A stretch of 64,000 nucleotides of DNA. Origin: Mariprofundus sp. NF. GTDB taxonomy: Bacteria; Pseudomonadota; Zetaproteobacteria; Mariprofundales; Mariprofundaceae. Shown here piece after piece: positions 1-64,000 of the stretch. The translations under genes and the position numbers were made by a program. The notes under the pieces are model-generated. The model made no database searches, was not told the origin of the DNA, and saw only the letters and a program-made list of their open reading frames with translations. The first letter of the stretch is position 1, and the number at the start of each line of letters is the position of its first letter. The stretch covers positions 1 through 64,000 of the forward strand of contig NZ_VWNC01000001.1 in the NCBI RefSeq assembly GCF_013387455.1, read 5' to 3'.

Positions 1-59
1 GCATATAATCGACTCAGGCCGCACCTCAGCCTGGGAATGAAAACACCCGAAGAGGTGCA

Positions 60-95
60 TAAAAAAGCCGACTGCCATTGGCAGCCGGCTTGAAT
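60..95. terminator. Bidirectional terminator-like hairpin
   Basis: A 12-bp imperfect stem (AAGCCGACTGCC / GGCAGCCGGCTT, one mismatch) with a 3-nt loop is flanked by A runs on the left and right. Read on the minus strand it ends in a T run, so it fits as the terminator of the RRM gene that ends at 139. The first 60 bases of the window hold no gene I can support. Confidence 0.7.
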
Positions 96-138
96 AAAAA
101 AACGTCAACGTATTTTAGGACGAGACAATGGTCTGAAT

Positions 139-597
139 TTAACTGTCTTCTTTCTTCTTTGCCTCATTAACGCGCAGGGTGCGGCCGGCATAATCGGTGT
201 CGTTGAGATGTTCAATGGCAGCGTTGGCATTGGGCGTGTTCATTTCGACAAAGGCATAACCTTTAAAGCGACGGCTGCGACGATCTTTTACAAGACGGAT
301 ATCCACGACATTACCAAAAGGTGAGAAGAGGTTTTTGATCTCTTCCTGGCCAACATTAAATGGTAAATTGCCGACATAGATGTTGCTGGTGCCACTCTCT
401 GTTGCTGTGCCAGCACCCTCTTTGGAAGGGTAGAGTGCCACGAGCAGACCACCAAAAATCGTACCGAGAGTCAGGCCACTGGCAAACAGTGATGAGGGGT
501 GGATTGTATCCAGTCCGACCAGCTGGATAGCGTAACTTCCCAGCGTAGAAATGACGATTGCCGCCACAAACAGTTTAATAAAACAGGAAAAACTCAT
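139..597 (-). CDS. Membrane-anchored RRM RNA-binding protein
   Basis: A 152-aa protein with two hydrophobic segments (about residues 6-24 and 36-56), a Gly/Ser/Thr-rich linker and one C-terminal RNA recognition motif. Both RRM signatures are clear: RNP2 IYVGNL at 73-78 and RNP1 KGYAFVEM at 112-119. I chose the ATG at 597 because GGAG lies 7 nt upstream; a longer reading from 651 would add 18 residues without a better ribosome site. Bacterial RRM proteins are usually small and soluble, so the membrane hairpin is unusual. The topology would place the RRM on the cytoplasmic face if both ends are inside. The RNA target is unknown. It is a single gene, divergent from lipA. Confidence 0.85.
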   Translation of the reverse strand: MSFSCFIKLFVAAIVISTLGSYAIQLVGLDTIHPSSLFASGLTLGTIFGGLLVALYPSKEGAGTATESGTSNIYVGNLPFNVGQEEIKNLFSPFGNVVDIRLVKDRRSRRFKGYAFVEMNTPNANAAIEHLNDTDYAGRTLRVNEAKKKEDS

Positions 598-727
598 TGA
601 TATACTCCATGCCTGCAGAATTGCAGGAAAAATCATGGCGAAGACTGCCAATAAAGAGCTCTGAACGCACGTAAATCCATAAAACAGGGTGGATGTACGT
701 AGCAGCCTGATTCGCTAGCATGCCGCC

Positions 728-1648
728 ATGAGCAGAAAAGTGATTCCGATTCAGGTTGAAACGCCAGGCGAGCCGATGATTGGCAAGCCGAAATGGCTGA
801 AGGTGCGTGCGCCGATGTCGCGCGAGTACAAGTCTATTTCCGAAATGATGCGCAAACTCAAGCTGAATACCGTTTGCGAAGAGGCCTCCTGCCCCAATAT
901 CGGTGGCTGCTGGAAACAGGGTTCGGCGACCTTCATGATTCTTGGTCGTGTCTGTACCCGTACCTGTGCTTTCTGCGATGTGGCTACCGGCAAGCCTGAT
1001 CCAGTTGATCCTGATGAAGCCGTGAATCTGGCTACAGCTGTGGCTGAGATTGGCCTTAAACATGTGGTGATCACTTCGGTGGATCGTGATGATCTCAAAG
1101 ATGGTGGTGCAGGCCACTATGCGACTGTGATCCGGGAGTTAAAAGCCCGTCAGCCGGAGGTGACCATTGAAATTCTCACCCCCGATTTTCAGCGTAAACC
1201 TGACTCCTGCCTGAATACGATCATCGAAGCTGGCCCGGACATCTTCAACCACAATCTGGAAACCGTGCCTCGGCTCTACCGTTCAGTACGTCCGGGTGCA
1301 CGTTACTTCACATCCCTGCGTCTGCTGCAGCGTGCCAAAGAGCTCGATCCAAATGTGGTGACCAAGTCCGGTATTATGCTGGGACTTGGTGAAGAGCGTG
1401 ATGAGGTGCTGCAGGTACTCGACGATATGCGCGAGGCGAACATCGATATTCTCACCATCGGCCAGTATCTGCGCCCCAGTGAAAAACATCATCCGGTGAT
1501 GAAGTACTGGTCGCCAGAAGAGTTCGATGATTTCAAATATATCGCTGAGAAGAAAGGTTTCGGCATGGTCGCCTCCGGGCCACTGGTGCGCTCATCCTTC
1601 CATGCCGATGAGGTGTTCCAGCAGTTGAAACTCAAAGATAGAGGTTAA
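728..1648 (+). CDS. lipA: Lipoyl synthase
   Basis: Radical-SAM enzyme that inserts two sulfurs into protein-bound octanoyl groups to make lipoyl cofactor for pyruvate and 2-oxoglutarate dehydrogenases and the glycine cleavage system. The auxiliary cluster cysteines are C50, C55 and C61 (CEEASC then GGC), and the SAM-cluster motif is C76-x3-C80-x2-C83. A C-terminal RSSF stretch supplies the serine ligand known for this family. At 306 aa it has the usual length. No octanoyltransferase gene (lipB) is next to it. The ATG at 728 has no obvious Shine-Dalgarno sequence. It converges on the minus-strand gene ending at 1661 with only 12 bases between, and no hairpin terminator is visible there. Confidence 0.97.
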
Positions 1649-1660
1649 TGTAGTCTTCTC

Positions 1661-4585
1661 TTATTTTGACGTGAGCACAATGCCGTTACGTATCTTTTCA
1701 GCCAATGCAAGGTTGCTGTTATACAGCGCAACCGGGGCGGTATAGCTCCAGTAGTGATAGAGACCGAGTTTGTCGCGAGGGATGAGCACGCCGATGCGCC
1801 GCATCTTCTCTCCCTGCAGGGTGAACTCCATGAGGAACTGTTTGCCGATCACATTACCACCATCATCCATATGCAGATAGGCAAGGGTGGTGAGCCAGCG
1901 TGAAGGGCTTGCTCCTTGCTCCAGTTGTGATTTCAGATCGGCAATCACTGCCTGCATGTCGGGATACTCTTGTGCTGAAATATTCTGGACGGTTACCGTG
2001 GTAAAATAACTATCAGTTCCATTTGCACCTGAGAATACAACAGTCCAAGGCTTCTCTTTCGCATAGTGCCAGTTGTCCGGATAGGGCATGGTGTAACCAA
2101 AGCCGGGCTCGGCAAAAGTTTTACTCAATGTGCCGGGTTTTGCCGATACTGCGGGTTTGGCAATGGCTGCGGTCTGAGTTTTTGAGTCCGGTGCAGTTGC
2201 GGCGGCTGTTGGCTTGGGTGCTTTTGCACCTGGCAGGGCCTTTAATGTAGTTAAAGCCTTTTCAAATTTGGCTAACTGGCTGTTGAGCTGCTTGCCGTCA
2301 CATTTAAAACCGGCAACCAGATAGGTGTGTGGAAGCTTGATGAAATAGCTCTTTAAAGCCCCCTCATTTGTGTCATACGAGCCAAAATAAGCGGGATAAC
2401 CAGCGATCGTAACAGGGCCGAATGAACTACGGCTGATGCTGCTGTCACCGCCCTGAACCATCTGTTGGAACCAGTGCTTTTCAAGCTGCCTTGGCGTTAG
2501 TGAAGTGCCGGGGTTGCCTGGAACCAGATTCCCCGGAACAAAACTCATGGCACAGCTCCCCTGATCCCGAATGATGATCCGTCCCGTGGGTTCCGGTTTG
2601 GCGATCCGCCAATTGTCGAATGCTGGTAAGAATGAGTAACCGACGATTTCATTGATTAACCTGAACCCCTCCTTGGGATCGATAACTTCAAGCCGCACAC
2701 GCCCATCATCACTGAGCGGTGACATCTTCCCCGGTATCATCCGGGTTTTCCGCCCGTTATCCTGTTCTTTGGGCTTTGCTGAGGCGTTGCTAAACAACTC
2801 CCATCTCGGCTCTTTGTCATGCTTCAACGCATTGCTCAAACGGGTTCCCGACCACTTACGCGTCATCGGCTTGTCGCAATACCCCCACACCCCGGACATG
2901 CGGTCACCGGTAAAGCTCAGGCGAACCTTGCCCCAGTAATATGTCCCCCCCTTTTGGCTGGCACATTTCTCATTGGAGCTGCTTTCAACCCACCATCCGT
3001 CAAAAGCATTCCCTGATTTGGATGCCCAGAGCCAGCCGGTGTCATTATCGGTTCTATAATAACTGAGTAGTCGATCATCCTGTTGCCAGAAATCGAGCCT
3101 CGCCTTCCATTCCGAACTCGACCAGTGACCAGCGGGGGGCGCTGTGCTCTCTTTTTCTGAAGGTTGACTCTGACTAACGGAATTTCCACGCGTCCCCAGA
3201 ACTTCAACCTCATCAAGATGGAACCAGTTCTTCTCCGATAATTGAAGCCTGAGATATCGGGCAGAGACACGATTGAGGGGGACTTTCAGCGTACTGAACG
3301 ACTTTCCTCCCTGATCATGCACCTGACGCCACATCTTGCCGTCATCAGAGAGTAGAACACGCATGGTACGGGCGCGACCAGCGTCGGAAGCCCGGTTATA
3401 CACCTTGATCTCCTGAATCACGGCACCTTCGCCCAGATCAACTTGCCACCATGGGGAGTTCTCTTTGTTGGTGTGGAATCCATACATGCCTCTGTGTTTG
3501 TCGCCATCAACAGCACCGCCACCATCTTTAGTAATATCCTTATGTTTGGAATAGATACTTGTAGAGCTGACAAGGGTAGGCCTGTTTAGCGCTAGGTTGA
3601 CCTTTTTCTGAGCATCATCGACCGATGACTTTACAGTTGTAGCATCAATGCCAGTAGTCGAATCTGTTGCGTTTATGATGACTTGGCCGCCATTCATCGG
3701 TGTGAAGGTAAAGAGCTGAAGCATTTTTCCATTCATCTCTTTGATGCCGGTAGCCGTCGGGGCATAAAGCGTTTTGAAGTAAAGTGGCTTTCCAGATCTC
3801 AGATCAAGGGCTCGTTTAGCCACCAGTACACGCCATCCATCCCAGTTTTTCTGTTCCACATTGCCAGTATCACCTTTGACTCCTTGTGCATCGTCATGTG
3901 TGACCAGTCCAGTCCAGTCATTCCTTGGCAGGTGTTCATGGATAAAATGAAATATGTGGTAATTCTGGGTGCCTTTCTGGATGGAATTGGGCTGATCTAG
4001 TTTTACCCGCTTACTAAGAGCAAAGACAAGCGTATCCTGCCAGCCGGGATATTGTTGCCAGAAGTCAGCTGGAACCTTTTCAGAAGGAACGATGAGGGAT
4101 GAGACATGAGGAGGCATGGGTGAGTTTTCTCCAACACCTGCCCCTTTGATGATAAGACCGTCACCTTCTGCTTGATAATCAATGGCAAAAGCCAGCTCTG
4201 CACGCATAAAGAACTCATTTTCAAACAACAACTGGCCGGCCATTCTGCGCCCTTTCCCAGGAGGGGCTCCCGGCATTAGCAGAGAAAACTGGACATCTTG
4301 AAGGACGAGACCATCGAGTAGTTCCATCTTGTTGGGGATATTTCCTAGGGCTGCTTTACTAAAGCGAACACCGATATCAGCAGCATCATGCTCACTGTAA
4401 CCTCTCAGCTTGAGAACCAGCGCTAAGATAGCCCGATTGACATCATCTGGTGCTTTCTCACCATCAATTATAATGGGATTATCAAGCCTCAAGATGTTCA
4501 ACTTCTGTTCAGATGAAACAGAGGTTTCTGCCAGCAGGCAGAAGAGTGCGCTGATGCATAAAAGCAGAGCGGGATACCTAATCAT
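1661..4585 (-). CDS. Large exported protein with F5/8 type C (discoidin-like) domain
   Basis: A 974-aa protein with an N-terminal signal peptide (about residues 1-25). Residues about 329-464 form a discoidin/F5/8 type C-like domain: an NLALNRP-type opening, a WWQVDLG core at 379-385 and a closing YLRLQL/LDEVEVLG strand. This fold commonly binds carbohydrate or other surface ligands. Residues about 482-590 are rich in Trp, Tyr and Gly and resemble a small beta-barrel. The last 120 residues look like the alpha-beta PsbP/DcrB-type fold, with a YPDNW opening. A Pro/Ala/Lys linker precedes that domain. It overlaps the upstream gene by 4 nt (ATGA), so the two are probably translationally coupled. 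I do not recognise the full architecture; function unknown, location periplasm or cell surface. Confidence 0.8.
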   Translation of the reverse strand: MIRYPALLLCISALFCLLAETSVSSEQKLNILRLDNPIIIDGEKAPDDVNRAILALVLKLRGYSEHDAADIGVRFSKAALGNIPNKMELLDGLVLQDVQFSLLMPGAPPGKGRRMAGQLLFENEFFMRAELAFAIDYQAEGDGLIIKGAGVGENSPMPPHVSSLIVPSEKVPADFWQQYPGWQDTLVFALSKRVKLDQPNSIQKGTQNYHIFHFIHEHLPRNDWTGLVTHDDAQGVKGDTGNVEQKNWDGWRVLVAKRALDLRSGKPLYFKTLYAPTATGIKEMNGKMLQLFTFTPMNGGQVIINATDSTTGIDATTVKSSVDDAQKKVNLALNRPTLVSSTSIYSKHKDITKDGGGAVDGDKHRGMYGFHTNKENSPWWQVDLGEGAVIQEIKVYNRASDAGRARTMRVLLSDDGKMWRQVHDQGGKSFSTLKVPLNRVSARYLRLQLSEKNWFHLDEVEVLGTRGNSVSQSQPSEKESTAPPAGHWSSSEWKARLDFWQQDDRLLSYYRTDNDTGWLWASKSGNAFDGWWVESSSNEKCASQKGGTYYWGKVRLSFTGDRMSGVWGYCDKPMTRKWSGTRLSNALKHDKEPRWELFSNASAKPKEQDNGRKTRMIPGKMSPLSDDGRVRLEVIDPKEGFRLINEIVGYSFLPAFDNWRIAKPEPTGRIIIRDQGSCAMSFVPGNLVPGNPGTSLTPRQLEKHWFQQMVQGGDSSISRSSFGPVTIAGYPAYFGSYDTNEGALKSYFIKLPHTYLVAGFKCDGKQLNSQLAKFEKALTTLKALPGAKAPKPTAAATAPDSKTQTAAIAKPAVSAKPGTLSKTFAEPGFGYTMPYPDNWHYAKEKPWTVVFSGANGTDSYFTTVTVQNISAQEYPDMQAVIADLKSQLEQGASPSRWLTTLAYLHMDDGGNVIGKQFLMEFTLQGEKMRRIGVLIPRDKLGLYHYWSYTAPVALYNSNLALAEKIRNGIVLTSK

Positions 4586-5826
4586 TGAAATGGCCTGCTC
4601 GCATAGCGGATTAACATGGAGCTTTTAGGCGGAGGAGTGTTATTTCGGAGTTTTCCCGGTTTTTTCATGTATGTCTCGTATTCTTCAGTCGTCCAGCTTT
4701 GAACAAGGCCAGAAACTGAATTGCCAGTGCCAGTCTCAATACCTTCCATAAACGCATCCATTCTGGTGAGATGCTTGAGACCCTCATCATCCAATTTGGT
4801 GACCAGAACTCTGTCGGCAAGATTTGATTTTGCTGCTTTGCGTCCTAATTTAATACCGTCATCAATAAGTGAAACCGTCGCGGCCCCCATGCGGGACTTC
4901 GCTGCAAACTTCCCGATGGCTTTTGCTGCAGGTCTGCTGCTACGCAAGATGACCTTGCCGCTTTTGCCAACCCAGCCGATCACTTTTCCTGTGGCAAGAT
5001 CAATGACTACGCTTGTACTTGCATCCAATGTCCCTTCGCGAACGCCTTTTGCTGCGGCCTGCCCCACATCAAGTGTTTCACTGGATGCCTTGACGAAATT
5101 ATCCAGGCTGCTGGCAACAAGCGTGACACCTCCAACAATGATAACGCTTGTGCCTAAAGTCATGGTGCCGGCCGCAAAAGCACCAGCAGTCCACAAGCCA
5201 GTGTAGAACGTGGCGTTTTCAGATGCTGTCGCCATGTCGTATTTACCGAATACATGGTCAAAACCGCGCTTTGCATTGTCGATTCTGCGCTCAAAAAAGG
5301 ATTTATTATTGACCTTGCCGACGAAAAATATTTTTTTCGGTTTTGGCTGTTTTACATGCATGAGTAGTTCATTGCGAACGGTTACCGCATCTTCTCCTTT
5401 GGCAATGCGGGCCTGGCAGGCCTTATAGCTACCCTGAGCAGTTGTTTTGCACGCTCTGGAACATGAGCTTGCTTCATTCTCATCTTTTGACCAGCAACCT
5501 CCAAAGCAGCCCATTGCAGTTTGCTTAAGTACTTCAGAACATGGATCGTCATCAGCAAGACTGGTTACAGTAGGACACATCCATCCGCCGCATGCCGACC
5601 ATTTAAAGTCATAGATGTCGCCACAGCCTCTGCTTGAGCAGCTACCAGAACTTGAAGGAGGGCATACTGACTGAGAACAGGCTTGAGCAGCAGGATGGCA
5701 GGTTGAATTAAAGCATTCCCAGAAATCACCCGCATTGGCCGTTGAATGGATTAAGACAAGGCTGGCCAATAAGAAAAATCTTATAGCAAAAGAAAAGGAG
5801 TTTCTAATTGTTGGCAGCTGTTGCAT
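4582..5826 (-). CDS. Exported cysteine-rich protein of unknown function
   Basis: A 414-aa protein with a signal peptide (about residues 10-32). The next hundred residues carry 14 cysteines (from C38 to C137), an even number that suggests disulfides in the periplasm. Residues about 208-240 are Gly/Ala/Val-rich and hydrophobic, like a membrane-inserting hairpin. The region at about 265-335 (a DLATGKVIGW stretch followed by Ala/Lys-rich helices) is reminiscent of linker segments in large exported toxins, but I see no recognisable toxin domain at the C-terminus. ATG is preceded by GAGGGGCAG. It is the first gene of a two-gene operon with the discoidin-domain protein. Function unknown. Confidence 0.75.
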   Translation of the reverse strand: MQQLPTIRNSFSFAIRFFLLASLVLIHSTANAGDFWECFNSTCHPAAQACSQSVCPPSSSGSCSSRGCGDIYDFKWSACGGWMCPTVTSLADDDPCSEVLKQTAMGCFGGCWSKDENEASSCSRACKTTAQGSYKACQARIAKGEDAVTVRNELLMHVKQPKPKKIFFVGKVNNKSFFERRIDNAKRGFDHVFGKYDMATASENATFYTGLWTAGAFAAGTMTLGTSVIIVGGVTLVASSLDNFVKASSETLDVGQAAAKGVREGTLDASTSVVIDLATGKVIGWVGKSGKVILRSSRPAAKAIGKFAAKSRMGAATVSLIDDGIKLGRKAAKSNLADRVLVTKLDDEGLKHLTRMDAFMEGIETGTGNSVSGLVQSWTTEEYETYMKKPGKLRNNTPPPKSSMLIRYASRPFQ

Positions 5827-5858
5827 ATCTGCCCCTCACTATATCGATGACTACCTTA

Positions 5859-5887
5859 AGCATAGACAAAAAGGGTGCAAAAGTCAG
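5859..5887 (-). promoter_or_regulatory. Putative sigma-70 promoter of the exported-protein operon
   Basis: On the minus strand CTGACT and TATGCT, each matching 4 of 6 consensus bases, are separated by 17 bp. They lie about 35-60 bp upstream of the ATG at 5826. This is a pattern match only. Confidence 0.35.
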
Positions 5888-5942
5888 CTGGAAATTTACT
5901 TGAATTAGGAAGGGTGGAGGGTATGTGTTAGCGCTGACGATT

Positions 5943-6338
5943 TTACAGCATGTCGGCTAGCGACTGCTCCTCCAGCACCTTCATGAAGGCACGGCGTGCT
6001 TTGTACAATACACCCATCAGATGACAGTTGTCGATCAGGGGGCAGGTGTTGGTTTCGCGCGAGAAACACTCCTGAATATTCATATGCGGTTCGGTCAGGC
6101 GTACTACATCGGCAATAAAGATCTCTTCCGGTTTTTTGGCCATGCGCATGCCGCCGGATTTGCCGCGTACAGTCTGGATAAAACCGTGAGTCCCCAGATT
6201 ATGTACCACCTTCACCATATGATTTCTCGAAACACCATAATGCTCGGTGATCTCGGAAACCGTTACCAGCCGATCCGGATGTTTGCCGATATAGAGCAAG
6301 GCGCGTAACGAATAATCGGTGTATGAGGTGAGCTGCAT
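5943..6338 (-). CDS. nsrR: Rrf2-family regulator, NsrR-like nitric oxide sensor
   Basis: A 131-aa winged-helix Rrf2 regulator with the typical N-terminus (MQLTSYTDYSLRALLYI) and helix-turn-helix (VSEITEHYGVSRNHMVKV). Three cysteines at 91, 99 and 105 occupy the cluster-binding position of NsrR/IscR-type proteins; C91 and the NHMVKVVHNL segment favour NsrR. In the NsrR family a [4Fe-4S] cluster reacts with NO and repression is lifted. The gene is divergent from hcp, the classic NsrR target, across a 268-bp intergenic region containing NsrR-like half-sites. The name rests on motif and context; another Rrf2 subtype is possible. Confidence 0.85.
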   Translation of the reverse strand: MQLTSYTDYSLRALLYIGKHPDRLVTVSEITEHYGVSRNHMVKVVHNLGTHGFIQTVRGKSGGMRMAKKPEEIFIADVVRLTEPHMNIQECFSRETNTCPLIDNCHLMGVLYKARRAFMKVLEEQSLADML

Positions 6339-6433
6339 GAGCTGAAGGTATATTCAGTTTATATATTATGCAAACTCCAGATGTTTAAAGGCTCTTTCAT
6401 CTTCTGCAGGTCAAAATTTCAGACCGGAATTTA

Positions 6434-6494
6434 AAGATATATTTTGTTGACATGTTTTCGCGCCATCTCTAACTTGCACTGCCAATGCATCTTT
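6434..6494. promoter_or_regulatory. hcp promoter bracketed by NsrR-like half-sites
   Basis: AAGATATATTT at 6434-6444 and AATGCATCTTT at 6484-6494 each resemble the published enterobacterial NsrR half-site (AAGATGCATTT or its complement) in opposite orientation. Between them, TTGACA at 6447-6452 matches the -35 consensus exactly, with a weak -10 (TAACTT, 6470-6475) after a 17-bp spacer. The half-sites are 39 bp apart rather than 1 bp as in the E. coli palindrome, so a repressor would have to bind them separately. Confidence 0.5.
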
Positions 6495-6606
6495 AGAGAA
6501 AGTGAAGGGCATCAGATTATTAGTGATTCTACTGTAGCAGAACCGTGTTTTTGCCAGGCAGAGAGAGTTACTTACAACTATTTATAAAAAGAGGAGTTAG
6601 CTGCTT

Positions 6607-8265
6607 ATGTTTTGTTATCAATGTGAACAAACATCCCGTGCCGATGGCATTAATGGATGTGCTTCCGCAGTAGGAAACTGTGGCAAGGATGCGCAGACAT
6701 CCGATCTGCAGGATCTGTTGATCCATGCCGTTAAAGGTATCGCCCAGTACGCCAAACGTGCTCGTGACCTCGGTGTTGGCAGCAATGATGCCGGTAAATT
6801 TATTCTCTACTCCATGTTTACCACGCTAACCAATGTGAACTTCAATCCGGCCCGTTTTACCAGCATGCTGGTTGAAGCTGCAGAGATTCGTGCGGCTGTG
6901 AAGAAGGCTTATGAAGATGCCGCCACAGCGCAGGGTGTAGCTATAGAAGAACTCAGTGGTGCTGCTGCCTGGGATATTCCAACCGAGACCAATGAGCTGC
7001 TGGCTCAGGCTGAGATGGCATCGGTTCGTGCCGGTGAAGCAGAAGTCGGTGAAGATATCGTCGGTCTGCGTGCCCTGATCCTTTATGGCGCAAAGGGTGT
7101 ATGTGCCTATGCTTATCACGCACTGATGCTCGATGAGCAGAGTGATGAGGTATATGCTAATATTGAAAGCACCATGGATTTCCTGGCCAGTGATCCGACT
7201 GATGTTGATGCGCTGGTAGGTCAGGCTCTGGCGCTCGGTCATACCAATCTGACAGTGATGGGCATGCTTGATGCAGGTAATACCGGCAAGTTCGGTACAC
7301 CTGAACCATCAGCAGCGCGCATCTCTCCGGTTGCCGGTAAAGCGATTCTGGTCAGTGGTCACGATATGGCCGATCTGGCAGCGCTGCTGAAACAGACCGA
7401 AGGCACAGGCATTAATGTCTACACCCATGGTGAGATGTTGCCTGCACACAGCTATCCTGAACTGAAGAAACATACACATCTGGCCGGTAACTACGGCGGT
7501 GCATGGCAGGATCAGCAGACAGAGTTTGCCAACTTCCCCGGCCCGATTCTGATGACCTCCAACTGCATTATCGAACCTGCAGCCTCTTATCGTCGCCGCA
7601 TCTTCACTGCCGGCCCTGTGGGTTGGCCGGGTCTGCGTCATATTGAGAACCATGACTACTCAACCCTGATTCAGGCTGCCAATGCCATGCCAGGTTTTGC
7701 TGCAGACTCTGAAGAGGAGACCATCACTGTCGGTTTCGGCCGTGATGCCGTACTTGGTGTTGCCGATGTTGTGATTGATGCGGTGAAAGCCGGTGCAATC
7801 AAACACTTCTTCCTTGTTGGCGGTTGTGACGGTGCTGCTTCAGGCCGTAACTACTACTCCGATCTTGTTGATCAGACGCCGAAGGATAGTGTGATTTTGA
7901 CACTGGGATGCGCCAAGTACCGTTTCAATAAGACCGATCACGGCGATATCGGTGGCATCCCGCGTCTGCTGGATATGGGTCAGTGCAATGACAGCTACTC
8001 AGCCATTCAGGTTGCAGTGGCTCTGGCCGATGCCTTTGAGTGCGAAGTTAATGAGCTGCCACTCTCGCTGTTTGTCTCGTGGTTCGAGCAGAAGGCAGCA
8101 GCAGTGTTGCTGACGCTGCTGGCGCTGAACATCAAGGGCATCACCCTTGGGCCAACACTGCCTGCGTTTATCACACCGCCAGTGCTTAATACACTGGTAG
8201 AGGCTTTTGATATCAAAGCCAACACCACGCCGGAAGCTGATCTGGCTGCAGCTCTGGCTGCATAA
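6607..8265 (+). CDS. hcp: Hybrid cluster protein (hydroxylamine / NO reductase)
   Basis: A 552-aa cytoplasmic iron-sulfur protein that reduces NO to N2O (and hydroxylamine in vitro) and protects against nitrosative stress. The N-terminal cysteines are C3-x2-C6-x11-C18-x6-C25, the class II spacing of facultative anaerobes such as E. coli, which is associated with a [2Fe-2S] proximal cluster. The hybrid-cluster region is intact ([30 protein letters not shown] segments). ATG is preceded by AGAGGAG. It lies divergent from the NsrR-like gene and upstream of the Hcr-like reductase, with a strong hairpin between the two. Confidence 0.97.
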
Positions 8266-8272
8266 AGAAACA

Positions 8273-8304
8273 GAGCGGAACGGGGGTTACCCGTTCCGCT
8301 CCCC
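8273..8304 (+). terminator. Hairpin between hcp and the Hcr-like gene
   Basis: A perfect 12-bp stem (GAGCGGAACGGG / CCCGTTCCGCTC) with a 5-nt loop lies 8 bp after the hcp stop. Only a short CCCCTTT follows, so it may be an attenuator or an mRNA-stabilising 3' end that sets hcp above hcr, rather than a full terminator. Confidence 0.65.
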
Positions 8305-8346
8305 TTTAGTTGATACGCATAACGATATTTCGCAAAGGATAATCCG

Positions 8347-9393
8347 ATGACCGGTTCTCACTCCATTCGCTTGATTACTCAGGACGATAAAGAAATAAGC
8401 TTTGACTGCGGCGCAGATGAAAATCTGATTGATGCAGCAGCCAAGGCTGATATTACGCTGCCTGCGGTCTGCCATGAAGGAAACTGCGGTGCCTGTCACG
8501 GTCACTGCAGAAGTGGTGACTACGTACAGGAATCTCATAGTGCTGGGGCTCTCTCTGAACAGGATGAAGGGCATGGCGGCATTCTGATGTGCCGCACGCA
8601 TCCACGCGGTGATATGGTCGTAGAAGTCACTTCCGATCTATCCCACATCACCTCTGGTCCTGTACCTGAACCTGTTTGTGAAGTTCTGGCTGTCGATGAT
8701 ATGGGTGGCCAGGTTCGACGACTGCTACTTAAAGTTCTGCCTGATGAATCAGGTGTTGTTCACTCAGAATTTGAACCGGGTCAGTTTATGGAGCTTGAAG
8801 TTCCTGGCACGGATATTCGTCGTGCTTACTCGATCTCCAATGCGCCCAACTGGAGCGGTGAACTCGAGTTTATGATTCGTTTGCAGCCACATGGTAAATT
8901 CTCCAGCTGGCTTATCGATGGTGCCAAAGTTGGCGACAGACTGAACACTAAAGGCCCTGAAGGCAGTTTTCTGCTGCATCAGGCCGGTATCGCTCCCCGC
9001 CGTTTTGTTGCCGGAGGTACAGGTGTTGCCCCTATGCTCTCGATGTTGCGACAGATGGCGGAATTTCAGGAGACCCATGAATCACATCTCTATTTTGGTC
9101 TCACCACAGAAGCCGATCTGTTTGCTATCGATGAGATTGAAGAGCTGAAAGCTTCTGTGCCTAATCTCACTGCTGAAGTCTGTATCTGGAAACCGACGGC
9201 TGACTGGCAGGGTTTTACCGGCTCGCCAGTGGACGCATTCAAACGTGATCTGCAAGCCGATCTTGCCAAAGGTATTAAACCCGATGTCTATCTCTGTGGC
9301 CCTCCGGGACTGATTGATGCTGCTGAAGCTGCAGCTGACGAGCTTGGCTTGCCCTATAGCAGCCTGTTCAGTGAGCGCTTTCTGCCCGGCTAG
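8347..9393 (+). CDS. hcr: NADH oxidoreductase for Hcp, N-terminal ferredoxin type
   Basis: A 348-aa flavo-iron-sulfur reductase that probably passes electrons from NAD(P)H to Hcp. The N-terminal plant-type [2Fe-2S] domain has ligands C42, C47, C50 and C82. It is followed by an FAD domain (RAYSISN, 159-165) and an NAD-binding domain (GGTGVAPM, 223-230; a YLCGPPGL stretch near the end). This order matches methane/phenol monooxygenase reductases (MmoC type); E. coli Hcr has the ferredoxin at its C-terminus. The Hcr role is inferred from its place directly behind hcp. A generic oxygenase reductase cannot be excluded. Confidence 0.85.
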   Translation: MTGSHSIRLITQDDKEISFDCGADENLIDAAAKADITLPAVCHEGNCGACHGHCRSGDYVQESHSAGALSEQDEGHGGILMCRTHPRGDMVVEVTSDLSHITSGPVPEPVCEVLAVDDMGGQVRRLLLKVLPDESGVVHSEFEPGQFMELEVPGTDIRRAYSISNAPNWSGELEFMIRLQPHGKFSSWLIDGAKVGDRLNTKGPEGSFLLHQAGIAPRRFVAGGTGVAPMLSMLRQMAEFQETHESHLYFGLTTEADLFAIDEIEELKASVPNLTAEVCIWKPTADWQGFTGSPVDAFKRDLQADLAKGIKPDVYLCGPPGLIDAAEAAADELGLPYSSLFSERFLPG

Positions 9394-9519
9394 CCCGCAA
9401 TTGTGGTGGAGTGATCTTTCACCTGAATAATTAGCGGTTGTTCTCCCGATCCGATAATGACACTCTCTTCTCCTTTCACTGTGGGGGTGAATAAGAGTCT
9501 TCATTCGGGAGGGTGCTGT

Positions 9520-11103
9520 ATGCCCTATAACAAAAAACAGATTAGCGAAGAGCTGGCGATAAGCCATTTGGGTTTGAAGAACCTGGAAGATGTTTACTGG
9601 AATCTGCCAACACCACGTCTGTATGAACATGCGATCCGTAACCATGAAGGGCATGTGGCACACCGGGGTGCTCTGGTGGTACGCACCGGCCATTTCACTG
9701 GCCGCGCTGTAAAAGATAAGTTCATTGTTGATGAGCCATCAAGCCGGGACAAGGTGTGGTGGGGTGATTATACCAGCGCTTTTTCAGAGGAGCGTTTTGA
9801 TGCGCTCTATAAACGGGTTCAGCGTTATCTTGAGGGCCAACAGGTATATGTGGAAGACGCTCTTGTTGGTGCGGATTCCGGTTTTGAGAAGCAGATTCGT
9901 GTGATCACTCAGGATGCCTGGCACTCGCTGTTTGCGCGTATTATGTATGTGCGTCCGGGGGATTTGGGGCGTGATGTTGCCTATAAAGAGCCTGAGTTTA
10001 CTGTTATCCATGTGCCACATTTTCATGCCATGCCAAGTAGAGATGGCACCAACTCCGAAGCTTTTGTGATTCTGCATCTTGGCCGACGCATTGCTCTGAT
10101 TGGCGGCACCTCCTATGCCGGTGAGATCAAAACTTCGATCTTTACGATTATGAATTATCTGTTGCCTGATGAGGATGTGTTGCCTCTGCACGCCTCGGCG
10201 AATGTCGGTGAAGGTGGTGATGTGGCCATTTTCCTCGGCCTGGATGGAACAGGTAAAACAACACTCTCTTCCGACCCTTCACGCAGGCTGATCGGTGATG
10301 ATGAGCATGGCTGGAGCCAAAATCATGTTTTTAATTTCGAGGGCGGTTGTTACGCCAGAATCGGAAATCTGTCGGCTGAGAAAGAGCCGATGGTCTATGA
10401 GGCGACACAACGCTTTGGCACGCTGATTGAGAATGTGGGGCTTGATACTCATAGTCGCAGACTCGATTTCGAGGATACCAGTCTGACTGAGAATATCCGT
10501 GCAGCTTACCCGATTGAGGCGATTCCTGATGCCATCTGGCCCGGTGTTGCCGCGCAACCATCAAATATGGTACTGCTCTCTGCTGATGCCTTCGGTGTGT
10601 TGCCTGCCATTGCCAAGTTGTCGCCTGAACAGGCGATGTATTACTTTCTGCTCGGTTATTCGACCAATATCCCCGGCATCGAGGAGGATGTGAAAGAGCC
10701 TGAAGCGACCTTCAGCCCCTGTTTCGGCGCGCCATTTCTGGCTCAGAATCCTTCTGTCTATGCCAACATGCTGGGTGAGAAAATACGCAGTGGTAATGTG
10801 CAGTGCTGGCTGCTCAATACCGGCTGGAGTGGTGGTGATTGCACCAATGGTGCACGCATGGATATCGAGCTTACACGCACCTTGCTTAGCGCAGCCCTCT
10901 CCGGAGCACTCAGTGATATCAAATATCAGCGCCATCCGATTTTCGGCTTGCAGATGCCGGAGACACTCGACCCGATCACCACATGGTCTGACCCCAAGCA
11001 TTACATGGAGAATGCCGAGAAGCTTGCCATCAGCATCAAGGAGGCCATGGCCCAGTTTAAGGGGCAGGTTCCTGATGAGGTGTTTGCTGCCGGCCCTCGA
11101 TAA
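9520..11103 (+). CDS. pckA: Phosphoenolpyruvate carboxykinase (ATP)
   Basis: Catalyses oxaloacetate + ATP to PEP + CO2 + ADP, the first committed gluconeogenic step. The protein is 527 aa when begun at the ATG at 9520, which is preceded by GGGAGGG; an in-frame start 21 codons upstream has no such site. The P-loop (kinase-1a) reads GLDGTGKTT at 240-248, with Asp where most family members have Ser (GLSGTGKTT). The metal and nucleotide segment (RRLIGDDEHGW) and the WxGxGxxxG-like NTGWSGG segment are present. The 126-bp leader contains a GATAAT at 9453-9458 but no convincing -35 box. The neighbouring hcr and cupin genes show no metabolic link. Confidence 0.96.
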   Translation: MPYNKKQISEELAISHLGLKNLEDVYWNLPTPRLYEHAIRNHEGHVAHRGALVVRTGHFTGRAVKDKFIVDEPSSRDKVWWGDYTSAFSEERFDALYKRVQRYLEGQQVYVEDALVGADSGFEKQIRVITQDAWHSLFARIMYVRPGDLGRDVAYKEPEFTVIHVPHFHAMPSRDGTNSEAFVILHLGRRIALIGGTSYAGEIKTSIFTIMNYLLPDEDVLPLHASANVGEGGDVAIFLGLDGTGKTTLSSDPSRRLIGDDEHGWSQNHVFNFEGGCYARIGNLSAEKEPMVYEATQRFGTLIENVGLDTHSRRLDFEDTSLTENIRAAYPIEAIPDAIWPGVAAQPSNMVLLSADAFGVLPAIAKLSPEQAMYYFLLGYSTNIPGIEEDVKEPEATFSPCFGAPFLAQNPSVYANMLGEKIRSGNVQCWLLNTGWSGGDCTNGARMDIELTRTLLSAALSGALSDIKYQRHPIFGLQMPETLDPITTWSDPKHYMENAEKLAISIKEAMAQFKGQVPDEVFAAGPR

Positions 11104-11138
11104 GGGTGGATTGATATACAAATAGCAGCGGATCATGA

Positions 11139-12266
11139 ATGATTCGCGCTATGCGATATGTTACTGATGAACAACAGATAGACTCTTTAGAGAAGCAGCA
11201 GTGGTTGCCGCTATTGCGGCGCGGTTTTCAGCTTGGCTGGGTGAGTCAGGGTGAGTGCCCTGATATGCCGACTGCCGATATGACCGCAAGGCGCTGGTCA
11301 AACGATCAGGCTGTTTTGCTGCCGGGCATCATCGATGTCACTGCGTGGAAGTCCGAGATCGATGCCGCACACAAGCTGATGGAAGCTACGCTTGATGCGG
11401 ATGAGGTATCTTCACTGCTGGAGCAGCCGCCATACAGCACTCGCCTATCTCCGCTTTTTCCTTTGGTTGCATCTTCACTTGAAGAGCATGATGAGCAGGG
11501 CATTGAGAAGGTCTATTTCGATGCTGAAGAGGGTGAAGAACTTCTGGCTGAGAGCCTCTGGTGCAAAGCGTCATGGTTATCTTTTATCGAAGAGGATGCC
11601 TCACTGCGCTTCCGTTTCTCATTTGGTATGGAGTGCATGGAAGATGTGGCTGCCGATCCTGAGCGTCAGCTCTGGGCAGGCAAACTTTGTGATACGATCT
11701 TTCCCGAATCAAAATCTATCACAGAGAATGAAGTGATTTTGCCGCTGCTGGAGAAGATCGTTGGTGGTGAACCGGCGTTTGTAGAGCGAATCGTCTATTT
11801 TAATGCCCCCAATGGTGGTGCGCAGATGCACCACGATGTTGAACGCGGCCATGATGGTGTGGTTTTTGCACAGCTTTCGGGAAGCACCTTCTGGCTAGCA
11901 CTCTCCAAGCCTGAACTGATCGATTCGCTGATCGATTTCATTACAGATCCGAACAACAGCAGTGAGATCACCCGCCTGCTGCCTGAATCTGCAGATCGTC
12001 TGCAGCTGGCCGAGCTATTAAGTGATCGCGCAGGGCTGGCTGCTTATATGGATGAGTTTGATCATGAACTGGTTGAAGCGGTGATGGATCGTTCGGCTCT
12101 GTTTACCGCCTATCTGGTTGCCAAGGGTTATGCTTATATCCTGAATGCCGGAGATGTACTGCTGATGCCACAGCGGGATCTTGATAACTGCGTATGGCAC
12201 GCAGTGACTTGTCTCGGGGATGAACCGGGCGAAGCGCTCTCATTCGCAGTGCGCGCGAACAAATAA
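11139..12266 (+). CDS. JmjC/cupin-8-type Fe(II) oxygenase-like protein
   Basis: A 375-aa cytoplasmic protein whose central part fits a JmjC-like cupin. H231 and D233 (in MHHDVERGHDG) would form the HxD metal pair, followed by a QLSGSTFWLALSKP strand like the JmjC Q-x-x-G-x-K-x-W stretch, and H354 (GDVLLMP then CVWHAV) would be the distal histidine. These are the expected ligands of a 2-oxoglutarate-dependent iron oxygenase. The substrate is unknown; related proteins hydroxylate ribosomal or other proteins, but this one is not clearly RoxA (YcfD). It follows pckA by 35 bp on the same strand and may be co-transcribed. Confidence 0.65.
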   Translation: MIRAMRYVTDEQQIDSLEKQQWLPLLRRGFQLGWVSQGECPDMPTADMTARRWSNDQAVLLPGIIDVTAWKSEIDAAHKLMEATLDADEVSSLLEQPPYSTRLSPLFPLVASSLEEHDEQGIEKVYFDAEEGEELLAESLWCKASWLSFIEEDASLRFRFSFGMECMEDVAADPERQLWAGKLCDTIFPESKSITENEVILPLLEKIVGGEPAFVERIVYFNAPNGGAQMHHDVERGHDGVVFAQLSGSTFWLALSKPELIDSLIDFITDPNNSSEITRLLPESADRLQLAELLSDRAGLAAYMDEFDHELVEAVMDRSALFTAYLVAKGYAYILNAGDVLLMPQRDLDNCVWHAVTCLGDEPGEALSFAVRANK

Positions 12267-12267
12267 G

Positions 12268-12480
12268 CAGGAGAGCCGTTTGGACGACCAACAGGTCGCC
12301 CGCAGGGTGAGGAGCATTGGATGGCCCGAATCACAAAAAGGCAGGAGAGCCGTTTGGACGACCAACAGGTCGCCCGCAGGGTGAGGACCATTGGATGGCC
12401 CGAATCACAAAAAGGCAGGAGAGCCGTTTGGACGACCAACAGGTCGCCCGCAGGGTGAGGACCATGGATGGTCCGAATCA
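12268..12480. repeat. Three tandem 74-bp direct repeats
   Basis: Units start at 12268, 12342 and 12416, the first two 74 bp long and the third slightly shorter and cut at its end. They are nearly identical (an ATTGG/ATGG difference and a few substitutions). Each contains the small palindrome CGACC-AACA-GGTCG followed by CGCAGGGTGAGGA. Because 74 is not a multiple of 3, they do not encode a repeating peptide in one frame. They start 2 bp after the stop of the cupin gene and end just before the terminator. There are no spacers, so this is not a CRISPR array. Confidence 0.95.
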
Positions 12481-12501
12481 ATAACGGAAAATAACAAGCG
12501 C

Positions 12502-12533
12502 AAAAAAAGGGGCGGTGATTACCGCCCCTTTTT
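12502..12533. terminator. Bidirectional terminator between convergent genes
   Basis: A 13-bp perfect stem (AAAAAGGGGCGGT / ACCGCCCCTTTTT) with a GATT loop, having a T run on each strand. It serves both the pckA-side transcript and the convergent mscS gene. Confidence 0.93.
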
Positions 12534-12551
12534 CTATCTGACAGTTCAGAC

Positions 12552-13370
12552 TTATTCAGGCTTGTTTAAATGAACATCCATCTGTGGGTAAGGGATGGAG
12601 ATGCCATTGTCATCAAAGGCGATCTTGATCTTTTCGTTGAGGTCAAAGTAAACACCCCAGTAATCAGCTGATTGAACCCATGGGCGGACATTAAAGTTGA
12701 CACTGGAGTCAGCCAGTTCACCCACAGCAATCAGCGGCGCAGGATCTTTCAGGATACGCTCATCGGCATCAATAATGCCCTGCATAATCTCTTTGGCTTT
12801 GCGGATATCATCATCATAACCGATACCGAACACCATATCGATACGACGGGTTGGACGGGCGGAGTTGTTGGTGATGGTGCCGCTATAGATAGCGCCGTTA
12901 GGCACGATGATTTCGCGGTTATCACCTGTTTTGAAACGAGTGCTGAAGATACCGATCTCTTCAACAACACCGGTTGCACCGCCAGCTTCAATAAAGTGAC
13001 CCACCTTGAACGGGCGGAAGACAATCAGCAGTACGCCTGCGGCAAAGTTCTGCAGCGAACCCTGCAGTGCCAGACCGACAGCCAGACCTGCAGCACCAAT
13101 CAGAGCGATGAATGAGGTGGTATCAACACCAAGCTGATCCAGTGAGGCGATAATGATGAACAGCAACAGCAACGCATTGAGAATCGAGTGGACAAAGCTG
13201 ACCAGCATCGGATCCATGCCGGCTTTGTTGAGCATTTTATCAACAACATTAAGTAGCGCTTTGGCAATCCAGCGACCAACGATAAAGATCGCCAGAGCCA
13301 TGACAATATTGATGCCCCAAGGAATAGCGTAGAGATCAATGAACTCCTGGATATTTGATGTTTCAGGCAT
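12552..13370 (-). CDS. mscS: Small-conductance mechanosensitive channel
   Basis: A 272-aa inner-membrane channel that opens under membrane tension to release solutes during hypo-osmotic shock. Three transmembrane helices are followed by the beta domain. The pore helix TM3 has the small-residue pattern of MscS (LIGAAGLAVGLALQGSLQNF), followed by RPFKVGHFIE and the IVPNGAI segment. The start is the ATG at 13370, preceded by GGAGG with a 5-nt spacer; an upstream TTG at 13382 contains that Shine-Dalgarno and is unlikely. A perfect Crp-type palindrome lies about 160 bp upstream. Confidence 0.95.
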   Translation of the reverse strand: MPETSNIQEFIDLYAIPWGINIVMALAIFIVGRWIAKALLNVVDKMLNKAGMDPMLVSFVHSILNALLLLFIIIASLDQLGVDTTSFIALIGAAGLAVGLALQGSLQNFAAGVLLIVFRPFKVGHFIEAGGATGVVEEIGIFSTRFKTGDNREIIVPNGAIYSGTITNNSARPTRRIDMVFGIGYDDDIRKAKEIMQGIIDADERILKDPAPLIAVGELADSSVNFNVRPWVQSADYWGVYFDLNEKIKIAFDDNGISIPYPQMDVHLNKPE

Positions 13371-13531
13371 GAGTGCCTCCAAAATAAGAGATAAAAAAGG
13401 GATATTCTCCCCTTCAGCTGCGCAATATTACATATTAACCGCTAACTACAACAGTAATCGTAGTCGAAATGGTTGTAAAAGTAACAGCTGCTTAGCTGGG
13501 GCGCATTCTCATGCGCTAGCCGGAAAAGGCG

Positions 13532-13547
13532 TGTGAACTATTTCACA
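13532..13547. promoter_or_regulatory. Perfect Crp-type palindrome (TGTGA-N6-TCACA)
   Basis: TGTGA at 13532-13536 and TCACA at 13543-13547 are separated by exactly 6 bp, the E. coli CRP consensus. It lies in the 227-bp region between mscS and the short-chain dehydrogenase gene, upstream of mscS on the minus strand. The rest of that region holds a GCGCAT/ATGCGC hairpin at 13501-13516 and no gene. Confidence 0.5.
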
Positions 13548-13597
13548 TATCCGGGCATCTGTTTTCAAAGGCGTCGCACAGGGTGATCAGGAGGAGG

Positions 13598-14266
13598 TTA
13601 ATACGGCACAATCTGGGCATCAAATGCTACAAACTCGCCCGCAGCAAAATCGCGTGCATCTGAAATAACATCGGTCATACCAGCCACAGAGGTCGCAACA
13701 TCGATCAGGCCGCTATTGTGGGTCATATCTGTCGCCACCCAGCCCGGATGCAGGGTAATAACATGCACACCATGGGGTGCCAGATCGACAGCCATCGATT
13801 TGGAAACGATCACCAGTCCGGCTTTAGCAGCGCGGTAGGCGTAGGTGCCGCCACTGCTGTTGTCACTTGTAGAGCCCATCTTTGAGCTGAGATTGGCAAT
13901 CACCCCTTGTGCTACAATCACCCTGTCGGCCAGCAGTTGTACCACCCTAAGTGGTCCGACACAGTCGATATTAAATACCTCCAGCATCGCCTTGCCGGTT
14001 ACTTTATTCAGTGACTGCCCATCCTTGCCAGGGCCGTAGATACCGGCGTTATTAATGAGTAGGTCAATCGATTCCGGCAGTTCGCCCTGCGGATGTTCAT
14101 CACTGCCTACATCCCAACGGACGGTATGCAGTCTCTCCGACGCTATACTGGCAAGTTCACCCGCATCCGAGCGATAACAGGCCCAGACAGATGCACTCTG
14201 TTGCAGATAATGTTTTACAAAACCGAGCCCTAAGCCTCGATTTGCACCGGTAATCACGACGTTCAT
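13598..14266 (-). CDS. Short-chain dehydrogenase/reductase
   Basis: A 222-aa classical SDR-fold NAD(P)-dependent oxidoreductase. The nucleotide motif TGANRGLG is at 6-13, NNAG at 72-75, the catalytic serine at 127-128 and Y144-x3-K148 as the active pair. The closing part (LHPGWVATDM) is typical of the CsgA/C-factor-like subgroup. Substrate unknown. It is divergent from the NusG-domain-II gene, with 48 bp between start codons. Confidence 0.92.
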   Translation of the reverse strand: MNVVITGANRGLGLGFVKHYLQQSASVWACYRSDAGELASIASERLHTVRWDVGSDEHPQGELPESIDLLINNAGIYGPGKDGQSLNKVTGKAMLEVFNIDCVGPLRVVQLLADRVIVAQGVIANLSSKMGSTSDNSSGGTYAYRAAKAGLVIVSKSMAVDLAPHGVHVITLHPGWVATDMTHNSGLIDVATSVAGMTDVISDARDFAAGEFVAFDAQIVPY

Positions 14267-14314
14267 GTGCCCTCCATTGGATTCATGTGCTACTGAACTG
14301 CTACCATAGGGCCC

Positions 14315-14749
14315 ATGGTCGATTCAGTGAAGCCCCATATCTCGCATAAGAGTTTTCTGACCCTGCTCAAGGGAACTCTGGCAGACCGCATCCTGCTTGC
14401 CGTCTCACTGGCAGCTATTGCTGCGGCATGGATAATCGTGCAGGCGGTAGTGGCATCCGGGCCGGCCGTTGCCGAGGTTTATCACGGTAAGGTGCTGCTT
14501 GCCACCTATCCGCTGCCACTGGCAGGCGAGCCAGCCAAATCTTTTCAAATTGAGGGTGAATTGGGCACCTCAGAAATCCTGCTTGATGCAGATGGTGTGC
14601 GCATGCTCTCATCCCCCTGTTCGGCTCAGCGCTGTGTCTACTCCGGCGCCCATCGCCACGCCGGAGATATGATCGCCTGTGTACCCAACAGGATTCTGAT
14701 CACCATCCGCGGCAGTGCGACATCCCGTTTCGATGCTATTGTTGAGTAA
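14315..14749 (+). CDS. NusG domain II-containing membrane-anchored protein
   Basis: A 144-aa protein with one transmembrane segment (about 24-48) and a periplasmic NusG domain II-like fold. The family cysteine pattern is present: SPC (C102), C107 and a later ACVPNR (C122). Such proteins are regularly paired with Gx transporters and sometimes with FMN-transfer genes; their biochemical role is not established. It heads the plus-strand operon of Gx transporter, TonB-like, mutY and ggt genes. Confidence 0.82.
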   Translation: MVDSVKPHISHKSFLTLLKGTLADRILLAVSLAAIAAAWIIVQAVVASGPAVAEVYHGKVLLATYPLPLAGEPAKSFQIEGELGTSEILLDADGVRMLSSPCSAQRCVYSGAHRHAGDMIACVPNRILITIRGSATSRFDAIVE

Positions 14750-14752
14750 ACT

Positions 14753-15289
14753 GTGAGTCAGGAGATAATTCGCCCGCCTCTGGCTGAGCTGCAGCAGAAA
14801 GCAAACTGGCTGGCACTGCTGCTGCTGGCGGTTGGTCTGCACGTGTTTGAAGCGGCACTGCCCAGCCTTGGCCCATGGTTTAAACCGGGACTGGCCAATC
14901 TGGTCACACTGCTGGCACTGATCTGGTTGGGGCCAAGGGCGGCGCTACTGCTGGCAATCGGCAGGGTAGTCGTCGGAAGTTTCTTTATCGGCACACTGTT
15001 TACACCGACCTTTGTCATCAGTATGGCCGGAGCGCTTGTAGCAGCAGTTGTCATGCTTGCCGCATGGCGTTCGATTCCCGGCATCAGTCTGGTCGGTGTA
15101 AGTCTGCTCGGAGCACTGGCCCATATGGTCGCCCAGTTTGTGACAGTGGAGACACTCTTTATTCAGCAGAGCCTGCTCTATTTTGCGCTGCCACCACTGC
15201 TGCTGCTCTCTACGATTACCGGCTGGCTAAATGGTGTGCTGGCAGGGTATATTGCGGCGAGACTTGAGTTCCCTAATGAAAAAAATTGA
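14753..15289 (+). CDS. Gx transporter family protein (HepS component I-like)
   Basis: A 178-aa very hydrophobic protein with five or six predicted membrane helices, including a PWFKPGLANLVTLLALIW stretch typical of the family once annotated as heptaprenyl diphosphate synthase component I and now regarded as an ECF/S-component-like transporter. It starts at GTG 14753, 4 bp after the NusG-domain-II stop. The pairing with that gene is conserved in many bacteria. Substrate unknown; flavin or isoprenoid transport has been suggested for relatives. Confidence 0.82.
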   Translation: MSQEIIRPPLAELQQKANWLALLLLAVGLHVFEAALPSLGPWFKPGLANLVTLLALIWLGPRAALLLAIGRVVVGSFFIGTLFTPTFVISMAGALVAAVVMLAAWRSIPGISLVGVSLLGALAHMVAQFVTVETLFIQQSLLYFALPPLLLLSTITGWLNGVLAGYIAARLEFPNEKN

Positions 15290-16187
15290 CCTGAATTCAC
15301 AGCAGCGCCGCATTGGCAGCGCATTCATTGCTTCGATCGCCCTGCATATGCTGCTGGTGGTGATGATCGACTATGCCGATGAGAACAGGGCACTCCCGAA
15401 AAAAGATACGCCGAAGATTATGGATGTAGTGCTTCTCGATGATAAGAAGTCACTGTCCAAAAAAGCTCCGAAAGATGCCCGCACCATGTCCAATCGCAGT
15501 GCCACCGGTGGTAGCAGCAAAGCTGAGGACAATGTTACCCGTCAGGCCAAGGCACCGGTGACAGGCCAGCAGCAACCGCAGCGGCCAACTCCGCCGAGCC
15601 AACCGAAAACGCCACCTCCGATCAGTCTGGAGAGTCGTACCCGCATGATGGCTAAGCGTGGCGCTTTTCCCGATAGCAGCCAGCTTAAGAAGCAGAAGAA
15701 GATAGAGAAGAGTAAGAAGCCCGCCAAAAAAGAATCGAAAGTGCCGCTCCCTAATCTGATGCCATCGGCGATGGCGCTGTCACAGCTCTCCCGTGATTTT
15801 GAGCGCGAGCGGCGCATGAAGCAGAAGCTAAGCAAAGAGGCTGATATTCCGATCAATACCCGTCAGGCCAAGTATGCTCCGTATGCGCAGGCTCTGGTGC
15901 GTGCTCTTGAGGAGCAGTGGCGACCCGGGCAGGCGAACTATGACCAGTATCCGCAGGACGCGCGCCGCGCCCTGATGAAACTGACCATTGAGAGAGATGG
16001 TAATCTGGTCGGTGTAGAGATTCTCAATCCGAGTCCGATTCCGCAGATTAACAATAGTGCGGTTGAAGCGATCAATGCTGCGGCCCCGTTTAAGGTGCTG
16101 CCATCATCGTGGGGTCTGGACCGGGTCAGTTTTTATCTCACCTTTGAGGTGGTTGAGGATAGGTTTGTTTTCCGACCGGCCAGGTAA
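15276..16187 (+). CDS. TonB/TolA-like energy transducer
   Basis: A 303-aa protein with an N-terminal membrane anchor (about 14-31), a Lys/Pro/Gln-rich periplasmic stretch (QQPQRPTPPSQPKTPPP, then KKQKKIEKSKKPAKK) and a C-terminal TonB/TolA-type domain (MKLTIERDGNLVGVEIL then NNSAVEAINAAAPFKVLP). It would link an ExbBD- or TolQR-type motor to outer-membrane partners; no motor genes are in this window. I chose the ATG at 15276, which overlaps the Gx transporter by 14 nt; a longer reading from 15231 would overlap much more. Confidence 0.85.
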   Translation: MKKIDLNSQQRRIGSAFIASIALHMLLVVMIDYADENRALPKKDTPKIMDVVLLDDKKSLSKKAPKDARTMSNRSATGGSSKAEDNVTRQAKAPVTGQQQPQRPTPPSQPKTPPPISLESRTRMMAKRGAFPDSSQLKKQKKIEKSKKPAKKESKVPLPNLMPSAMALSQLSRDFERERRMKQKLSKEADIPINTRQAKYAPYAQALVRALEEQWRPGQANYDQYPQDARRALMKLTIERDGNLVGVEILNPSPIPQINNSAVEAINAAAPFKVLPSSWGLDRVSFYLTFEVVEDRFVFRPAR

Positions 16188-17118
16188 GGTACTACTTCAC
16201 TGGTATGCCAGTAGTGCTCGCCAGCTTCCCTGGCGTGAAACAACCGATCCCTATCAGATCTGGATATCAGAAATCATGCTGCAGCAGACACAGGTGAAAA
16301 CCGTGTTGCCGCGTTATCGCGGCTGGTTCGAGCTATTCCCAACCTTAGAGGCTCTGGCTGCATCATCTGTAGATGATGTTTTGAAGGCGTGGGAGGGGCT
16401 GGGTTACTATCGCCGTGCCCGCTTTATTCACCGTGCCGCGCAAATGATTGTCTCTGACTTCGAGGGGCAGTTCCCAGCTAATTTTGACGATATTATGAAG
16501 TTGCCCGGCATTGGTCGCTCTACTGCCGGTGCGATTGCATCATTCTGTTTCAATCAATGCACACCTGTGCTCGATGGCAATGTAAAACGGGTACTTAAGC
16601 GTTGGTATGCAGAGCCGGAAGCCCGCGATAAGACCCTCTGGTTGCGGGCTCAGCAGGTTATTGATGGTTCAGGTGACCCTGCCACATGGAATCAGTTGAT
16701 GATGGAGCTGGGGGCGAGCCTCTGCTCTGCCAAATCTCCAAACTGCAGTGACTGCCCAGTACATACATTTTGCGCCTCTGCATTCAGTGTCGATGTTACA
16801 AAAGAGCTGCGTAAACAAGTTCCTGTTGTCGATGTGCACTGGCGAATTCACCTCTTCACCTGTCCTGAGAAAGGCATCTGGCTGACGCAGCGCCCTGATG
16901 CCGGTATCTGGGGTGGCCTCTGGTCGCCACCGATCACTGTGCTGGATGACCGCCCTGATGAAGATCCGACCCATATCCATCAGCTAACCCACCGCCGACT
17001 GCATCTCTACCCGCTTCAATCCGATAGCGATCCGATAGGTGATGGTCGCTGGGTGCCATCAATCGAAGGTTATGCGCTGCCGACCGGAATCCATCACCTG
17101 CTGGATAAAATGATATGA
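16165..17118 (+). CDS. mutY: A/G-specific adenine DNA glycosylase
   Basis: Removes adenine mispaired with 8-oxoguanine. The helix-hairpin-helix (LPGIGRSTAGAI), catalytic E36 (SEIMLQQTQV) and D137 (VLDGNVKRV) and the [4Fe-4S] ligands C187-x6-C194-x2-C197-x5-C203 are all present. A C-terminal NUDIX-like 8-oxoG-recognition domain follows. No ATG lies near the expected start. A TTG at 16165 preceded by AGGATAGG gives a 317-aa protein whose catalytic residues fall one position from E. coli MutY (E37, D138), so I favour it; it overlaps the TonB-like gene by 23 nt. Confidence 0.93.
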   Translation: MFSDRPGKVLLHWYASSARQLPWRETTDPYQIWISEIMLQQTQVKTVLPRYRGWFELFPTLEALAASSVDDVLKAWEGLGYYRRARFIHRAAQMIVSDFEGQFPANFDDIMKLPGIGRSTAGAIASFCFNQCTPVLDGNVKRVLKRWYAEPEARDKTLWLRAQQVIDGSGDPATWNQLMMELGASLCSAKSPNCSDCPVHTFCASAFSVDVTKELRKQVPVVDVHWRIHLFTCPEKGIWLTQRPDAGIWGGLWSPPITVLDDRPDEDPTHIHQLTHRRLHLYPLQSDSDPIGDGRWVPSIEGYALPTGIHHLLDKMI

Positions 17119-18746
17119 AAACAGTTCGTCTTCTTCTGCCTTTTGCTTTTCTACTTTCCCTGGCCACACCTGCTGTCAGTGCAGAGGCTGGCATGGTGGT
17201 CGCTGCTCAGAAGAGCGCTGCAGAAGCTGGTATAAATATGCTGAAGAGAGGCGGTAATGCCTTTGATGCGGCAGCTGCAACGGCACTGGCGCTTGGCGTT
17301 GCTGAACCCGGATCATCCGGTATTGGCGGAGGTGGCTTCTTCCTGCTCTATATCGCCAAAGAGAAGCGTTATGTGATGCTTGATGCGCGCGAGACCTCGC
17401 CCAAACTTGCTGGCAACGGCGAAGTCTATAAGACCCAATCCAGTGTTGATGGGCCACAATCAGCTGGGGTGCCCGGACTGGCGGCTGGTGTCGATCACCT
17501 TGTCTCACGATACGGCAGACTGAATCGAAAAACGGTGACTCAGCCTGCTATTGATCTGGCCAAAGATGGTTTTGAGGTCGGGCCTCGATTGCAATCAATG
17601 CTGAACTGGCGCGGCAAAGCGTTTAATGAGACAGGGCGCAACATCTTTATGTCAGGCCAACAGATCAAACAGGAAGCATTGGCCGATACACTTGTTCGTT
17701 TTGCCAAAGGCGGAGCCGAGGAGTTCTATCGCGGCGAGACTGCCGGGCGACTGATTGCCGATATGAAGCGTGATGGCGGTCTGATTCGTGAAGCTGATAT
17801 GGCCGCTTACCGGGTCATTGAGCGTGAGCCTGTCACGTTTGATTATCAGAACTATCGGGTGATCTCTGCACCACTGCCATCATCCGGTGGTTTAACACTG
17901 GCGCATGTGTTCGGGCAGCTAAAAGATGATGATCTTAAAGGATTGGATCGGGCTGACCGCGTACACCTTCTGGTTGAAACCATGAAACGTGCCTATCGGG
18001 ATCGCAATGCGCATATGGGTGATGCTGATTTCGTTGAGATCCCTGATCTGCTCAGTGCGGATCGTTTGAAACAATTGAGGGCTGGCATCCGTATGGATCG
18101 AGCTACACCAAGCAGCGAGCTTGGCAGCACTACTGATGCCATCGGCGCAGGAACTGATACCACCCATTTCTCGGTGATTGATGCTGAGGGCAACATGGTT
18201 TCTGCCACGCTCTCAATCAACTACGCCTTTGGTTCCGGTTATGTCTCTCCCTCTACCGGTATCTTAATGAATGATGAGATGGACGATTTCGCCACCCGCC
18301 CCGGCAAACCCAATGCCTATGGACTGGTGCAGGGAGTGGCCAATGCCGTAGCGCCGGGTAAACGCATGCTTAGCTCTATGACCCCAACCTTTGTGATCGG
18401 CCCTGATCGCACCTTTATCGTCGGCACCCCCGGCGGCTCGCGCATTATCTCCATGGTGCTGCTCGCATCTCTCGGATTCATGCTTGATGAAGATGCTCCT
18501 GCCGACTGGGTCAATGCTCCACGCTATCACCACCAGTTCCTGCCCGATGTTATCCAGCATGAGCCGAATGCATTCAAGCCGGAACTAACCGCCGAACTTC
18601 AGAGCCGTGGACATGTTTTCAAACCAATGACCCGCCAATACGGCAATATGTATGCGATAGTTCTCGATAGAGAGAGCGGTAAACTCACTGGTCTTGTCGA
18701 TGGACGTGGTGAAGGAAAAGCTGAATCTCTGAATCCAGTCGATTAA
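17115..18746 (+). CDS. ggt: Gamma-glutamyltranspeptidase
   Basis: Periplasmic N-terminal nucleophile enzyme that cleaves the gamma-glutamyl bond of glutathione. A signal peptide (1-23) ends in VSA. The precursor would self-cleave before T349, the nucleophile in DTTHFSV, giving large and small subunits. Substrate-site motifs (PSTGILMNDEMDDF, GTPGGSRI) are intact. The length, 543 aa, is slightly short for the family. Its ATG overlaps the mutY stop (ATGA), so it is the last gene of the operon that starts at 14315. Confidence 0.95.
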   Translation: MKTVRLLLPFAFLLSLATPAVSAEAGMVVAAQKSAAEAGINMLKRGGNAFDAAAATALALGVAEPGSSGIGGGGFFLLYIAKEKRYVMLDARETSPKLAGNGEVYKTQSSVDGPQSAGVPGLAAGVDHLVSRYGRLNRKTVTQPAIDLAKDGFEVGPRLQSMLNWRGKAFNETGRNIFMSGQQIKQEALADTLVRFAKGGAEEFYRGETAGRLIADMKRDGGLIREADMAAYRVIEREPVTFDYQNYRVISAPLPSSGGLTLAHVFGQLKDDDLKGLDRADRVHLLVETMKRAYRDRNAHMGDADFVEIPDLLSADRLKQLRAGIRMDRATPSSELGSTTDAIGAGTDTTHFSVIDAEGNMVSATLSINYAFGSGYVSPSTGILMNDEMDDFATRPGKPNAYGLVQGVANAVAPGKRMLSSMTPTFVIGPDRTFIVGTPGGSRIISMVLLASLGFMLDEDAPADWVNAPRYHHQFLPDVIQHEPNAFKPELTAELQSRGHVFKPMTRQYGNMYAIVLDRESGKLTGLVDGRGEGKAESLNPVD

Positions 18747-18795
18747 GCAGAAGTCTAATTTCCTGCTACACTGGGAATAATCACAGGGAGTAGGG

Positions 18796-19632
18796 ATGTG
18801 CATTATGGAAGGCGTTATTAGTATATTAAGTGGAGTTCCAGATGTTATATGGGCAGCAATCATTGCATCATTCCTTACTTTTATAGGCGTGCTGCTGACT
18901 AACCGCGGAAGCCAACAAAGTTTGGCTATGCAATTAAACCATGACAAAGAAAAGTTTATTTATGATCAGGATATTGCATTAAAAAAAGAAGTCTTTCTTG
19001 AAGCTGCGGAAAAATTCTCACTAAGTCTCGCAACTATTCCAAAAATGGTGAATTTGGAAATAACGATAGAATCTATAAGTCATGATATTGGAGTTCATGG
19101 TCCTTCTGCTGCCAAACTTTATATTATAGCTAAAGAAGAAACCGTTGCTAAAGCGATTGAATTCTCGAACGAATTAAGTGAATCATTCCTCAGTTTGTTC
19201 AAGACTCGAGCCGAACTGATGGATTCAAAAGAAGCAATTTCAATCTATGAGGAAATAATAAAAGGCTCTGAGACTGAGCAGCAAAGAATTCTTTCAATTA
19301 TGAAAGAATTGAATTTACATGGCCACTCTGACTCAAGCAAATGGGATTATTTGAATAATAGTTTTGATACAGAATCAAAAAATATTGAAGAGAAGAAAAA
19401 AACAATTGATAGCTTAAAAAGTGAAATGGATCCGAAGCACATCCAGTTTTCAAAGAGATGTCTGAATGAGTATGCCCGTCTAAGCGTATTACTATCACCA
19501 ATGATAATAGCGGTTCGTTCAGAGCTCCATACGACTGAAAATACAGATGAGTTTACCTCAATAATTAGAGAGTCTATGATTAGAATGCAACATTCTTATG
19601 ATGGGTTTATTAAAGATATTACTGGGAAATAA
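18796..19632 (+). CDS. AT-rich orphan: membrane-anchored helical protein
   Basis: A 278-aa protein with one N-terminal membrane segment (about 18-36, VIWAAIIASFLTFIGVLLT) followed by a long, charged, mostly helical region with coiled-coil character. I recognise no domain. Base composition and codon use (AAA, ATA, TTA, AAT common) are clearly more AT-rich than in the flanking genes, which suggests recent acquisition. The ribosome site GGGAGTAGGG is strong. It lies alone between ggt and the convergent deacetylase gene, with no transposase, att site or toxin/antitoxin partner visible. Similar tethered coiled-coil proteins occur in phage-defence and mobile regions, but nothing here proves that role. 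Confidence 0.7.
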   Translation: MCIMEGVISILSGVPDVIWAAIIASFLTFIGVLLTNRGSQQSLAMQLNHDKEKFIYDQDIALKKEVFLEAAEKFSLSLATIPKMVNLEITIESISHDIGVHGPSAAKLYIIAKEETVAKAIEFSNELSESFLSLFKTRAELMDSKEAISIYEEIIKGSETEQQRILSIMKELNLHGHSDSSKWDYLNNSFDTESKNIEEKKKTIDSLKSEMDPKHIQFSKRCLNEYARLSVLLSPMIIAVRSELHTTENTDEFTSIIRESMIRMQHSYDGFIKDITGK

Positions 19633-19649
19633 GAGGCAGCATACAAGCA

Positions 19650-20597
19650 TTAACAGCTACACATTTCATTTAACACTGCATTCCATCCAGAGGCGAGATT
19701 GGCTCGATTATAACCACCGCCACCAAGGGCGATGATGCGACTCTGGCTGAATTCATCGGCGATTTTGCAGAGGCTGGCAGCGGCGTGGGCGTGAGAGTTT
19801 GGTGTGAAGCGCATGTCGGTGATCGGGTCGCCCTCTATCGAGTCAGCACCGCACTGAAAGATGATTAATTCCGGTTTGAATGCGCGGATAAAGGTTTCTG
19901 CTTCGGGCCAGACTTTCAGGAAATCGGCATCATTCGCTCCGGGTCGCATGGGTAGGTTGAGTTTGCTTCCTTTTGCGCTCCCCTTGCCTGTTTCATCACT
20001 AAAACCGGTGCCGGGGTAGAGGTGGGCGCCATCCTCGTGAACATCAACGAAACATAGATCCGGATCGTCTTCGAAGGCGTAGAAAACACCGTCTCCATGA
20101 TGGGCATCGATATCGACATAAGCGATGCGTTGGGTGTTGTGTTGTGAGCGCAGTGTTTCGATCAGCACTCCTGCATCGTTAAAAGCGCAGAAACCGGCCG
20201 CCATGTTGCGACGGGCGTGATGCAGGCCTGCAATGGGGATGAAGCAACGTTTATGGGTTCCGTTGATGGCCTCTTCGGCTGCTGCCAGCACGGTGCCGAC
20301 CACTGTTGCTGCAGCCTCATAGATGCCTTTGAAGGCGGGGGTATCGCCGTAGTCGAGATAGCCGCTTCCCGATTCGGAGCAGGCGATGACACGATCAACA
20401 TATTCCGGCGTGTGGAAGCGTTCAAGGGCTTGCCGATTCGCCATCACTGGAGCGGTAATCGAAACCCTTTTGTCTAAACCCTGTCTGATTGTCTCCTGCC
20501 AGAAGGCATCCATACGATCAGGCTCGAAGGGGTGGCCTTCGCCGAATCCGTAACGGGCCAGTTGCGGGCCAATATATAGCTGAACACGCTGCTGCAT
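19650..20597 (-). CDS. Histone deacetylase family protein (AcuC/HDAC-like)
   Basis: A 315-aa zinc-dependent deacylase of the arginase/deacetylase fold. Active-site residues are present: HH at 126-127, D164 and H166 (DIDAHHGDG), D252 (CGADSIEGDP) and the transition-state tyrosine Y296 (GGGGYN). Bacterial relatives remove acetyl groups from protein lysines (AcuC on acetyl-CoA synthetase) or from polyamines. An acs gene lies 3.6 kb away on the same strand, which makes Acs a reasonable candidate substrate. It converges on the AT-rich orphan. Confidence 0.92.
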   Translation of the reverse strand: MQQRVQLYIGPQLARYGFGEGHPFEPDRMDAFWQETIRQGLDKRVSITAPVMANRQALERFHTPEYVDRVIACSESGSGYLDYGDTPAFKGIYEAAATVVGTVLAAAEEAINGTHKRCFIPIAGLHHARRNMAAGFCAFNDAGVLIETLRSQHNTQRIAYVDIDAHHGDGVFYAFEDDPDLCFVDVHEDGAHLYPGTGFSDETGKGSAKGSKLNLPMRPGANDADFLKVWPEAETFIRAFKPELIIFQCGADSIEGDPITDMRFTPNSHAHAAASLCKIADEFSQSRIIALGGGGYNRANLASGWNAVLNEMCSC

Positions 20598-20631
20598 GCT
20601 TCTACTATAGACGATTTTGTGCGGTCAGGCT

Positions 20632-20817
20632 TTAAGCCGCAGTAGCGAAAAGGTAACCCCATGCACCGAAGAGCAGAGCAGAGCCGAAGCAGAGGAGGGC
20701 GATCCAGGCCATTGCAAAGACGATACTTTTTCTGCCAAGTTTATGGGCTTTCCAGCCGAACCATGCGGCAAAGCAGCCGATGGGAATGGAGAAGATAAGG
20801 AATAGGGCAAGGACCAT
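20632..20817 (-). CDS. Small two-helix membrane protein
   Basis: A 61-aa reading frame made almost entirely of two hydrophobic helices (LALFLIFSIPIGCFAAWFGW and FAMAWIALLCFGSALLFGAWGYLF). Two other short frames cover the same bases, but only this one has protein-like composition. There is no clear ribosome site. It is just upstream of the deacetylase gene on the same strand. Function unknown. Confidence 0.45.
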   Translation of the reverse strand: MVLALFLIFSIPIGCFAAWFGWKAHKLGRKSIVFAMAWIALLCFGSALLFGAWGYLFATAA

Positions 20818-20905
20818 CCGCGCAGGCTAACCTTCATGGGTCGATTGCCAAGCTACATCTCATCCCTATGCTTCTTGCACGGCATCAATATGCAAAGGAG
20901 CAAAC

Positions 20906-21352
20906 ATGATCAAAAAGCTTCAGACATTGTGGAGAAAGGCTGCGGATACACCCAAGGAGAAGCGCCAGCATGAGGTGTCGCTGGCGGTGACGGCACTGAT
21001 GGTCGAAGTGATGCGCATGGACGGTAAACTTGATGAGGCCGAGCGCAGTGAGATCGTTCTGGCCATTGAGAAGCGCTTTAGCCTCTCTAAAGCTGAGGTG
21101 CATGAGCTGATTGAAGTGGCCGCTATCGAGACTGAACAGGCACTGGATCTGCACCAGTTCACCTCAACTGTGGTGAAATCTTTTTCAACTGATGAGAGAA
21201 AAGAGATCCTCTCTGAACTCTGGTGCGTGGCGATGGCAGATGGTCACGTAGACCCTTATGAAGAGCAGCTGCTGCGCCGTATGGCCGAATTGATGGGGTT
21301 GCATCACAGCCAGTTTATTCAGGCCAAGATTGCTGCCGAACTGATGTTCTAG
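20906..21352 (+). CDS. TerB-family tellurite resistance-like protein
   Basis: A 148-aa all-helical TerB/DjlA-N-type protein. The two repeat motifs are visible: LMVEVMRMDGKLDEAERSEI and ELWCVAMADGHVDPYEEQLL, with the conserved acidic and DG positions that can bind metal. Single TerB proteins outside ter operons are common and have no proven role in tellurite resistance. There are no other ter genes nearby. ATG is preceded by AAAGGAGC. The 120 bp between this gene and the convergent DUF748 gene hold a TTTGG-N5-CCAAA hairpin (21396-21410) and no gene. Confidence 0.85.
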   Translation: MIKKLQTLWRKAADTPKEKRQHEVSLAVTALMVEVMRMDGKLDEAERSEIVLAIEKRFSLSKAEVHELIEVAAIETEQALDLHQFTSTVVKSFSTDERKEILSELWCVAMADGHVDPYEEQLLRRMAELMGLHHSQFIQAKIAAELMF

Positions 21353-21472
21353 GGCTGCCTCCCAAATCAGGGAATCCGGCGTTACTCGTCGTTCATTTGG
21401 ATTTACCAAACTTCACTCCTCGCGCCTTGGCTACCCAAATTTGAAACAGCAGTAGTGCTTAGCGGTTAAGAA

Positions 21473-24220
21473 CTAATTGATTCTATTGAGTGTAACCCAG
21501 ATAGAGGCGATTTCGCGGGCACGATCTTTATCTGTGGGCACAGTAGGGAAAATGCGCCGTTTGCTTATGCCGCGGTGATTGAGAAAACGCTCTATCAGCA
21601 TCAGGCTATATTCAATGCGCTGCATCGACTCCCAGTCGAGACTCTCGCCACTCCATTTCGGATTCAGATCAACAATCAGCGTAGGATCCTCATACATCTT
21701 TTTCAGTACTTTGCGCAGGCGGATACGCTCGTTCAGGGAGAGGTTACCGGACTCATGAAGCCGAATGCGGGTCTCCACAGTCGAGGCGCGCTGTTCAGAG
21801 GCGGCTGAAATGGCGACAGGGTGCAGAGCCAGATCGTGTAGCTTCTTTTGCAGCTCCATACCAAGATTCTCAGCATTAAGTGGTTGACGCTGCCAGACTC
21901 CACTGAGAGGAAGGGTGATTTTAATCTCCCGTTTTTCATTCTCCAGCCTGTGGATCAGATCAATGCTGTTATAACCGACCCGGTTGACCATAGGGTCATT
22001 ATCCGTGACAGCATGTTCAAGCTTCATGCGATAGAGGGACAGTAGCGCATTTCCTTGATACTGCTCTTCCGATACATCCTGTTTGATCTTCAGTGCGGCT
22101 GAAATTCGGCCCTGAATCGGTTTGGGAAAACCTGATGCGACCATCCACTCGCTGAGGAAGAAGGGGGTGGCATTATCAAGGCTGATTGTGCCGAGAAACT
22201 GCTCCGAAGCAGCGAGTGGGCTCCATTGCCCATCGAGTTTGAATGCTCCTCCGCCCATCTTTCCCTCTAATACTATGCTGGAAGCGCTCTGCGGGGATAG
22301 CGAAGCGAGCTGGAGCTCTGCATCTTTCAGCCAGTAGGAGTCCGCTTGTCCGACGCTGATGTGGCCATTTTTCCAGTGGATCTCATCCACCTGCCACTTT
22401 CCGGCGATCAGGTTTTCAGCCCACCACGCCTGCTGCTGGGGCGCTGGCTCGGCGCTACTATTATCTTTCAGGTAGGGCGATAGCGGTTGCAGGGGAGCAA
22501 TATAGTGCCACTTTTCGGCGAGCAGTGATTGAACATGTTGGATGTCGCCAGCTGTGCCGACGGGGCCGAAGGAGGTGGTCACCTTCTCAGCCATCCAGCG
22601 GTTGCCAGCATGGGCGAGAAGCAGGTTTTCGCTGCTGGCTCGGCCATGAAACAGCCATGTTCCATTGTTAAAAGTGGCCCCAATTGTAAGGGCTGCCGCT
22701 CCATCAAGCATTAGAGGGGAGCTCTCTGAACCTTTGAGCGGGATCAGTGGGCGCAGTTGGGTCAGTGGAATATCTGCAGCTTTTATCTTCAGATCCGCAC
22801 CTTCAAAGTGGCCATCCTGCCGCCCAACTTCACCCTGGATACGCCACTTTGCCGCCTCTTCCTGGGTGGTGGCGCTTTTAAGTTTAATATTTTTTATGCC
22901 GGAGCTGGAGAGTGAGCAGCTGCCATTCAGCTCTGAGAGCTGGATGTCTCCTGCGTTGAGTGAAAGCAGTATATTGAGGCCATTAATATCAACTGTGCTG
23001 ATATTGTAGTGCCAGGATTGTGATTGCTGCCTGTTGGCACCGCTCTGTAGCTGAGGTTGGTAGGATATATCAGGTTTTGACAGCATGAGACTGTCGGCTT
23101 CAAATGTCCTCTGGCTGGAATCCATTTTTAGATCACGATAATCCAGCCTTTCGATGCTCCAGTTACTAAGCGACTCATCAGAGAGTGGGGCAAAGGTGAT
23201 TTGATTCAGCGTGCCCTGCTTGCTGCTAAAACGTGAGCCTCTCTCATCACTCTGCCAGAGCAGATCACCATCGAGTGTTGCTCCGATGAGCTGTCGGTTT
23301 TCAATGGCTGGAAGGTGGGAGTTCCATGCATCCAGTTGCCAGGCGATGCTTTGCATGGCGATCTTCAAACCACTGTCTGAGTGGGTTCCCTGCCACTGTA
23401 GTTTAGAAGCGTGCAGAGCCTTCTCCTCATGCTGCTGATCAACTCTTAGCTCACCGAGAAGAGAAACCGTCGCAGATTCGCTGTTTTCTCTCTGCCACTC
23501 CATCTCGCCAGAGAGGAAACCGGAGAGAGGGCCGGGATTTGCCGCTTTAGTCAGCTGAGAGAGATCGATATATCGCCAGTTTACACTACCACTGTTCTCT
23601 CCAGCACCGTCTGCCGATCTAAGCCAGTGAGCCTGAACAGGTGCGCCATTAACACTGGATGTGAGCGTGAGAGAGCGCATCTCGCCAAGCGCCAGTTGTG
23701 AGAGCTGCAGATCAGAGAGGATCAGCGGTGGGTTGGCATCATCATCGTCGAGATAAAGGGCGAGCTCGCCACTATCAACGACTACAGCATGTGTCGCCTG
23801 CCAGATGCGCTGAAGTTGTCTATCCTGCTGCCAGAGATTGAGTTTTTCAGGGCGGTGCAGTTGCGCATGCAGACCCGTGATCTGCATGCTGCCGATCTTC
23901 GGATTTTCACCGGTCAGCTGCTGCGGCTGGGCCCGGATAAGCATGTGATCAATGTTAAGTCTATCGCCATTACGTTTGATGTTGATCTGACGAAGGATCA
24001 GGCCATTGCGCAACAGGTGATAACGCACATCACCGATTTCAACATCTGCACTTTTCGCCCACTTGTAAATTGCCTCTTCGGCCTGTTTCTGGGCCTGAAT
24101 CTGCAGTGAGAGATGCACGGCTACACAGAGCAGCGACAGAATGGCTATCCAGGCCAGATACCAGCGGGCTCCCGGCGGAAAGATGCCTACCGGGTGGCGA
24201 AACAGATGTGCTTTTTTCAG
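21473..24220 (-). CDS. DUF748 / AsmA-like envelope protein
   Basis: A protein of about 915 aa with an N-terminal membrane helix and long beta-rich repeats typical of DUF748/AsmA-like proteins, thought to span the periplasm and move or organise lipids. The first standard start (GTG at 24118) would cut the membrane helix in half. Upstream in frame the codons read a basic stretch then WYLAWIAILSLLCVAV, and no ATG, GTG or TTG occurs before the stop codon. A CTG at 24218-24220 lies 4 nt after GGAGG (24225-24229), so I propose CTG initiation. It follows acs by 24 bp and is probably co-transcribed. Confidence 0.75.
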   Translation of the reverse strand: MKKAHLFRHPVGIFPPGARWYLAWIAILSLLCVAVHLSLQIQAQKQAEEAIYKWAKSADVEIGDVRYHLLRNGLILRQINIKRNGDRLNIDHMLIRAQPQQLTGENPKIGSMQITGLHAQLHRPEKLNLWQQDRQLQRIWQATHAVVVDSGELALYLDDDDANPPLILSDLQLSQLALGEMRSLTLTSSVNGAPVQAHWLRSADGAGENSGSVNWRYIDLSQLTKAANPGPLSGFLSGEMEWQRENSESATVSLLGELRVDQQHEEKALHASKLQWQGTHSDSGLKIAMQSIAWQLDAWNSHLPAIENRQLIGATLDGDLLWQSDERGSRFSSKQGTLNQITFAPLSDESLSNWSIERLDYRDLKMDSSQRTFEADSLMLSKPDISYQPQLQSGANRQQSQSWHYNISTVDINGLNILLSLNAGDIQLSELNGSCSLSSSGIKNIKLKSATTQEEAAKWRIQGEVGRQDGHFEGADLKIKAADIPLTQLRPLIPLKGSESSPLMLDGAAALTIGATFNNGTWLFHGRASSENLLLAHAGNRWMAEKVTTSFGPVGTAGDIQHVQSLLAEKWHYIAPLQPLSPYLKDNSSAEPAPQQQAWWAENLIAGKWQVDEIHWKNGHISVGQADSYWLKDAELQLASLSPQSASSIVLEGKMGGGAFKLDGQWSPLAASEQFLGTISLDNATPFFLSEWMVASGFPKPIQGRISAALKIKQDVSEEQYQGNALLSLYRMKLEHAVTDNDPMVNRVGYNSIDLIHRLENEKREIKITLPLSGVWQRQPLNAENLGMELQKKLHDLALHPVAISAASEQRASTVETRIRLHESGNLSLNERIRLRKVLKKMYEDPTLIVDLNPKWSGESLDWESMQRIEYSLMLIERFLNHRGISKRRIFPTVPTDKDRAREIASIWVTLNRIN

Positions 24221-24244
24221 ATCGCCTCCACGTTTATGCTGCTG

Positions 24245-26191
24245 TTAGAGCCTACTGTTTTGCAGCTGCTCTACAACAGACTGATCTTCCAGCGTTGAGA
24301 TATCCGAGGTGATCGGTCGATCAGCAGCGATATCCCTGAGCAGGCGGCGCATGATTTTACCCGAGCGCGTTTTCGGCAGCGAGTCGGCAAAACGGATGTC
24401 ATCAGGTTTGGCGATGGCACCGATCTCTTTGGTGACATGGGCACGCAACTCTGCCGCCAGTGTTTCACTAACCTCACATTTCAGCACCACAAAGGCGCAG
24501 ATCGCTTCGCCCTTGATCGCATCAGGGCGACCAATGACAGCCGCTTCAGCAACAGCTTCGTGTGATACCAGTGCTGACTCCAGCTCCATCGTGCCCAACC
24601 TGTGGCCGGATACGTTGAGCACATCATCGACGCGCCCCATGATCCAGAAATAACCATCGTCATCACGGCGTGCGCCATCACCGGCAAAATAGTAGCGGCC
24701 GCCGAAGGCCTTCCAGTAGGTGTCGATATAACGCTGATCATCACCCCAGACGCCTCGCAACATCGATGGCCATGGTTTGCGAATCACCAGCAGGCCACCA
24801 CCCTCGCTGACCGGCTTGCCCTCTTCATCGACCACTGCAGCATCGATTCCCGGCAGTGGTTTGGTTGCAGAACCGGGTTTGGTCGGTGTGGCAAATGGCA
24901 TCGGGGCAAGCATGTGACCACCGGTTTCGGTCTGCCACCAGGTATCAACAATCGGGCAGCGCCCTTTGCCGATCACCTCATGGTACCACATCCACGCTTC
25001 GGGGTTGATCGGTTCACCTACCGTGCCAAGCACGCGCAGTTTCGAGAGGTCATGGCTATCTGGCCACTGATCCCCGGCTTTATTCAGAGCACGAATGGCG
25101 GTTGGTGCGGTGTAGAAGATAGTGACACCATGATCAGCGCAGATTTTCCACAAGCGACCGGGATCGGGGTAGGTGGGTACACCCTCATACATCACTGTGG
25201 TGCCGCCATTGGCCAGCGGGCCGTAGACAGAGTAGGTGTGACCGGTGATCCAGCCGACATCGGCGGTGCACCAGAAGACATCACTCTCAGGCCGGAAGTC
25301 AAAGCTCCAGCGCATGGTTAGCCGTGCCCAGAGCAGGTAACCTGCCGTGGAGTGCAGGATACCTTTGGGTTTGCCGGTGGAGCCGGAGGTGTAGAGGATA
25401 AACAGCGGATGTTCAGAATCCAGTGTGGCAGGTTCGCAGTGGTCCGGTTGAGCATTGAGGGCATCAAGCCAGTTGATATCACGACCGGCCGACCAGTCGA
25501 TCTCATTACCGGCATGACGAACCACCAGCACATGCGAGATGGTGCGGCAACCCTCGGAGAGTGCTTCATCAACATTGGGTTTAAGGGCATGGATACCGCC
25601 GCGACGGCCGCCACCATCGGCGGTAATCACCAGCTTCGCTCCGGCATCTTCGATACGATCACGTAGCGCCTGCGGTGAGAAGGCGCCAAAGACCACAGAG
25701 TGTACGGCACCGATACGGGTACAAGCGAGCATGGCGATAGCGGCTTCGGCGATCATTGGCATATAGATGATCACTCGATCACCGGCCTTGATGCCAATCT
25801 CTTTCATGGCATTGGCTGCTCGGCACACCTCATGCAGCAGATTACTATAACTGTAGTTACGCACCTCACCGGCTTCAGACTCCCAGATAATAGCGGTGCG
25901 TTCGCCAAGGCCTGCTTCAACATGCCGATCAAGGCAGTTTTCCGAGAGATTGATTTTGCCATCCTCAAACCAGCGGAAGAAGGGGGCATGTTCACTGTTG
26001 AGCACGCGGGTGAATGGTTGCCGCCAGCTCAGGTGCTCACGGGCCAGATCACGCCATGTACTATCCGAATCATTTTCGAACTGTTCCCGTATGGCTTCAT
26101 ACTCCTGCATCGATGCAATATGACCCCGGTGCCCTTGTGGCGGGTTAAATATGCGAGTTTCATCAAGGATGGTGGTGATCGCTTCAGACAT
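24245..26191 (-). CDS. acs: Acetyl-CoA synthetase
   Basis: AMP-forming acetate activation to acetyl-CoA. ANL-superfamily motifs are intact: the AMP-binding loop [11 protein letters not shown], the acetyl-pocket segment (TWWQTETGG), the hinge region ([13 protein letters not shown]) and the acetylation-site motif with the catalytic lysine, [12 protein letters not shown] start it at the ATG at 26191, preceded by GGAGGAGCC, giving 648 aa, the usual length; a frame extension of 7 residues upstream lacks support. The lysine in SGKIMRR is the residue inactivated by acetylation in this family. Confidence 0.97.
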
Positions 26192-26278
26192 GGCTCCTCC
26201 AGTGGCACTCATTTCTAACAGGTGGCGTATAGCGGGACAACAGGCTTTCGCTGATGTGTTAATAGGTTATTATAGCGC

Positions 26279-26620
26279 ATGCCAAAAGTTTGTCTTATTA
26301 AAACCAGCTTGGGCTCGATGGATGAGGCGGAGAAACTGGCAACAGCGCTGGTAAAGTTGCAGCGGGCTGCATGTGTACATATCAGTGGCCCCGGCAGATC
26401 GATCTACCACTGGCAGGGCAAGCTTGAGGTGGAAGATGAGTACTGCCTTACCATTAAAACCACCCCCTCTCTTCGTGAGGCCACTGTTTTATATCTGACC
26501 GGCTCTCACCCTTACGATCTGCCTGAGATCATCTGGGCTGAGTTTGACGCGACGGATGCTTATGGTGACTGGGTCTATGGTGAACTCAATGCTAGCATGG
26601 GCACGAATGCACAGGAGTGA
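26279..26620 (+). CDS. cutA: Divalent-cation tolerance protein CutA
   Basis: A 113-aa trimeric ferredoxin-like protein associated with copper tolerance in some bacteria; the exact role is uncertain. Family features include the ACVHISGPGRSIYHWQGKLE core and the HPYDLPEI motif. It is divergent from acs with an 87-bp gap. It ends 3 bp before the ccdA start; in many proteobacteria cutA sits next to dsbD/ccdA-type genes, as here. Confidence 0.94.
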   Translation: MPKVCLIKTSLGSMDEAEKLATALVKLQRAACVHISGPGRSIYHWQGKLEVEDEYCLTIKTTPSLREATVLYLTGSHPYDLPEIIWAEFDATDAYGDWVYGELNASMGTNAQE

Positions 26621-26623
26621 TTG

Positions 26624-27379
26624 ATGATTGAAGTTACATATGCAGGAGCGCTGGTGGCGGGTCTACTCTCCTTCCTCTCTCCCTGTGTGCTGCCGCTGGT
26701 TCCAGCCTATCTCTCCTATATCTCCGGTGTTTCTGTCAATGAGTTGCGCCACAATGATGGATCGGACGCCTCAGTGCGCAGGCATGCGCTTGCCCAGTCA
26801 CTCTGGTTTGTTGCCGGCTTCAGTCTGGTGTTTATTGCGCTTGGTGCTTCAGCATCGCTGATCGGACAGTGGATGCTGACCAATATGGCGATCCTCGGAA
26901 AGGTTGCCGGTGTGATTATCGTGATCTTCGGCCTTCACTACGCAGCGATTATTCGCATTCCATTTTTAATGATGGAGGCGCGATTCGATGCCGGTGGCGT
27001 GAATGCCAAACATGGCATGGGTGCACTTATTCTTGGCGCTGCATTTGCCTTTGGCTGGACACCCTGTATCGGCCCTATTCTCGGAGCTATTCTTGCCGTA
27101 GCTGGAGCTCAGACTGAGATGCTGCGCGGTGTGGCACTGCTGGCCACCTACTCACTGGGCCTTGCCATTCCATTCCTGCTGGCTGCACTGGCTACCGATA
27201 GCTTCCTGCGCTGGTCACAGCGATTTAAACACCATTTCGATCTCATTGAGAAGATCTCCGGCCTGTTATTGATTGTGGTTGGCGCCCTGATCTTCCTCGG
27301 AAGTTTCAGTGTGGTTTCAGGCTGGTTGATTGAGTGGTTCCCATTCCTGGCCGATATTGAAGGGACATTTTCCCAGTGA
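26624..27379 (+). CDS. ccdA: CcdA/DsbD-like transmembrane thiol transporter
   Basis: A 251-aa protein with about six membrane helices that moves reducing equivalents from cytoplasmic thioredoxin to the periplasm, usually for cytochrome c maturation. The redox cysteines are C21 (LSPCVLPLVPAYLSYISG) and C148 (GWTPCIGPILGAIL). I start it at the ATG at 26624, because AGGAG at 26613-26617, inside the end of cutA, has the right spacing; a TTG 3 bp earlier is less likely. It lacks the DsbD periplasmic domains. Confidence 0.93.
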   Translation: MIEVTYAGALVAGLLSFLSPCVLPLVPAYLSYISGVSVNELRHNDGSDASVRRHALAQSLWFVAGFSLVFIALGASASLIGQWMLTNMAILGKVAGVIIVIFGLHYAAIIRIPFLMMEARFDAGGVNAKHGMGALILGAAFAFGWTPCIGPILGAILAVAGAQTEMLRGVALLATYSLGLAIPFLLAALATDSFLRWSQRFKHHFDLIEKISGLLLIVVGALIFLGSFSVVSGWLIEWFPFLADIEGTFSQ

Positions 27380-27444
27380 TGAATATGTGGCGACCATTTC
27401 TAATGGTTGACCCTGATTCACTCTGGTGATTCAATATCAGCGTT

Positions 27445-27729
27445 ATGCATGAATCTCCCAAACAAGCACTTGAAAGCCGCATCGAGGCACTGACTGACCA
27501 TCTGTCGGAAATTCGGCGCAATATGGAAAAAATTATTGCTGATAACCATCGCATGCGTGAAGTGGTGCGCATTGCTGAGAGTGAATTACGCAAGCGTCGT
27601 GATCAGGTGCAGAAGCTTGAGAGTGAGCTGGAGGGGTTGCAGAACAGCCGTCTTGAGGCCAAAGCCCGGGTTGAACATGCCATGGAAAAACTCGATGATC
27701 TGATCTCCAATCAGGGAGAAGCTTCATGA
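27445..27729 (+). CDS. ZapB-like coiled-coil protein
   Basis: A 94-aa protein predicted to be one long coiled coil (heptads from about residue 8 to 80, e.g. RIEALTDHLSEI and QKLESELEGLQNSRLEAK). Proteins of this kind directly upstream of zapA are ZapB-like or TIGR02449-type division-associated factors. It overlaps zapA by 4 nt (ATGA). Assignment rests on shape and context. Confidence 0.75.
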   Translation: MHESPKQALESRIEALTDHLSEIRRNMEKIIADNHRMREVVRIAESELRKRRDQVQKLESELEGLQNSRLEAKARVEHAMEKLDDLISNQGEAS

Positions 27730-28019
27730 GTCAGCATGTTGAAATTAACCTGATGGGTCGCTCATTTACGATCATGACCGATGAAGATCCTGCACAGGTA
27801 ACTGCTGCTGCGAACCTTGTGCAGGAGCATATCGATGAGATCAGGCAGATGGGGACGACCGTCGGTTCAGATCGCCTTCTAACCCTTGTTGCACTCAATC
27901 TGGCAGGTGAACTGCTGAAAGATAAAGAGGGTAAAGTGGAGGGGCTGGACTCCTTGATCTCTGCATTTGACGGTGTAGTATCACAAGCAGAAGGTTTAGC
28001 GAAAGCGCCCCTGCGTTGA
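27726..28019 (+). CDS. zapA: Cell division protein ZapA
   Basis: A 97-aa protein that binds and bundles FtsZ at the division site. The N-terminal fold (VEINLMGRSFTI then a two-helix segment with RLLTLVALNLAGELL) is the standard ZapA pattern, ending in a helix. The downstream 6S RNA and 5-formyl-THF cyclo-ligase are the same neighbours as in Gammaproteobacteria. Confidence 0.95.
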   Translation: MSQHVEINLMGRSFTIMTDEDPAQVTAAANLVQEHIDEIRQMGTTVGSDRLLTLVALNLAGELLKDKEGKVEGLDSLISAFDGVVSQAEGLAKAPLR

Positions 28020-28197
28020 TCGAATGGCAGAAATGTTGCCTGAGCCGATACTTGTCGAAAGGGAGCCTACCTACTTTGGCCGTGAGCGTCCCCTAACCGG
28101 GATACCTGAAGCTGAAGTGCGGCGCCCACCTCTTGTTAGAGGGTTCGACGACTGTTTGCCACGACGCCAGCGTGGGGGCGCCCCATCTACTCCCTTG
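28020..28197 (+). ncRNA. ssrS: 6S RNA
   Basis: The stretch between zapA and fau contains CCTGAGCCGATA (28039-28050), identical to the 5' strand of the E. coli 6S RNA central region. A GTGAGC...CCTGAAGC apical arm, a CGACGAC segment, a CCACG/CGTGG hairpin (about 28160-28175) and a GGCGCCCCATCTACTCCC 3' end follow in the same order as in E. coli 6S RNA. 6S RNA mimics an open promoter and holds sigma-70 RNA polymerase in stationary phase. The zapA-ssrS-fau order is the classical location. The ends are approximate; a short reading frame here is a shadow. Confidence 0.82.
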
Positions 28198-28226
28198 TAC
28201 TTAAATACCATCCATTTTGTTATCCA

Positions 28227-28811
28227 ATGACCATTAACCCTGTCGATAAGGGTGCTTTAAGGGCATCGGCTCTGGCCTCACGCCAGCAACTCTCTGCTGT
28301 CAGCAGGGAGCTCTACTCAACGCGGATTCAAGAGCATCTTGTTGCTCACCTGAATGCTCAGCCAGAGCGCTCTGATATGATTCTCACCTATCGCGCCATG
28401 CCCTCAGAGGTAAATACCGACACTCTCTTTAAGATGCCGGAGCGCCGTTTTTTTGCGCCGGTGACACACCATCATGAACATATGGAGTGGCATGAGGTGA
28501 GTGCAGAGAGCAGTTGGAGTCGTGGTGTGTTTGGAATTCTTGAGCCGGACGGCAATTCCATCTGGCCGGGCGGCAGTGGCATCACGACGCTACTCTGCCC
28601 TTTGACTGCATTTGATCGGCAGGGCAACAGACTCGGCATGGGTAAAGGTTGCTTCGATTTCTGGCTCTCACAGCATAGAAAGGATATCTATCAGGTGATC
28701 GGCCTGGCTTTCTCCTGTCAGGAGGTCGCGAAAGTGCCTGCTGAAGGGCATGATATGCCGATGGATTTTGTTATTACAGAAGAGGGGGTCATCAGGTGTC
28801 CGAAACGCTGA
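28227..28811 (+). CDS. fau: 5-formyltetrahydrofolate cyclo-ligase
   Basis: Converts 5-formyl-THF to 5,10-methenyl-THF with ATP. The family signature is present at the C-terminal side (GNRLGMGKGCFDFWL). The length of 194 aa is normal. The ATG lies about 30 nt after the 6S RNA with no clear ribosome site; in E. coli this gene is co-transcribed with ssrS. Its end overlaps the next gene by 16 nt. Confidence 0.94.
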   Translation: MTINPVDKGALRASALASRQQLSAVSRELYSTRIQEHLVAHLNAQPERSDMILTYRAMPSEVNTDTLFKMPERRFFAPVTHHHEHMEWHEVSAESSWSRGVFGILEPDGNSIWPGGSGITTLLCPLTAFDRQGNRLGMGKGCFDFWLSQHRKDIYQVIGLAFSCQEVAKVPAEGHDMPMDFVITEEGVIRCPKR

Positions 28812-29590
28812 ATCTGCTGGTTATCGGTGATATTATTGGCAGAGCAGGACGCAAGGCGTTAGCCGATCATCTGCCAGTTCTGATTGATCAATACGGTATC
28901 GCTTTTACTGTCGCCAATGGTGAGAACCTTGCCCATGGTTTTGGTCTTACCCAGAAAGTGGCTGATGAGATGTTCAAGCTTGGTGTGGACGTATTGACCA
29001 ATGGTAATCACTGCTGGGATCAGCGTGAGTTTCTCAACCTGATTGACCAGGATGATCGATACGTGCGGCCGATGAATTTCAGTGCGCATGCACCCGGACG
29101 CGGATGGACAGTTAAAGAGAGCAGATGTGGTCATAAGATCGCTGTTATTAACCTGATCGGTCAGGTCTTTATGGGGCCTTGGGACTGCCCGTTTGCTGCC
29201 GCAGACAAAGCTTTGCAAGAGATTCCTGATGATGTCTCGATTGTGCTGGTGGATATGCACGCTGAAGCGACCAGTGAAAAGATGGGCATGGGTTGGCATC
29301 TCGATGGTCGTGCCTCATTTGTCTATGGAACCCATACGCATGTGCCAACCTGTGATGAGACTGTGCATGCCAGTGGCACAGCCTATCAGTCGGACATCGG
29401 CATGACCGCATCCTACCAGTCGATTATCGGCATGAAGGTGGAGGGAGCACTCTATCGTATGGTGCAGCGCCTGCCGCAGCGTTTTGAAGCGGTGGAGCAG
29501 GGTGCAAGTATCTTTGCAACGATGGTTACCATTGACGTGGCAACAGGCAAAGCAGTAGCCATTAAAAGGATACATATTCCAGCGATCTAA
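28796..29590 (+). CDS. ymdB: TIGR00282/YmdB-family metallophosphoesterase
   Basis: A 264-aa dinuclear-metal phosphoesterase. Metal-ligand motifs in order: IGDIIGRAGR, VANGENLAHG, TNGNHCWD, DMHAEATSEK and YGTHTHVPT. B. subtilis YmdB hydrolyses 2',3'-cyclic nucleotides and affects biofilm and sporulation; the role in this organism is unknown. It starts at GTG 28796 with AGAGGGGG upstream and is the last gene of the cutA-ymdB strand. Confidence 0.92.
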   Translation: MSETLNLLVIGDIIGRAGRKALADHLPVLIDQYGIAFTVANGENLAHGFGLTQKVADEMFKLGVDVLTNGNHCWDQREFLNLIDQDDRYVRPMNFSAHAPGRGWTVKESRCGHKIAVINLIGQVFMGPWDCPFAAADKALQEIPDDVSIVLVDMHAEATSEKMGMGWHLDGRASFVYGTHTHVPTCDETVHASGTAYQSDIGMTASYQSIIGMKVEGALYRMVQRLPQRFEAVEQGASIFATMVTIDVATGKAVAIKRIHIPAI

Positions 29591-29620
29591 CTTACTTGCG
29601 AGCAATTAAGAATGTATTTT

Positions 29621-29767
29621 ACCGCAAAGGACGCAAAGGTTCGCAAGGGAAAGAAAATTGCCAAACGACCAAACGGATCATTGATGTGAAGAACAGGGGT
29701 GGCGGACAAGTGTCAGCAGTGCCCGAGCATGGAACCCCTCTTTGCGTGACTTTGTGTCCTTTGCGGT
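29621..29767. repeat. Inverted-repeat element, 147 bp
   Basis: ACCGCAAAGGACGCAAAG at 29621-29638 is mirrored by CTTTGTGTCCTTTGCGGT at 29750-29767 (17 of 18 pairs), and a looser match continues inward for about 10 bases on each side. The centre carries no gene. This GCAAAGG/CACAGAGG class of dispersed inverted repeat is known from many bacterial chromosomes; it resembles a non-autonomous element. It lies between ymdB and the rpoD terminator. Confidence 0.8.
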
Positions 29768-29796
29768 TCAATTCGCATCTGTTTTAACCTTGGGAA

Positions 29797-29829
29797 TAAA
29801 AAAAAGGGGCCTCGTAAGAGACCCCCTTT
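29797..29829 (-). terminator. rpoD terminator
   Basis: On the minus strand GGGGTCTC, TTAC loop, GAGGCCCC, followed by eight T residues, directly downstream of the rpoD stop. Confidence 0.93.
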
Positions 29830-29841
29830 GAGTTGTCGAAC

Positions 29842-31821
29842 TTAGCGAAGTGATTCCGCCTGCATAGCCGATTCAGGTGTATCAGCAAAGGTTCTCAGCT
29901 TCTGTGCCCGTGAGGGATGACGCAGCTTGCGCAGTGCCTTGGCCTCAATCTGACGAATACGCTCACGCGTCACGCCGAACTGTTTACCAACCTCTTCCAG
30001 TGTGTGGTCGGTGTTCATGCCGATACCGAAACGCATGCGCAGTACCTTCTGCTCACGATCGGTGAGGTTTTCCAGAACCTCAAGTGTGGCTTCAGCCAGT
30101 GCGGCACTGACTGCTGCATCCAGTGGATTCTCGGCGTTCTCATCTTCAACGAAATCACCCAGCTGGGAGTCTTCATCATCACCGATTGGTGTTTCAAGTG
30201 ATACAGGTTCTTTAGCAACCTCAAGAATCTGCAACACCTTCTCAACCGGCAGCTCAAGATGTTCTGCCAGCTCTTCCGGTGTCGGCTCGCGACCGATCTC
30301 CTGAGCAATCTGGCGAGAAACGCGCATCATCTTGTTGATCGTTTCGATCATGTGTACCGGAATGCGAATGGTGCGTGCCTGATCAGCAATAGAGCGGGTA
30401 ATGGCCTGACGAATCCACCATGTTGCATAGGTGGAGAATTTATAACCACGGCGCCACTCAAATTTTTCAACCGCTTTCATCAGGCCGATGTTGCCCTCCT
30501 GAATCAGGTCGAGGAAGCCAAGGCCACGGTTGGTATATTTCTTGGCTATGGAGATCACCAGACGCAGATTGGCTTCGATCATTTCACGCTTGGCCTGGCG
30601 CATCTTGGCTTCACCCATGGTCAGTTTGCGAGCTACATCCTTGAGCTCGCCAACCTCCATCTCGGTCTCCTGCTCAACACGTTTCAGGCGGCGCTGATTC
30701 TCTTTGATCTTGCCGGAGATCGCTTCAAGGTTTTCAGCCCAGGCCGCGTCCCTGTTGTTTTTAATAATGTTATCAACCCAGCGCTCGTCGGTTTCACTTG
30801 GCGGGAAGGTTTCAAGGAACAGTTTGCGTGGCATTTTAGCCGCAAGTGCGTAATCGCGAATGGTGCGCTCAAAACGACGTACTCGCTCAACTGCATTTTT
30901 AAAGCGCTGTACCAGCTGGTCGAGCTGACGTGGTGAGAAAGGAATGCTTACCAGCTCCATCAGCATGCCATCAAGGACTTCACGGCTCTTGGCAAGCAGT
31001 TTTGCGTCATCGGGTTTCTTAGTCAGCTGCTTTTTCACAGTGATAAACTTGTCGTGGAATGCTTTGGCATTAGCAAAGTGGCCAAGCGCCTCCTCCAGCT
31101 GCTCCTCCTTGGTGATGATTGTTTCCATCATCGGAGTGCCATCAGGCGTAGCGGTGCGCGCTTTAATGGCTTGAGAGAGCTGCTCACCATCCAGCTTGGG
31201 CTCGGCATCCAGCGGCTCGTCATCCTCATCTTCGCTGCGGCTCATGCGGTTTTCATACTCTTTAATCGCAGCAGCATTTACTACCTTCTCATCGACATCA
31301 ATGATGTCACGGAAGTTCGGCTCTTCGCCGGTCTCAATCGCTTCATCGCGGATTTCGACAATGCGCTCACCCAGCAGCATGATTTCACGGAAGGTGGATG
31401 GGCAGAGGCAGATTGCCTCGTGCACCTGCATGCGCCCCTCTTCGATACGGCGGGCAATCTCAATCTCACCTTCACGGGTTAACAGCTCTACGGTACCCAT
31501 CTCACGCAGGTACATACGTACCGGATCATCAATGCGAACCACTGTTCCCAGCTGTGAGGTGTCGGCACGCAGTGCAGAGTCCTCTTTACGCAGGCGGTCC
31601 TTGCGCATGGCATAAGCGCCGGTAGGAGCGCGTTCGGGATCAACCACCTCAACACCCATTTCGGTGAAGACATTAATCAGCTGTTCAACGCGGTCAGCGG
31701 TGACCAGTTCGCCTGGCAGATGTTTATTGAGCTCGTCATAGGTGATGTATCCGGCCTGCTTACCTTTGGCCATCAGGCTTCCGAGTTCGCGGATAGATAC
31801 TTGCTCTGGTTTCTTCGACAT
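29842..31821 (-). CDS. rpoD: RNA polymerase primary sigma factor (sigma-70)
   Basis: A 659-aa group 1 sigma factor. Region 1.1 is at the N-terminus, followed by region 1.2 (RMYLREMG), a non-conserved insert, region 2 with the -10 recognition helix ([15 protein letters not shown]), region 3 and region 4.2 ([17 protein letters not shown]). It lies 4 bp after dnaG as the last gene of the macromolecular synthesis cluster. It is somewhat longer than E. coli RpoD (613 aa), mostly in the central insert. Confidence 0.98.
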
Positions 31822-31825
31822 GCGG

Positions 31826-33559
31826 TTATGCTCCCGTTTCGTTCAACAGTTCACTAAGTTTACGTTGTTGGCTCTGCAGCTCTCTTAAACGTTTCTGCAG
31901 CAGTACCGATTCATTAAGATCCGGGCCGCGCTTCAAACGCCAACGAATATCATTGGACTCCATATCCAACAACAGACTTTCGTATTCAATATCCTGGACG
32001 GTTGCCTGATTCACCCAGCGAGAAATCAATGTTTGGTCTTCAGGGGATTCCTGTGCCAATTGTCTCGCGATGTCGGTATTGTTGTCTTCGGCGCCCGCTA
32101 TTATCGAAAAAGCCCGCATGTATAACGATTTTACCCTTCCTTTGTCAAGGAAAAAGTCATTTGCAATGTCGGGAAGATCTCGAAAACGTTCAGGTTTCTG
32201 TATGAGACCGGCAAGAAAGCGGTCTTCAATCTCGTTCAGTTTTACAGTGTCATTGTCTGCCTGGGCAGAAGGGGTGGACGAAACGTGACGGCGCTGTTGC
32301 TGCAATGAGATGCCGGTAGTCTGCTCAATCTCCTGTCGCCAGGCCTGTGCAAGGTATGAGTCGGTCATGGTGGCCAGCATGCTGTCGGCTTTTTTGGCCA
32401 TGCGCGCACGTCCCTCAGCTCCTTGCCCCGCCAGTAGTTTCAAGCCCATCAGCCAGGTTTCAAGAACCGGCTTGGCCTCTTCTTGCATCCTTTTGCGGAA
32501 GGCTTCGGCGCCCTCTTTGGCAAGCAGCGAATCGGGATCTTCACCATCGGGAAGATAGAGGAATTTTGGTGAGAGCTCCGCTTTAAGCAGTGGCATCATT
32601 CTCTCCAGCGCTCGCCAGGCCGCCTGACGCCCGGCACGATCGCCATCAAAGCTGTAAATCGGGCTGTCGCAGAGTCGGAAAATCTCCCGGATTTGACGCT
32701 CGCCGATGGCAGTGCCCAGTGGTGCCAGGCCGATTTTCAATCCGTATGCCGCCAGTGCAAGCACATCCATATACCCTTCAACGATAAGCAGCTGTTTCTC
32801 TTTTCTGATCGTATCGCGATGTTCTGAGAATCCGTAAAGCAGATCGGACTTATGGAACCAGTTGGTTTCAGGTGAGTTGAGATATTTCGGTTCACCCTCT
32901 CCGAGTACACGTCCACCAAATCCGACCACCCGCCCACGGCGATCGCGGATGGTAAACATCAGCCGGTCGCGGAAGCGATCACCGTAGCCGTGGTCACCCT
33001 TAAACAGCAGACCTATCGCCTCAAGCTGGGCGTTGGTTCGGTTATCATTGCCGATCGCCTGCTGTATGAAGCCGTAACCTGCCGGTGCGTAACCCAGTCC
33101 ATAACTGCGTACAATGGCTTCGGGCATACCGCGCTGCTTGATATATTCAAGCGCTTTGCCACCACTGGGGCCATACAGGGCGCTGGCAAACACATCTGAA
33201 ACACGGGTCAGCATGTCGTAGGCTTTTTTCTGGCGCTCTTCATCACCGGGTTGGCGCTGGGTCTCTTTGGGTACTTCCATGCCCGCTTTTTCTGCCAGAT
33301 ATTCAACGGCCTCAGGGAATGGGTAACCGTCATGCTCCATGAGAAACTGGAATGCACCACCACCTTTGCCACAACCAAAGCAGTAGTAGAGCTGTTTGTC
33401 GGCGGATACAGAGAAGGAGGGGGACTTTTCATGGTGGAACGGGCAGAGGCCCATCATATTAGAGCCTGATTTTTTCAACTCGACATGGCGCGCAATAATC
33501 TCAACGATATCAGTGCGCGAAAGCACCTCATCAAGGAATGAAGGGGAAAAGTTAGCCAT
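31826..33559 (-). CDS. dnaG: DNA primase
   Basis: Makes RNA primers at the replication fork. The CHC2 zinc finger has C39, H42, C60 and C63 ([23 protein letters not shown]). The TOPRIM domain ([12 protein letters not shown], then [13 protein letters not shown]) and the C-terminal DnaB-interacting helical part follow. At 577 aa it is of normal length. It lies between yqeY and rpoD. Confidence 0.97.
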
Positions 33560-33610
33560 ATCTTATTTTGTAGTGGTTAACGGAGAGGTTTGCAAGGAGT
33601 GCAGGGTCAT

Positions 33611-34048
33611 TCAGCCCAGGCGGGATTTAACAATGCCGGAGAGTTTGCCCATATCGGCGCGCCCCTCTGCCTTGGCTTTAACAATACCCATCACCTTGCC
33701 CATATCGCGCATGCTCGATGCACCGGAATCGGTAATGGCCTGATCGATCAGAGCTGTCAGTTCTGCATCGGAGAGTGGCTCAGGCAGGTAGGCCTGAAAG
33801 ATAGCAGCTTCTGCCAGCTCTTTATCACGCAGATCTTCACGTCCAGCCGCATCATACTGGTTGGCAGCATCCAGGCGCTGTTTAACAATTTTTCCTGCAA
33901 CGTCCAGTGCTTCAACTTCACTGAGTTCATGACCGACCTCGATCTCCTTGTTCTTGATCGCGGCGCGCAGCATGCGAATCGAGGAGAGTTTAAGTTTATC
34001 TCCTGCTTTCATGGCGGCTTTCATATCATCGGTTAACTGTTGCAGCAT
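33611..34048 (-). CDS. yqeY: GatB/YqeY domain-containing protein
   Basis: A 145-aa YqeY protein related to the tail of GatB, often found between rpsU and dnaG. The motif LRAAIKNKEIEVGHELSE and the C-terminal MGKVMGIVKAKAEGRADMGKLS are typical. Its role is unclear; involvement in amidotransferase or tRNA handling is suspected. I start it at the ATG at 34048 (GGAG 7 nt upstream). A longer reading to 34132 would begin inside an inverted-repeat element and lacks a ribosome site. Confidence 0.92.
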   Translation of the reverse strand: MLQQLTDDMKAAMKAGDKLKLSSIRMLRAAIKNKEIEVGHELSEVEALDVAGKIVKQRLDAANQYDAAGREDLRDKELAEAAIFQAYLPEPLSDAELTALIDQAITDSGASSMRDMGKVMGIVKAKAEGRADMGKLSGIVKSRLG

Positions 34049-34078
34049 GGAATACTCCGAAATCGGCGAATATTTTTT

Positions 34079-34222
34079 ATCACAGAGTGCACAGAGGAGA
34101 ATGAGAAATAAAATGTTCCTTCTCAGATACAATCAAGCATGTCAGTTCAGTAACAGTTGAAATGACGGTGTAGATAGCGTGAGCAAAGTATGAACACTTT
34201 CTTCCTTTGTGATCTTCGTGGT
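34079..34222. repeat. Second inverted-repeat element, 144 bp
   Basis: ATCACAGAGTGCACAGAGGA at 34079-34098 pairs with TCCTTTGTGATCTTCGTGGT at 34203-34222 at 14 of 20 positions. It is a degenerate relative of the element at 29621-29767 (same purine-rich CACAGAGG/CAAAGG pattern and almost the same length). It fills most of the 253-bp gap between yqeY and rpsU; no gene is seen in it. Confidence 0.6.
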
Positions 34223-34239
34223 GGTGCGGGGTGTTACAT

Positions 34240-34275
34240 AAAAAAAAATGCCGGACCAAAAGGCCCGGCATTTTA
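34240..34275 (-). terminator. rpsU terminator
   Basis: On the minus strand ATGCCGGGCC, TTTT loop, GGTCCGGCAT, then a long T run (34241-34248 is all A on the plus strand). It separates rpsU from yqeY-dnaG-rpoD. Confidence 0.93.
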
Positions 34276-34301
34276 TCTGTTTTACATACACAAGCCTGTG
34301 T

Positions 34302-34517
34302 TTAGTAGTCGCGGTTCTCGCGCATACGTACACGGCGAAGGCGCTTCATTAAACGTTTGCGTGCAGCAGCTTCCTTACGCTTTTTAGCGATAGAAGGCTT
34401 CTCATAGCACTCACGACGACGGCATTCGGAAATGACGCCACCTTTTTCAACCTGTTTACGGAAACGCTTAAGCGCGATTTCGAACGGCTCATCAGAATTA
34501 ACTCTAATTCCTGGCAT
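34302..34517 (-). CDS. rpsU: 30S ribosomal protein S21
   Basis: A 71-aa, highly basic small-subunit protein ([18 protein letters not shown], then Arg/Lys-rich tail). It has an unusually complete Shine-Dalgarno: AAGGAGGTGAT, the full complement of the 16S rRNA 3' end, 8 nt before ATG. The divergent leader (34518-34659) contains GC-rich hairpins (GACGG/CCGTC and GCGCT/AGCGC) and two copies of AGGCTCGC, possibly a structured 5' UTR. Confidence 0.98.
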
Positions 34518-34659
34518 GTAAAAACATCACCTCCTTGGGCTCATTCCCAAAAAAACTGTGGCCTTTAGCGACGGGCTACCGTCAGGCTCGCCCTTCTCTC
34601 ATCGCGGCGCTAGGCTCGCAGCGCACCAATAACGGGTGCAGAGAAAAGGGCGACGGATT

Positions 34660-36246
34660 ATGGCGATAGAAAATGACAAGTCAAATCAGCATGAGAGCAG
34701 GCGCTCTTCAGGTCTGATTCGAGCTGCATCCAAAGTGGGTGGCTGGACCATGCTCTCCCGAATTCTCGGTTTTGTTCGTGATATCTTTCTGGCCCGTATC
34801 CTCGGTGCAGGGCCTATTGCAGATGCCTTTTTTGTGGCATTCAAGCTGCCCAACTTTTTTCGCCGTATGTTTGCCGAGGGCACGCTGACAGTCGCGCTGG
34901 TGCCGGTGCTCTCTGATCAACGGCAGCAGGGTGAAGAGCATGCCCACAAGTTCCTTAATGCGCTGGCTACACTACTACTGCTTGCCGTAACCGGTTTCAC
35001 ACTGCTTGGCATGCTGTTGATGCCGTGGTTGCTCTATCTCTTTGCGCCCGGCTTTGCCGATGAGGCGGATCGCTGGGCTATGGCTTTGCAGTTGGCCCGC
35101 TGGATGTTTCCCTATCTGGCGATGATCTCGCTGGCAGCAATGGCCTGGGCTGTTCTCAATACCTATAAGCAGTTCTCTGTGCCGGCGGCGAGTCCGGCAC
35201 TGCTGAATGTAGCCATTATCTTTGCCGCCATTGTGCTGGCTCCCTATTTCGATAGCCCGGCCATGGCTCTGGCGATCGGTGTGTTGCTGGGCGGTTTTCT
35301 GCAGCTGATGATCCAGTTTCCTGCCCTCAAACGTATTGGCTGGGTGCCGCGCATCAGCTTTGATTTCAAGCAGGATGCCATTGCTGAGACGATGCGTCTG
35401 TTTGGTCCGGCTGTGCTGGCTATCGCGGCAGTACAGATCAATATCCTTGTCGGCACGATTCTGGCCACGCTGCTGGAGAGTGGTGCGGTATCCTATCTCT
35501 ACTACGCTGATCGCATTGTGCAGTTGCCGCTGGCACTGTTTGGCATCGCCATGAGTACGGCGCTGCTACCAGCTCTCTCCGGCCATATCTCTAAAGGGGA
35601 TCAGGAAGCAGCCGCAGATGATCTGCGTTCAGGGCTGGCCTGGCTGACATGGATTACACTGCCGTGTGTGGTGGGTGCGATCTATCTCGCCGAGCCGATT
35701 ATTGTAACGCTGTTTGAACGTGGCGCCTTCACCCATGCCGATAGTATTGCCACCGCGGCCACACTGCAGGCCTATGCAGTCGGATTGATTGCTTTCTGCT
35801 GGGTGCGACTGCTGGCCACGGCCTGTTATGCAGAGAAGGATGCCAGGGCACCGATGCGGTATGCGGCAATCAGTGTGGCTGTAAATATTGTATTGGCAGT
35901 AATCTTTATGCAGTTCTGGGCGTATGTGGGGCTGGCGCTGGCTACCTCGCTGGCAGCATTTGTGAATGTGGCACTGCTCTATATCAGGCTTACAAAAAGT
36001 TACGGTTCACTGTTCAGTGACAAAACAGCGCGCCGCCTGATCACCGCAACCATCGCCAGCCTGTTGATGTTTGCCGGGCTCTACCTCTTTAATAACCTGA
36101 TCTGGGTCTTCCCTGTTGATGGCGGTGCCATTCAGTTTGGCTGGATCGCCATGGCAGTGGCTGGTGGCATCGCAGTTTTCCTGTTTTCTGCTTTACTACT
36201 GGGTGAGAGAGAGTTGTTGATGCGCTTTTTAAGAAGAGGAAAATAA
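34660..36246 (+). CDS. murJ: Lipid II flippase MurJ
   Basis: A 528-aa MOP-superfamily integral membrane protein with about 14 helices that flips lipid II across the inner membrane. The family signature GFVRDIFLARILGAGPIADAFFVAFKLPNFFRR is recognisable near the N-terminus, with the conserved charged residues. I start at the ATG at 34660 (AAGGGCGACGG upstream); an in-frame GTG at 34636 would add 8 residues. The next gene starts 3 bp after the stop. Confidence 0.96.
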   Translation: MAIENDKSNQHESRRSSGLIRAASKVGGWTMLSRILGFVRDIFLARILGAGPIADAFFVAFKLPNFFRRMFAEGTLTVALVPVLSDQRQQGEEHAHKFLNALATLLLLAVTGFTLLGMLLMPWLLYLFAPGFADEADRWAMALQLARWMFPYLAMISLAAMAWAVLNTYKQFSVPAASPALLNVAIIFAAIVLAPYFDSPAMALAIGVLLGGFLQLMIQFPALKRIGWVPRISFDFKQDAIAETMRLFGPAVLAIAAVQINILVGTILATLLESGAVSYLYYADRIVQLPLALFGIAMSTALLPALSGHISKGDQEAAADDLRSGLAWLTWITLPCVVGAIYLAEPIIVTLFERGAFTHADSIATAATLQAYAVGLIAFCWVRLLATACYAEKDARAPMRYAAISVAVNIVLAVIFMQFWAYVGLALATSLAAFVNVALLYIRLTKSYGSLFSDKTARRLITATIASLLMFAGLYLFNNLIWVFPVDGGAIQFGWIAMAVAGGIAVFLFSALLLGERELLMRFLRRGK

Positions 36247-36248
36247 GC

Positions 36249-37061
36249 ATGCGTCGTGATGTGATTGTATTCGATATCGAAACGGTGGTGGATGCCGATA
36301 GTGCACGGCGGATACTGCGCCTGCCCGATCTCAATGATTTTGAGGCGCGCGACACACTCTCCGACTATTTCCTTGAGAAGACCGATGGTCGTAACGATTT
36401 TCCACGTCAGCCCTTTCATCAGGTGGTGGCTATCTCCTATGGCCACCTGATTCATGAACCGGGTGAAGAGGGGGGGGAGCTGGTGATGCGCCGGCTGGCA
36501 ACCGGTGGTGAAAGCAGGAGCAGTGAGAAGGAGCTGCTGGAAGGGTTTTTCCATCTGATTGAGACGCGTGCGCCGCAACTGGTCAGTTTTAACGGCCGTG
36601 GCTTTGATGTGCCGGTACTGAAATACCGGGCCATGGCACATGGTTTGTCTTGCCCGCGCTGGTTCACGCAGGGCGATAAATGGAATGGTTATGACTCCCG
36701 CTACTCTAAAGAGTATCACTGCGACCTGATCGAAGTGCTCTCCGATTTCGGTGCATCGGCGCGCTGTTCAATGGATGAGGTGGCGGCAGTGTTCAATGTG
36801 CCGGGTAAGCTGGATACAGCCGGGGAGAATGTGCGCGAGATGTTTGAGGCAGGTCAGATTGACGCGATCCGTAACTACTGCGAAACCGATGTGTTATCGA
36901 CCATGCTGATCTTCCTGCGTCAGCAGCTCTTTTGCGGTGCACTGACTGAAGGTGCTTATGCCCGTACCCTGATCGGTATCCGTAACTATCTCGAAACAGA
37001 ATCCGAATCCCGCGCCCATCTTGGTGAATATCTGCAGGCCTGGGATCAGCTGGCGCACTGA
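36249..37061 (+). CDS. PolB-type 3'-5' exonuclease-like protein
   Basis: A 270-aa RNase H-fold protein of the family of predicted exonucleases related to the proofreading domain of PolB. DEDD residues are visible: D9 and E11 (FDIET), the aspartate in FNGRGFDVPVL, and the YCETD aspartate near the C-terminus. It contains only the exonuclease part and no polymerase. It follows murJ with a 2-bp gap, so it is in the same operon. A role in DNA repair or RNA processing is possible but not shown. Confidence 0.88.
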   Translation: MRRDVIVFDIETVVDADSARRILRLPDLNDFEARDTLSDYFLEKTDGRNDFPRQPFHQVVAISYGHLIHEPGEEGGELVMRRLATGGESRSSEKELLEGFFHLIETRAPQLVSFNGRGFDVPVLKYRAMAHGLSCPRWFTQGDKWNGYDSRYSKEYHCDLIEVLSDFGASARCSMDEVAAVFNVPGKLDTAGENVREMFEAGQIDAIRNYCETDVLSTMLIFLRQQLFCGALTEGAYARTLIGIRNYLETESESRAHLGEYLQAWDQLAH

Positions 37062-37072
37062 TTGAAGCTATT

Positions 37073-37318
37073 TTGAAGCATAAACCTCACATCTATCTGA
37101 CCCGGGCTCTGCGTATCTTTGAACTGACAAGGCGCAAACGATTTGCCAAAGCAGCATTGAGTGAACTGGTCGATGGAGATCCTGATCCGGTTGTGCTGGA
37201 TATGATCATTGAACAGTTCGGCATCAAACCACCAAAAACCCAATACAGTAAAAAGATGATCGCACTGGCACGCAAGCGGGCGCTGCAGTGCGCGAAAGAG
37301 TCCGGCCTCAGCGATTAA
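37073..37318 (+). CDS. Small basic hypothetical protein
   Basis: An 81-aa basic protein of unknown family (RRKRFAKAALSELVDGDPDP, then KKMIALARKRALQCAKE). The only usable start is a TTG at 37073, 11 bp after the exonuclease stop. The 4-bp overlap of its end with the convergent HD-GYP gene is unusual but possible. It may be the third gene of the murJ operon; expression is unproven. Confidence 0.5.
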   Translation: MKHKPHIYLTRALRIFELTRRKRFAKAALSELVDGDPDPVVLDMIIEQFGIKPPKTQYSKKMIALARKRALQCAKESGLSD

Positions 37319-40080
37319 AAGGAGAAGTGCTCTTCTGCCAATAGCTTCACACAGGCATCCACGCAGGCTTCGTCATACTTCGTGCCTCTATGGTTTTTGA
37401 TCTCATCGATTGCCATCTCCATGCCCAGACTAGGGCGGTAGGGCCTGTGGCTGCTCATCGCCTCAACCACATCAGCTACAGCAATAACTTTCGCCTCCAG
37501 GCATATCTCATCGCCCTTCAGCCCTCTGGGGTAACCCGAGCCATCGATCCGCTCATGATGCTGGTAGGCAATATCTGCGACAGGCCATGGGAATTTTACA
37601 TCCTCAAGGATTTTGAAGCCGCTTTCAGGGTGTGATTTAATCAGCTCGAACTCTGCTTCAGTCAATTTTCCCGGTTTGCTCAATATCTCTGCAGGCAGCT
37701 GAATCTTGCCGATATCATGGATGATAGCCCCCATCCTGATCCCTTCAATCAGCTCTTTATCCAATCCCATCTTCTGGGCAATGGACCGGGCCAGTCTTGA
37801 TACACGCTGCTGGTGACCGGCGGTATATGGATCCCGTGCTTCAACCGCTTTAGAGATAGCCAGGATGGTGCCGATCAGACTCTCTCTGATAATCAGTTCG
37901 CTCTCTTCTATCGCCTCTTTATGTTTGCTTAACTCAGAGAGGTCGCGAATGAAGGCATTGAATGTGAGTTTATCCCCTTGCTTTAATGGCACAATCGATA
38001 GCTCTACAGGAATGATATGGCCATCTTTATGCATGGCGGTGATCTCAATGTGTGTGTTAAGCACCTTAGCTTCACCTGTGGCAAGGTAGTGCTTCATTCC
38101 TGCTGTGTGCGGCTGCCTGAATTCAGCAGGAACGATGGTGTCAGCCAGTTCTCTGCCTTTCACCTCATCAAAAGTGAAACCAAACAGATGTTCAGCTTCG
38201 GGATTCCAGTCGATAATAGTGCCAGCGCTATCGATACTCACAAATGCATCCCGAGCATTCTCAATAATACCTCTGGCATGCGCCTCTGCTGCTTTCAATG
38301 CACTATTCGCCTGTTCGCTTGCAGTGATATCCAGAACGGACGATTGGTAACCGATGATATTCCCGGCGGCATCGTTAATCGTTGAGGCTAATCCATAGGC
38401 ATTGAATGTGGTCCCATCCTGTTTCAGGGCTGTGTATTCACCTTCCCACGCGCCACTGCTGTTCAATGCCTGAACAATTGCATGCGCCTCCGCCTCATCA
38501 CTCACAAATGCACTGATGGACTTGCCGACTACACCCTCCAGACTTTCATAACCCCAGATTTTGAGGAAGGTGTCATTGGCGTGGGTGATGATGCCGGCAC
38601 TGTCTGCGATACTGTTGGCAGTAATGGAGTGCTCAAAAACCAGATCTTTCAACAGCAGCTCAGACTCTGCCTGCTTGCGTTCGGTGATATCTTCACCGGA
38701 AAACAGAATGCCTGTAATGCAGTCGTTATGATCTCTAATAACCGTATTATGAAAGGTAATAGTTCTTGGCTCGCCTGTTTTTGTGAGCACTACATTTTCA
38801 TAATGTTCAACAGAGGTGCTATCGCCTGTCATGAGTTGATTGAACACCGCCTCCACCGTCTGGCGGAGATCTTCTGGGATACAGAGCTCAAACCAGCTTC
38901 TGCCTATAGCCTCCTGTTCAGACCAGCCTAATACCGCGCTCGCTTGCTGATTAAATAGCTTGATCCGTCCACTCTCATCCAGTGCAACCATCATTGATCC
39001 GGCAATATCGAGATAGCGTTGCGCCACCTCTTTTTCAGCATTGATACGTTGTCCATGCTCTTTCTGGATGGTGATATCTGTTGCAATGCCTTCAATGGCG
39101 ACTGGTTTGTCCTGCGCATCGGTGATCAGTACGTTACGCTGATGAATCCATTTTGTATCACCTGCTCTGGTGATAATCTGATACTCATAACTGGTAGGTA
39201 CGATGCCCGCCAGCAGATCATGCCACTGCTCTTCAAAATATGACCTGAAATCAGGGTGCATCAGTTCAGCGATGATGTTCGGTGATCTGTAGAACTCTTC
39301 CGGTTCTGCACCGAAAACCTCACCGCAGGCCCGGTTGATATACTCATATCTGCCATCTGGAAGTGACATGCGGTAGATAACATCTTTGGCGTGGGATGCC
39401 AGCCGTGTGAACTGTCTGGTGCTATCGGCAAATCTAACTGCAATCTCTCTGCTTAAGCGGTAAAAGATAAGCATTGCGCCGAGGCCCACCAGAATAGCGA
39501 CTACAATGGCTGTAATGCCCGCCTTGATGTATGGCGCATGGATCTCGCTCATATCAATTTTGGCAACAATGCCCATATTCAGCGCCTCTACCGGCTCATA
39601 GGCCGCCAGTACCAGAGTGCCTCGGTAGTCCCTGCCAACCATCCAGCCCGACTCACCGGATAGAGCCCGGCGCATCGGCTCGGCATTGATCCCTTCAAAT
39701 GGATCGGGTGCAGGGATACTCCTTTCTGATAGATGGTTTCTGAGCAGGAAGATGATTTGATCGTCAACTCTTCTGCCCAGTGTGAATTCACCGCTATGGC
39801 CGAATTGAAACAATTCGTGGGCGGCTTTGATTTGGCTTAAGGTACTTTCAAAGGGTTCCAGGTCTGCATGAAATGTATGCCCCTCACTATCTTCGTGCTC
39901 TGCAATCGATTCAATGAGCCGCGCATTGCTTTGCACGGTTTCACTCAGCCGCTCTGCGATTTCTGTTATCGATGTCTCATAGATAATGATTGCACCGATT
40001 CCGGATGCAACAAGCACGGCAATAAACATCGTCAGGGCAAGCCCTGCGAGTTTGTTGCGAATCAATCCTGTCCGGTACAT
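37315..40080 (-). CDS. Membrane PAS-HD-GYP cyclic-di-GMP phosphodiesterase
   Basis: A 921-aa sensor. TM1 (about 13-35) and TM2 (about 187-207) enclose a periplasmic sensory domain of about 150 residues. Four PAS domains follow at roughly 225-340, 350-475, 480-600 and 605-725, and then an HD-GYP output domain. The catalytic motifs are intact: HDIGK (788-792) and HHERIDGSGYP (841-851), so it probably degrades c-di-GMP. The input signal is unknown. It stands alone on the minus strand and its end overlaps the preceding plus-strand gene by 4 bp. Confidence 0.93.
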   Translation of the reverse strand: MYRTGLIRNKLAGLALTMFIAVLVASGIGAIIIYETSITEIAERLSETVQSNARLIESIAEHEDSEGHTFHADLEPFESTLSQIKAAHELFQFGHSGEFTLGRRVDDQIIFLLRNHLSERSIPAPDPFEGINAEPMRRALSGESGWMVGRDYRGTLVLAAYEPVEALNMGIVAKIDMSEIHAPYIKAGITAIVVAILVGLGAMLIFYRLSREIAVRFADSTRQFTRLASHAKDVIYRMSLPDGRYEYINRACGEVFGAEPEEFYRSPNIIAELMHPDFRSYFEEQWHDLLAGIVPTSYEYQIITRAGDTKWIHQRNVLITDAQDKPVAIEGIATDITIQKEHGQRINAEKEVAQRYLDIAGSMMVALDESGRIKLFNQQASAVLGWSEQEAIGRSWFELCIPEDLRQTVEAVFNQLMTGDSTSVEHYENVVLTKTGEPRTITFHNTVIRDHNDCITGILFSGEDITERKQAESELLLKDLVFEHSITANSIADSAGIITHANDTFLKIWGYESLEGVVGKSISAFVSDEAEAHAIVQALNSSGAWEGEYTALKQDGTTFNAYGLASTINDAAGNIIGYQSSVLDITASEQANSALKAAEAHARGIIENARDAFVSIDSAGTIIDWNPEAEHLFGFTFDEVKGRELADTIVPAEFRQPHTAGMKHYLATGEAKVLNTHIEITAMHKDGHIIPVELSIVPLKQGDKLTFNAFIRDLSELSKHKEAIEESELIIRESLIGTILAISKAVEARDPYTAGHQQRVSRLARSIAQKMGLDKELIEGIRMGAIIHDIGKIQLPAEILSKPGKLTEAEFELIKSHPESGFKILEDVKFPWPVADIAYQHHERIDGSGYPRGLKGDEICLEAKVIAVADVVEAMSSHRPYRPSLGMEMAIDEIKNHRGTKYDEACVDACVKLLAEEHFSF

Positions 40081-40233
40081 CTTCCTGAACCCAAATAAAA
40101 CCGCCTATCCAACAGAGTTGATTTTTTTATACCAGCAATTTCTTATGCCATCTCTATTATATGCGAAGGGAAGGTCACTGCGGTATGGGGCGAAGGTATG
40201 TGCGTTGATATTCATGATTTCAGACCAATATCT

Positions 40234-40425
40234 CTATTCATCCACAACAGGCTTGCCATAGATGTGGTGAATTCTGGCTTCGGCCTCTAACCAGTCGCCA
40301 AGTGAAGAGCCACCTGCAAAACCACGCTGCTCGGCAAGATAATATGCCTGTTCAGCAATCACTCTCCTCAGGTTTTCAGGGGTGGCGTTTGTGCTGTTTT
40401 CCTTGAGCCGGTTTGCATCAGACAT
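40234..40425 (-). CDS. DUF2934 family protein
   Basis: A 63-aa protein with the DUF2934 core: an IAEQAYYLAEQRG helix followed by GDWLEAEARI. These small proteins are common in proteobacteria, and their function is unknown. I start at the ATG at 40425 because GGAG lies 7 nt upstream; a longer form from 40473 has no such support. The 150 bp between it and the HD-GYP start contain nothing I recognise. Confidence 0.8.
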   Translation of the reverse strand: MSDANRLKENSTNATPENLRRVIAEQAYYLAEQRGFAGGSSLGDWLEAEARIHHIYGKPVVDE

Positions 40426-40547
40426 TTGAGACTCCGTGGATGCATTGAATGAAGTCAGTAGCTGAGCGTGCATGAATGCATCGCTACCAGTATAGCATAA
40501 ATATGACGGTTAGATATTTTTGCAAGAGAAATGACATCGATGATAAT

Positions 40548-40576
40548 AAAAAAAGGCCCCTTGCGGGGCCTTTTGA
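40548..40576. terminator. Bidirectional terminator of the TolB-like gene
   Basis: AAAAGGCCCC / GGGGCCTTTT with a TTGC loop, flanked by A and T runs. On the minus strand it follows the TolB-like stop by 18 bp. Confidence 0.93.
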
Positions 40577-40592
40577 TAAACGGGGTTAGATT

Positions 40593-41660
40593 TTACTGCT
40601 GAGCAGTTGTCGGCCAGCCGATAGTCCAGATGTGGAAGCTGTGGGCTGCTGCTGATTTGACCTGATGCTGATGTAGCATCTCCTTGCTGATGGCGCGATC
40701 GGAGTGGAAATAGATGCGGCCATCTTTGCCCATGCGGGCAGCACCATCACGGGCTGCATCGCGGGTGATCTGGGTCAGGTTGCGACCATCACTGCCGATA
40801 GCCCAGATATCCCACTGTGATTTTCCTTTTTTACGCATATCGGCATCGGCGCGATTGGAGGTGAAGAGAATCCATTTGCCATCACTGCTCCAGGAGGGCT
40901 GCACATCCACACTTCTGGCATCGGTGACCTGGATAAGATCGCTGCCATCGGTGTTGATACGGAACAGATGCACGCTGCGCCCGGCTTGCATGGCAAACAC
41001 AATGCTTTTGCCATCGGGGGCGAGAGCCGGATTAATACCTTCAGCCAATATGCGCTCGGAACCATCCTGGTTAAAACGCACGATTTCAGACGTGAATCCT
41101 GCTACCTGCCAGTTGTTAAAAGCATCATGTTTGGTTTTGCTGATGGTTTTCTTTTTATAGTCGATAGCTTTCATGCGCACGGCAATAATCGACTCATCGG
41201 CCAGCACCAGTGGTTGAGTGAGGGCACCGTGCAGCGGTTGAATGCGACGCTGCATACCTTCGCCATCGGATATCTTCTCCCACAGGCCAAGTCCGCCAGC
41301 GCGCTCGGAGAGGTAGTAGATATGCCCCTCATCTTTCCAGCCGAAGGAGTCCAGTGCCCGTGCATCATTGGCGATAACACTATTGGCCGGATCACCATTT
41401 TCACTGTAGCGACGGCTGATCGATGTCTGCTTGCCTTGACGGGACAACGTCAGAATATATTTTCCATTGGGAGAAGGCTGCGGATACATCTCACTCTCCT
41501 TGCTCTCCAGGGTCAGCAGTTCGGCACTATCTGCAGGCGCGTGGGCTGTTTTGTTGCTGATTGAGTTGGCCGAAGTCTCCAGCCATTCAAGAACGTTTTC
41601 TGCATGAGCTGCCGGAGCAGCAAGCAGTAGTGCCAAACTAAGCATTGTTATGTGTCGCAT
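40593..41660 (-). CDS. TolB-like periplasmic beta-propeller protein
   Basis: A 355-aa exported protein: signal peptide ending in AHA, then WD40/PD40-type beta-propeller blades (PQPSPNGKYILTLSR, PALAPDGKSIVFAMQ, PSWSSDGKWILFTSNR). It lacks the N-terminal domain of TolB and is not in a tol-pal operon, so it is a TolB relative rather than TolB itself. The start is the ATG at 41660 with GGAGGGG upstream; the longer frame to 41696 is unlikely. Function unknown. Confidence 0.82.
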   Translation of the reverse strand: MRHITMLSLALLLAAPAAHAENVLEWLETSANSISNKTAHAPADSAELLTLESKESEMYPQPSPNGKYILTLSRQGKQTSISRRYSENGDPANSVIANDARALDSFGWKDEGHIYYLSERAGGLGLWEKISDGEGMQRRIQPLHGALTQPLVLADESIIAVRMKAIDYKKKTISKTKHDAFNNWQVAGFTSEIVRFNQDGSERILAEGINPALAPDGKSIVFAMQAGRSVHLFRINTDGSDLIQVTDARSVDVQPSWSSDGKWILFTSNRADADMRKKGKSQWDIWAIGSDGRNLTQITRDAARDGAARMGKDGRIYFHSDRAISKEMLHQHQVKSAAAHSFHIWTIGWPTTAQQ

Positions 41661-41779
41661 GAGATGAACCCCTCCGAATGTCAAAAGATGGCGCAATATG
41701 CGCTTATTCAGATAAATGAAAAATGGATTGAAAATGAAAGTTTATTCATGGAGACATCGCTGCCATGATTGGATCCACA

Positions 41780-41812
41780 AAAAAAGGTCCCGATTCAATC
41801 GGGACCTTTTTG
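41780..41812. terminator. Terminator of the dapD-SRPBCC transcript
   Basis: AAAAGGTCCCGAT / ATCGGGACCTTTT with a 3-nt loop and flanking A/T runs, 19 bp beyond the end of the SRPBCC gene on the minus strand. Confidence 0.92.
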
Positions 41813-41830
41813 AGCAGGTTGAACATCTGT

Positions 41831-42277
41831 TTAAGCCTCTGCTTCCAGAAGCTCTTTGAGATTGGCAAAATCCATCTCAAGTTCCCGTTTGGCGATGTGC
41901 CCGACAACCGGAGATGCCACCTTAAAGAAGCGGCCTACATCAACGCTTAGTGTGCGCTTTACAACGGTGGCGTTGCCATTGGCTGTAAACGCCATTGAGG
42001 TCGCCATCGGGAACGGCCCGGTTGTGCTTTTGGCTGACCAGTAGCTGCCATCTTCATTGCGCTCAGTGACAATCCAATCCTGCTCAATGACGCGGCCGAG
42101 GAACTTCTCTTTGGCGTGGTAAATAGTGCCAACGCACGGTTCACCCTCATCCTTCTGACGCGACTCCAGCACCGATGTCTGCCACATCGGGTCGTTGTTG
42201 CAGTCATCAACAAAGGCGATCACCTCACTGATCGGACGATTAATCTCTATGCTGGTTTCCAATTTGCTTAATGGCAT
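41831..42277 (-). CDS. SRPBCC (START-like) family protein
   Basis: A 148-aa protein with the helix-grip fold of polyketide cyclase/SRPBCC proteins (SIEINRPISEVIAFVDDCNNDPMW at the start and a long C-terminal helix ending in FANLKELLEAE). Members bind hydrophobic ligands; the ligand here is unknown. It starts 21 bp after dapD on the same strand with a GGGGGAG ribosome site, so the two are probably co-transcribed. Confidence 0.82.
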   Translation of the reverse strand: MPLSKLETSIEINRPISEVIAFVDDCNNDPMWQTSVLESRQKDEGEPCVGTIYHAKEKFLGRVIEQDWIVTERNEDGSYWSAKSTTGPFPMATSMAFTANGNATVVKRTLSVDVGRFFKVASPVVGHIAKRELEMDFANLKELLEAEA

Positions 42278-42298
42278 CTCTTCTCCCCCTGTTGCGGA

Positions 42299-43123
42299 TC
42301 AGGCCTCGCGGAGCAGCTCCGTAATGCCTGTTTTTGAACGCGTCTGTTCATCCACCTTTTTCACAATAACTGCGCAGTAGAGGTTAGGGCCACCGGATTT
42401 GCCCGGCATCGAGCCTGATACCACCACGGAGTAAGGCGGAACTTCACCGTAGTATACATCACCAGTCTCACGGTCGTAAATACGTGTCGACTTACCGATA
42501 TAGACACCCATGGAAAGAACCGAGCCTTCGCGGATAATGCAGCCTTCAACCACTTCAGAACGGGCACCGATAAAGCAGTTATCCTCAATGATGGTAGGGG
42601 TGGCCTGCAGTGGTTCAAGGACGCCACCGATACCTACGCCACCAGAGAGGTGAACATTTTTACCGATCTGTGCACAGGAGCCGACAGTGGCCCAGGTATC
42701 TACCATGGTGCCTTCATCAACGTAGGCTCCAATATTAACATAGGAGGGCATCAGCACTGTTTTCGGTGCGATGTAGGCGCCTTTACGAACTGATGCCGGA
42801 GGAACCACGCGCATGCCGCCTTTACGGAACATATCTTCGCCCCAGCTGGCAAATTTCTGCGGAACCTTATCGTAGTAGTTGGTGCCGCCACCGTGGATGA
42901 CCTGATTGTCGTGCAGTTTGAAGTAGAGCAGTACACCCTTTTTCAGCCACTCCTGAGTGATCCAGTTGCCCGCATCATCCTTTTCGGCAACGCGAACGCC
43001 ACCATCATCCAGCAGCTGAATGGTGTGCTCAACGGCATCACGAACTTCGGCAGTGGCCGAACGCATATCCCACTCATTTTTTGTGTCCCAAGCGCCTTCA
43101 ATGACTTTCTGTAAATGATTCAC
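42299..43123 (-). CDS. dapD: Tetrahydrodipicolinate N-succinyltransferase
   Basis: A 274-aa enzyme that succinylates tetrahydrodipicolinate in lysine and diaminopimelate synthesis. The left-handed beta-helix hexapeptides ([33 protein letters not shown]) and the [11 protein letters not shown] segment are the DapD hallmarks. Together with the nearby dapC it shows the succinylase branch. A 102-bp gap separates it from the upstream decarboxylase gene. Confidence 0.97.
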
Positions 43124-43225
43124 GGACGAACTCCTGTATTCATGTATTTATCTGATAAAGTAATGTAGTGAGTAACAACTATATAGAGTTACCTGCTGCA
43201 ATCCAGTGCCGGCAAGGGGGTGGCT

Positions 43226-44428
43226 TTAGCTTAAAACAATCTCATCGGGTCGTTCATGGCTGAGAAACTCCATGTTCGACATGGTCAGCCCATAGGCCCC
43301 GGCCAGTCCGAACACCCCGATATCACCGATATCGGCGCTCTCGACATAGACGTTGTTGGCCAGCTTGTCGGCGCCGGTGCAGAGAGGCCCGCCAAAGTAG
43401 ACCGCTTCATCTCTGATCGACTCCTGCCCATCAAACAGCGGTGCTCTGTTCAGCGTTACAATGGCCAGGGGATGGTTGATCGCCAGTGCAGCCGGACGAC
43501 GGAAATGGTTGATACCACCGGCACAGATCACCTGCTTTTTGCCACGCGAGTCTTTGATATCAAGGATCTCAGTGCAGAACCAGCCGGAATCGGCAGCCAG
43601 ATAACGGCCCAACTCAAGGAAGAAGGTGCGCCCCTGATAACCGTAGGTCTCAATCAGGGTTTTCAGTCCATCAGCATAGGCTTGCGGATTAAAATCGTGA
43701 TCGGTTTCAAGGTAGTCGACACCAAAACCGCCACCGAAATCGATGATATCACAGAGAACGCCGGGGAAATCGGCTTCAATCTGTTTGGCCATGCCAAATA
43801 CCAGTTCACAGTTTTTCAGCAGATCGGACACATTAAGCACACCGGAGGCGGCATAGACATGCAGTCCGCGGAAATTCAGTGCTGGCAGGGCCAGGATCTG
43901 AGGCAGAATATCGGCCAGCTTCTCCTCATCTACCCCGAATTTTTTGGAGCCGCCGGAGAAGGTGGTCTGCGCTTCGTGAATGTCGAAGTCAGCATTGATG
44001 CGCAGCAGCACATCCTGCGTTTTGCCAGCTTTCTCTGCGATGGCATTGAGTCGGTGCGCTTCAGTGAGTGATTCAATGTGTACGGTGCGGATGCTGTTTT
44101 CTACCGCCCAGCTCAACTCTTCAGGCGATTTGCCGGGGCCGGTATAGATCAGTCGCGATGGATCAAAGCCAGCTGCCACAGCTTTTTCCGCTTCGCCAAG
44201 GCTGGCAATCTCAATGCCTTTGGCATCGGCCTTCAGAGCCGCCGCGAGAAAAGCGGCATGCGGGTTGGCTTTCATGGCATAAAAGACTTCAACACCGGCA
44301 GGCATGATTTCGGTCAGGTGGGCGATTTTGGTGCGCATCTCGGTTGTATCGTAGATGTAGCAGTTGACGGTGTTGCCGCTTGCAGCCAGCTCGCGCAATG
44401 TGGTTTCAACATTCTGAGGTGTCTTCAT
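43226..44428 (-). CDS. Fold-type III PLP decarboxylase, LysA/BtrK-like
   Basis: A 400-aa alanine-racemase-fold PLP enzyme. K53 (FYAMKANPH) is the Schiff-base lysine, GGGFG at 232-236 the phosphate loop, ELGR at 272-275, and C350 (GPLCTGAD) the catalytic cysteine of the C-terminal domain. Its position after argH and an LptM-like gene is where lysA sits in many proteobacteria, and dapC and dapD flank it. But the LysA substrate loop HIGSQ is replaced by HVYAASGVL, and the GAYG...FLSH ending resembles BtrK-type decarboxylases acting on carrier-bound substrates. It could be the diaminopimelate decarboxylase or a different one. Confidence 0.8.
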   Translation of the reverse strand: MKTPQNVETTLRELAASGNTVNCYIYDTTEMRTKIAHLTEIMPAGVEVFYAMKANPHAAFLAAALKADAKGIEIASLGEAEKAVAAGFDPSRLIYTGPGKSPEELSWAVENSIRTVHIESLTEAHRLNAIAEKAGKTQDVLLRINADFDIHEAQTTFSGGSKKFGVDEEKLADILPQILALPALNFRGLHVYAASGVLNVSDLLKNCELVFGMAKQIEADFPGVLCDIIDFGGGFGVDYLETDHDFNPQAYADGLKTLIETYGYQGRTFFLELGRYLAADSGWFCTEILDIKDSRGKKQVICAGGINHFRRPAALAINHPLAIVTLNRAPLFDGQESIRDEAVYFGGPLCTGADKLANNVYVESADIGDIGVFGLAGAYGLTMSNMEFLSHERPDEIVLS

Positions 44429-44430
44429 AA

Positions 44431-45627
44431 CTAAATCCTTACTGCTTTCAGGCGGCGGGCAAGCTCTGCTGCCGAATCGGGGCCATCGACAAGGGCTGCA
44501 CGAATGTAACCGGAGCCGGGGTTGATGCCCTGCTCATCTTCTGCGCCAAGGTAGCTGCCCGGTAGTATGGTCACTGCCTGCTGCGAGTAGGCTGCCTTTG
44601 CAAAAGCTTCATCATCGGTAACCGGCAGCCAGACAAAGAAGGAGCCGGCTGGTATCTGACCACCGAAAACATCGAAGAAGGCTTTCAGGCTCTGGCGATA
44701 AACATCCAGATGCTGAGTCACATGGGTCTCATCTGACCATGCAGCGGCAGCCACATGCTGCAACGGCAGTGGTGTGGCTGGCCCTGTGTAGCTGCGCAGC
44801 TTGGTGAAGCGTTTGATCAGTTCCGCATCACCTGCAATCAGCCCTGAACGCATGCCGGGAAGTGCAGAACGCTTGGAGAGTGAATTCATCACCAGACAGC
44901 GCGAAAAACCTTCGCGACCAAGCTTCTCAGCCACCTGCAGTAGACCAACAGGTTTCTCCTGCCAGTAGATCTCTGAATAACACTCATCCGAGACAACATA
45001 GAAATCATATTCATCAGCAAGTGCCAATAGCTCAGCGTAATAAGCCTCATCTGCAATCCAGCCGGTTGGGTTGGATGGCGAGCAGACATAGACAAGTGCA
45101 GTCCTCTGCCATGTCTCTTTTTCAACGCTGCTCAAATCCGGAGCAAAACCGGTTTCACTGTTGCATGCCAGAAGCCAGGGCTCTGCCCCTGCTGTATAAG
45201 CGGCGCCCAGATAGATCTGGTACATCGGGTTGGGCATCATCACGATCGGCTTGTCATCGGTTGCGCAATCCGGGTTTACCAGCGCATGCGCGATGGCAAA
45301 TAGAGCTTCGCGTGTACCGTTGGCAGTTAACACCTGGGTAGCCGGGTCAACTGACGTTAAGTCGTAACGGCGCATCAGCCAGTTGGCAATCGCCCCTCGG
45401 AGCTCCAGACCACCGATGGTAGAGGGGTATTTGGAAAAGCCGCCGATATGGGTGTTGAGGGTATCAGCGACAAAGGCTGGCAGAGGCAGGCGCGGTTCAC
45501 CGGCGCCGGCGTCAATGTGAGTCAGTTCGGGATTGGCAGTGATGCCGCCAAACAGCTTCTTCAGACGCTCAAACGGATAAGCGCCCAGCTGTTCAAGGCG
45601 AGCCTGATGCGATTTTTCCTGCATCAT
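44431..45627 (-). CDS. dapC: Succinyldiaminopimelate transaminase
   Basis: A 398-aa fold-type I aminotransferase that makes N-succinyl-diaminopimelate in the succinylase branch. The PLP lysine is in the SLSKRSALPGMRSG motif, and the N-terminal segment (LGAYPFERLKKLFG, then HIDAGAGEPRLPLP) is characteristic of the DapC type. The ATG at 45627 overlaps the TGA of the lipoprotein gene by one base; a frame extending to 45675 overlaps more. It ends 2 bp before the LysA/BtrK-like gene. Confidence 0.92.
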   Translation of the reverse strand: MMQEKSHQARLEQLGAYPFERLKKLFGGITANPELTHIDAGAGEPRLPLPAFVADTLNTHIGGFSKYPSTIGGLELRGAIANWLMRRYDLTSVDPATQVLTANGTREALFAIAHALVNPDCATDDKPIVMMPNPMYQIYLGAAYTAGAEPWLLACNSETGFAPDLSSVEKETWQRTALVYVCSPSNPTGWIADEAYYAELLALADEYDFYVVSDECYSEIYWQEKPVGLLQVAEKLGREGFSRCLVMNSLSKRSALPGMRSGLIAGDAELIKRFTKLRSYTGPATPLPLQHVAAAAWSDETHVTQHLDVYRQSLKAFFDVFGGQIPAGSFFVWLPVTDDEAFAKAAYSQQAVTILPGSYLGAEDEQGINPGSGYIRAALVDGPDSAAELARRLKAVRI

Positions 45628-46061
45628 CAGTCGCCTAGCGGGTCGTGATACTTGGCGCGCATGATCTTGCTCCATGGCCCGATATTGCCATCGATATCAT
45701 AGGCTCGGATGCGGTAGAGAAACTCCTTATCCTTGGCGCTCAGCGAGATCATTTTATTGATCGGTTTCTCCATCAGTTTCGGATTGGGAGCCTGATCCTG
45801 AAAACGGCGCCAGAATCCCGGACAGTTACAGTATGGATCTGTCACAGTGCGATCAATCTGATAACCGACGCCGGCCGGATTGCCTTTGAGTGAGAAATTC
45901 ATATGTACCAGACCAATCTCCATGTTATAGACCATGTTAACGATTTCCGGTTTGATGTCGGCTGAGCTTATTTGCGGTGCCTCTTTGCGGCCACAGCCGC
46001 CAAGCAGCAGCACTGCAAGCAATAGCAGAGAGAGGGTGTGAAACAGACGATTGGATTTCAT
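45627..46061 (-). CDS. LptM-like lipoprotein with a fibronectin-III-like domain
   Basis: A 144-aa lipoprotein: signal peptide and lipobox LLGGC (lipid cysteine about residue 23), then GRKEAP as in short LptM/YifL proteins. Unlike those (about 70 aa), it carries an additional C-terminal beta-rich region of about 100 aa with a CNCPGF motif and a fibronectin type III-like ending (FLYRIRAYDIDGNIGPWS). It overlaps argH by one base (TAATG). LptM helps LptD assembly in E. coli; that role is only inferred here. Confidence 0.78.
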   Translation of the reverse strand: MKSNRLFHTLSLLLLAVLLLGGCGRKEAPQISSADIKPEIVNMVYNMEIGLVHMNFSLKGNPAGVGYQIDRTVTDPYCNCPGFWRRFQDQAPNPKLMEKPINKMISLSAKDKEFLYRIRAYDIDGNIGPWSKIMRAKYHDPLGD

Positions 46062-47440
46062 TAGCTTTTCAGCTCCTTTTGCCAGGCGGTAACCTGAATG
46101 CGCACCTGAGCCGGTGCGGTGCCGCCGATATGATCACGTGCTGCCACGCAACTCTCGACTGAAAGTGCGCGCACCATATCCACGCTCAGACGTGCGTCAA
46201 TGGCACTGCAGGCTGCTTCATCCATCTCATGCAGCTCAATATCAGCTTTGATACAGTGGCCAACCGATTTGCCGACGATCTCATGTGCATCGCGGAATGG
46301 TACACCGGCACGAACCAGTGCATCAGCAAGATCAGTTGCCGTTGCAAAACCGGAGGATGCGGCACGATGCAGTACCGCTTTGTTCACCGTGATACCGGGC
46401 AGCATATCACCAAAAACGCGCAGGCTTCCTTCAAGATTATCGAAGGCATCAAAAACAGCAGTTTTGTCCTCCTGCATATCCTTGTTGTAGGCCAGTGGCA
46501 GGCTTTTAACCGTGGTCAGGATGGCAACCAGACCACCGATAATGCGGCCGGTCTTGCCACGTACCAGTTCAGGCATATCCGGATTCTTCTTCTGTGGCAT
46601 GATCGATGAGCCGGTGCAGAAGGCATCTGGAAGGTCGACAAACTGGAACTGAGCACTCATCCATAGGATCAGCTCTTCAGAGAAGCGGGAGAGGTGTACG
46701 GCTGTAATTGATGCCGCAGCCAACAGCTCCATAATAAAATCACGGTCAGAAACAGCATCAAGAGAGTTGCGGGTCGGGCTGTCAAAACCGAGTTTTTCGG
46801 CTGTCATAAAACGATCAATGGGGAAGGTGGTACCGGCCAGTGCCGCAGATCCGAGCGGGCAGCAGTTCATACGCTTGGAGGCATCGCTAAAGCGGCCAGC
46901 GTCGCGATCGAACATCTCGACATAAGCCAGCAGGTGATGGCCGAGTGTGACCGGCTGTGCTGTCTGCAGGTGGGTGAAGCCGGGCATAATGGTATCGGCA
47001 TGTTCATCGGCCAGTGCTACCAGCACCTTTTGCAGATGACGGATGCGAGCCACGATATCGGCTGTGCGACGACGCAGATAGAGACGGGTATCAGTGGCAA
47101 CCTGATCATTTCTGGAGCGCGCTGTGTGCAGGCGTTTACCTGCATCGCCTATTTTCTCGGTCAGACGTGCTTCAATATTCATATGCACATCTTCAAGGGC
47201 GATGGTGAATTCAAACTCACCACTGTTGATCTCACCGGTAATCTCATCCAGACCGCGCAGGATCGAGTTACAATCCTCCTGAGAGAGGATGCCCTGTGCA
47301 GTCAGCATTTTGGCGTGAGCACGAGATCCGGCGATATCTTCGGCATACATGCGCGCATCCACATCGATCGATGCGTTAAATGCTTCTACAAATTCATTGG
47401 TAGGGGACTCAAAACGGCCACCCCAGGGTTTTTCAGACAT
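46061..47440 (-). CDS. argH: Argininosuccinate lyase
   Basis: Last step of arginine synthesis: argininosuccinate to arginine plus fumarate. The fumarase/aspartase signature [12 protein letters not shown] is intact, as are the N-terminal WGGRFE and the [12 protein letters not shown] motif. At 459 aa it has the usual length. It starts the minus-strand operon argH, LptM-like, dapC, LysA/BtrK-like. Confidence 0.97.
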
Positions 47441-47554
47441 ATTGATTATCCATTAACAGTGATCTGGCAACTATAGCTCTGCTTGCTACGAACGGAAACA
47501 GGCATAAGTTTTGCAGGCAGGAGCTCTCCCGTACAGATGCTTTTCAGTGCGTTC

Positions 47555-47758
47555 TTAATAGTGCGGAGGCGGGCTCTCTTCATCAGGGCGTGCCAGGCCT
47601 GAATCACTGCCGCTTCTCACCTGCTCATGCAGCCGGGAGATCGCTTTTTCCAGCCGGTCTATCTGCTTCTGCTGGCGGGTCACCACATCGTTAAGTTCAC
47701 CAATGAGATGATCCTGATAGGAGATTTTGGTTTCCAGTTCAATCAGTCGCTCTTCCAT
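47555..47758 (-). CDS. slyX: SlyX family protein
   Basis: A 67-aa coiled-coil protein with the SlyX features: a RLIELETKISYQDHLIGELN helix and the C-terminal PPPHY motif. Function unknown. The ATG at 47758 has GGGTGAG upstream; a GTG at 47767 is the alternative start. It is downstream of srkA on the same strand. Confidence 0.9.
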   Translation of the reverse strand: MEERLIELETKISYQDHLIGELNDVVTRQQKQIDRLEKAISRLHEQVRSGSDSGLARPDEESPPPHY

Positions 47759-47808
47759 GCGGCTCACCCTACTTTAGCGTCTGCATGAATGCAGCAGCCT
47801 TGTTTTTC

Positions 47809-48810
47809 CTATAACCACTGCAGTGGTGGCTCCTGCATGGCGCCAACCTGCTCTTTGAGCATCAGAATGTGCTGCTCCCAGTAGTTCTGTGTATTGAACC
47901 AGGGAAAGGCATATTTAAAGGCCGGATCATCCCAGCGCCGGGCTAACCAGGCGGCGTGATGCATGATGCGCAGGGTTCTTAAGGGTTCGATCAGTGATAG
48001 TTCACGACAGTCGAAATCACAGAACTGGCTATAGGCGGTGAGCAGAATGTCGAGGGCGCTGTTCATCTGATCCTGCTCGCCGGAGAGAAACATCCAGAGA
48101 TCCTGAACGGCGGGGCCCATGCGGGCATCATCAAAGTCGATGATATAGGGGTTACCTGCCCCGTGGCCGGAAACATCCCAGAGGATATTACCCTGATGGC
48201 CATCGCCATGCAGGCGAATCAGTTGCGGGTCGATCGATTCAAAACGGGATTCAACCGTGTCCAGCAGCTCTTCAGCCACCGCCTCATATGCAGCTTCCAG
48301 TTCGAGTGGGATAAATCCGTTTTCAATGACGAATTCGTATGAAGCATCACCGAAAGTGTGCACATCCAGTGTTGGCCGATGTTCAAAATCGCGTGTTGCG
48401 CCGAGCGCATGGATACGGCCGATATAACGACCGAGCTGCTGCAACTGCTCCTCACTCTCCAGATCCGGTGCGCGTCCGGCTTTCAGGGGATAGAGAGAGA
48501 AACGGTGTTCGCCAAAATGAAACAGCGTGTCGCCTTCAATAATCAGTGGTGGCACGGCCGGGATATCAAAGTCGGTCAGCTCCAGCGTAAATTGGTGCTC
48601 TTCATGAATCGCCGCATCACTCCAGCGATTGGGACGATAGAACTTCACCACCAGCGATGGTTCATCCTCAATACCAACCATATAGACGCGGTTCTCATAG
48701 GAGTTAAGTGCCATCTGCTGACCATTGCAGTGGTAACCAATGCTCTCAATCGCCTGTAGCACCTGCTCCGGACCAAGATCATAAAACGAGGATGTGGATT
48801 CATTTTGCAT
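47809..48810 (-). CDS. srkA: Stress response kinase A (YihE/RdoA)
   Basis: A 333-aa aminoglycoside-phosphotransferase-fold Ser/Thr kinase that in E. coli counteracts programmed death under stress. The catalytic loop HGDGHQGN is at 201-208 with D203, and the metal-binding IIDFDDAR with D225 and D227. The N-terminal segment (YHCNGQQMALNSYENRVYMV) is diagnostic of the family. It is divergent from the Bax-like lipoprotein gene across 111 bp. Confidence 0.95.
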   Translation of the reverse strand: MQNESTSSFYDLGPEQVLQAIESIGYHCNGQQMALNSYENRVYMVGIEDEPSLVVKFYRPNRWSDAAIHEEHQFTLELTDFDIPAVPPLIIEGDTLFHFGEHRFSLYPLKAGRAPDLESEEQLQQLGRYIGRIHALGATRDFEHRPTLDVHTFGDASYEFVIENGFIPLELEAAYEAVAEELLDTVESRFESIDPQLIRLHGDGHQGNILWDVSGHGAGNPYIIDFDDARMGPAVQDLWMFLSGEQDQMNSALDILLTAYSQFCDFDCRELSLIEPLRTLRIMHHAAWLARRWDDPAFKYAFPWFNTQNYWEQHILMLKEQVGAMQEPPLQWL

Positions 48811-48921
48811 TGGCAGAGGCTAGCAGATCGATTGCATGCGGTAGAGATAGCGATAAAGTGCGCGCTTATGTTGTGTTATCCATCACGGTCAGCCCCTCTC
48901 CGCTCAGCCACAGTGCCGGCC

Positions 48922-49734
48922 ATGCATACTACTAATCGAAATCCCAAACTGTTGACCCGACTACTGTTTACCCTGTTTGCCTCTCTGCTATTGGCATCCT
49001 GTGCCAAGGTTGAGCCGAAGGTGGTGGAGGTGAAAGAGGTTGCGCCGCAAGTGGTTGTTGTGGACAAGCCAGTTGTGAAAAAAGAGGTGGTGAAGCGGCC
49101 TGCCAGATTCAACAGTGTGACAGAGAAGAAACGCTTCTTTTTCGCGTTTATGAAACCATTCGTCATTGAAGAGAATGCTCGCGTGGTAAAGTTGCGCAGC
49201 CGCCTGATTGAGATGCAGTCAGCTACCTTAAGCCAGGATGATCGGCAGTGGCTGGCAGAGGTCGCTAAACAGTATAAGGTGGAGATGAAGGGGAAGCCTG
49301 ATCAGCAGTTCTGGGATAAGATGATGGCCCGTGTTGATATTGTGCCACTTGAGATGGCATTGGTGCAGGCGGCCAATGAATCGGCCTGGGGTGAGTCCCG
49401 CTTTGCTAAAGAGGGCAAAAACTTCTTTGGTCAGTGGTGTTACTCGAAAGGGTGCGGCATGGTGCCCACTCAGCGCAATGCGGGTTCCACGCATGAGGTG
49501 CGCAGTTTTGATTCACCGGGGCTCTCTGTGCGCGCCTATATTCAGAATATCAATCGCACCCGTGCCTATCGCGAGTTTCGTCAAATAAGATTGCAGTTAC
49601 GCAAGCAGAAACAGCCACTGGATGCCGAGAAGCTGGCTATGGGTCTTAAATCCTACTCCGAACGCGGCATGGCCTATGTAAAAACAATCCAGTCGATGAT
49701 CCGCTCCAATCGCAAACTGATAGAAGCTAGCTAA
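48922..49734 (+). CDS. Bax-like glucosaminidase-domain lipoprotein
   Basis: A 270-aa lipoprotein with lipobox LLASC (C27), a short Val/Lys-rich linker, and a glucosaminidase domain of the Bax family (ALVQAANESAWGESRFAKEGKNFFGQWC, then SYSERGMAYVKTI). It would cut peptidoglycan glycan strands. The frame continues upstream to 48805, but the ATG at 48922 gives a clean lipoprotein signal, so I chose it. Confidence 0.88.
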   Translation: MHTTNRNPKLLTRLLFTLFASLLLASCAKVEPKVVEVKEVAPQVVVVDKPVVKKEVVKRPARFNSVTEKKRFFFAFMKPFVIEENARVVKLRSRLIEMQSATLSQDDRQWLAEVAKQYKVEMKGKPDQQFWDKMMARVDIVPLEMALVQAANESAWGESRFAKEGKNFFGQWCYSKGCGMVPTQRNAGSTHEVRSFDSPGLSVRAYIQNINRTRAYREFRQIRLQLRKQKQPLDAEKLAMGLKSYSERGMAYVKTIQSMIRSNRKLIEAS

Positions 49735-49758
49735 TTAACCTGATGCAGCCTTAATTCA

Positions 49759-50259
49759 TCAGGCTGTGATTCGTTCCATGGTAATAAAGGCATAGGCATA
49801 CAGATTCTTCTCATCCGGAAGATGCTCTTCGCGTCCGCTCTCGCGCCATAAGCTGAGATCAAATTCGGGAAACCATGCATCACCCTCAAAACTACCGTCG
49901 ATCTCGGTAATATAGAGCCTGTCTGCCTGATCCAGTAGTAGTGCGTAGATCTCTGCACCGCCCATCACCATAATCTCTTCTGCATCGGGCACTTCAGCCA
50001 GTGCCTCTTCGATTGAATGGATGACCGTGCAGCCTTCAATGTTCAGGTCGGCTTGGCGGGTAAGAATCAGGTTGGTGCGGCCGGGCAGGGGGCGCCCGAT
50101 TGACTCGTAGGTTTTACGCCCCATCAGAATCGGTTTGCCCATTGTACTTTTTTTGAACCAGGCCATATCGGCAGGCAGGCGCCAGGGCAGCCCGTTCTCT
50201 TTACCGATGAGTCGGTTGCTGTCCATGCCCCAGATCAGGGAGATTGTTGGTTTACGCAT
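49759..50259 (-). CDS. folA: Dihydrofolate reductase
   Basis: A 166-aa enzyme reducing dihydrofolate to tetrahydrofolate with NADPH. Substrate and cofactor motifs are normal (MDSNRLIGKENGLPWRLPADMAWFK, MGRKTYESIGRPLPGR, MGGAEIY). It closes the minus-strand thyA, DyP peroxidase, folA operon, pairing with thyA, which consumes methylene-THF and releases dihydrofolate. Confidence 0.97.
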   Translation of the reverse strand: MRKPTISLIWGMDSNRLIGKENGLPWRLPADMAWFKKSTMGKPILMGRKTYESIGRPLPGRTNLILTRQADLNIEGCTVIHSIEEALAEVPDAEEIMVMGGAEIYALLLDQADRLYITEIDGSFEGDAWFPEFDLSLWRESGREEHLPDEKNLYAYAFITMERITA

Positions 50260-50311
50260 CAGCCAAAGCTCCGGAAATCAGTTGCTGAATGCAACGCCTT
50301 TAGCGTTGGCA

Positions 50312-51193
50312 TTATAACCCGAGTGCTCGCAGATCGAGTTTTCCATTGCACATAGGCGGGCACCAGAAATAACTGCCGCTTACCGGCGTGGTAAAGCTGA
50401 ACAGAGCATCAACTTCGCCATCATCTGCACCGACCATGCGCTCAAGCAGTGCTTCAAATGCATCAAAGCTGTGACCAAAGGCAACGAAAACCAGCCCTTC
50501 GTGGGCGGAGTCAGCCCATGGCATGGAACGACGAACCACGAAGGCTTCAGGGCTAAAATCCTCCTGTGCCGTACGTTTCACATGTGCCGAACGAGGGGCA
50601 TCTTCCAGCTCTTCGTTATCCGATTTGCGCCGCCCAATGGTTTCATCCTGTTCCGATTGGGGGCGAGAGAGGAAATCATCAAGATTGTGCACCCACTGCT
50701 GCACAGCCACAAAGCTTGAGCCATCCATACCTTCACCGGCATTGGCGACAACCGCGCACTTCAACGCCTCATCATCTACCGGGTTTTCCGTGCCATCCTC
50801 ATAGCCGGTGAGATCGCGGCCACTATCAAAACGGAAGCCATCAATAATCTGATCACAGATGAAACCGTCAGCCAGCAGGTTGACCAGCTGATGGGTGCGG
50901 TGCACCAGTTCACCGCGATCGCTGCCACGCAGCCAGCACCAGAGATCACTGTGGGTTGCGGGAACCTCAACCAGTGCATCCTCAAAGATCGGGAAGCTGG
51001 TTAAACCGACTACCTCTTTAGAGAGCACTTCAGCCACCGAGGCACCAATGCCGACAACGGTTGCCTCACCATCAGCAAACCCGGCCAGCTGCCGCAGCGC
51101 CTTTTTCAGGTCGCCATCGGCATCAATAGAGAAGCTCAGGTAACGTGCCTGTGTTGGCACATCGGCAAGAATGCCCGGTTGTGGTTGGTTCAT
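50312..51193 (-). CDS. DyP-type heme peroxidase
   Basis: A 293-aa dye-decolorizing peroxidase, YfeX-like. The G-x-x-D-G motif is at 130-134 (GYEDG, with D133 as the distal acid) and H204 (RSAHVKR) is the proximal heme ligand. There is no Tat or Sec signal peptide, so it is cytoplasmic. No encapsulin gene is nearby. It lies between thyA and folA on one strand, separated by 49 and 52 bp; there is no known functional link with folate. Ribosome site AAGGAG. Confidence 0.93.
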   Translation of the reverse strand: MNQPQPGILADVPTQARYLSFSIDADGDLKKALRQLAGFADGEATVVGIGASVAEVLSKEVVGLTSFPIFEDALVEVPATHSDLWCWLRGSDRGELVHRTHQLVNLLADGFICDQIIDGFRFDSGRDLTGYEDGTENPVDDEALKCAVVANAGEGMDGSSFVAVQQWVHNLDDFLSRPQSEQDETIGRRKSDNEELEDAPRSAHVKRTAQEDFSPEAFVVRRSMPWADSAHEGLVFVAFGHSFDAFEALLERMVGADDGEVDALFSFTTPVSGSYFWCPPMCNGKLDLRALGL

Positions 51194-51242
51194 ACGCAGA
51201 TCTCCTTGCTACCCCTGTTCACTACCCTCTGAGTATTGCAGA

Positions 51243-52076
51243 TCAGATGGCAATCGGGGCGCGAATACCGGGGTGGCACTCATAATTGATCAGTTCGAAA
51301 TCTTCATAGGTGAAATCGAAGATGTTTTTTACATCCGGATTGATCTTCATGGTTGGCAGGGTAAAAGGTTCGCGGGCCAGCTGTGTCTCTACCTGCTCCA
51401 TGTGGTTGGAGTAGAGGTGGGCATCACCAAAGGTGTGCACAAAATCGCCCGCTTCCAGATCACACACCTGTGCAATCATCATGGTGAATAGGGCATAGGA
51501 TGCGATATTAAACGGCACACCGAGAAAGATATCGGCACTGCGCTGGTAGAGCTGGCAGGAGAGTTTGCCGTCAGCGACATAAAACTGGAAAAAGGTGTGG
51601 CAGGGAGGCAGTGCCATCTTGCCATTGGCGACATTGGCCTGTGGCGAGATCGACTCATCCGGCAGGTCAGCCACATTCCAAGCTGAAACAATCAGACGGC
51701 GTGAATTGGGCTTGGTTTTAATCTGCTCGATCAACTCGGAGATCTGATCGACAAGGCGACCATCAGGTGTGGCCCAGTTGCGCCACTGGAAACCATAAAC
51801 AGGGCCCAGTGATCCATCTTCAGTAGCCCACTCATTCCATATTTTGACACCATTCTCGGTTAGATAACGGGTATTGGTATCACCGCTGAGAAACCAGAGC
51901 AGTTCATGAATAATCGACTTCAGATGCACCTTTTTGGTGGTGACCATCGGGAATCCTTCAGAGAGATCGAAACGCATCTGGTGCCCGAACACCGATTTGG
52001 TGCCGGTGCCGGTGCGGTCGCCCTTCTGGGTGCCGTGGTCGCGCACATGGCGCATTAAATCTAGATAGGCCTTCAT
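51243..52076 (-). CDS. thyA: Thymidylate synthase
   Basis: A 277-aa enzyme converting dUMP and methylene-THF to dTMP and dihydrofolate. The active-site cysteine is C159 in [11 protein letters not shown], with the folate-binding [19 protein letters not shown] downstream and the N-terminal [11 protein letters not shown] phosphate-binding loop. It is first in the thyA-DyP-folA operon. Confidence 0.98.
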
Positions 52077-52153
52077 GTTTCCCCTCGCCTGCTGAAATCA
52101 ATTTGGATATGATGCCGTCAGCCGCATGAGTCGGCAACTGATGTGAGGTTCCC

Positions 52154-52441
52154 ATGTTTATTCGCTTTTTTTCACTGTTGATGTTTTGTCTGACTGTTTC
52201 CGCCACCGGAGCATGGGCCGAACCAAAAAGCTCCACCGACAAGATTGTCGACCGTTTTATCGAACTTGATCAGGACTCAAGCGAAGGCGTTTCACTCGAT
52301 GAGTATCTTCTTATGGTCAACGAACGCGCCAAAGTGCGTTTTGAAGAGATGGATGCCAACCGTGATGGCGAGGTCACTGACCCGGAATACCGCGACTTCT
52401 GGCAAAAGAAAAAAGCCCAGTGGTACCGCTTGGAACGCTAG
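52154..52441 (+). CDS. Exported EF-hand calcium-binding protein
   Basis: A 95-aa periplasmic protein: signal peptide ending in WAE, then two EF-hand loops, a degenerate one at DQDSSEGVSLDEY and a canonical one at DANRDGEVTDPEY. Small CREC-like EF-hand proteins are common in proteobacteria, with unknown roles. It is divergent from thyA and its stop overlaps the convergent HPP gene by 4 bp. Confidence 0.88.
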   Translation: MFIRFFSLLMFCLTVSATGAWAEPKSSTDKIVDRFIELDQDSSEGVSLDEYLLMVNERAKVRFEEMDANRDGEVTDPEYRDFWQKKKAQWYRLER

Positions 52442-53166
52442 GTTTTATTGGTTTCCTTATTCACGCCTGTTTTAGATGTCGGTGAATTATCATATTCACT
52501 GGCCAGTAGATAAACTCGGTTTAAATCCTCTTCACTGATATCAATGAAAGAATCAATCTGTCGTAAAGCATGCTCGATGCTTTGATGTGAGAGCCGGGCT
52601 GACTCATTGGCGGCCGTTCTGTTTTTTGTTTCGATTTTAGCCAGTCTGGCCGGGTATCTCCGCCATTTGAATAAGAAGTTAAATAGTACGGCAACCGAAA
52701 AAATGACCAGCACATTGAGCAATACCGGCGTGATAACATATTGAAAACCGAGCGATTCGACTGCTGAACCGCCAACCACAGCCGATAGTGCTGTGGCACC
52801 ACCGGGTGGATGGATACATTTCAGGTAATACATGATGGTCACGGAGAGCCCGACAGCCGCTGCAGCGGCGATGAATGTATCTGGAATCAATTGGGCGCAG
52901 GCCACGCCGATGCAGGCGGAGATAAGATTGCCGCCAAACAGTGGCCAGGGTTGCGACAATGGGCCATGTGGCACTGAAAACAGCAGTACAGTTGCAGCAC
53001 CCATCGAGGTAACAAGCAGAAGAGCATCTTCTCCAAGCATCAGATAGCTGATGTTATAGATGGCGAAAATAGCGATGAAAGCACCAACACCCGAGATCAG
53101 TTTTTCGCTATGACTGGAAGGATTGAGCTCGATGCCAATGAGATCAATTAGAGTTGATCTTCTCAT
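52438..53166 (-). CDS. HPP family integral membrane protein
   Basis: A 242-aa protein with four membrane helices and the HPP family motif (CIHPPGGATALSAVVGG). A SMGAATVLLFSVPHGPLSQPW segment precedes it. A charged helical tail of about 70 aa follows the membrane part. Some members are described as nitrite-transport-related, but the general function is unknown. Confidence 0.88.
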   Translation of the reverse strand: MRRSTLIDLIGIELNPSSHSEKLISGVGAFIAIFAIYNISYLMLGEDALLLVTSMGAATVLLFSVPHGPLSQPWPLFGGNLISACIGVACAQLIPDTFIAAAAAVGLSVTIMYYLKCIHPPGGATALSAVVGGSAVESLGFQYVITPVLLNVLVIFSVAVLFNFLFKWRRYPARLAKIETKNRTAANESARLSHQSIEHALRQIDSFIDISEEDLNRVYLLASEYDNSPTSKTGVNKETNKT

Positions 53167-53198
53167 GCGTCCTACCCTCCTTTAGCTGCTATGATATA

Positions 53199-54107
53199 TT
53201 AACGGTTTACACGCAGGTGGATGACAAAATCTCTTTTGCCGACCGAGGAGCGGCCAGCGAGCAGGGCGGTGCCGAGTCGGCCTGCTTCATTGCTGGATGC
53301 TGCAATGGTTACGGTTTTATCCAGTGGGATGGTCACCTCGGTGGAGGCTCCGGCAATCTCGATGACCGGGTTGTTTTGTAGTTGCGGAGAGGCATTCAGG
53401 CGCATGTTGGCATTGGGTGAGGGCGGGGTGGCAGGATCTCTTGCCGTGCCCAGATCGATAAGCATCTCATGACGTCCGCTTACCTGTGGTTCCAGACGCT
53501 GCATCCACGGGGTGATGCGAACGCGCACCTGATCTGTGCCGACTGGCCATGCGACGACATTGAATCCCGAGGTGATTGGAATCATCTCGACACTGTTGGC
53601 CTGCACGATGCCGTAACCACTGAGCCAGAGGCGGGTCTCGCGGCTGAATGAGCGGATCGTACCTGTCTCTAACCTTGCCGCTTCTGCTGCGCTAATACGC
53701 AGCTGATGCAGGTGACTGCTGTTGTGGTGTTGACTGTTTTTCCCGAGTGCCAGCTGTACCCAGCCGCCGGGCAGTTTGCCAAGTCTGACTGCACCTGAGG
53801 CGCGAGCGTTGGCGATGATCCTGCTGCTGATATCCTCGATCTCAACTACGGCGGTGAATTGAGGTGCGGGTTGATCCAGTTTCTTAAGCAGTGCTTTGGC
53901 TTTATTGATGTGTTGCCTGTCATCCTCAATCACGAGCATACGCCGGGACGGAATCGGGGCGATTTTACCATTGGCAGAGAGCTGGCTTCGTACTGCTTCT
54001 GCAGCATCGGAGATCGGCAGATAATAGACTTCGAGGGCTTCAGTGGCAGCCGCCGCTGATGTGCTCATGCCGCAGAGCAGCAGCAGGCTCAGCAGCAGCC
54101 GTTTCAC
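53199..54107 (-). CDS. Exported secretin-N-like protein
   Basis: A 302-aa protein with a signal peptide (1-20) followed by an N-terminal domain like the N0/Secretin_N domain of secretins (EALEVYYLPISDAAEAVRSQL, then RRMLVIEDDRQHINKAKALLKKLD). The rest is beta-rich, without a secretin pore segment. It overlaps the cation efflux gene by 4 nt (ATGA). It may be a truncated or accessory secretin-like lattice protein; no type II or IV pilus genes are nearby. Confidence 0.7.
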   Translation of the reverse strand: MKRLLLSLLLLCGMSTSAAAATEALEVYYLPISDAAEAVRSQLSANGKIAPIPSRRMLVIEDDRQHINKAKALLKKLDQPAPQFTAVVEIEDISSRIIANARASGAVRLGKLPGGWVQLALGKNSQHHNSSHLHQLRISAAEAARLETGTIRSFSRETRLWLSGYGIVQANSVEMIPITSGFNVVAWPVGTDQVRVRITPWMQRLEPQVSGRHEMLIDLGTARDPATPPSPNANMRLNASPQLQNNPVIEIAGASTEVTIPLDKTVTIAASSNEAGRLGTALLAGRSSVGKRDFVIHLRVNR

Positions 54108-55012
54108 TCGGCAAACTCCGGATGCTGCTCAACCAGGCTGGCCGGATCTTCGTGGATAATTATCTCCGCCCCCGGATATTCCGCCAGGAGTAGTGCTTCT
54201 ACTTCATCTGAGATCGTGTGTGCCTGCATAAGAGTTAAACTATCGTCCAATTCAAGGTGAAGTTGAATAAAAATGGTCATGCCGGACGTGCGGGTGCGCA
54301 GATCATGCATGCCGAGTGCCTTGGGATGACCGCGTACGATGGCCTTAATTTTCTGGCGATCCTCATCAGGCATTTCACGATCCATCAGCAGACCCAGTGA
54401 CTCCTGCACAATCTCCCATGCACTGTAGAGGATATAACCGGCAATCAGCAGGGCGAAGAGTGGATCAAAACCGGCCCAGCCGTAGTAGGCCAGCAGCAGA
54501 GCGATGATGACGCTGCCGTTAACCAGAAGGTCGGTTTTGTAGTGCAGGCGATCCGCTTTGATGGCGGTGGAGTCTGTTTTATTGATAACATGTTGCTGGA
54601 ACATCATCAGGCCATAGGTGGCGACAATGGAGACAACCATAATGGCGACACCGACAGGCATCTCTGAGATCGGTTGCGGATTCCAGAAGTGAGAGATCGC
54701 CTCAAGCAGTAGAAACAGCGCTGAACCGGTAATAAAGGTGGCCTGACCAAGGCCGGCCAGCGCTTCAGCTTTACCGTGACCAAAGCGGTGCTGCTTATCG
54801 GCCGGAGCCAGAGCGTGGCGAACAGCAACCAGATTAATGATCGAGGCGAGTGCATCCAGACAGGAGTCGATGAGGGTGGCCATCAGACTGACCGAATCGG
54901 TCATCAGCCAGGCGACCATTTTGCAGATAATCAGGGTAAGGGCGACCGATGTTGAGGCGTAGGTCGCCAGCTTCATCAGCCGTGCTTTTTCCTCGGAGGA
55001 GATGGAATTCAT
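54104..55012 (-). CDS. Cation diffusion facilitator (FieF-like efflux transporter)
   Basis: A 302-aa, six-helix CDF transporter of the FieF/YiiP type with a C-terminal cytoplasmic ferredoxin-like domain. The metal-site helices contain DSVSLMATLIDSCLD and HRFGHGKAEALAGL; the C-terminal part has HDLRTRTSG and HLELDDSLTL. It likely exports zinc or iron. The start is taken at the ATG at 55012, as the frame continuing to 55078 lacks a start signal. It is co-transcribed with the secretin-N-like gene. Confidence 0.93.
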   Translation of the reverse strand: MNSISSEEKARLMKLATYASTSVALTLIICKMVAWLMTDSVSLMATLIDSCLDALASIINLVAVRHALAPADKQHRFGHGKAEALAGLGQATFITGSALFLLLEAISHFWNPQPISEMPVGVAIMVVSIVATYGLMMFQQHVINKTDSTAIKADRLHYKTDLLVNGSVIIALLLAYYGWAGFDPLFALLIAGYILYSAWEIVQESLGLLMDREMPDEDRQKIKAIVRGHPKALGMHDLRTRTSGMTIFIQLHLELDDSLTLMQAHTISDEVEALLLAEYPGAEIIIHEDPASLVEQHPEFAE

Positions 55013-55111
55013 GCGGATATGATGCCCGATTCCACCGTTGAATAAAACCGTATTCCTCCAGTTGCAAAGCAAAGGCATGACATCACCAATTTCTCAGACC
55101 ATGATAGTGGC

Positions 55112-55654
55112 ATGCGATGGATCAACTCTCCTCATCAGAATGAGCGCCCGCCCGGTATGGCGGTTGATATGATTGTGTTGCATGCGATCAGCCTTCCGGC
55201 GGGGCAGTTTGAGATGGGCTATATCGAGGATCTATTTATGGACCGGCTTGATTGCAGTGTTCACCCCTCATTTGCAGATCTGCAGGAATTAAAGGTTTCG
55301 GCCCACTTCGTGGTTGATCGCAAGGGTGGCATTACCCAGTTTGTTCCCTGTCAGCGTCGGGCCTGGCATGCAGGTGTCTCATCATGGCATGAGCGTGAGG
55401 GGTGTAACGATTTTGCCATTGGCATCGAGATGATCGGTGATGAAACGCATCCCTTTACACAGCCGCAGTACCGGGAAACAGCGCGGCTCTGCCGGCAACT
55501 GATGCAACACTTTCCAGCTATTAATAGGCAACGTATTGTCGGCCATCAGGATATCGCACCGGGCCGCAAATGGGACCCCGGAAAACAGTGGAGCTGGTCG
55601 AAATTTGATCGCTCGCTGAGCAGGATCAGGCGTTTACATCTGGAGGTGAAATGA
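55112..55654 (+). CDS. ampD: N-acetyl-anhydromuramyl-L-alanine amidase
   Basis: A 180-aa zinc amidase that cleaves the peptide from anhydro-muropeptides in cell-wall recycling. Zinc ligands H24 (VLHAISLP), H145 (VGHQDI) and D155 (KWDPG), and E107 as catalytic helper, are present. No signal peptide, so it is cytoplasmic as expected of AmpD. Its stop overlaps the Crp-family regulator start (ATGA). Confidence 0.95.
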   Translation: MRWINSPHQNERPPGMAVDMIVLHAISLPAGQFEMGYIEDLFMDRLDCSVHPSFADLQELKVSAHFVVDRKGGITQFVPCQRRAWHAGVSSWHEREGCNDFAIGIEMIGDETHPFTQPQYRETARLCRQLMQHFPAINRQRIVGHQDIAPGRKWDPGKQWSWSKFDRSLSRIRRLHLEVK

Positions 55655-56313
55655 GCATAGATAACTGGCTTTCTCTTTTTCCGGCACTAACGGGACTCTC
55701 CGGGGCAGTGAGCCATGAGCTTGCCGCACTGAAAACCATGAAGGTGCCCAAAGGCACAGTATTGTTTCGCGATGGTGACGCCTGTCAGGGTTATGTGTTT
55801 GTGCTCGATGGCTCAGTGCGCGTGCAGAAGATGGATAGTGAGGGGCGCGAGATTGTGCTCTACCGGGTTGAGGATGGGCAGACCTGTATGTTGACCACCT
55901 CCTGTCTGTTGGGCGGTAAACTTTATCCTGCCGAGGGCATTGCCGAAGTGGATACCGAACTGGCTCTGATCCCGGCCAGCCGCTTTGATGAGCTGCTCTC
56001 AGACAGCGCTTTTCGTAAATTTACACTGGGCATGATCTCGGATCGTGTGGCCGATCTGATGGCGTTGATTGAGGATGTTGCATTTGGACGTATGGATGTT
56101 CGCTTGGCTTGCCGCCTGCTCGAACTTGATGACGGTAGCCATGCACTGCGCCTGACCCACCAGCAACTGGCGACCGAACTGGGTACAGCGCGTGAAGTGG
56201 TCAGTCGTATTCTTAAGGATTTCGAGCGTCGTTCACTGGTGATGCTCAAACGTGGCGAAGTGCGTCTCTCCGACCTTTCAGCCATGAAACGGCTGGCGAA
56301 AGAGGTTGTGTGA
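55651..56313 (+). CDS. Crp/Fnr family transcription regulator
   Basis: A 220-aa regulator with an N-terminal cyclic-nucleotide-binding-like beta roll and a C-terminal winged helix. The recognition helix R181-E182-V-V-S-R186 matches the CRP residues that read GTGA half-sites, not the FNR type. The cAMP phosphate-binding loop of CRP (an E-x7-RSA pattern) is absent, so the effector is probably not cAMP; C45, C79 and C85 could be involved in sensing. It overlaps ampD and lies 75 bp upstream of the DUF2892 gene, its likely target. Confidence 0.9.
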   Translation: MSIDNWLSLFPALTGLSGAVSHELAALKTMKVPKGTVLFRDGDACQGYVFVLDGSVRVQKMDSEGREIVLYRVEDGQTCMLTTSCLLGGKLYPAEGIAEVDTELALIPASRFDELLSDSAFRKFTLGMISDRVADLMALIEDVAFGRMDVRLACRLLELDDGSHALRLTHQQLATELGTAREVVSRILKDFERRSLVMLKRGEVRLSDLSAMKRLAKEVV

Positions 56314-56350
56314 CAATATCACGGAACTATAATATATAGAGGTCTATAAT
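56309..56350 (+). promoter_or_regulatory. Crp-type operator and promoter of the DUF2892 gene
   Basis: TGTGA-N5-TCACG at 56309-56323 overlaps the regulator's stop codon. Two TATAAT sequences follow, at 56328-56333 and 56345-56350. If the second is the -10, the palindrome centre (56316) falls at about -41, the class II activator position. The half-site spacing is 5 bp rather than the canonical 6. Confidence 0.55.
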
Positions 56351-56388
56351 CCCTCCATCAGCAACGAGATTCTCAGTGGAGGTTTAAT

Positions 56389-56604
56389 ATGAAAGCAAAT
56401 GTAGGAACAATTGATCGGGTTTTACGACTGGTGGTAGGTGCAGCAGCGATTGCGTTTGGTTATATGGGCGGTCTGGCAGCACCATGGAATATGGTGGCGA
56501 TTGCAGCAGGCAGTGTATTTGTACTGACAGCAGTGATTAAGTTCTGCCCGCTTTATCTCATCGTAGGAGCAAACAGTTGCGGTGTTAAATCAGCGGACAG
56601 TTAA
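56389..56604 (+). CDS. DUF2892 (YgaP-type) small membrane protein
   Basis: A 71-aa protein with two membrane helices and the DUF2892 pattern: MKANVGTIDRVLRLVVGAAAI, then KFCPLYLIVGANSC. It has two cysteines (FCPLY and NSC). This family occurs alone or fused to rhodanese domains; function unknown. Ribosome site GGAGG. It is the probable target of the upstream Crp-family regulator and ends at a strong terminator. Confidence 0.9.
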   Translation: MKANVGTIDRVLRLVVGAAAIAFGYMGGLAAPWNMVAIAAGSVFVLTAVIKFCPLYLIVGANSCGVKSADS

Positions 56605-56624
56605 GGTAAAAGTTCTGTCTATTA

Positions 56625-56651
56625 AAGCGGCCCTTTGGGGCCGTTTTTTTT
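56625..56651 (+). terminator. Terminator of the DUF2892 gene
   Basis: CGGCCC, 4-nt loop, GGGCCG, then eight T residues, 23 bp after the stop. Confidence 0.93.
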
Positions 56652-57705
56652 ATGCTGCTGACTTGCGTCGACGCGCCACTTCGGTTTTCAGCTGGCCACA
56701 GGCAGCTGAAATCTCATTGCCGCGTGAAGAGCGAACCACAGCGACGATCTTTGCCGCGACCAGTATCTCACGAAAGGCAGAGACTGCCGTGTCATCAGGA
56801 CTCTGAAATGGCGAGCCTTCAAAGGCATTGAATGGCAACAGGTTCACTGTGCAGCCCATGCCTTTAACCAATTCGCATAGGCGATGGGCATCTTCAGTCG
56901 TGTCATTGATACCGGCCAGCATCACATATTCAATCAGCACCCGTTTGTTGCCGCGTGCTTTGATATAAGCGCGCACTGCATCCAGCAGCTCATGAATCGG
57001 ATACTTGCGGTTAATCGGGATTATCCGGTCACGCACCTCATCGGTGGTGGCATTGAGTGAAACAGCCAGATTGCACGGTAGCTTATCTTCGATCATTCTG
57101 TAGATGGCTGGAACCATGCCTGAGGTGGAGAGGGTGATGCGGTTGGGTGAGAAGGCCATGCCTTTCGGATTGGCGGCAATCGAGAGGAAGCGCGCCACCT
57201 CATCGTAGTTATGCAGCGGTTCACCCATGCCCATCAATACCAGATTGCGCACCTTGAAATCACCGGTCTTCTGGCCTGCAATCACCTGCGCAGCCATCTC
57301 GGCTGCAGAGAGATTACGCGTCAGACCTGCGGTTGCGGTCAGGCAGAAGGTGCAGCCAACCGCACAGCCAACCTGGGTTGAGATGCACTGGGTGAGACGA
57401 CCCGGCCCCTGAATCAGTACCGTCTCCACCTCTCTGCCATCGGGCATCTTCAGCAGCAGTTTACGGGTGCCATCCTCAGCCTGTTGTAGCGCGGTGCATT
57501 CGGGCTCAAACATAGAGGTATGTTCGGCCAGATAGCTGCGCAGGATATTCGGTAGTTCGGGGATGGCACTGATATCACTGTTATAGTGGCGAAACAGGGA
57601 GGCAACGATGCGCTCGGCATGCACCGGTTTGGCACCGGCATCATGGCAGAGCTGAACCATCTGCTCAAAGCTCATGCCGATCAGTGGCGGAAGATTACTT
57701 TTCAT
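56650..57705 (-). CDS. rlmN: Dual-specificity 23S rRNA/tRNA methyltransferase RlmN
   Basis: A radical-SAM methylase of 351 aa that methylates A2503 of 23S rRNA and A37 of some tRNAs. The radical-SAM motif CTFCLTATAG and the conserved GMGEPLHNYDEV and PINRKYP segments are present, as is the C-terminal cysteine. A frame upstream to 57741 would begin inside the fdxA terminator, so I take the ATG at 57705; it has no clear Shine-Dalgarno. Confidence 0.95.
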   Translation of the reverse strand: MKSNLPPLIGMSFEQMVQLCHDAGAKPVHAERIVASLFRHYNSDISAIPELPNILRSYLAEHTSMFEPECTALQQAEDGTRKLLLKMPDGREVETVLIQGPGRLTQCISTQVGCAVGCTFCLTATAGLTRNLSAAEMAAQVIAGQKTGDFKVRNLVLMGMGEPLHNYDEVARFLSIAANPKGMAFSPNRITLSTSGMVPAIYRMIEDKLPCNLAVSLNATTDEVRDRIIPINRKYPIHELLDAVRAYIKARGNKRVLIEYVMLAGINDTTEDAHRLCELVKGMGCTVNLLPFNAFEGSPFQSPDDTAVSAFREILVAAKIVAVVRSSRGNEISAACGQLKTEVARRRKSAA

Positions 57706-57713
57706 AGGGGAAA

Positions 57714-57748
57714 TAAAAAACGCATGTGCAGTTGCCCGCACATGCGTC
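57714..57748 (-). terminator. fdxA terminator
   Basis: On the minus strand CGCATGTGC, 8-nt loop, GCACATGCG, then a T run. It lies between fdxA and rlmN. Confidence 0.92.
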
Positions 57749-57771
57749 TGAAATTATCGATCCTGTAGAGA

Positions 57772-58116
57772 TCAGAGACCGTATTTGGCCTTATTCTGAG
57801 CCACTTCTTCAGCTGATGGCGGGGTATGATCTTTCACTTCAGCCAGATCAAACTTTTCGCGTTCATCATCACAGAGCTCATTCAGCGCGAGATCAGATTC
57901 AAACACCTCAGGCACATCCTCTTCAGGGTAGATCGCTTCCCATGGGCACTCTGGCTCACAGACCGCACAGTCGATGCACTCTTCCGGAGAGATGTAGAGC
58001 ATGTTCGGGGTTTCATCGTTGATCTCTTTCGGCTGATAGAAACAGTCAACCGGACATACCGCAACACAGGCGGTATCGACACAATCTTTACACAGTTGGG
58101 TGACTATAAATGCCAT
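57772..58116 (-). CDS. fdxA: 7Fe ferredoxin (3Fe-4S + 4Fe-4S)
   Basis: A 114-aa electron carrier of the FdxA type. Cysteines C9, C12, C17, C21 and C25 belong to the first cluster region and C47-x2-C50-x2-C53-x3-C57 binds the [4Fe-4S]. The long acidic tail is typical. The N-terminal VTQLCKDCVDTACVAVCP matches proteobacterial FdxA. Monocistronic, with GAGGTAA before the ATG. Confidence 0.95.
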   Translation of the reverse strand: MAFIVTQLCKDCVDTACVAVCPVDCFYQPKEINDETPNMLYISPEECIDCAVCEPECPWEAIYPEEDVPEVFESDLALNELCDDEREKFDLAEVKDHTPPSAEEVAQNKAKYGL

Positions 58117-58185
58117 GGGTTATTACCTCACTCACAAATTCGGCGCGCAGACTAACAAGGGCAGGCGAATATGGCTATATGCGGA

Positions 58186-60120
58186 TCAATGCGACCGGTT
58201 CAGGCTCACTTTTTCCAGTTCGCCACCGATCCTTGCGATCATGCTGCCCGGTGTTTTTTCCTGTCGCCACTCATAGACGGTGACAAAAGCCATCACCTGC
58301 TGCACATAACGGCGTGTCTCATTAAACGGTATCGCTTCAACCCACGCTTCAGGAGCAGAGAACGGCGTGCGCTCCAGCCAGCTTGATACCCGATGTGGGC
58401 CTGCATTGTAGGCCGCTGCCGCCAGCGCCAGCGAGCCAAAGCGCTGTTTCATGTCGGCCAGATAGGTTGAACCGAGACGAATATTAACCTCAGGGGAGAA
58501 GAGGTCGGGATGACGAGAGCGCAGTTTAAGTTGTTTGGCGACGGCCCTGGCGGTGCGTGGCATCAGCTGCATCAGACCTTTGGCTCCCACATAGGATACA
58601 GCCTGAGAATTAAAGGCCGACTCCTGCCTGATAATGCTCCAGATCTCGGATGAGGTGAGGCCGCTCTCAATCGATGCGGATCTGACCTCCTCCTCAAAAC
58701 CCAGTGGAAAACGCGATTCAAGTGCATCAAGGCTGTCGGATTTAAAGGCGGAACGAATCGTCTGATCAAACCAGCCCCAGTGGTTAGCAAGATTGGTGGC
58801 CGCGGCCCACTGCTCTTTGGATGCATCTTGCAGGGCAAAGTGCCATTCACGGCTGGCTTTGTTGTTGTTGCCAAGCTGTAGCCACTCATAAGCGCGATGC
58901 ACTGCTTTCATCTCGGCTATCTCAGCAGTGGCACTATCGGGTGCATCAATGTTGCTGTTTTCCAGCTTAAGTGGGATGCCGAGTCTTTCGGAGGCAAGAA
59001 AGCTGTAGTAACCGCGATCATCGGCCAGCATCAGGTAGAGCGGTTCAGCCAGATCAATTCTGCCTGTCAGCTCCAGGGCACGCGCTTTCCAGTAGAGCCA
59101 GTTGCTCTGCTGACGTTCGTTATCGGGCATGGCATCAATGGCGGCAATGGTTTGCGGCCACTGCTGATTGACGATATAGAGGCGAGTCAGCCAGCTGCGG
59201 GTATCTTCGTTCTGTGCCGAAGCAGGCAGGCTGTTCAGCCATGTGATCGCTTCTGGCATATGCCGGCGGGCAGCGCGCAGGGCAATCTGACGCTGCTGAT
59301 CTGCCAGAAAGAGCGGATTTAAATTGGCTGTCTCAGCAAGTGAGAGAATCTGTAACCACGCTTTGGCAGGATCGGAGCGGGCCAGTCGTTTTACACCATC
59401 ATTAAGTATCAACTCGGCAGTGAAGGGTGATATATTGGAAGGAAACTGTTGCAACATCTTTTCAGGATTGTTCTGCATCTTCTGCCAGTAGCTGATCAGT
59501 GATTGCTGATCTTTTGGCAGATGGCGTTTCTCGCCCTTTATCTTTTTCCATTTGCCGCTATTGGCGTAGTGGTCAATGCGCAGCCAGCGTTCATAGAGTG
59601 TGGGGTGCCCGGACCTCTGCCACTGTTGATAGAGCGGATGCGTGTATCCGCTGACTTTTTGTGCTTTGATCCAGCGTTTGGAGAAGAGTGTCAGTGCCTG
59701 TTTTGTGTTGCCATCTTTCCACGCTGCGAGCATGGCAATCTCAGGTGTCCGCTTGCGATCAGCAGGGAATTTTTCAAGCTGCTGGCCAATCTTTTTCCAG
59801 TCACCTTTTTTGGCAAGATGATGAAGCCATGCCACACGCAGGTTGATCGATTCAGGAATATCGGAAAAGTGTTCAACGACATCCTGAACTGTGCTGTCAC
59901 TGCCCTTGGCAAGCGCTTTTCGGGCTTCCCAGATATCGAGATAGGGGGTGAGTGGATAGTCTGGAATTCTGGCTTTCAGGGTTTGATAGGTGGGAAGATC
60001 ATTGCTGTTCAGGGCCGCGCGGGCCTCTTCAAATGTGCTTCGGTTAAGCGTCGGCGTGGCCGCCTGCGCGAAAGATGCACAGAGCAGAGAGACGATGATG
60101 ATCAAGCCGTTTAACCGCAT
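58186..60120 (-). CDS. slt: Soluble lytic murein transglycosylase
   Basis: A 644-aa periplasmic enzyme that cleaves peptidoglycan to 1,6-anhydromuropeptides. Signal peptide (1-20), a long alpha-helical superhelix (TPR-like Slt70 ring) and a C-terminal SLT domain with the catalytic Glu in IIRQESAFNS followed by GAKGLMQLMPRTA and AAAYNAGPHRV. Fits with ampD elsewhere in the window as a turnover/recycling pair. Confidence 0.95.
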   Translation of the reverse strand: MRLNGLIIIVSLLCASFAQAATPTLNRSTFEEARAALNSNDLPTYQTLKARIPDYPLTPYLDIWEARKALAKGSDSTVQDVVEHFSDIPESINLRVAWLHHLAKKGDWKKIGQQLEKFPADRKRTPEIAMLAAWKDGNTKQALTLFSKRWIKAQKVSGYTHPLYQQWQRSGHPTLYERWLRIDHYANSGKWKKIKGEKRHLPKDQQSLISYWQKMQNNPEKMLQQFPSNISPFTAELILNDGVKRLARSDPAKAWLQILSLAETANLNPLFLADQQRQIALRAARRHMPEAITWLNSLPASAQNEDTRSWLTRLYIVNQQWPQTIAAIDAMPDNERQQSNWLYWKARALELTGRIDLAEPLYLMLADDRGYYSFLASERLGIPLKLENSNIDAPDSATAEIAEMKAVHRAYEWLQLGNNNKASREWHFALQDASKEQWAAATNLANHWGWFDQTIRSAFKSDSLDALESRFPLGFEEEVRSASIESGLTSSEIWSIIRQESAFNSQAVSYVGAKGLMQLMPRTARAVAKQLKLRSRHPDLFSPEVNIRLGSTYLADMKQRFGSLALAAAAYNAGPHRVSSWLERTPFSAPEAWVEAIPFNETRRYVQQVMAFVTVYEWRQEKTPGSMIARIGGELEKVSLNRSH

Positions 60121-60238
60121 TCCAGCCCCCTTTGATGGCTGCTTCCCGTCGCCTAGCGTAGAGGGTTTGTTTTGTTATTGCCAGTGGTTAGATGATTCGT
60201 GTGTGAAATTGCATCCACAGGGTGAACGTAAGAAGTTG

Positions 60239-60553
60239 TTACATCTTATAAAATGCGAACTCTTCAACAACCCTGCCACCACGGAAATGCTCTTCAATAA
60301 TGCGGTCAATAGCACTCTGATTCAGATTGCAGTACCAGACCCCTTCCGGATAGACCACCATCACAGGCCCCTCAATGCAGACGCCCAGACAACCGGCTCT
60401 GTTCACACGCACCGCATCGGGATCACCGACGACAAGCCCTGCAGCAACAACCTGATCTTTGAGATAGTTGAGTAGCGGCAGGTTTTCACCACAGCTTTTT
60501 CCACAGCACATAATGGCGTGGCGTTTATAGGGCATCATCATCGGTTTTGGCAT
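60239..60553 (-). CDS. Thioredoxin-like [2Fe-2S] ferredoxin
   Basis: A 104-aa protein of the family used in cobalt and siroheme-linked gene clusters. Cluster ligands are C16 or C17, C21, C55 and C59 (MCCGKSC, GCLGVC). It starts 3 bp after the SUMT gene stop with AAGGA upstream. Probably an electron donor for a tetrapyrrole or cobalt reduction step; this is inferred from position. Confidence 0.9.
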   Translation of the reverse strand: MPKPMMMPYKRHAIMCCGKSCGENLPLLNYLKDQVVAAGLVVGDPDAVRVNRAGCLGVCIEGPVMVVYPEGVWYCNLNQSAIDRIIEEHFRGGRVVEEFAFYKM

Positions 60554-60556
60554 GGC

Positions 60557-61303
60557 TTAATCCTTCCAGCTTATTCTTTCGTTCACCACATCACCGATAA
60601 TAATAATCGATGGTGATTGGGCAGTGACATCTCCATTGGCTACCGCTTGCAGGGTGGTCACAATCGTCTGTTCATCATCCAACGTAGCAGCGTGAATAAT
60701 GGCAACTGGTGTCTGTTGTGCAAGGCCCGCCTCAAGCAGCTTCTCGACAATTTGCGGTAGATTCCTGGCTCCCATATAGAAGACCAGCACCGGAAACGCC
60801 TCTACAAGCGCCTGCCAGTCCATGCGACTCTTCTCGCTGGCTTCATGGCCGGTAAGAAAGGCCAGCGTGGCATTGACCGAGCGATCCGTGACCGGAATGC
60901 CGGCCATGGCAGGTGCTGCCACCCCGGATGTAATGCCCGGAATTACCCGGAATTGGACAGAGGCTGCAGCCAGTGCACGCATCTCCTCACCACCCCGGCC
61001 AAAGACAAACGGATCACCGCCTTTCAGGCGCACCACCCGTTTTCCCGCGCTGGCCAGCTCAATCAGTGTCTCACAGATATCATGCTGGCTGGTTGAGGGC
61101 CTGCCACCGCGTTTGCCGGCTTCAATCAGTTCGGCACCGACGGCGGCCATGTTCAGCACCTCTTCAGAGACCAGTGCGTCATATACAATAGCATCGCAGT
61201 CAGCGATCAGTTTTGCGGCAGCCAGCGTGAGCAGTGATGCCGCGCCGGGACCGGCACCGACCAGCGCCACCTCACCGTTAGAGAGTGGTGCATCGAGTTT
61301 CAT
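60557..61303 (-). CDS. cobA: Uroporphyrinogen-III C-methyltransferase
   Basis: A 248-aa SAM-dependent SUMT that methylates uroporphyrinogen III at C2 and C7 to precorrin-2, the branch point to siroheme and cobalamin. SAM-binding (VGAGPGAASLLTLAA), FGRGGEEM and PGITSGVAAPAMAG segments are typical. Its start overlaps the CbiX-like gene by 4 nt. Confidence 0.95.
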   Translation of the reverse strand: MKLDAPLSNGEVALVGAGPGAASLLTLAAAKLIADCDAIVYDALVSEEVLNMAAVGAELIEAGKRGGRPSTSQHDICETLIELASAGKRVVRLKGGDPFVFGRGGEEMRALAAASVQFRVIPGITSGVAAPAMAGIPVTDRSVNATLAFLTGHEASEKSRMDWQALVEAFPVLVFYMGARNLPQIVEKLLEAGLAQQTPVAIIHAATLDDEQTIVTTLQAVANGDVTAQSPSIIIIGDVVNERISWKD

Positions 61304-61893
61304 TTATCACTCCTGAAGCACTCTGCGACCAGCTCGGCAAAACCGTCCAGTTCACTGAGAACGGCTGCAAGGGTTACATCGGGGATGGCAGATTCACTGA
61401 TCATGCTCCGGACTCTAGCAAGAGAGTGTCCCGGAAACAGCAGTACCGGTTGCACGGTTATCCCGCTAGCCCCTGCTTGATGTTGCTGTTGCAGAACAGT
61501 TGTCAGTGACGATTCACCATGCAGACAGGCAACCGGGCCATGCTCCTGCAGTCTGTTTTGCAGCGCCTCAAAACCTGCTGGCTGATAGAGCAGGAAGATG
61601 CTGTTCTTTGCAGCGTTTTTAAGAATAAGGGAGCTGATGGCATCCGTTTGCCTGCCGAATGCCGGTAGCAGACGGCAATTTGAAACAGTTGCTAGCGCAG
61701 GCGCATCTCTGGTGACATGCACACCAGCACCAAGAAACAGAGGAAGAACATCGGCTCCCGCAGGCAGGCGTGCATCAGAGAGAAAGGCAGTTGTGACAGC
61801 TTCGCCAAGCAGGGTTGAAACTTTGCCTGCCAGAGTATCGACCTGTTCTGCATGAACTGAGTCAGAAGAGCCGTGGGCAAGTAGTACCCTCAA
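61300..61893 (-). CDS. CbiX/SirB-like sirohydrochlorin chelatase
   Basis: A 197-aa class II chelatase-like protein, probably inserting cobalt or iron into sirohydrochlorin. The N-terminal half keeps both metal histidines (LLAHGSSDSVHAEQV and LPLFLGAGVHVTRDAP). The C-terminal half resembles a second copy but has lost the first histidine (FLLYQPAG), while the FPGHSLARV histidine remains. It overlaps cobO by 4 nt and cobA by 4 nt. Confidence 0.8.
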   Translation of the reverse strand: MRVLLAHGSSDSVHAEQVDTLAGKVSTLLGEAVTTAFLSDARLPAGADVLPLFLGAGVHVTRDAPALATVSNCRLLPAFGRQTDAISSLILKNAAKNSIFLLYQPAGFEALQNRLQEHGPVACLHGESSLTTVLQQQHQAGASGITVQPVLLFPGHSLARVRSMISESAIPDVTLAAVLSELDGFAELVAECFRSDK

Positions 61894-62426
61894 AATTCAA
61901 TACCCTGAGTGGCGGGGATGTCGGATTCGTAGGCGTGTTTGATCATCTTCATCTCGGTGACGGTATCGGCAACCTCGATCACTTCGGGTGCTGCACCCCG
62001 ACCGGTGAGGATCATATGCATCCACTTCGGTTTTTCTTCGCGGATGAAGGTGGCAATCTCCTCACCGGATATCCAGCCGTAACCGCTGCAGTAGTTAATC
62101 TCATCAAAGAGCACCAGATCGAACTCTTCAGAGCGCACTTTGGCTTTGCAGAGATCCCAGATTTCACGGCTGGTTTTGATATCCTGCTCCGGGTTTTTCG
62201 TGTCCCAGGTAAAACCGTCACCGAGTGCATGCCACTCGATATTATCAAACTGTTTAGCGGCCCGCTCTTCGCCGGTTTTCCATTTGCCTTTGATGAACTG
62301 GATCACGCACACCTTCATGCCCCAGCCCGCTGCACGGAAGGCAACACCGAAAGCCGAAGAACTTTTACCTTTTCCGTCGCCGGTATGTACCAGTACAACG
62401 CCCTGTCGTTTGTCACGTGACTTCAT
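61890..62426 (-). CDS. cobO: Cob(I)yrinic acid a,c-diamide adenosyltransferase
   Basis: A 178-aa ATP:corrinoid adenosyltransferase of the CobO/BtuR type. The P-loop TGDGKGKSS is at 15-23, with the family AFGVAFRAAGWGMKV and DEINYCSGYGW segments and ILTGRGA. It overlaps the ABC ATPase gene by 4 nt. It can serve de novo synthesis or salvage of imported corrinoid. Confidence 0.95.
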   Translation of the reverse strand: MKSRDKRQGVVLVHTGDGKGKSSSAFGVAFRAAGWGMKVCVIQFIKGKWKTGEERAAKQFDNIEWHALGDGFTWDTKNPEQDIKTSREIWDLCKAKVRSEEFDLVLFDEINYCSGYGWISGEEIATFIREEKPKWMHMILTGRGAAPEVIEVADTVTEMKMIKHAYESDIPATQGIEF

Positions 62427-63157
62427 TTCATAACTCCGTAATCAGGAACCAGAACAGTTCCCTGTGTGATGACTGGTGCATCAAATAGTTTTGTTAATCG
62501 CTCACTTGCAAAAAGCTGTTTCGCCTCACCATATTCAGCACCGCCTCTGCCATCAATGAGTATAAGATGATCAGCCACAGCCATCGCCTGCTGCAGGTCG
62601 TGCAGCACGGTGATGATGCCACGGCCCTGTTTACGCTCCTCTTTCATCATATTGATAAAGTGAATCTGATGTTTGAGATCGAGATGCGCGGTTGGTTCAT
62701 CCAGCAGCCAGATGGGCGTTTGACGCAGCATCAATGCAGCCAGTTCGGTGCGCTGACGTTCACCACTGGAGAGTTGGCCCAGTGGCCTATGCAGCAACGA
62801 ACCTATATCCATGCGTGTGGCGGTAGCCTCAACAGCGTCGATCTCTTCACCGGCAGCAAGTTCAAGGCGCTGTTTTACAGTCAGGCCAAACTCGGTAGGA
62901 GGAAGCTCCCCCTGCCAGGCGATCAGGCGGGTTAGTTCATTGCGGCTGTAGCCGGTAAGAGCCTTGCCATGCAGTTCCAGACCACCTGATGCAGGAATCA
63001 GTCCAGCCAGCGCAAGCAGCAGGCTCGATTTACCTGCCCCGTTGGGGCCGAGAATCACCACCACCTCACCGGCATGGATTTCACAGTTTAAGTCTGAAAG
63101 AAGGGTGGATTCACCGCGTTTAACCATGAGATTCGATAGCTTCATTAGACTACTCAT
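62423..63157 (-). CDS. ABC transporter ATP-binding protein (FecE/BtuD-like)
   Basis: A 244-aa ATPase. Walker A GPNGAGKSS at 37-45, signature LSSGERQR, Walker B IWLLDEPTAHLD and the H-loop (TVLHDL) are intact. It overlaps the permease gene by 4 nt (ATGA). In an operon with cobO, cobA and a chelatase, vitamin B12 or a cobalt-corrinoid is the likely substrate, although FecCDE-type importers can also carry siderophores. Confidence 0.93.
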   Translation of the reverse strand: MSSLMKLSNLMVKRGESTLLSDLNCEIHAGEVVVILGPNGAGKSSLLLALAGLIPASGGLELHGKALTGYSRNELTRLIAWQGELPPTEFGLTVKQRLELAAGEEIDAVEATATRMDIGSLLHRPLGQLSSGERQRTELAALMLRQTPIWLLDEPTAHLDLKHQIHFINMMKEERKQGRGIITVLHDLQQAMAVADHLILIDGRGGAEYGEAKQLFASERLTKLFDAPVITQGTVLVPDYGVMK

Positions 63158-64000
63158 CTCGAACGTCTCAGCAGCAGAAAGAGGAATACAGGCACACCGA
63201 TAATAGCGGTGAGAATACCGACCGGCAGTTCAGCCGGGGCAATGATGGTGCGGGCAGCCGAATCGGCCAGAACCAGCAGCAGGCCGCCACCGATGGCGGA
63301 GGCGGGCAGTACCGCGCTGTGCAGTGAGCCGAACAGCAGGCGCATAAGATGCGGAATCACCAAGCCGACGAAACCGATGGTTCCGGCAGCAGTCACTGCC
63401 AGTGCAGTAACGGCTGAAGCGAGCAGTAGCAGGCGCTGACGCAGCTTTTTGACATCCACACCCAACGCTTCGGCATGACGTTCGCCGAGCAGCAGTCTGT
63501 CCAGTGAGCCGGAGAGCATCACGCCGCAAGCCAGTGCAATAGTCCATGCAATCAGCAGCAGTGGAATGGGCAGATCGGAGTGGGAGAGATCACCCATCAT
63601 CCAGGAGAAGGCGCGGAACAAACCCTGCTCAGGTAGTAGAGCCAGCAGTAGTGCCAGTACAGCAGACCAGAAGGCTGCCAGTACCACACCGGCCAGCAGC
63701 ATGCGGTTAGCTCCCAGATGGGAGAAGAACATCACCGCCACAATACCGATCCAGGCACCGATAAATGCACCTGCGCTCATCACCCATGCCGATTCGGGCA
63801 TAAACATCAGTCCGGTAACCGCACCGGCAGAAGCAGAGCCTGCTACACCCAGCACATAGGGTTCAGCCAGTGGGTTGCCGAGCAAAACCTGAAACCATGC
63901 ACCGGCCAGTGCCAGCAGGCCTCCGACAGCAAAGGCGGTGAGCAGACGCGGAAAACGCAGATCCCAGAGAATGGTCTGCTCAAGTGGACTGCTGCCAGCA
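63154..64000 (-). CDS. ABC transporter permease (BtuC/FecCD family), partial
   Basis: The reading frame continues through the right edge without a start: the visible part has about seven membrane helices, with the family segments RFPRLLTAFAVGGLLALAGA, QVLLGNPLAEPYVLGVAGSA and GFVGLVIPHLMRLLFG. The start lies beyond 64000. It is the upstream partner of the ATPase gene, and the periplasmic binding protein may be encoded past the edge. Confidence 0.93.
   Translation of the reverse strand, partial: AGSSPLEQTILWDLRFPRLLTAFAVGGLLALAGAWFQVLLGNPLAEPYVLGVAGSASAGAVTGLMFMPESAWVMSAGAFIGAWIGIVAVMFFSHLGANRMLLAGVVLAAFWSAVLALLLALLPEQGLFRAFSWMMGDLSHSDLPIPLLLIAWTIALACGVMLSGSLDRLLLGERHAEALGVDVKKLRQRLLLLASAVTALAVTAAGTIGFVGLVIPHLMRLLFGSLHSAVLPASAIGGGLLLVLADSAARTIIAPAELPVGILTAIIGVPVFLFLLLRRSR

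Follow-up and report, generated by a model that had tools for sequence, protein, structure and literature searches.

A CTG codon as the probable translation start of a DUF748-like gene across the genus Mariprofundus

Conserved rare start codons are already known from a small number of bacterial genes, as are single CTG starts. In E. coli and other bacteria, infC retains an ATT or ATC start for translational control, through which IF3 regulates its own synthesis, and the sigR gene of Streptomyces is described as beginning with GTC in 32 of 34 species and with GTT in the rest, behind a strong, conserved ribosome-binding site; changing the sigR start to ATG, GTG or TTG raised its output (PMC5472188). 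CTG starts have been reported for plasmid repA and ano in E. coli and for rpsL in Deinococcus deserti (PMC5960689). CUG makes up 0.024% of the start codons of bacteria, and its output in E. coli is 0.86% of that of AUG (PMC11497404), and among 61,358 ancestral AUG starts, two turned into CUG (PMC5622118). In mycobacteria, CTG was reported without enrichment at leadered starts, which speaks against easy CUG initiation generally (PMC4633059).

Here, we describe an apparent CTG start that is kept almost throughout the iron-oxidizing genus Mariprofundus on a DUF748-like gene, and another, on a transglycosylase gene, that recurs across several genera, whereas the CTG starts reported in the source cited above are those of single genes. 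The locus is like sigR in that a rare start codon is retained across a genus. It differs in its codon (GTC in sigR) and in the gene concerned, and control by IF3, which was tested in sigR, is proposed here by inference. It also differs from infC, which controls IF3 itself, since no feedback is known for the DUF748-like gene. Within the openly licensed literature, we found neither a report of a CTG start kept genus-wide nor a paper on CTG starts in Mariprofundus.

A DUF748-like gene read from a CTG codon

The window (the whole 64,000-nt stretch of DNA analyzed) belongs to contig 1 of a 2.53 Mb Mariprofundus genome. Its relevant features are as follows.

24245..26212, minus strand: acs, the gene for acetyl-CoA synthetase, immediately 5' of the DUF748-like gene and on its strand (upstream in 23 of 23 genus loci)
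24225..24229, minus strand: Shine-Dalgarno (SD) motif GGAGG, spaced 4 nt from the CTG; the 16S tail of this genome, GATCACCTCCTTT, is complementary to it
24218..24220, minus strand: probable CTG start codon (of 23 genomes of the genus, 22 have CTG here and one has TTG)
21473..24220, minus strand: DUF748-like gene with its start taken at the CTG, encoding 915 aa and ending in TAG (from the reading frame and Pfam)
24104..24160, minus strand: hydrophobic membrane anchor, residues 21-39, with a predicted helix at residues 16-57
24116..24118, minus strand: GTG, codon 35 counted from the CTG, the first standard in-frame start; it lies inside the membrane helix and is probably unused
21476..21811, minus strand: C-terminal domain, residues 804-915, modelled with an OmpA-like peptidoglycan-binding fold

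The original prediction held that translation probably starts at a CTG 4 nt behind GGAGG, with no ATG, GTG or TTG before the in-frame stop; the placing of the CTG and the lack of a standard start were both borne out. The GGAGG (24229-24225) is separated from the CTG (24220-24218) by CGAT (24224-24221, minus strand), and the 16S tail of this genome contains the matching CCTCC. The acs stop codon, TAA at 24247-24245, lies in the same frame as the DUF748-like gene, with the CTG 24 nt downstream of it, and between this TAA and the GTG at 24118 there is no in-frame ATG, GTG or TTG. It was also correctly foreseen that the anchor would be lost from the first standard start, as GTG 24118 falls within both the hydrophobic stretch and the predicted helix. 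Read from the CTG, residues 21-39 form the most hydrophobic 19-residue stretch of the protein (Kyte-Doolittle mean 2.16), while a protein begun at GTG 24118 has no 19-residue stretch above 0.85.

The identification of the product as a DUF748 protein held in part. It scored 44.8 bits (E 6.5e-12) against Pfam DUF748 (PF05359), missing the gathering score of 50, and is thus a relative rather than a filed member of the family; "DUF748-like" is the safer name. The whole protein had no NCBIfam match and its C-terminal part no Pfam match. The predicted model (pLDDT 83.7, pTM 0.65) has an anchor helix, a long beta-rich body and a C-terminal mixed domain. The only Foldseek hit to this model below 1e-3 was LPD-3, a bridge-like lipid-transfer protein (E 7e-14, TMq 0.20), with low TM-scores of 0.20 and 0.15; direct structure comparison of the model with LPD-3 gave Z 8.8 over 248 residues. 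Within residues 802-915 of the model, the OmpA-like peptidoglycan-binding fold was matched with Z up to 10.8 over 101 residues. AsmA-like or bridge-like lipid-transfer proteins (YhdP, TamB, YdbH) are described as having an N-terminal inner-membrane anchor and a long beta-sheet body, an architecture that our predicted model may share; the DUF748-like protein differs from them in its C-terminal OmpA-like domain, in its low TM-scores to LPD-3 and in a DUF748 score below the cut-off. We read the predicted structure as that of an inner-membrane-anchored, AsmA-like envelope protein, which may reach to the peptidoglycan.

The CTG codon across Mariprofundus and other genera

The first 65 residues were searched against 23 Mariprofundus genomes. 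The conserved N-terminus was present in all of them, and the homologous codon was CTG in 22; the exception, M. erugo (G001), has TTG in the start column with a CTG immediately ahead of it. A chance origin of the CTG is excluded since it is kept in 22 of the 23 genomes. All counts for the genus are inflated by relatedness, and the CTG may go back to one ancestor of the genus. A contig search gave 30 loci of the gene in Mariprofundus and other Zetaproteobacteria, including M. ferrooxydans PV-1, M. micogutta ET2 and M. erugo P3, and in an alignment of 22 sequences, the 16 same-genus orthologues besides the window's own were 31 to 75% identical to the window protein. In PV-1, the CTG is followed by AAT AGA CCC CAC. 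Starts could be parsed at 29 of the 30 named loci (L238 was left out), namely 18 from Mariprofundus (17 CTG, one TTG) and 11 from other genera. All 11 have ATG, GTG or TTG at or beside the aligned place when read by eye; one further locus of another genus (L030), with CTG two codons ahead of an ATG, was ambiguous and was not counted among them. Because standard starts replace CTG in these 11 loci, the CTG position behaves as a start codon, and the alignment of orthologous N-termini that had been suggested as a check therefore agrees with the predicted start.

Like infC and sigR, then, the gene retains a rare codon among species (CTG in 22 of 23), and the conserved N-terminus has no standard start except in G001 and possibly in G004, where an ATG lies four codons past the CTG and the SD is just 1 nt from it. 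Elsewhere, a TTG occurs at codon 6 (G011) and an ATG at codon 13 (G018 and G021). The SD stands at a working distance, as in that class (GGAGG at 4 nt; a tetramer at 13 of 23 loci). Scored strictly as GGAG, GAGG or AGGA at 3-10 nt upstream, the SD tetramer preceded those 13 of 23 DUF748-like starts vs. 33 of 613 internal CTG codons in the same genes (binomial p = 2e-11, a value that ignores relatedness). The tetramer is absent from the other 10 loci, several of which bear GGTG, AGGT or GGGG by eye. In isolate OFTM252 (G012; L021, L249), the assembly shows the DUF748-like gene as two open pieces of 292 and 676 codons, through either a real break or an assembly error.

We weighed three other accounts of where translation begins. 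An anchorless protein, made either alone or as a second product from GTG 24118 or from some other standard codon within the gene, is very unlikely. GTG 24118 is the first standard in-frame start, and its column holds ATG in many relatives, so that a shorter second product is conceivable; yet the codon cuts the membrane helix, its column (ATG, GTG, ATC or ATT among relatives) reads ATC or ATT in G009 and G004, and a start there leaves the conserved 34 residues and the upstream CTG unexplained. Alternatively, the CTG could encode an internal leucine reached from upstream by readthrough, frameshifting or fusion to acs, and the acs stop of the window does share the frame of the DUF748-like gene. 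Across the 23 loci, however, the interval from acs stop to start ranges over 20-69 nt and all three frames (13, 7 and 3 loci; in two rows the printed position was off the CTG by one or two codons, which leaves the frame unaffected), and this variable distance implies that readthrough or fusion is not a general mechanism. The acs stop codon itself varies (TAA, TAG, TGA), residues before the CTG show no conservation, and two species (G012 and G008) have an in-frame stop immediately 5' of the CTG, making entry from upstream extremely unlikely. A sequencing or assembly error masking an ATG, which had been named as a finding that would overturn the predicted start, is next to impossible: the same error would be required in 22 separately sequenced genomes of varied origin, isolates as well as MAGs, including M. 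ferrooxydans PV-1 and M. micogutta ET2. On the strength of these comparisons, the DUF748-like gene is almost certainly translated from CTG 24220.

Two further ideas about the surroundings of the gene were discarded. The CTG might have arisen when the gene moved beside acs, but acs also adjoins it in five of seven other-genus loci with standard starts (the ambiguous L030 is among the five). An upstream open reading frame ending at the TGA within CTGA was not common to two species compared by eye.

A second CTG gene and a survey for others

To look for comparable starts, we surveyed the window's genome against parts of three others (G007, G011 and G002), covering 263 genes in a first run and 421 genes from 780 kb in the final one. 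A column passed if it was start-like, if the sequence was conserved downstream but not upstream of it, and if every genome had an SD there. Earlier forms of the survey were too crude: one began from 810 reciprocal best pairs, of which 176 were left after overlap removal, and gave 28 candidates, and a loose column score returned at least 74 CTG columns in 263 genes. An intermediate run flagged 22 of 244 genes, of which the DUF748-like gene alone was judged real, and missed the transglycosylase described below. The final run passed standard start columns in 92 genes and eight CTG columns in seven genes; five of these CTG columns (four genes) adjoin a standard start, and the three without one nearby belong to the DUF748-like gene, a lytic transglycosylase and an artefact at RNase R, where the conserved stretch before the gene overlaps a tRNA-Leu gene on the opposite strand. 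Seventeen control codons gave 19 passing columns in 2915, a single one of which, for GTA (1 of 51 columns), had no nearby standard start; the comparison is rough, since control columns were required to hold one codon throughout, whereas standard starts were allowed among the codons of a CTG column. infC was not found among the matches from the 421 genes of the final run.

Two other conserved stretches were noticed. A 6S RNA lies at 28005-28182 on the plus strand of the window (Rfam RF00013, 62.2 bits) and explains the conserved non-coding stretch flagged there by the survey. On contig G000:C1, the ATG of the open reading frame 330325-332010, which looks to us like CTP synthase, is preceded by the codons CTG ATA ACT TGC CGC CCC GTC, which are the same in the window's genome and G002 although the flanks differ; these conserved codons are a possible regulatory leader.

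The second gene is the following.

G000:C1:218952-219638 (= L080:18952-19638): lytic transglycosylase (Pfam SLT), with a conserved CTG at its apparent start

Of 22 Mariprofundus loci, 20 have CTG in its start column and two have TTG, while G008 gave a distant SLT match only. The codon immediately 5' of this CTG in the window's genome is an in-frame TAG. The SD tetramer was found at 18 of the 22 starts vs. 27 of 246 internal CTGs, and none of 27 fourfold sites was as conserved as the start column. SLT matches were present in 40 genomes of other genera of the family, and CTG was read at 18 of the 25 loci examined: 16 of 17 in one set, where six (from g3 and g4) were assigned by eye with the position shifted, and two of eight in another set read by eye, the remainder being ATG or TTG. 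At three order-level SLT loci, the N-terminus could not be aligned.

The two CTG genes share several traits. Each product has a membrane segment at its N-terminus and a connection to peptidoglycan (the OmpA-like fold in one, lytic transglycosylase in the other), and each gene closely follows an upstream reading frame or stop. Of the 45 genus rows for the two genes, 44 have AA directly after the start, vs. 20 of 91 standard starts, though a rule could not be drawn from two genes. It is a speculative and rather doubtful extension of these likenesses that CUG starts are retained in Mariprofundus and its family as a shared brake on the expression of a few membrane-anchored envelope genes.

Selection on the codon, proposed mechanism and significance

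If the CTG is a start codon, its persistence calls for comment, as a single change of the first base to A, G or T would in each case produce a standard start and C is nevertheless retained in 22 of 23 genomes. Retention of C where any other base would provide a standard start points to selection for a weak codon. Among 36 columns of conserved leucine, the start column is the richest in CTG (22 of 23; the runners-up have 18 of 23), while CTG makes up 44% of the 2250 leucine codons in the DUF748-like genes of the genus. The major codon has a share of 0.957 in the start column against a mean of 0.47 at 29 fourfold sites in invariant columns, and not one of the 29 reaches the conservation of the start column (kinship among the species is uncorrected in this comparison).

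Alternatively, CTG could be the start and be merely tolerated, as a neutral leftover that has not yet reverted and has no regulatory meaning. The species are related, and one or a few origins could account for such a pattern; moreover, both genes have TTG in some genomes (G001 for the DUF748-like gene, G001 and G002 for the transglycosylase), and the SLT gene has ATG or TTG in seven of the 25 other-genus loci read. Against this stand the fourfold sites of the same gene, which have been scrambled while C persisted in 22 of 23 species, and the consideration that a first-base change of any kind would improve initiation. We regard a neutral leftover as unlikely, if a good deal less so than the other starts considered above, and conclude from these codon comparisons that C has probably been kept by selection for weak initiation.

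The initiator tRNA and the 16S rRNA look ordinary. An anticodon-arm search of the window's genome found one initiator tRNA, with a GGG/CCC anticodon stem and an unpaired C1, and the 16S rRNA reads GGAA at the A-minor grip site. We take this GGAA site to be the one numbered 1338-1339. In E. coli, swapping G30-C40 in the initiator tRNA lessens discrimination against CUG and the 16S change G1338A boosts CUG initiation (PMC11497404). Neither change was seen in the window's genome, and the idea that the whole lineage has a changed initiator tRNA or a changed 16S P site was rejected. infC of the same genome (L180, G000:C2) shows AGGAG and, after 6 nt, ATT AAA AAG, an apparent ATT start that would be as expected for an IF3-controlled gene.

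The mechanism that we propose, and consider very likely in outline, is SD-assisted initiation with fMet at CUG, kept by selection and keeping synthesis low. The 30S subunit would bind the SD (GGAGG in the window's species), and the fMet-tRNA initiator would be accepted at CUG despite the C-U mismatch at the first position. As a poor initiator, CUG would be discriminated against by IF3, as are other non-canonical codons, and the poor start would yield little of the anchored envelope protein from an acs mRNA that the two genes presumably share; ribosomes ending acs nearby may help initiation at the CUG. The gene's place behind acs suggests few anchored proteins per acs message. The reading frame, the lack of other starts, the conservation, the SD and the unusually strong retention of C are seen directly in the sequences, from which initiation at CUG, low output, the action of IF3 and the shared acs mRNA are all inferred. 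That IF3 sets the level of expression is the more tentative part of this scheme, a fair guess that may well prove wrong.

For annotation, gene finders restricted to ATG, GTG and TTG would yield an anchorless model of this protein in most Mariprofundus genomes, and similar CTG starts elsewhere would escape such programs. The orthologues, with CTG, TTG, GTG or ATG at one position, are ready natural variants for measurement. Were the shared brake on envelope genes real, the level of IF3 could adjust envelope synthesis to the growth state of the cell. More generally, a CUG start kept in a genus, and on a second gene in several genera, provides a natural test of whether weak starts are errors to be purged or a regulatory setting.
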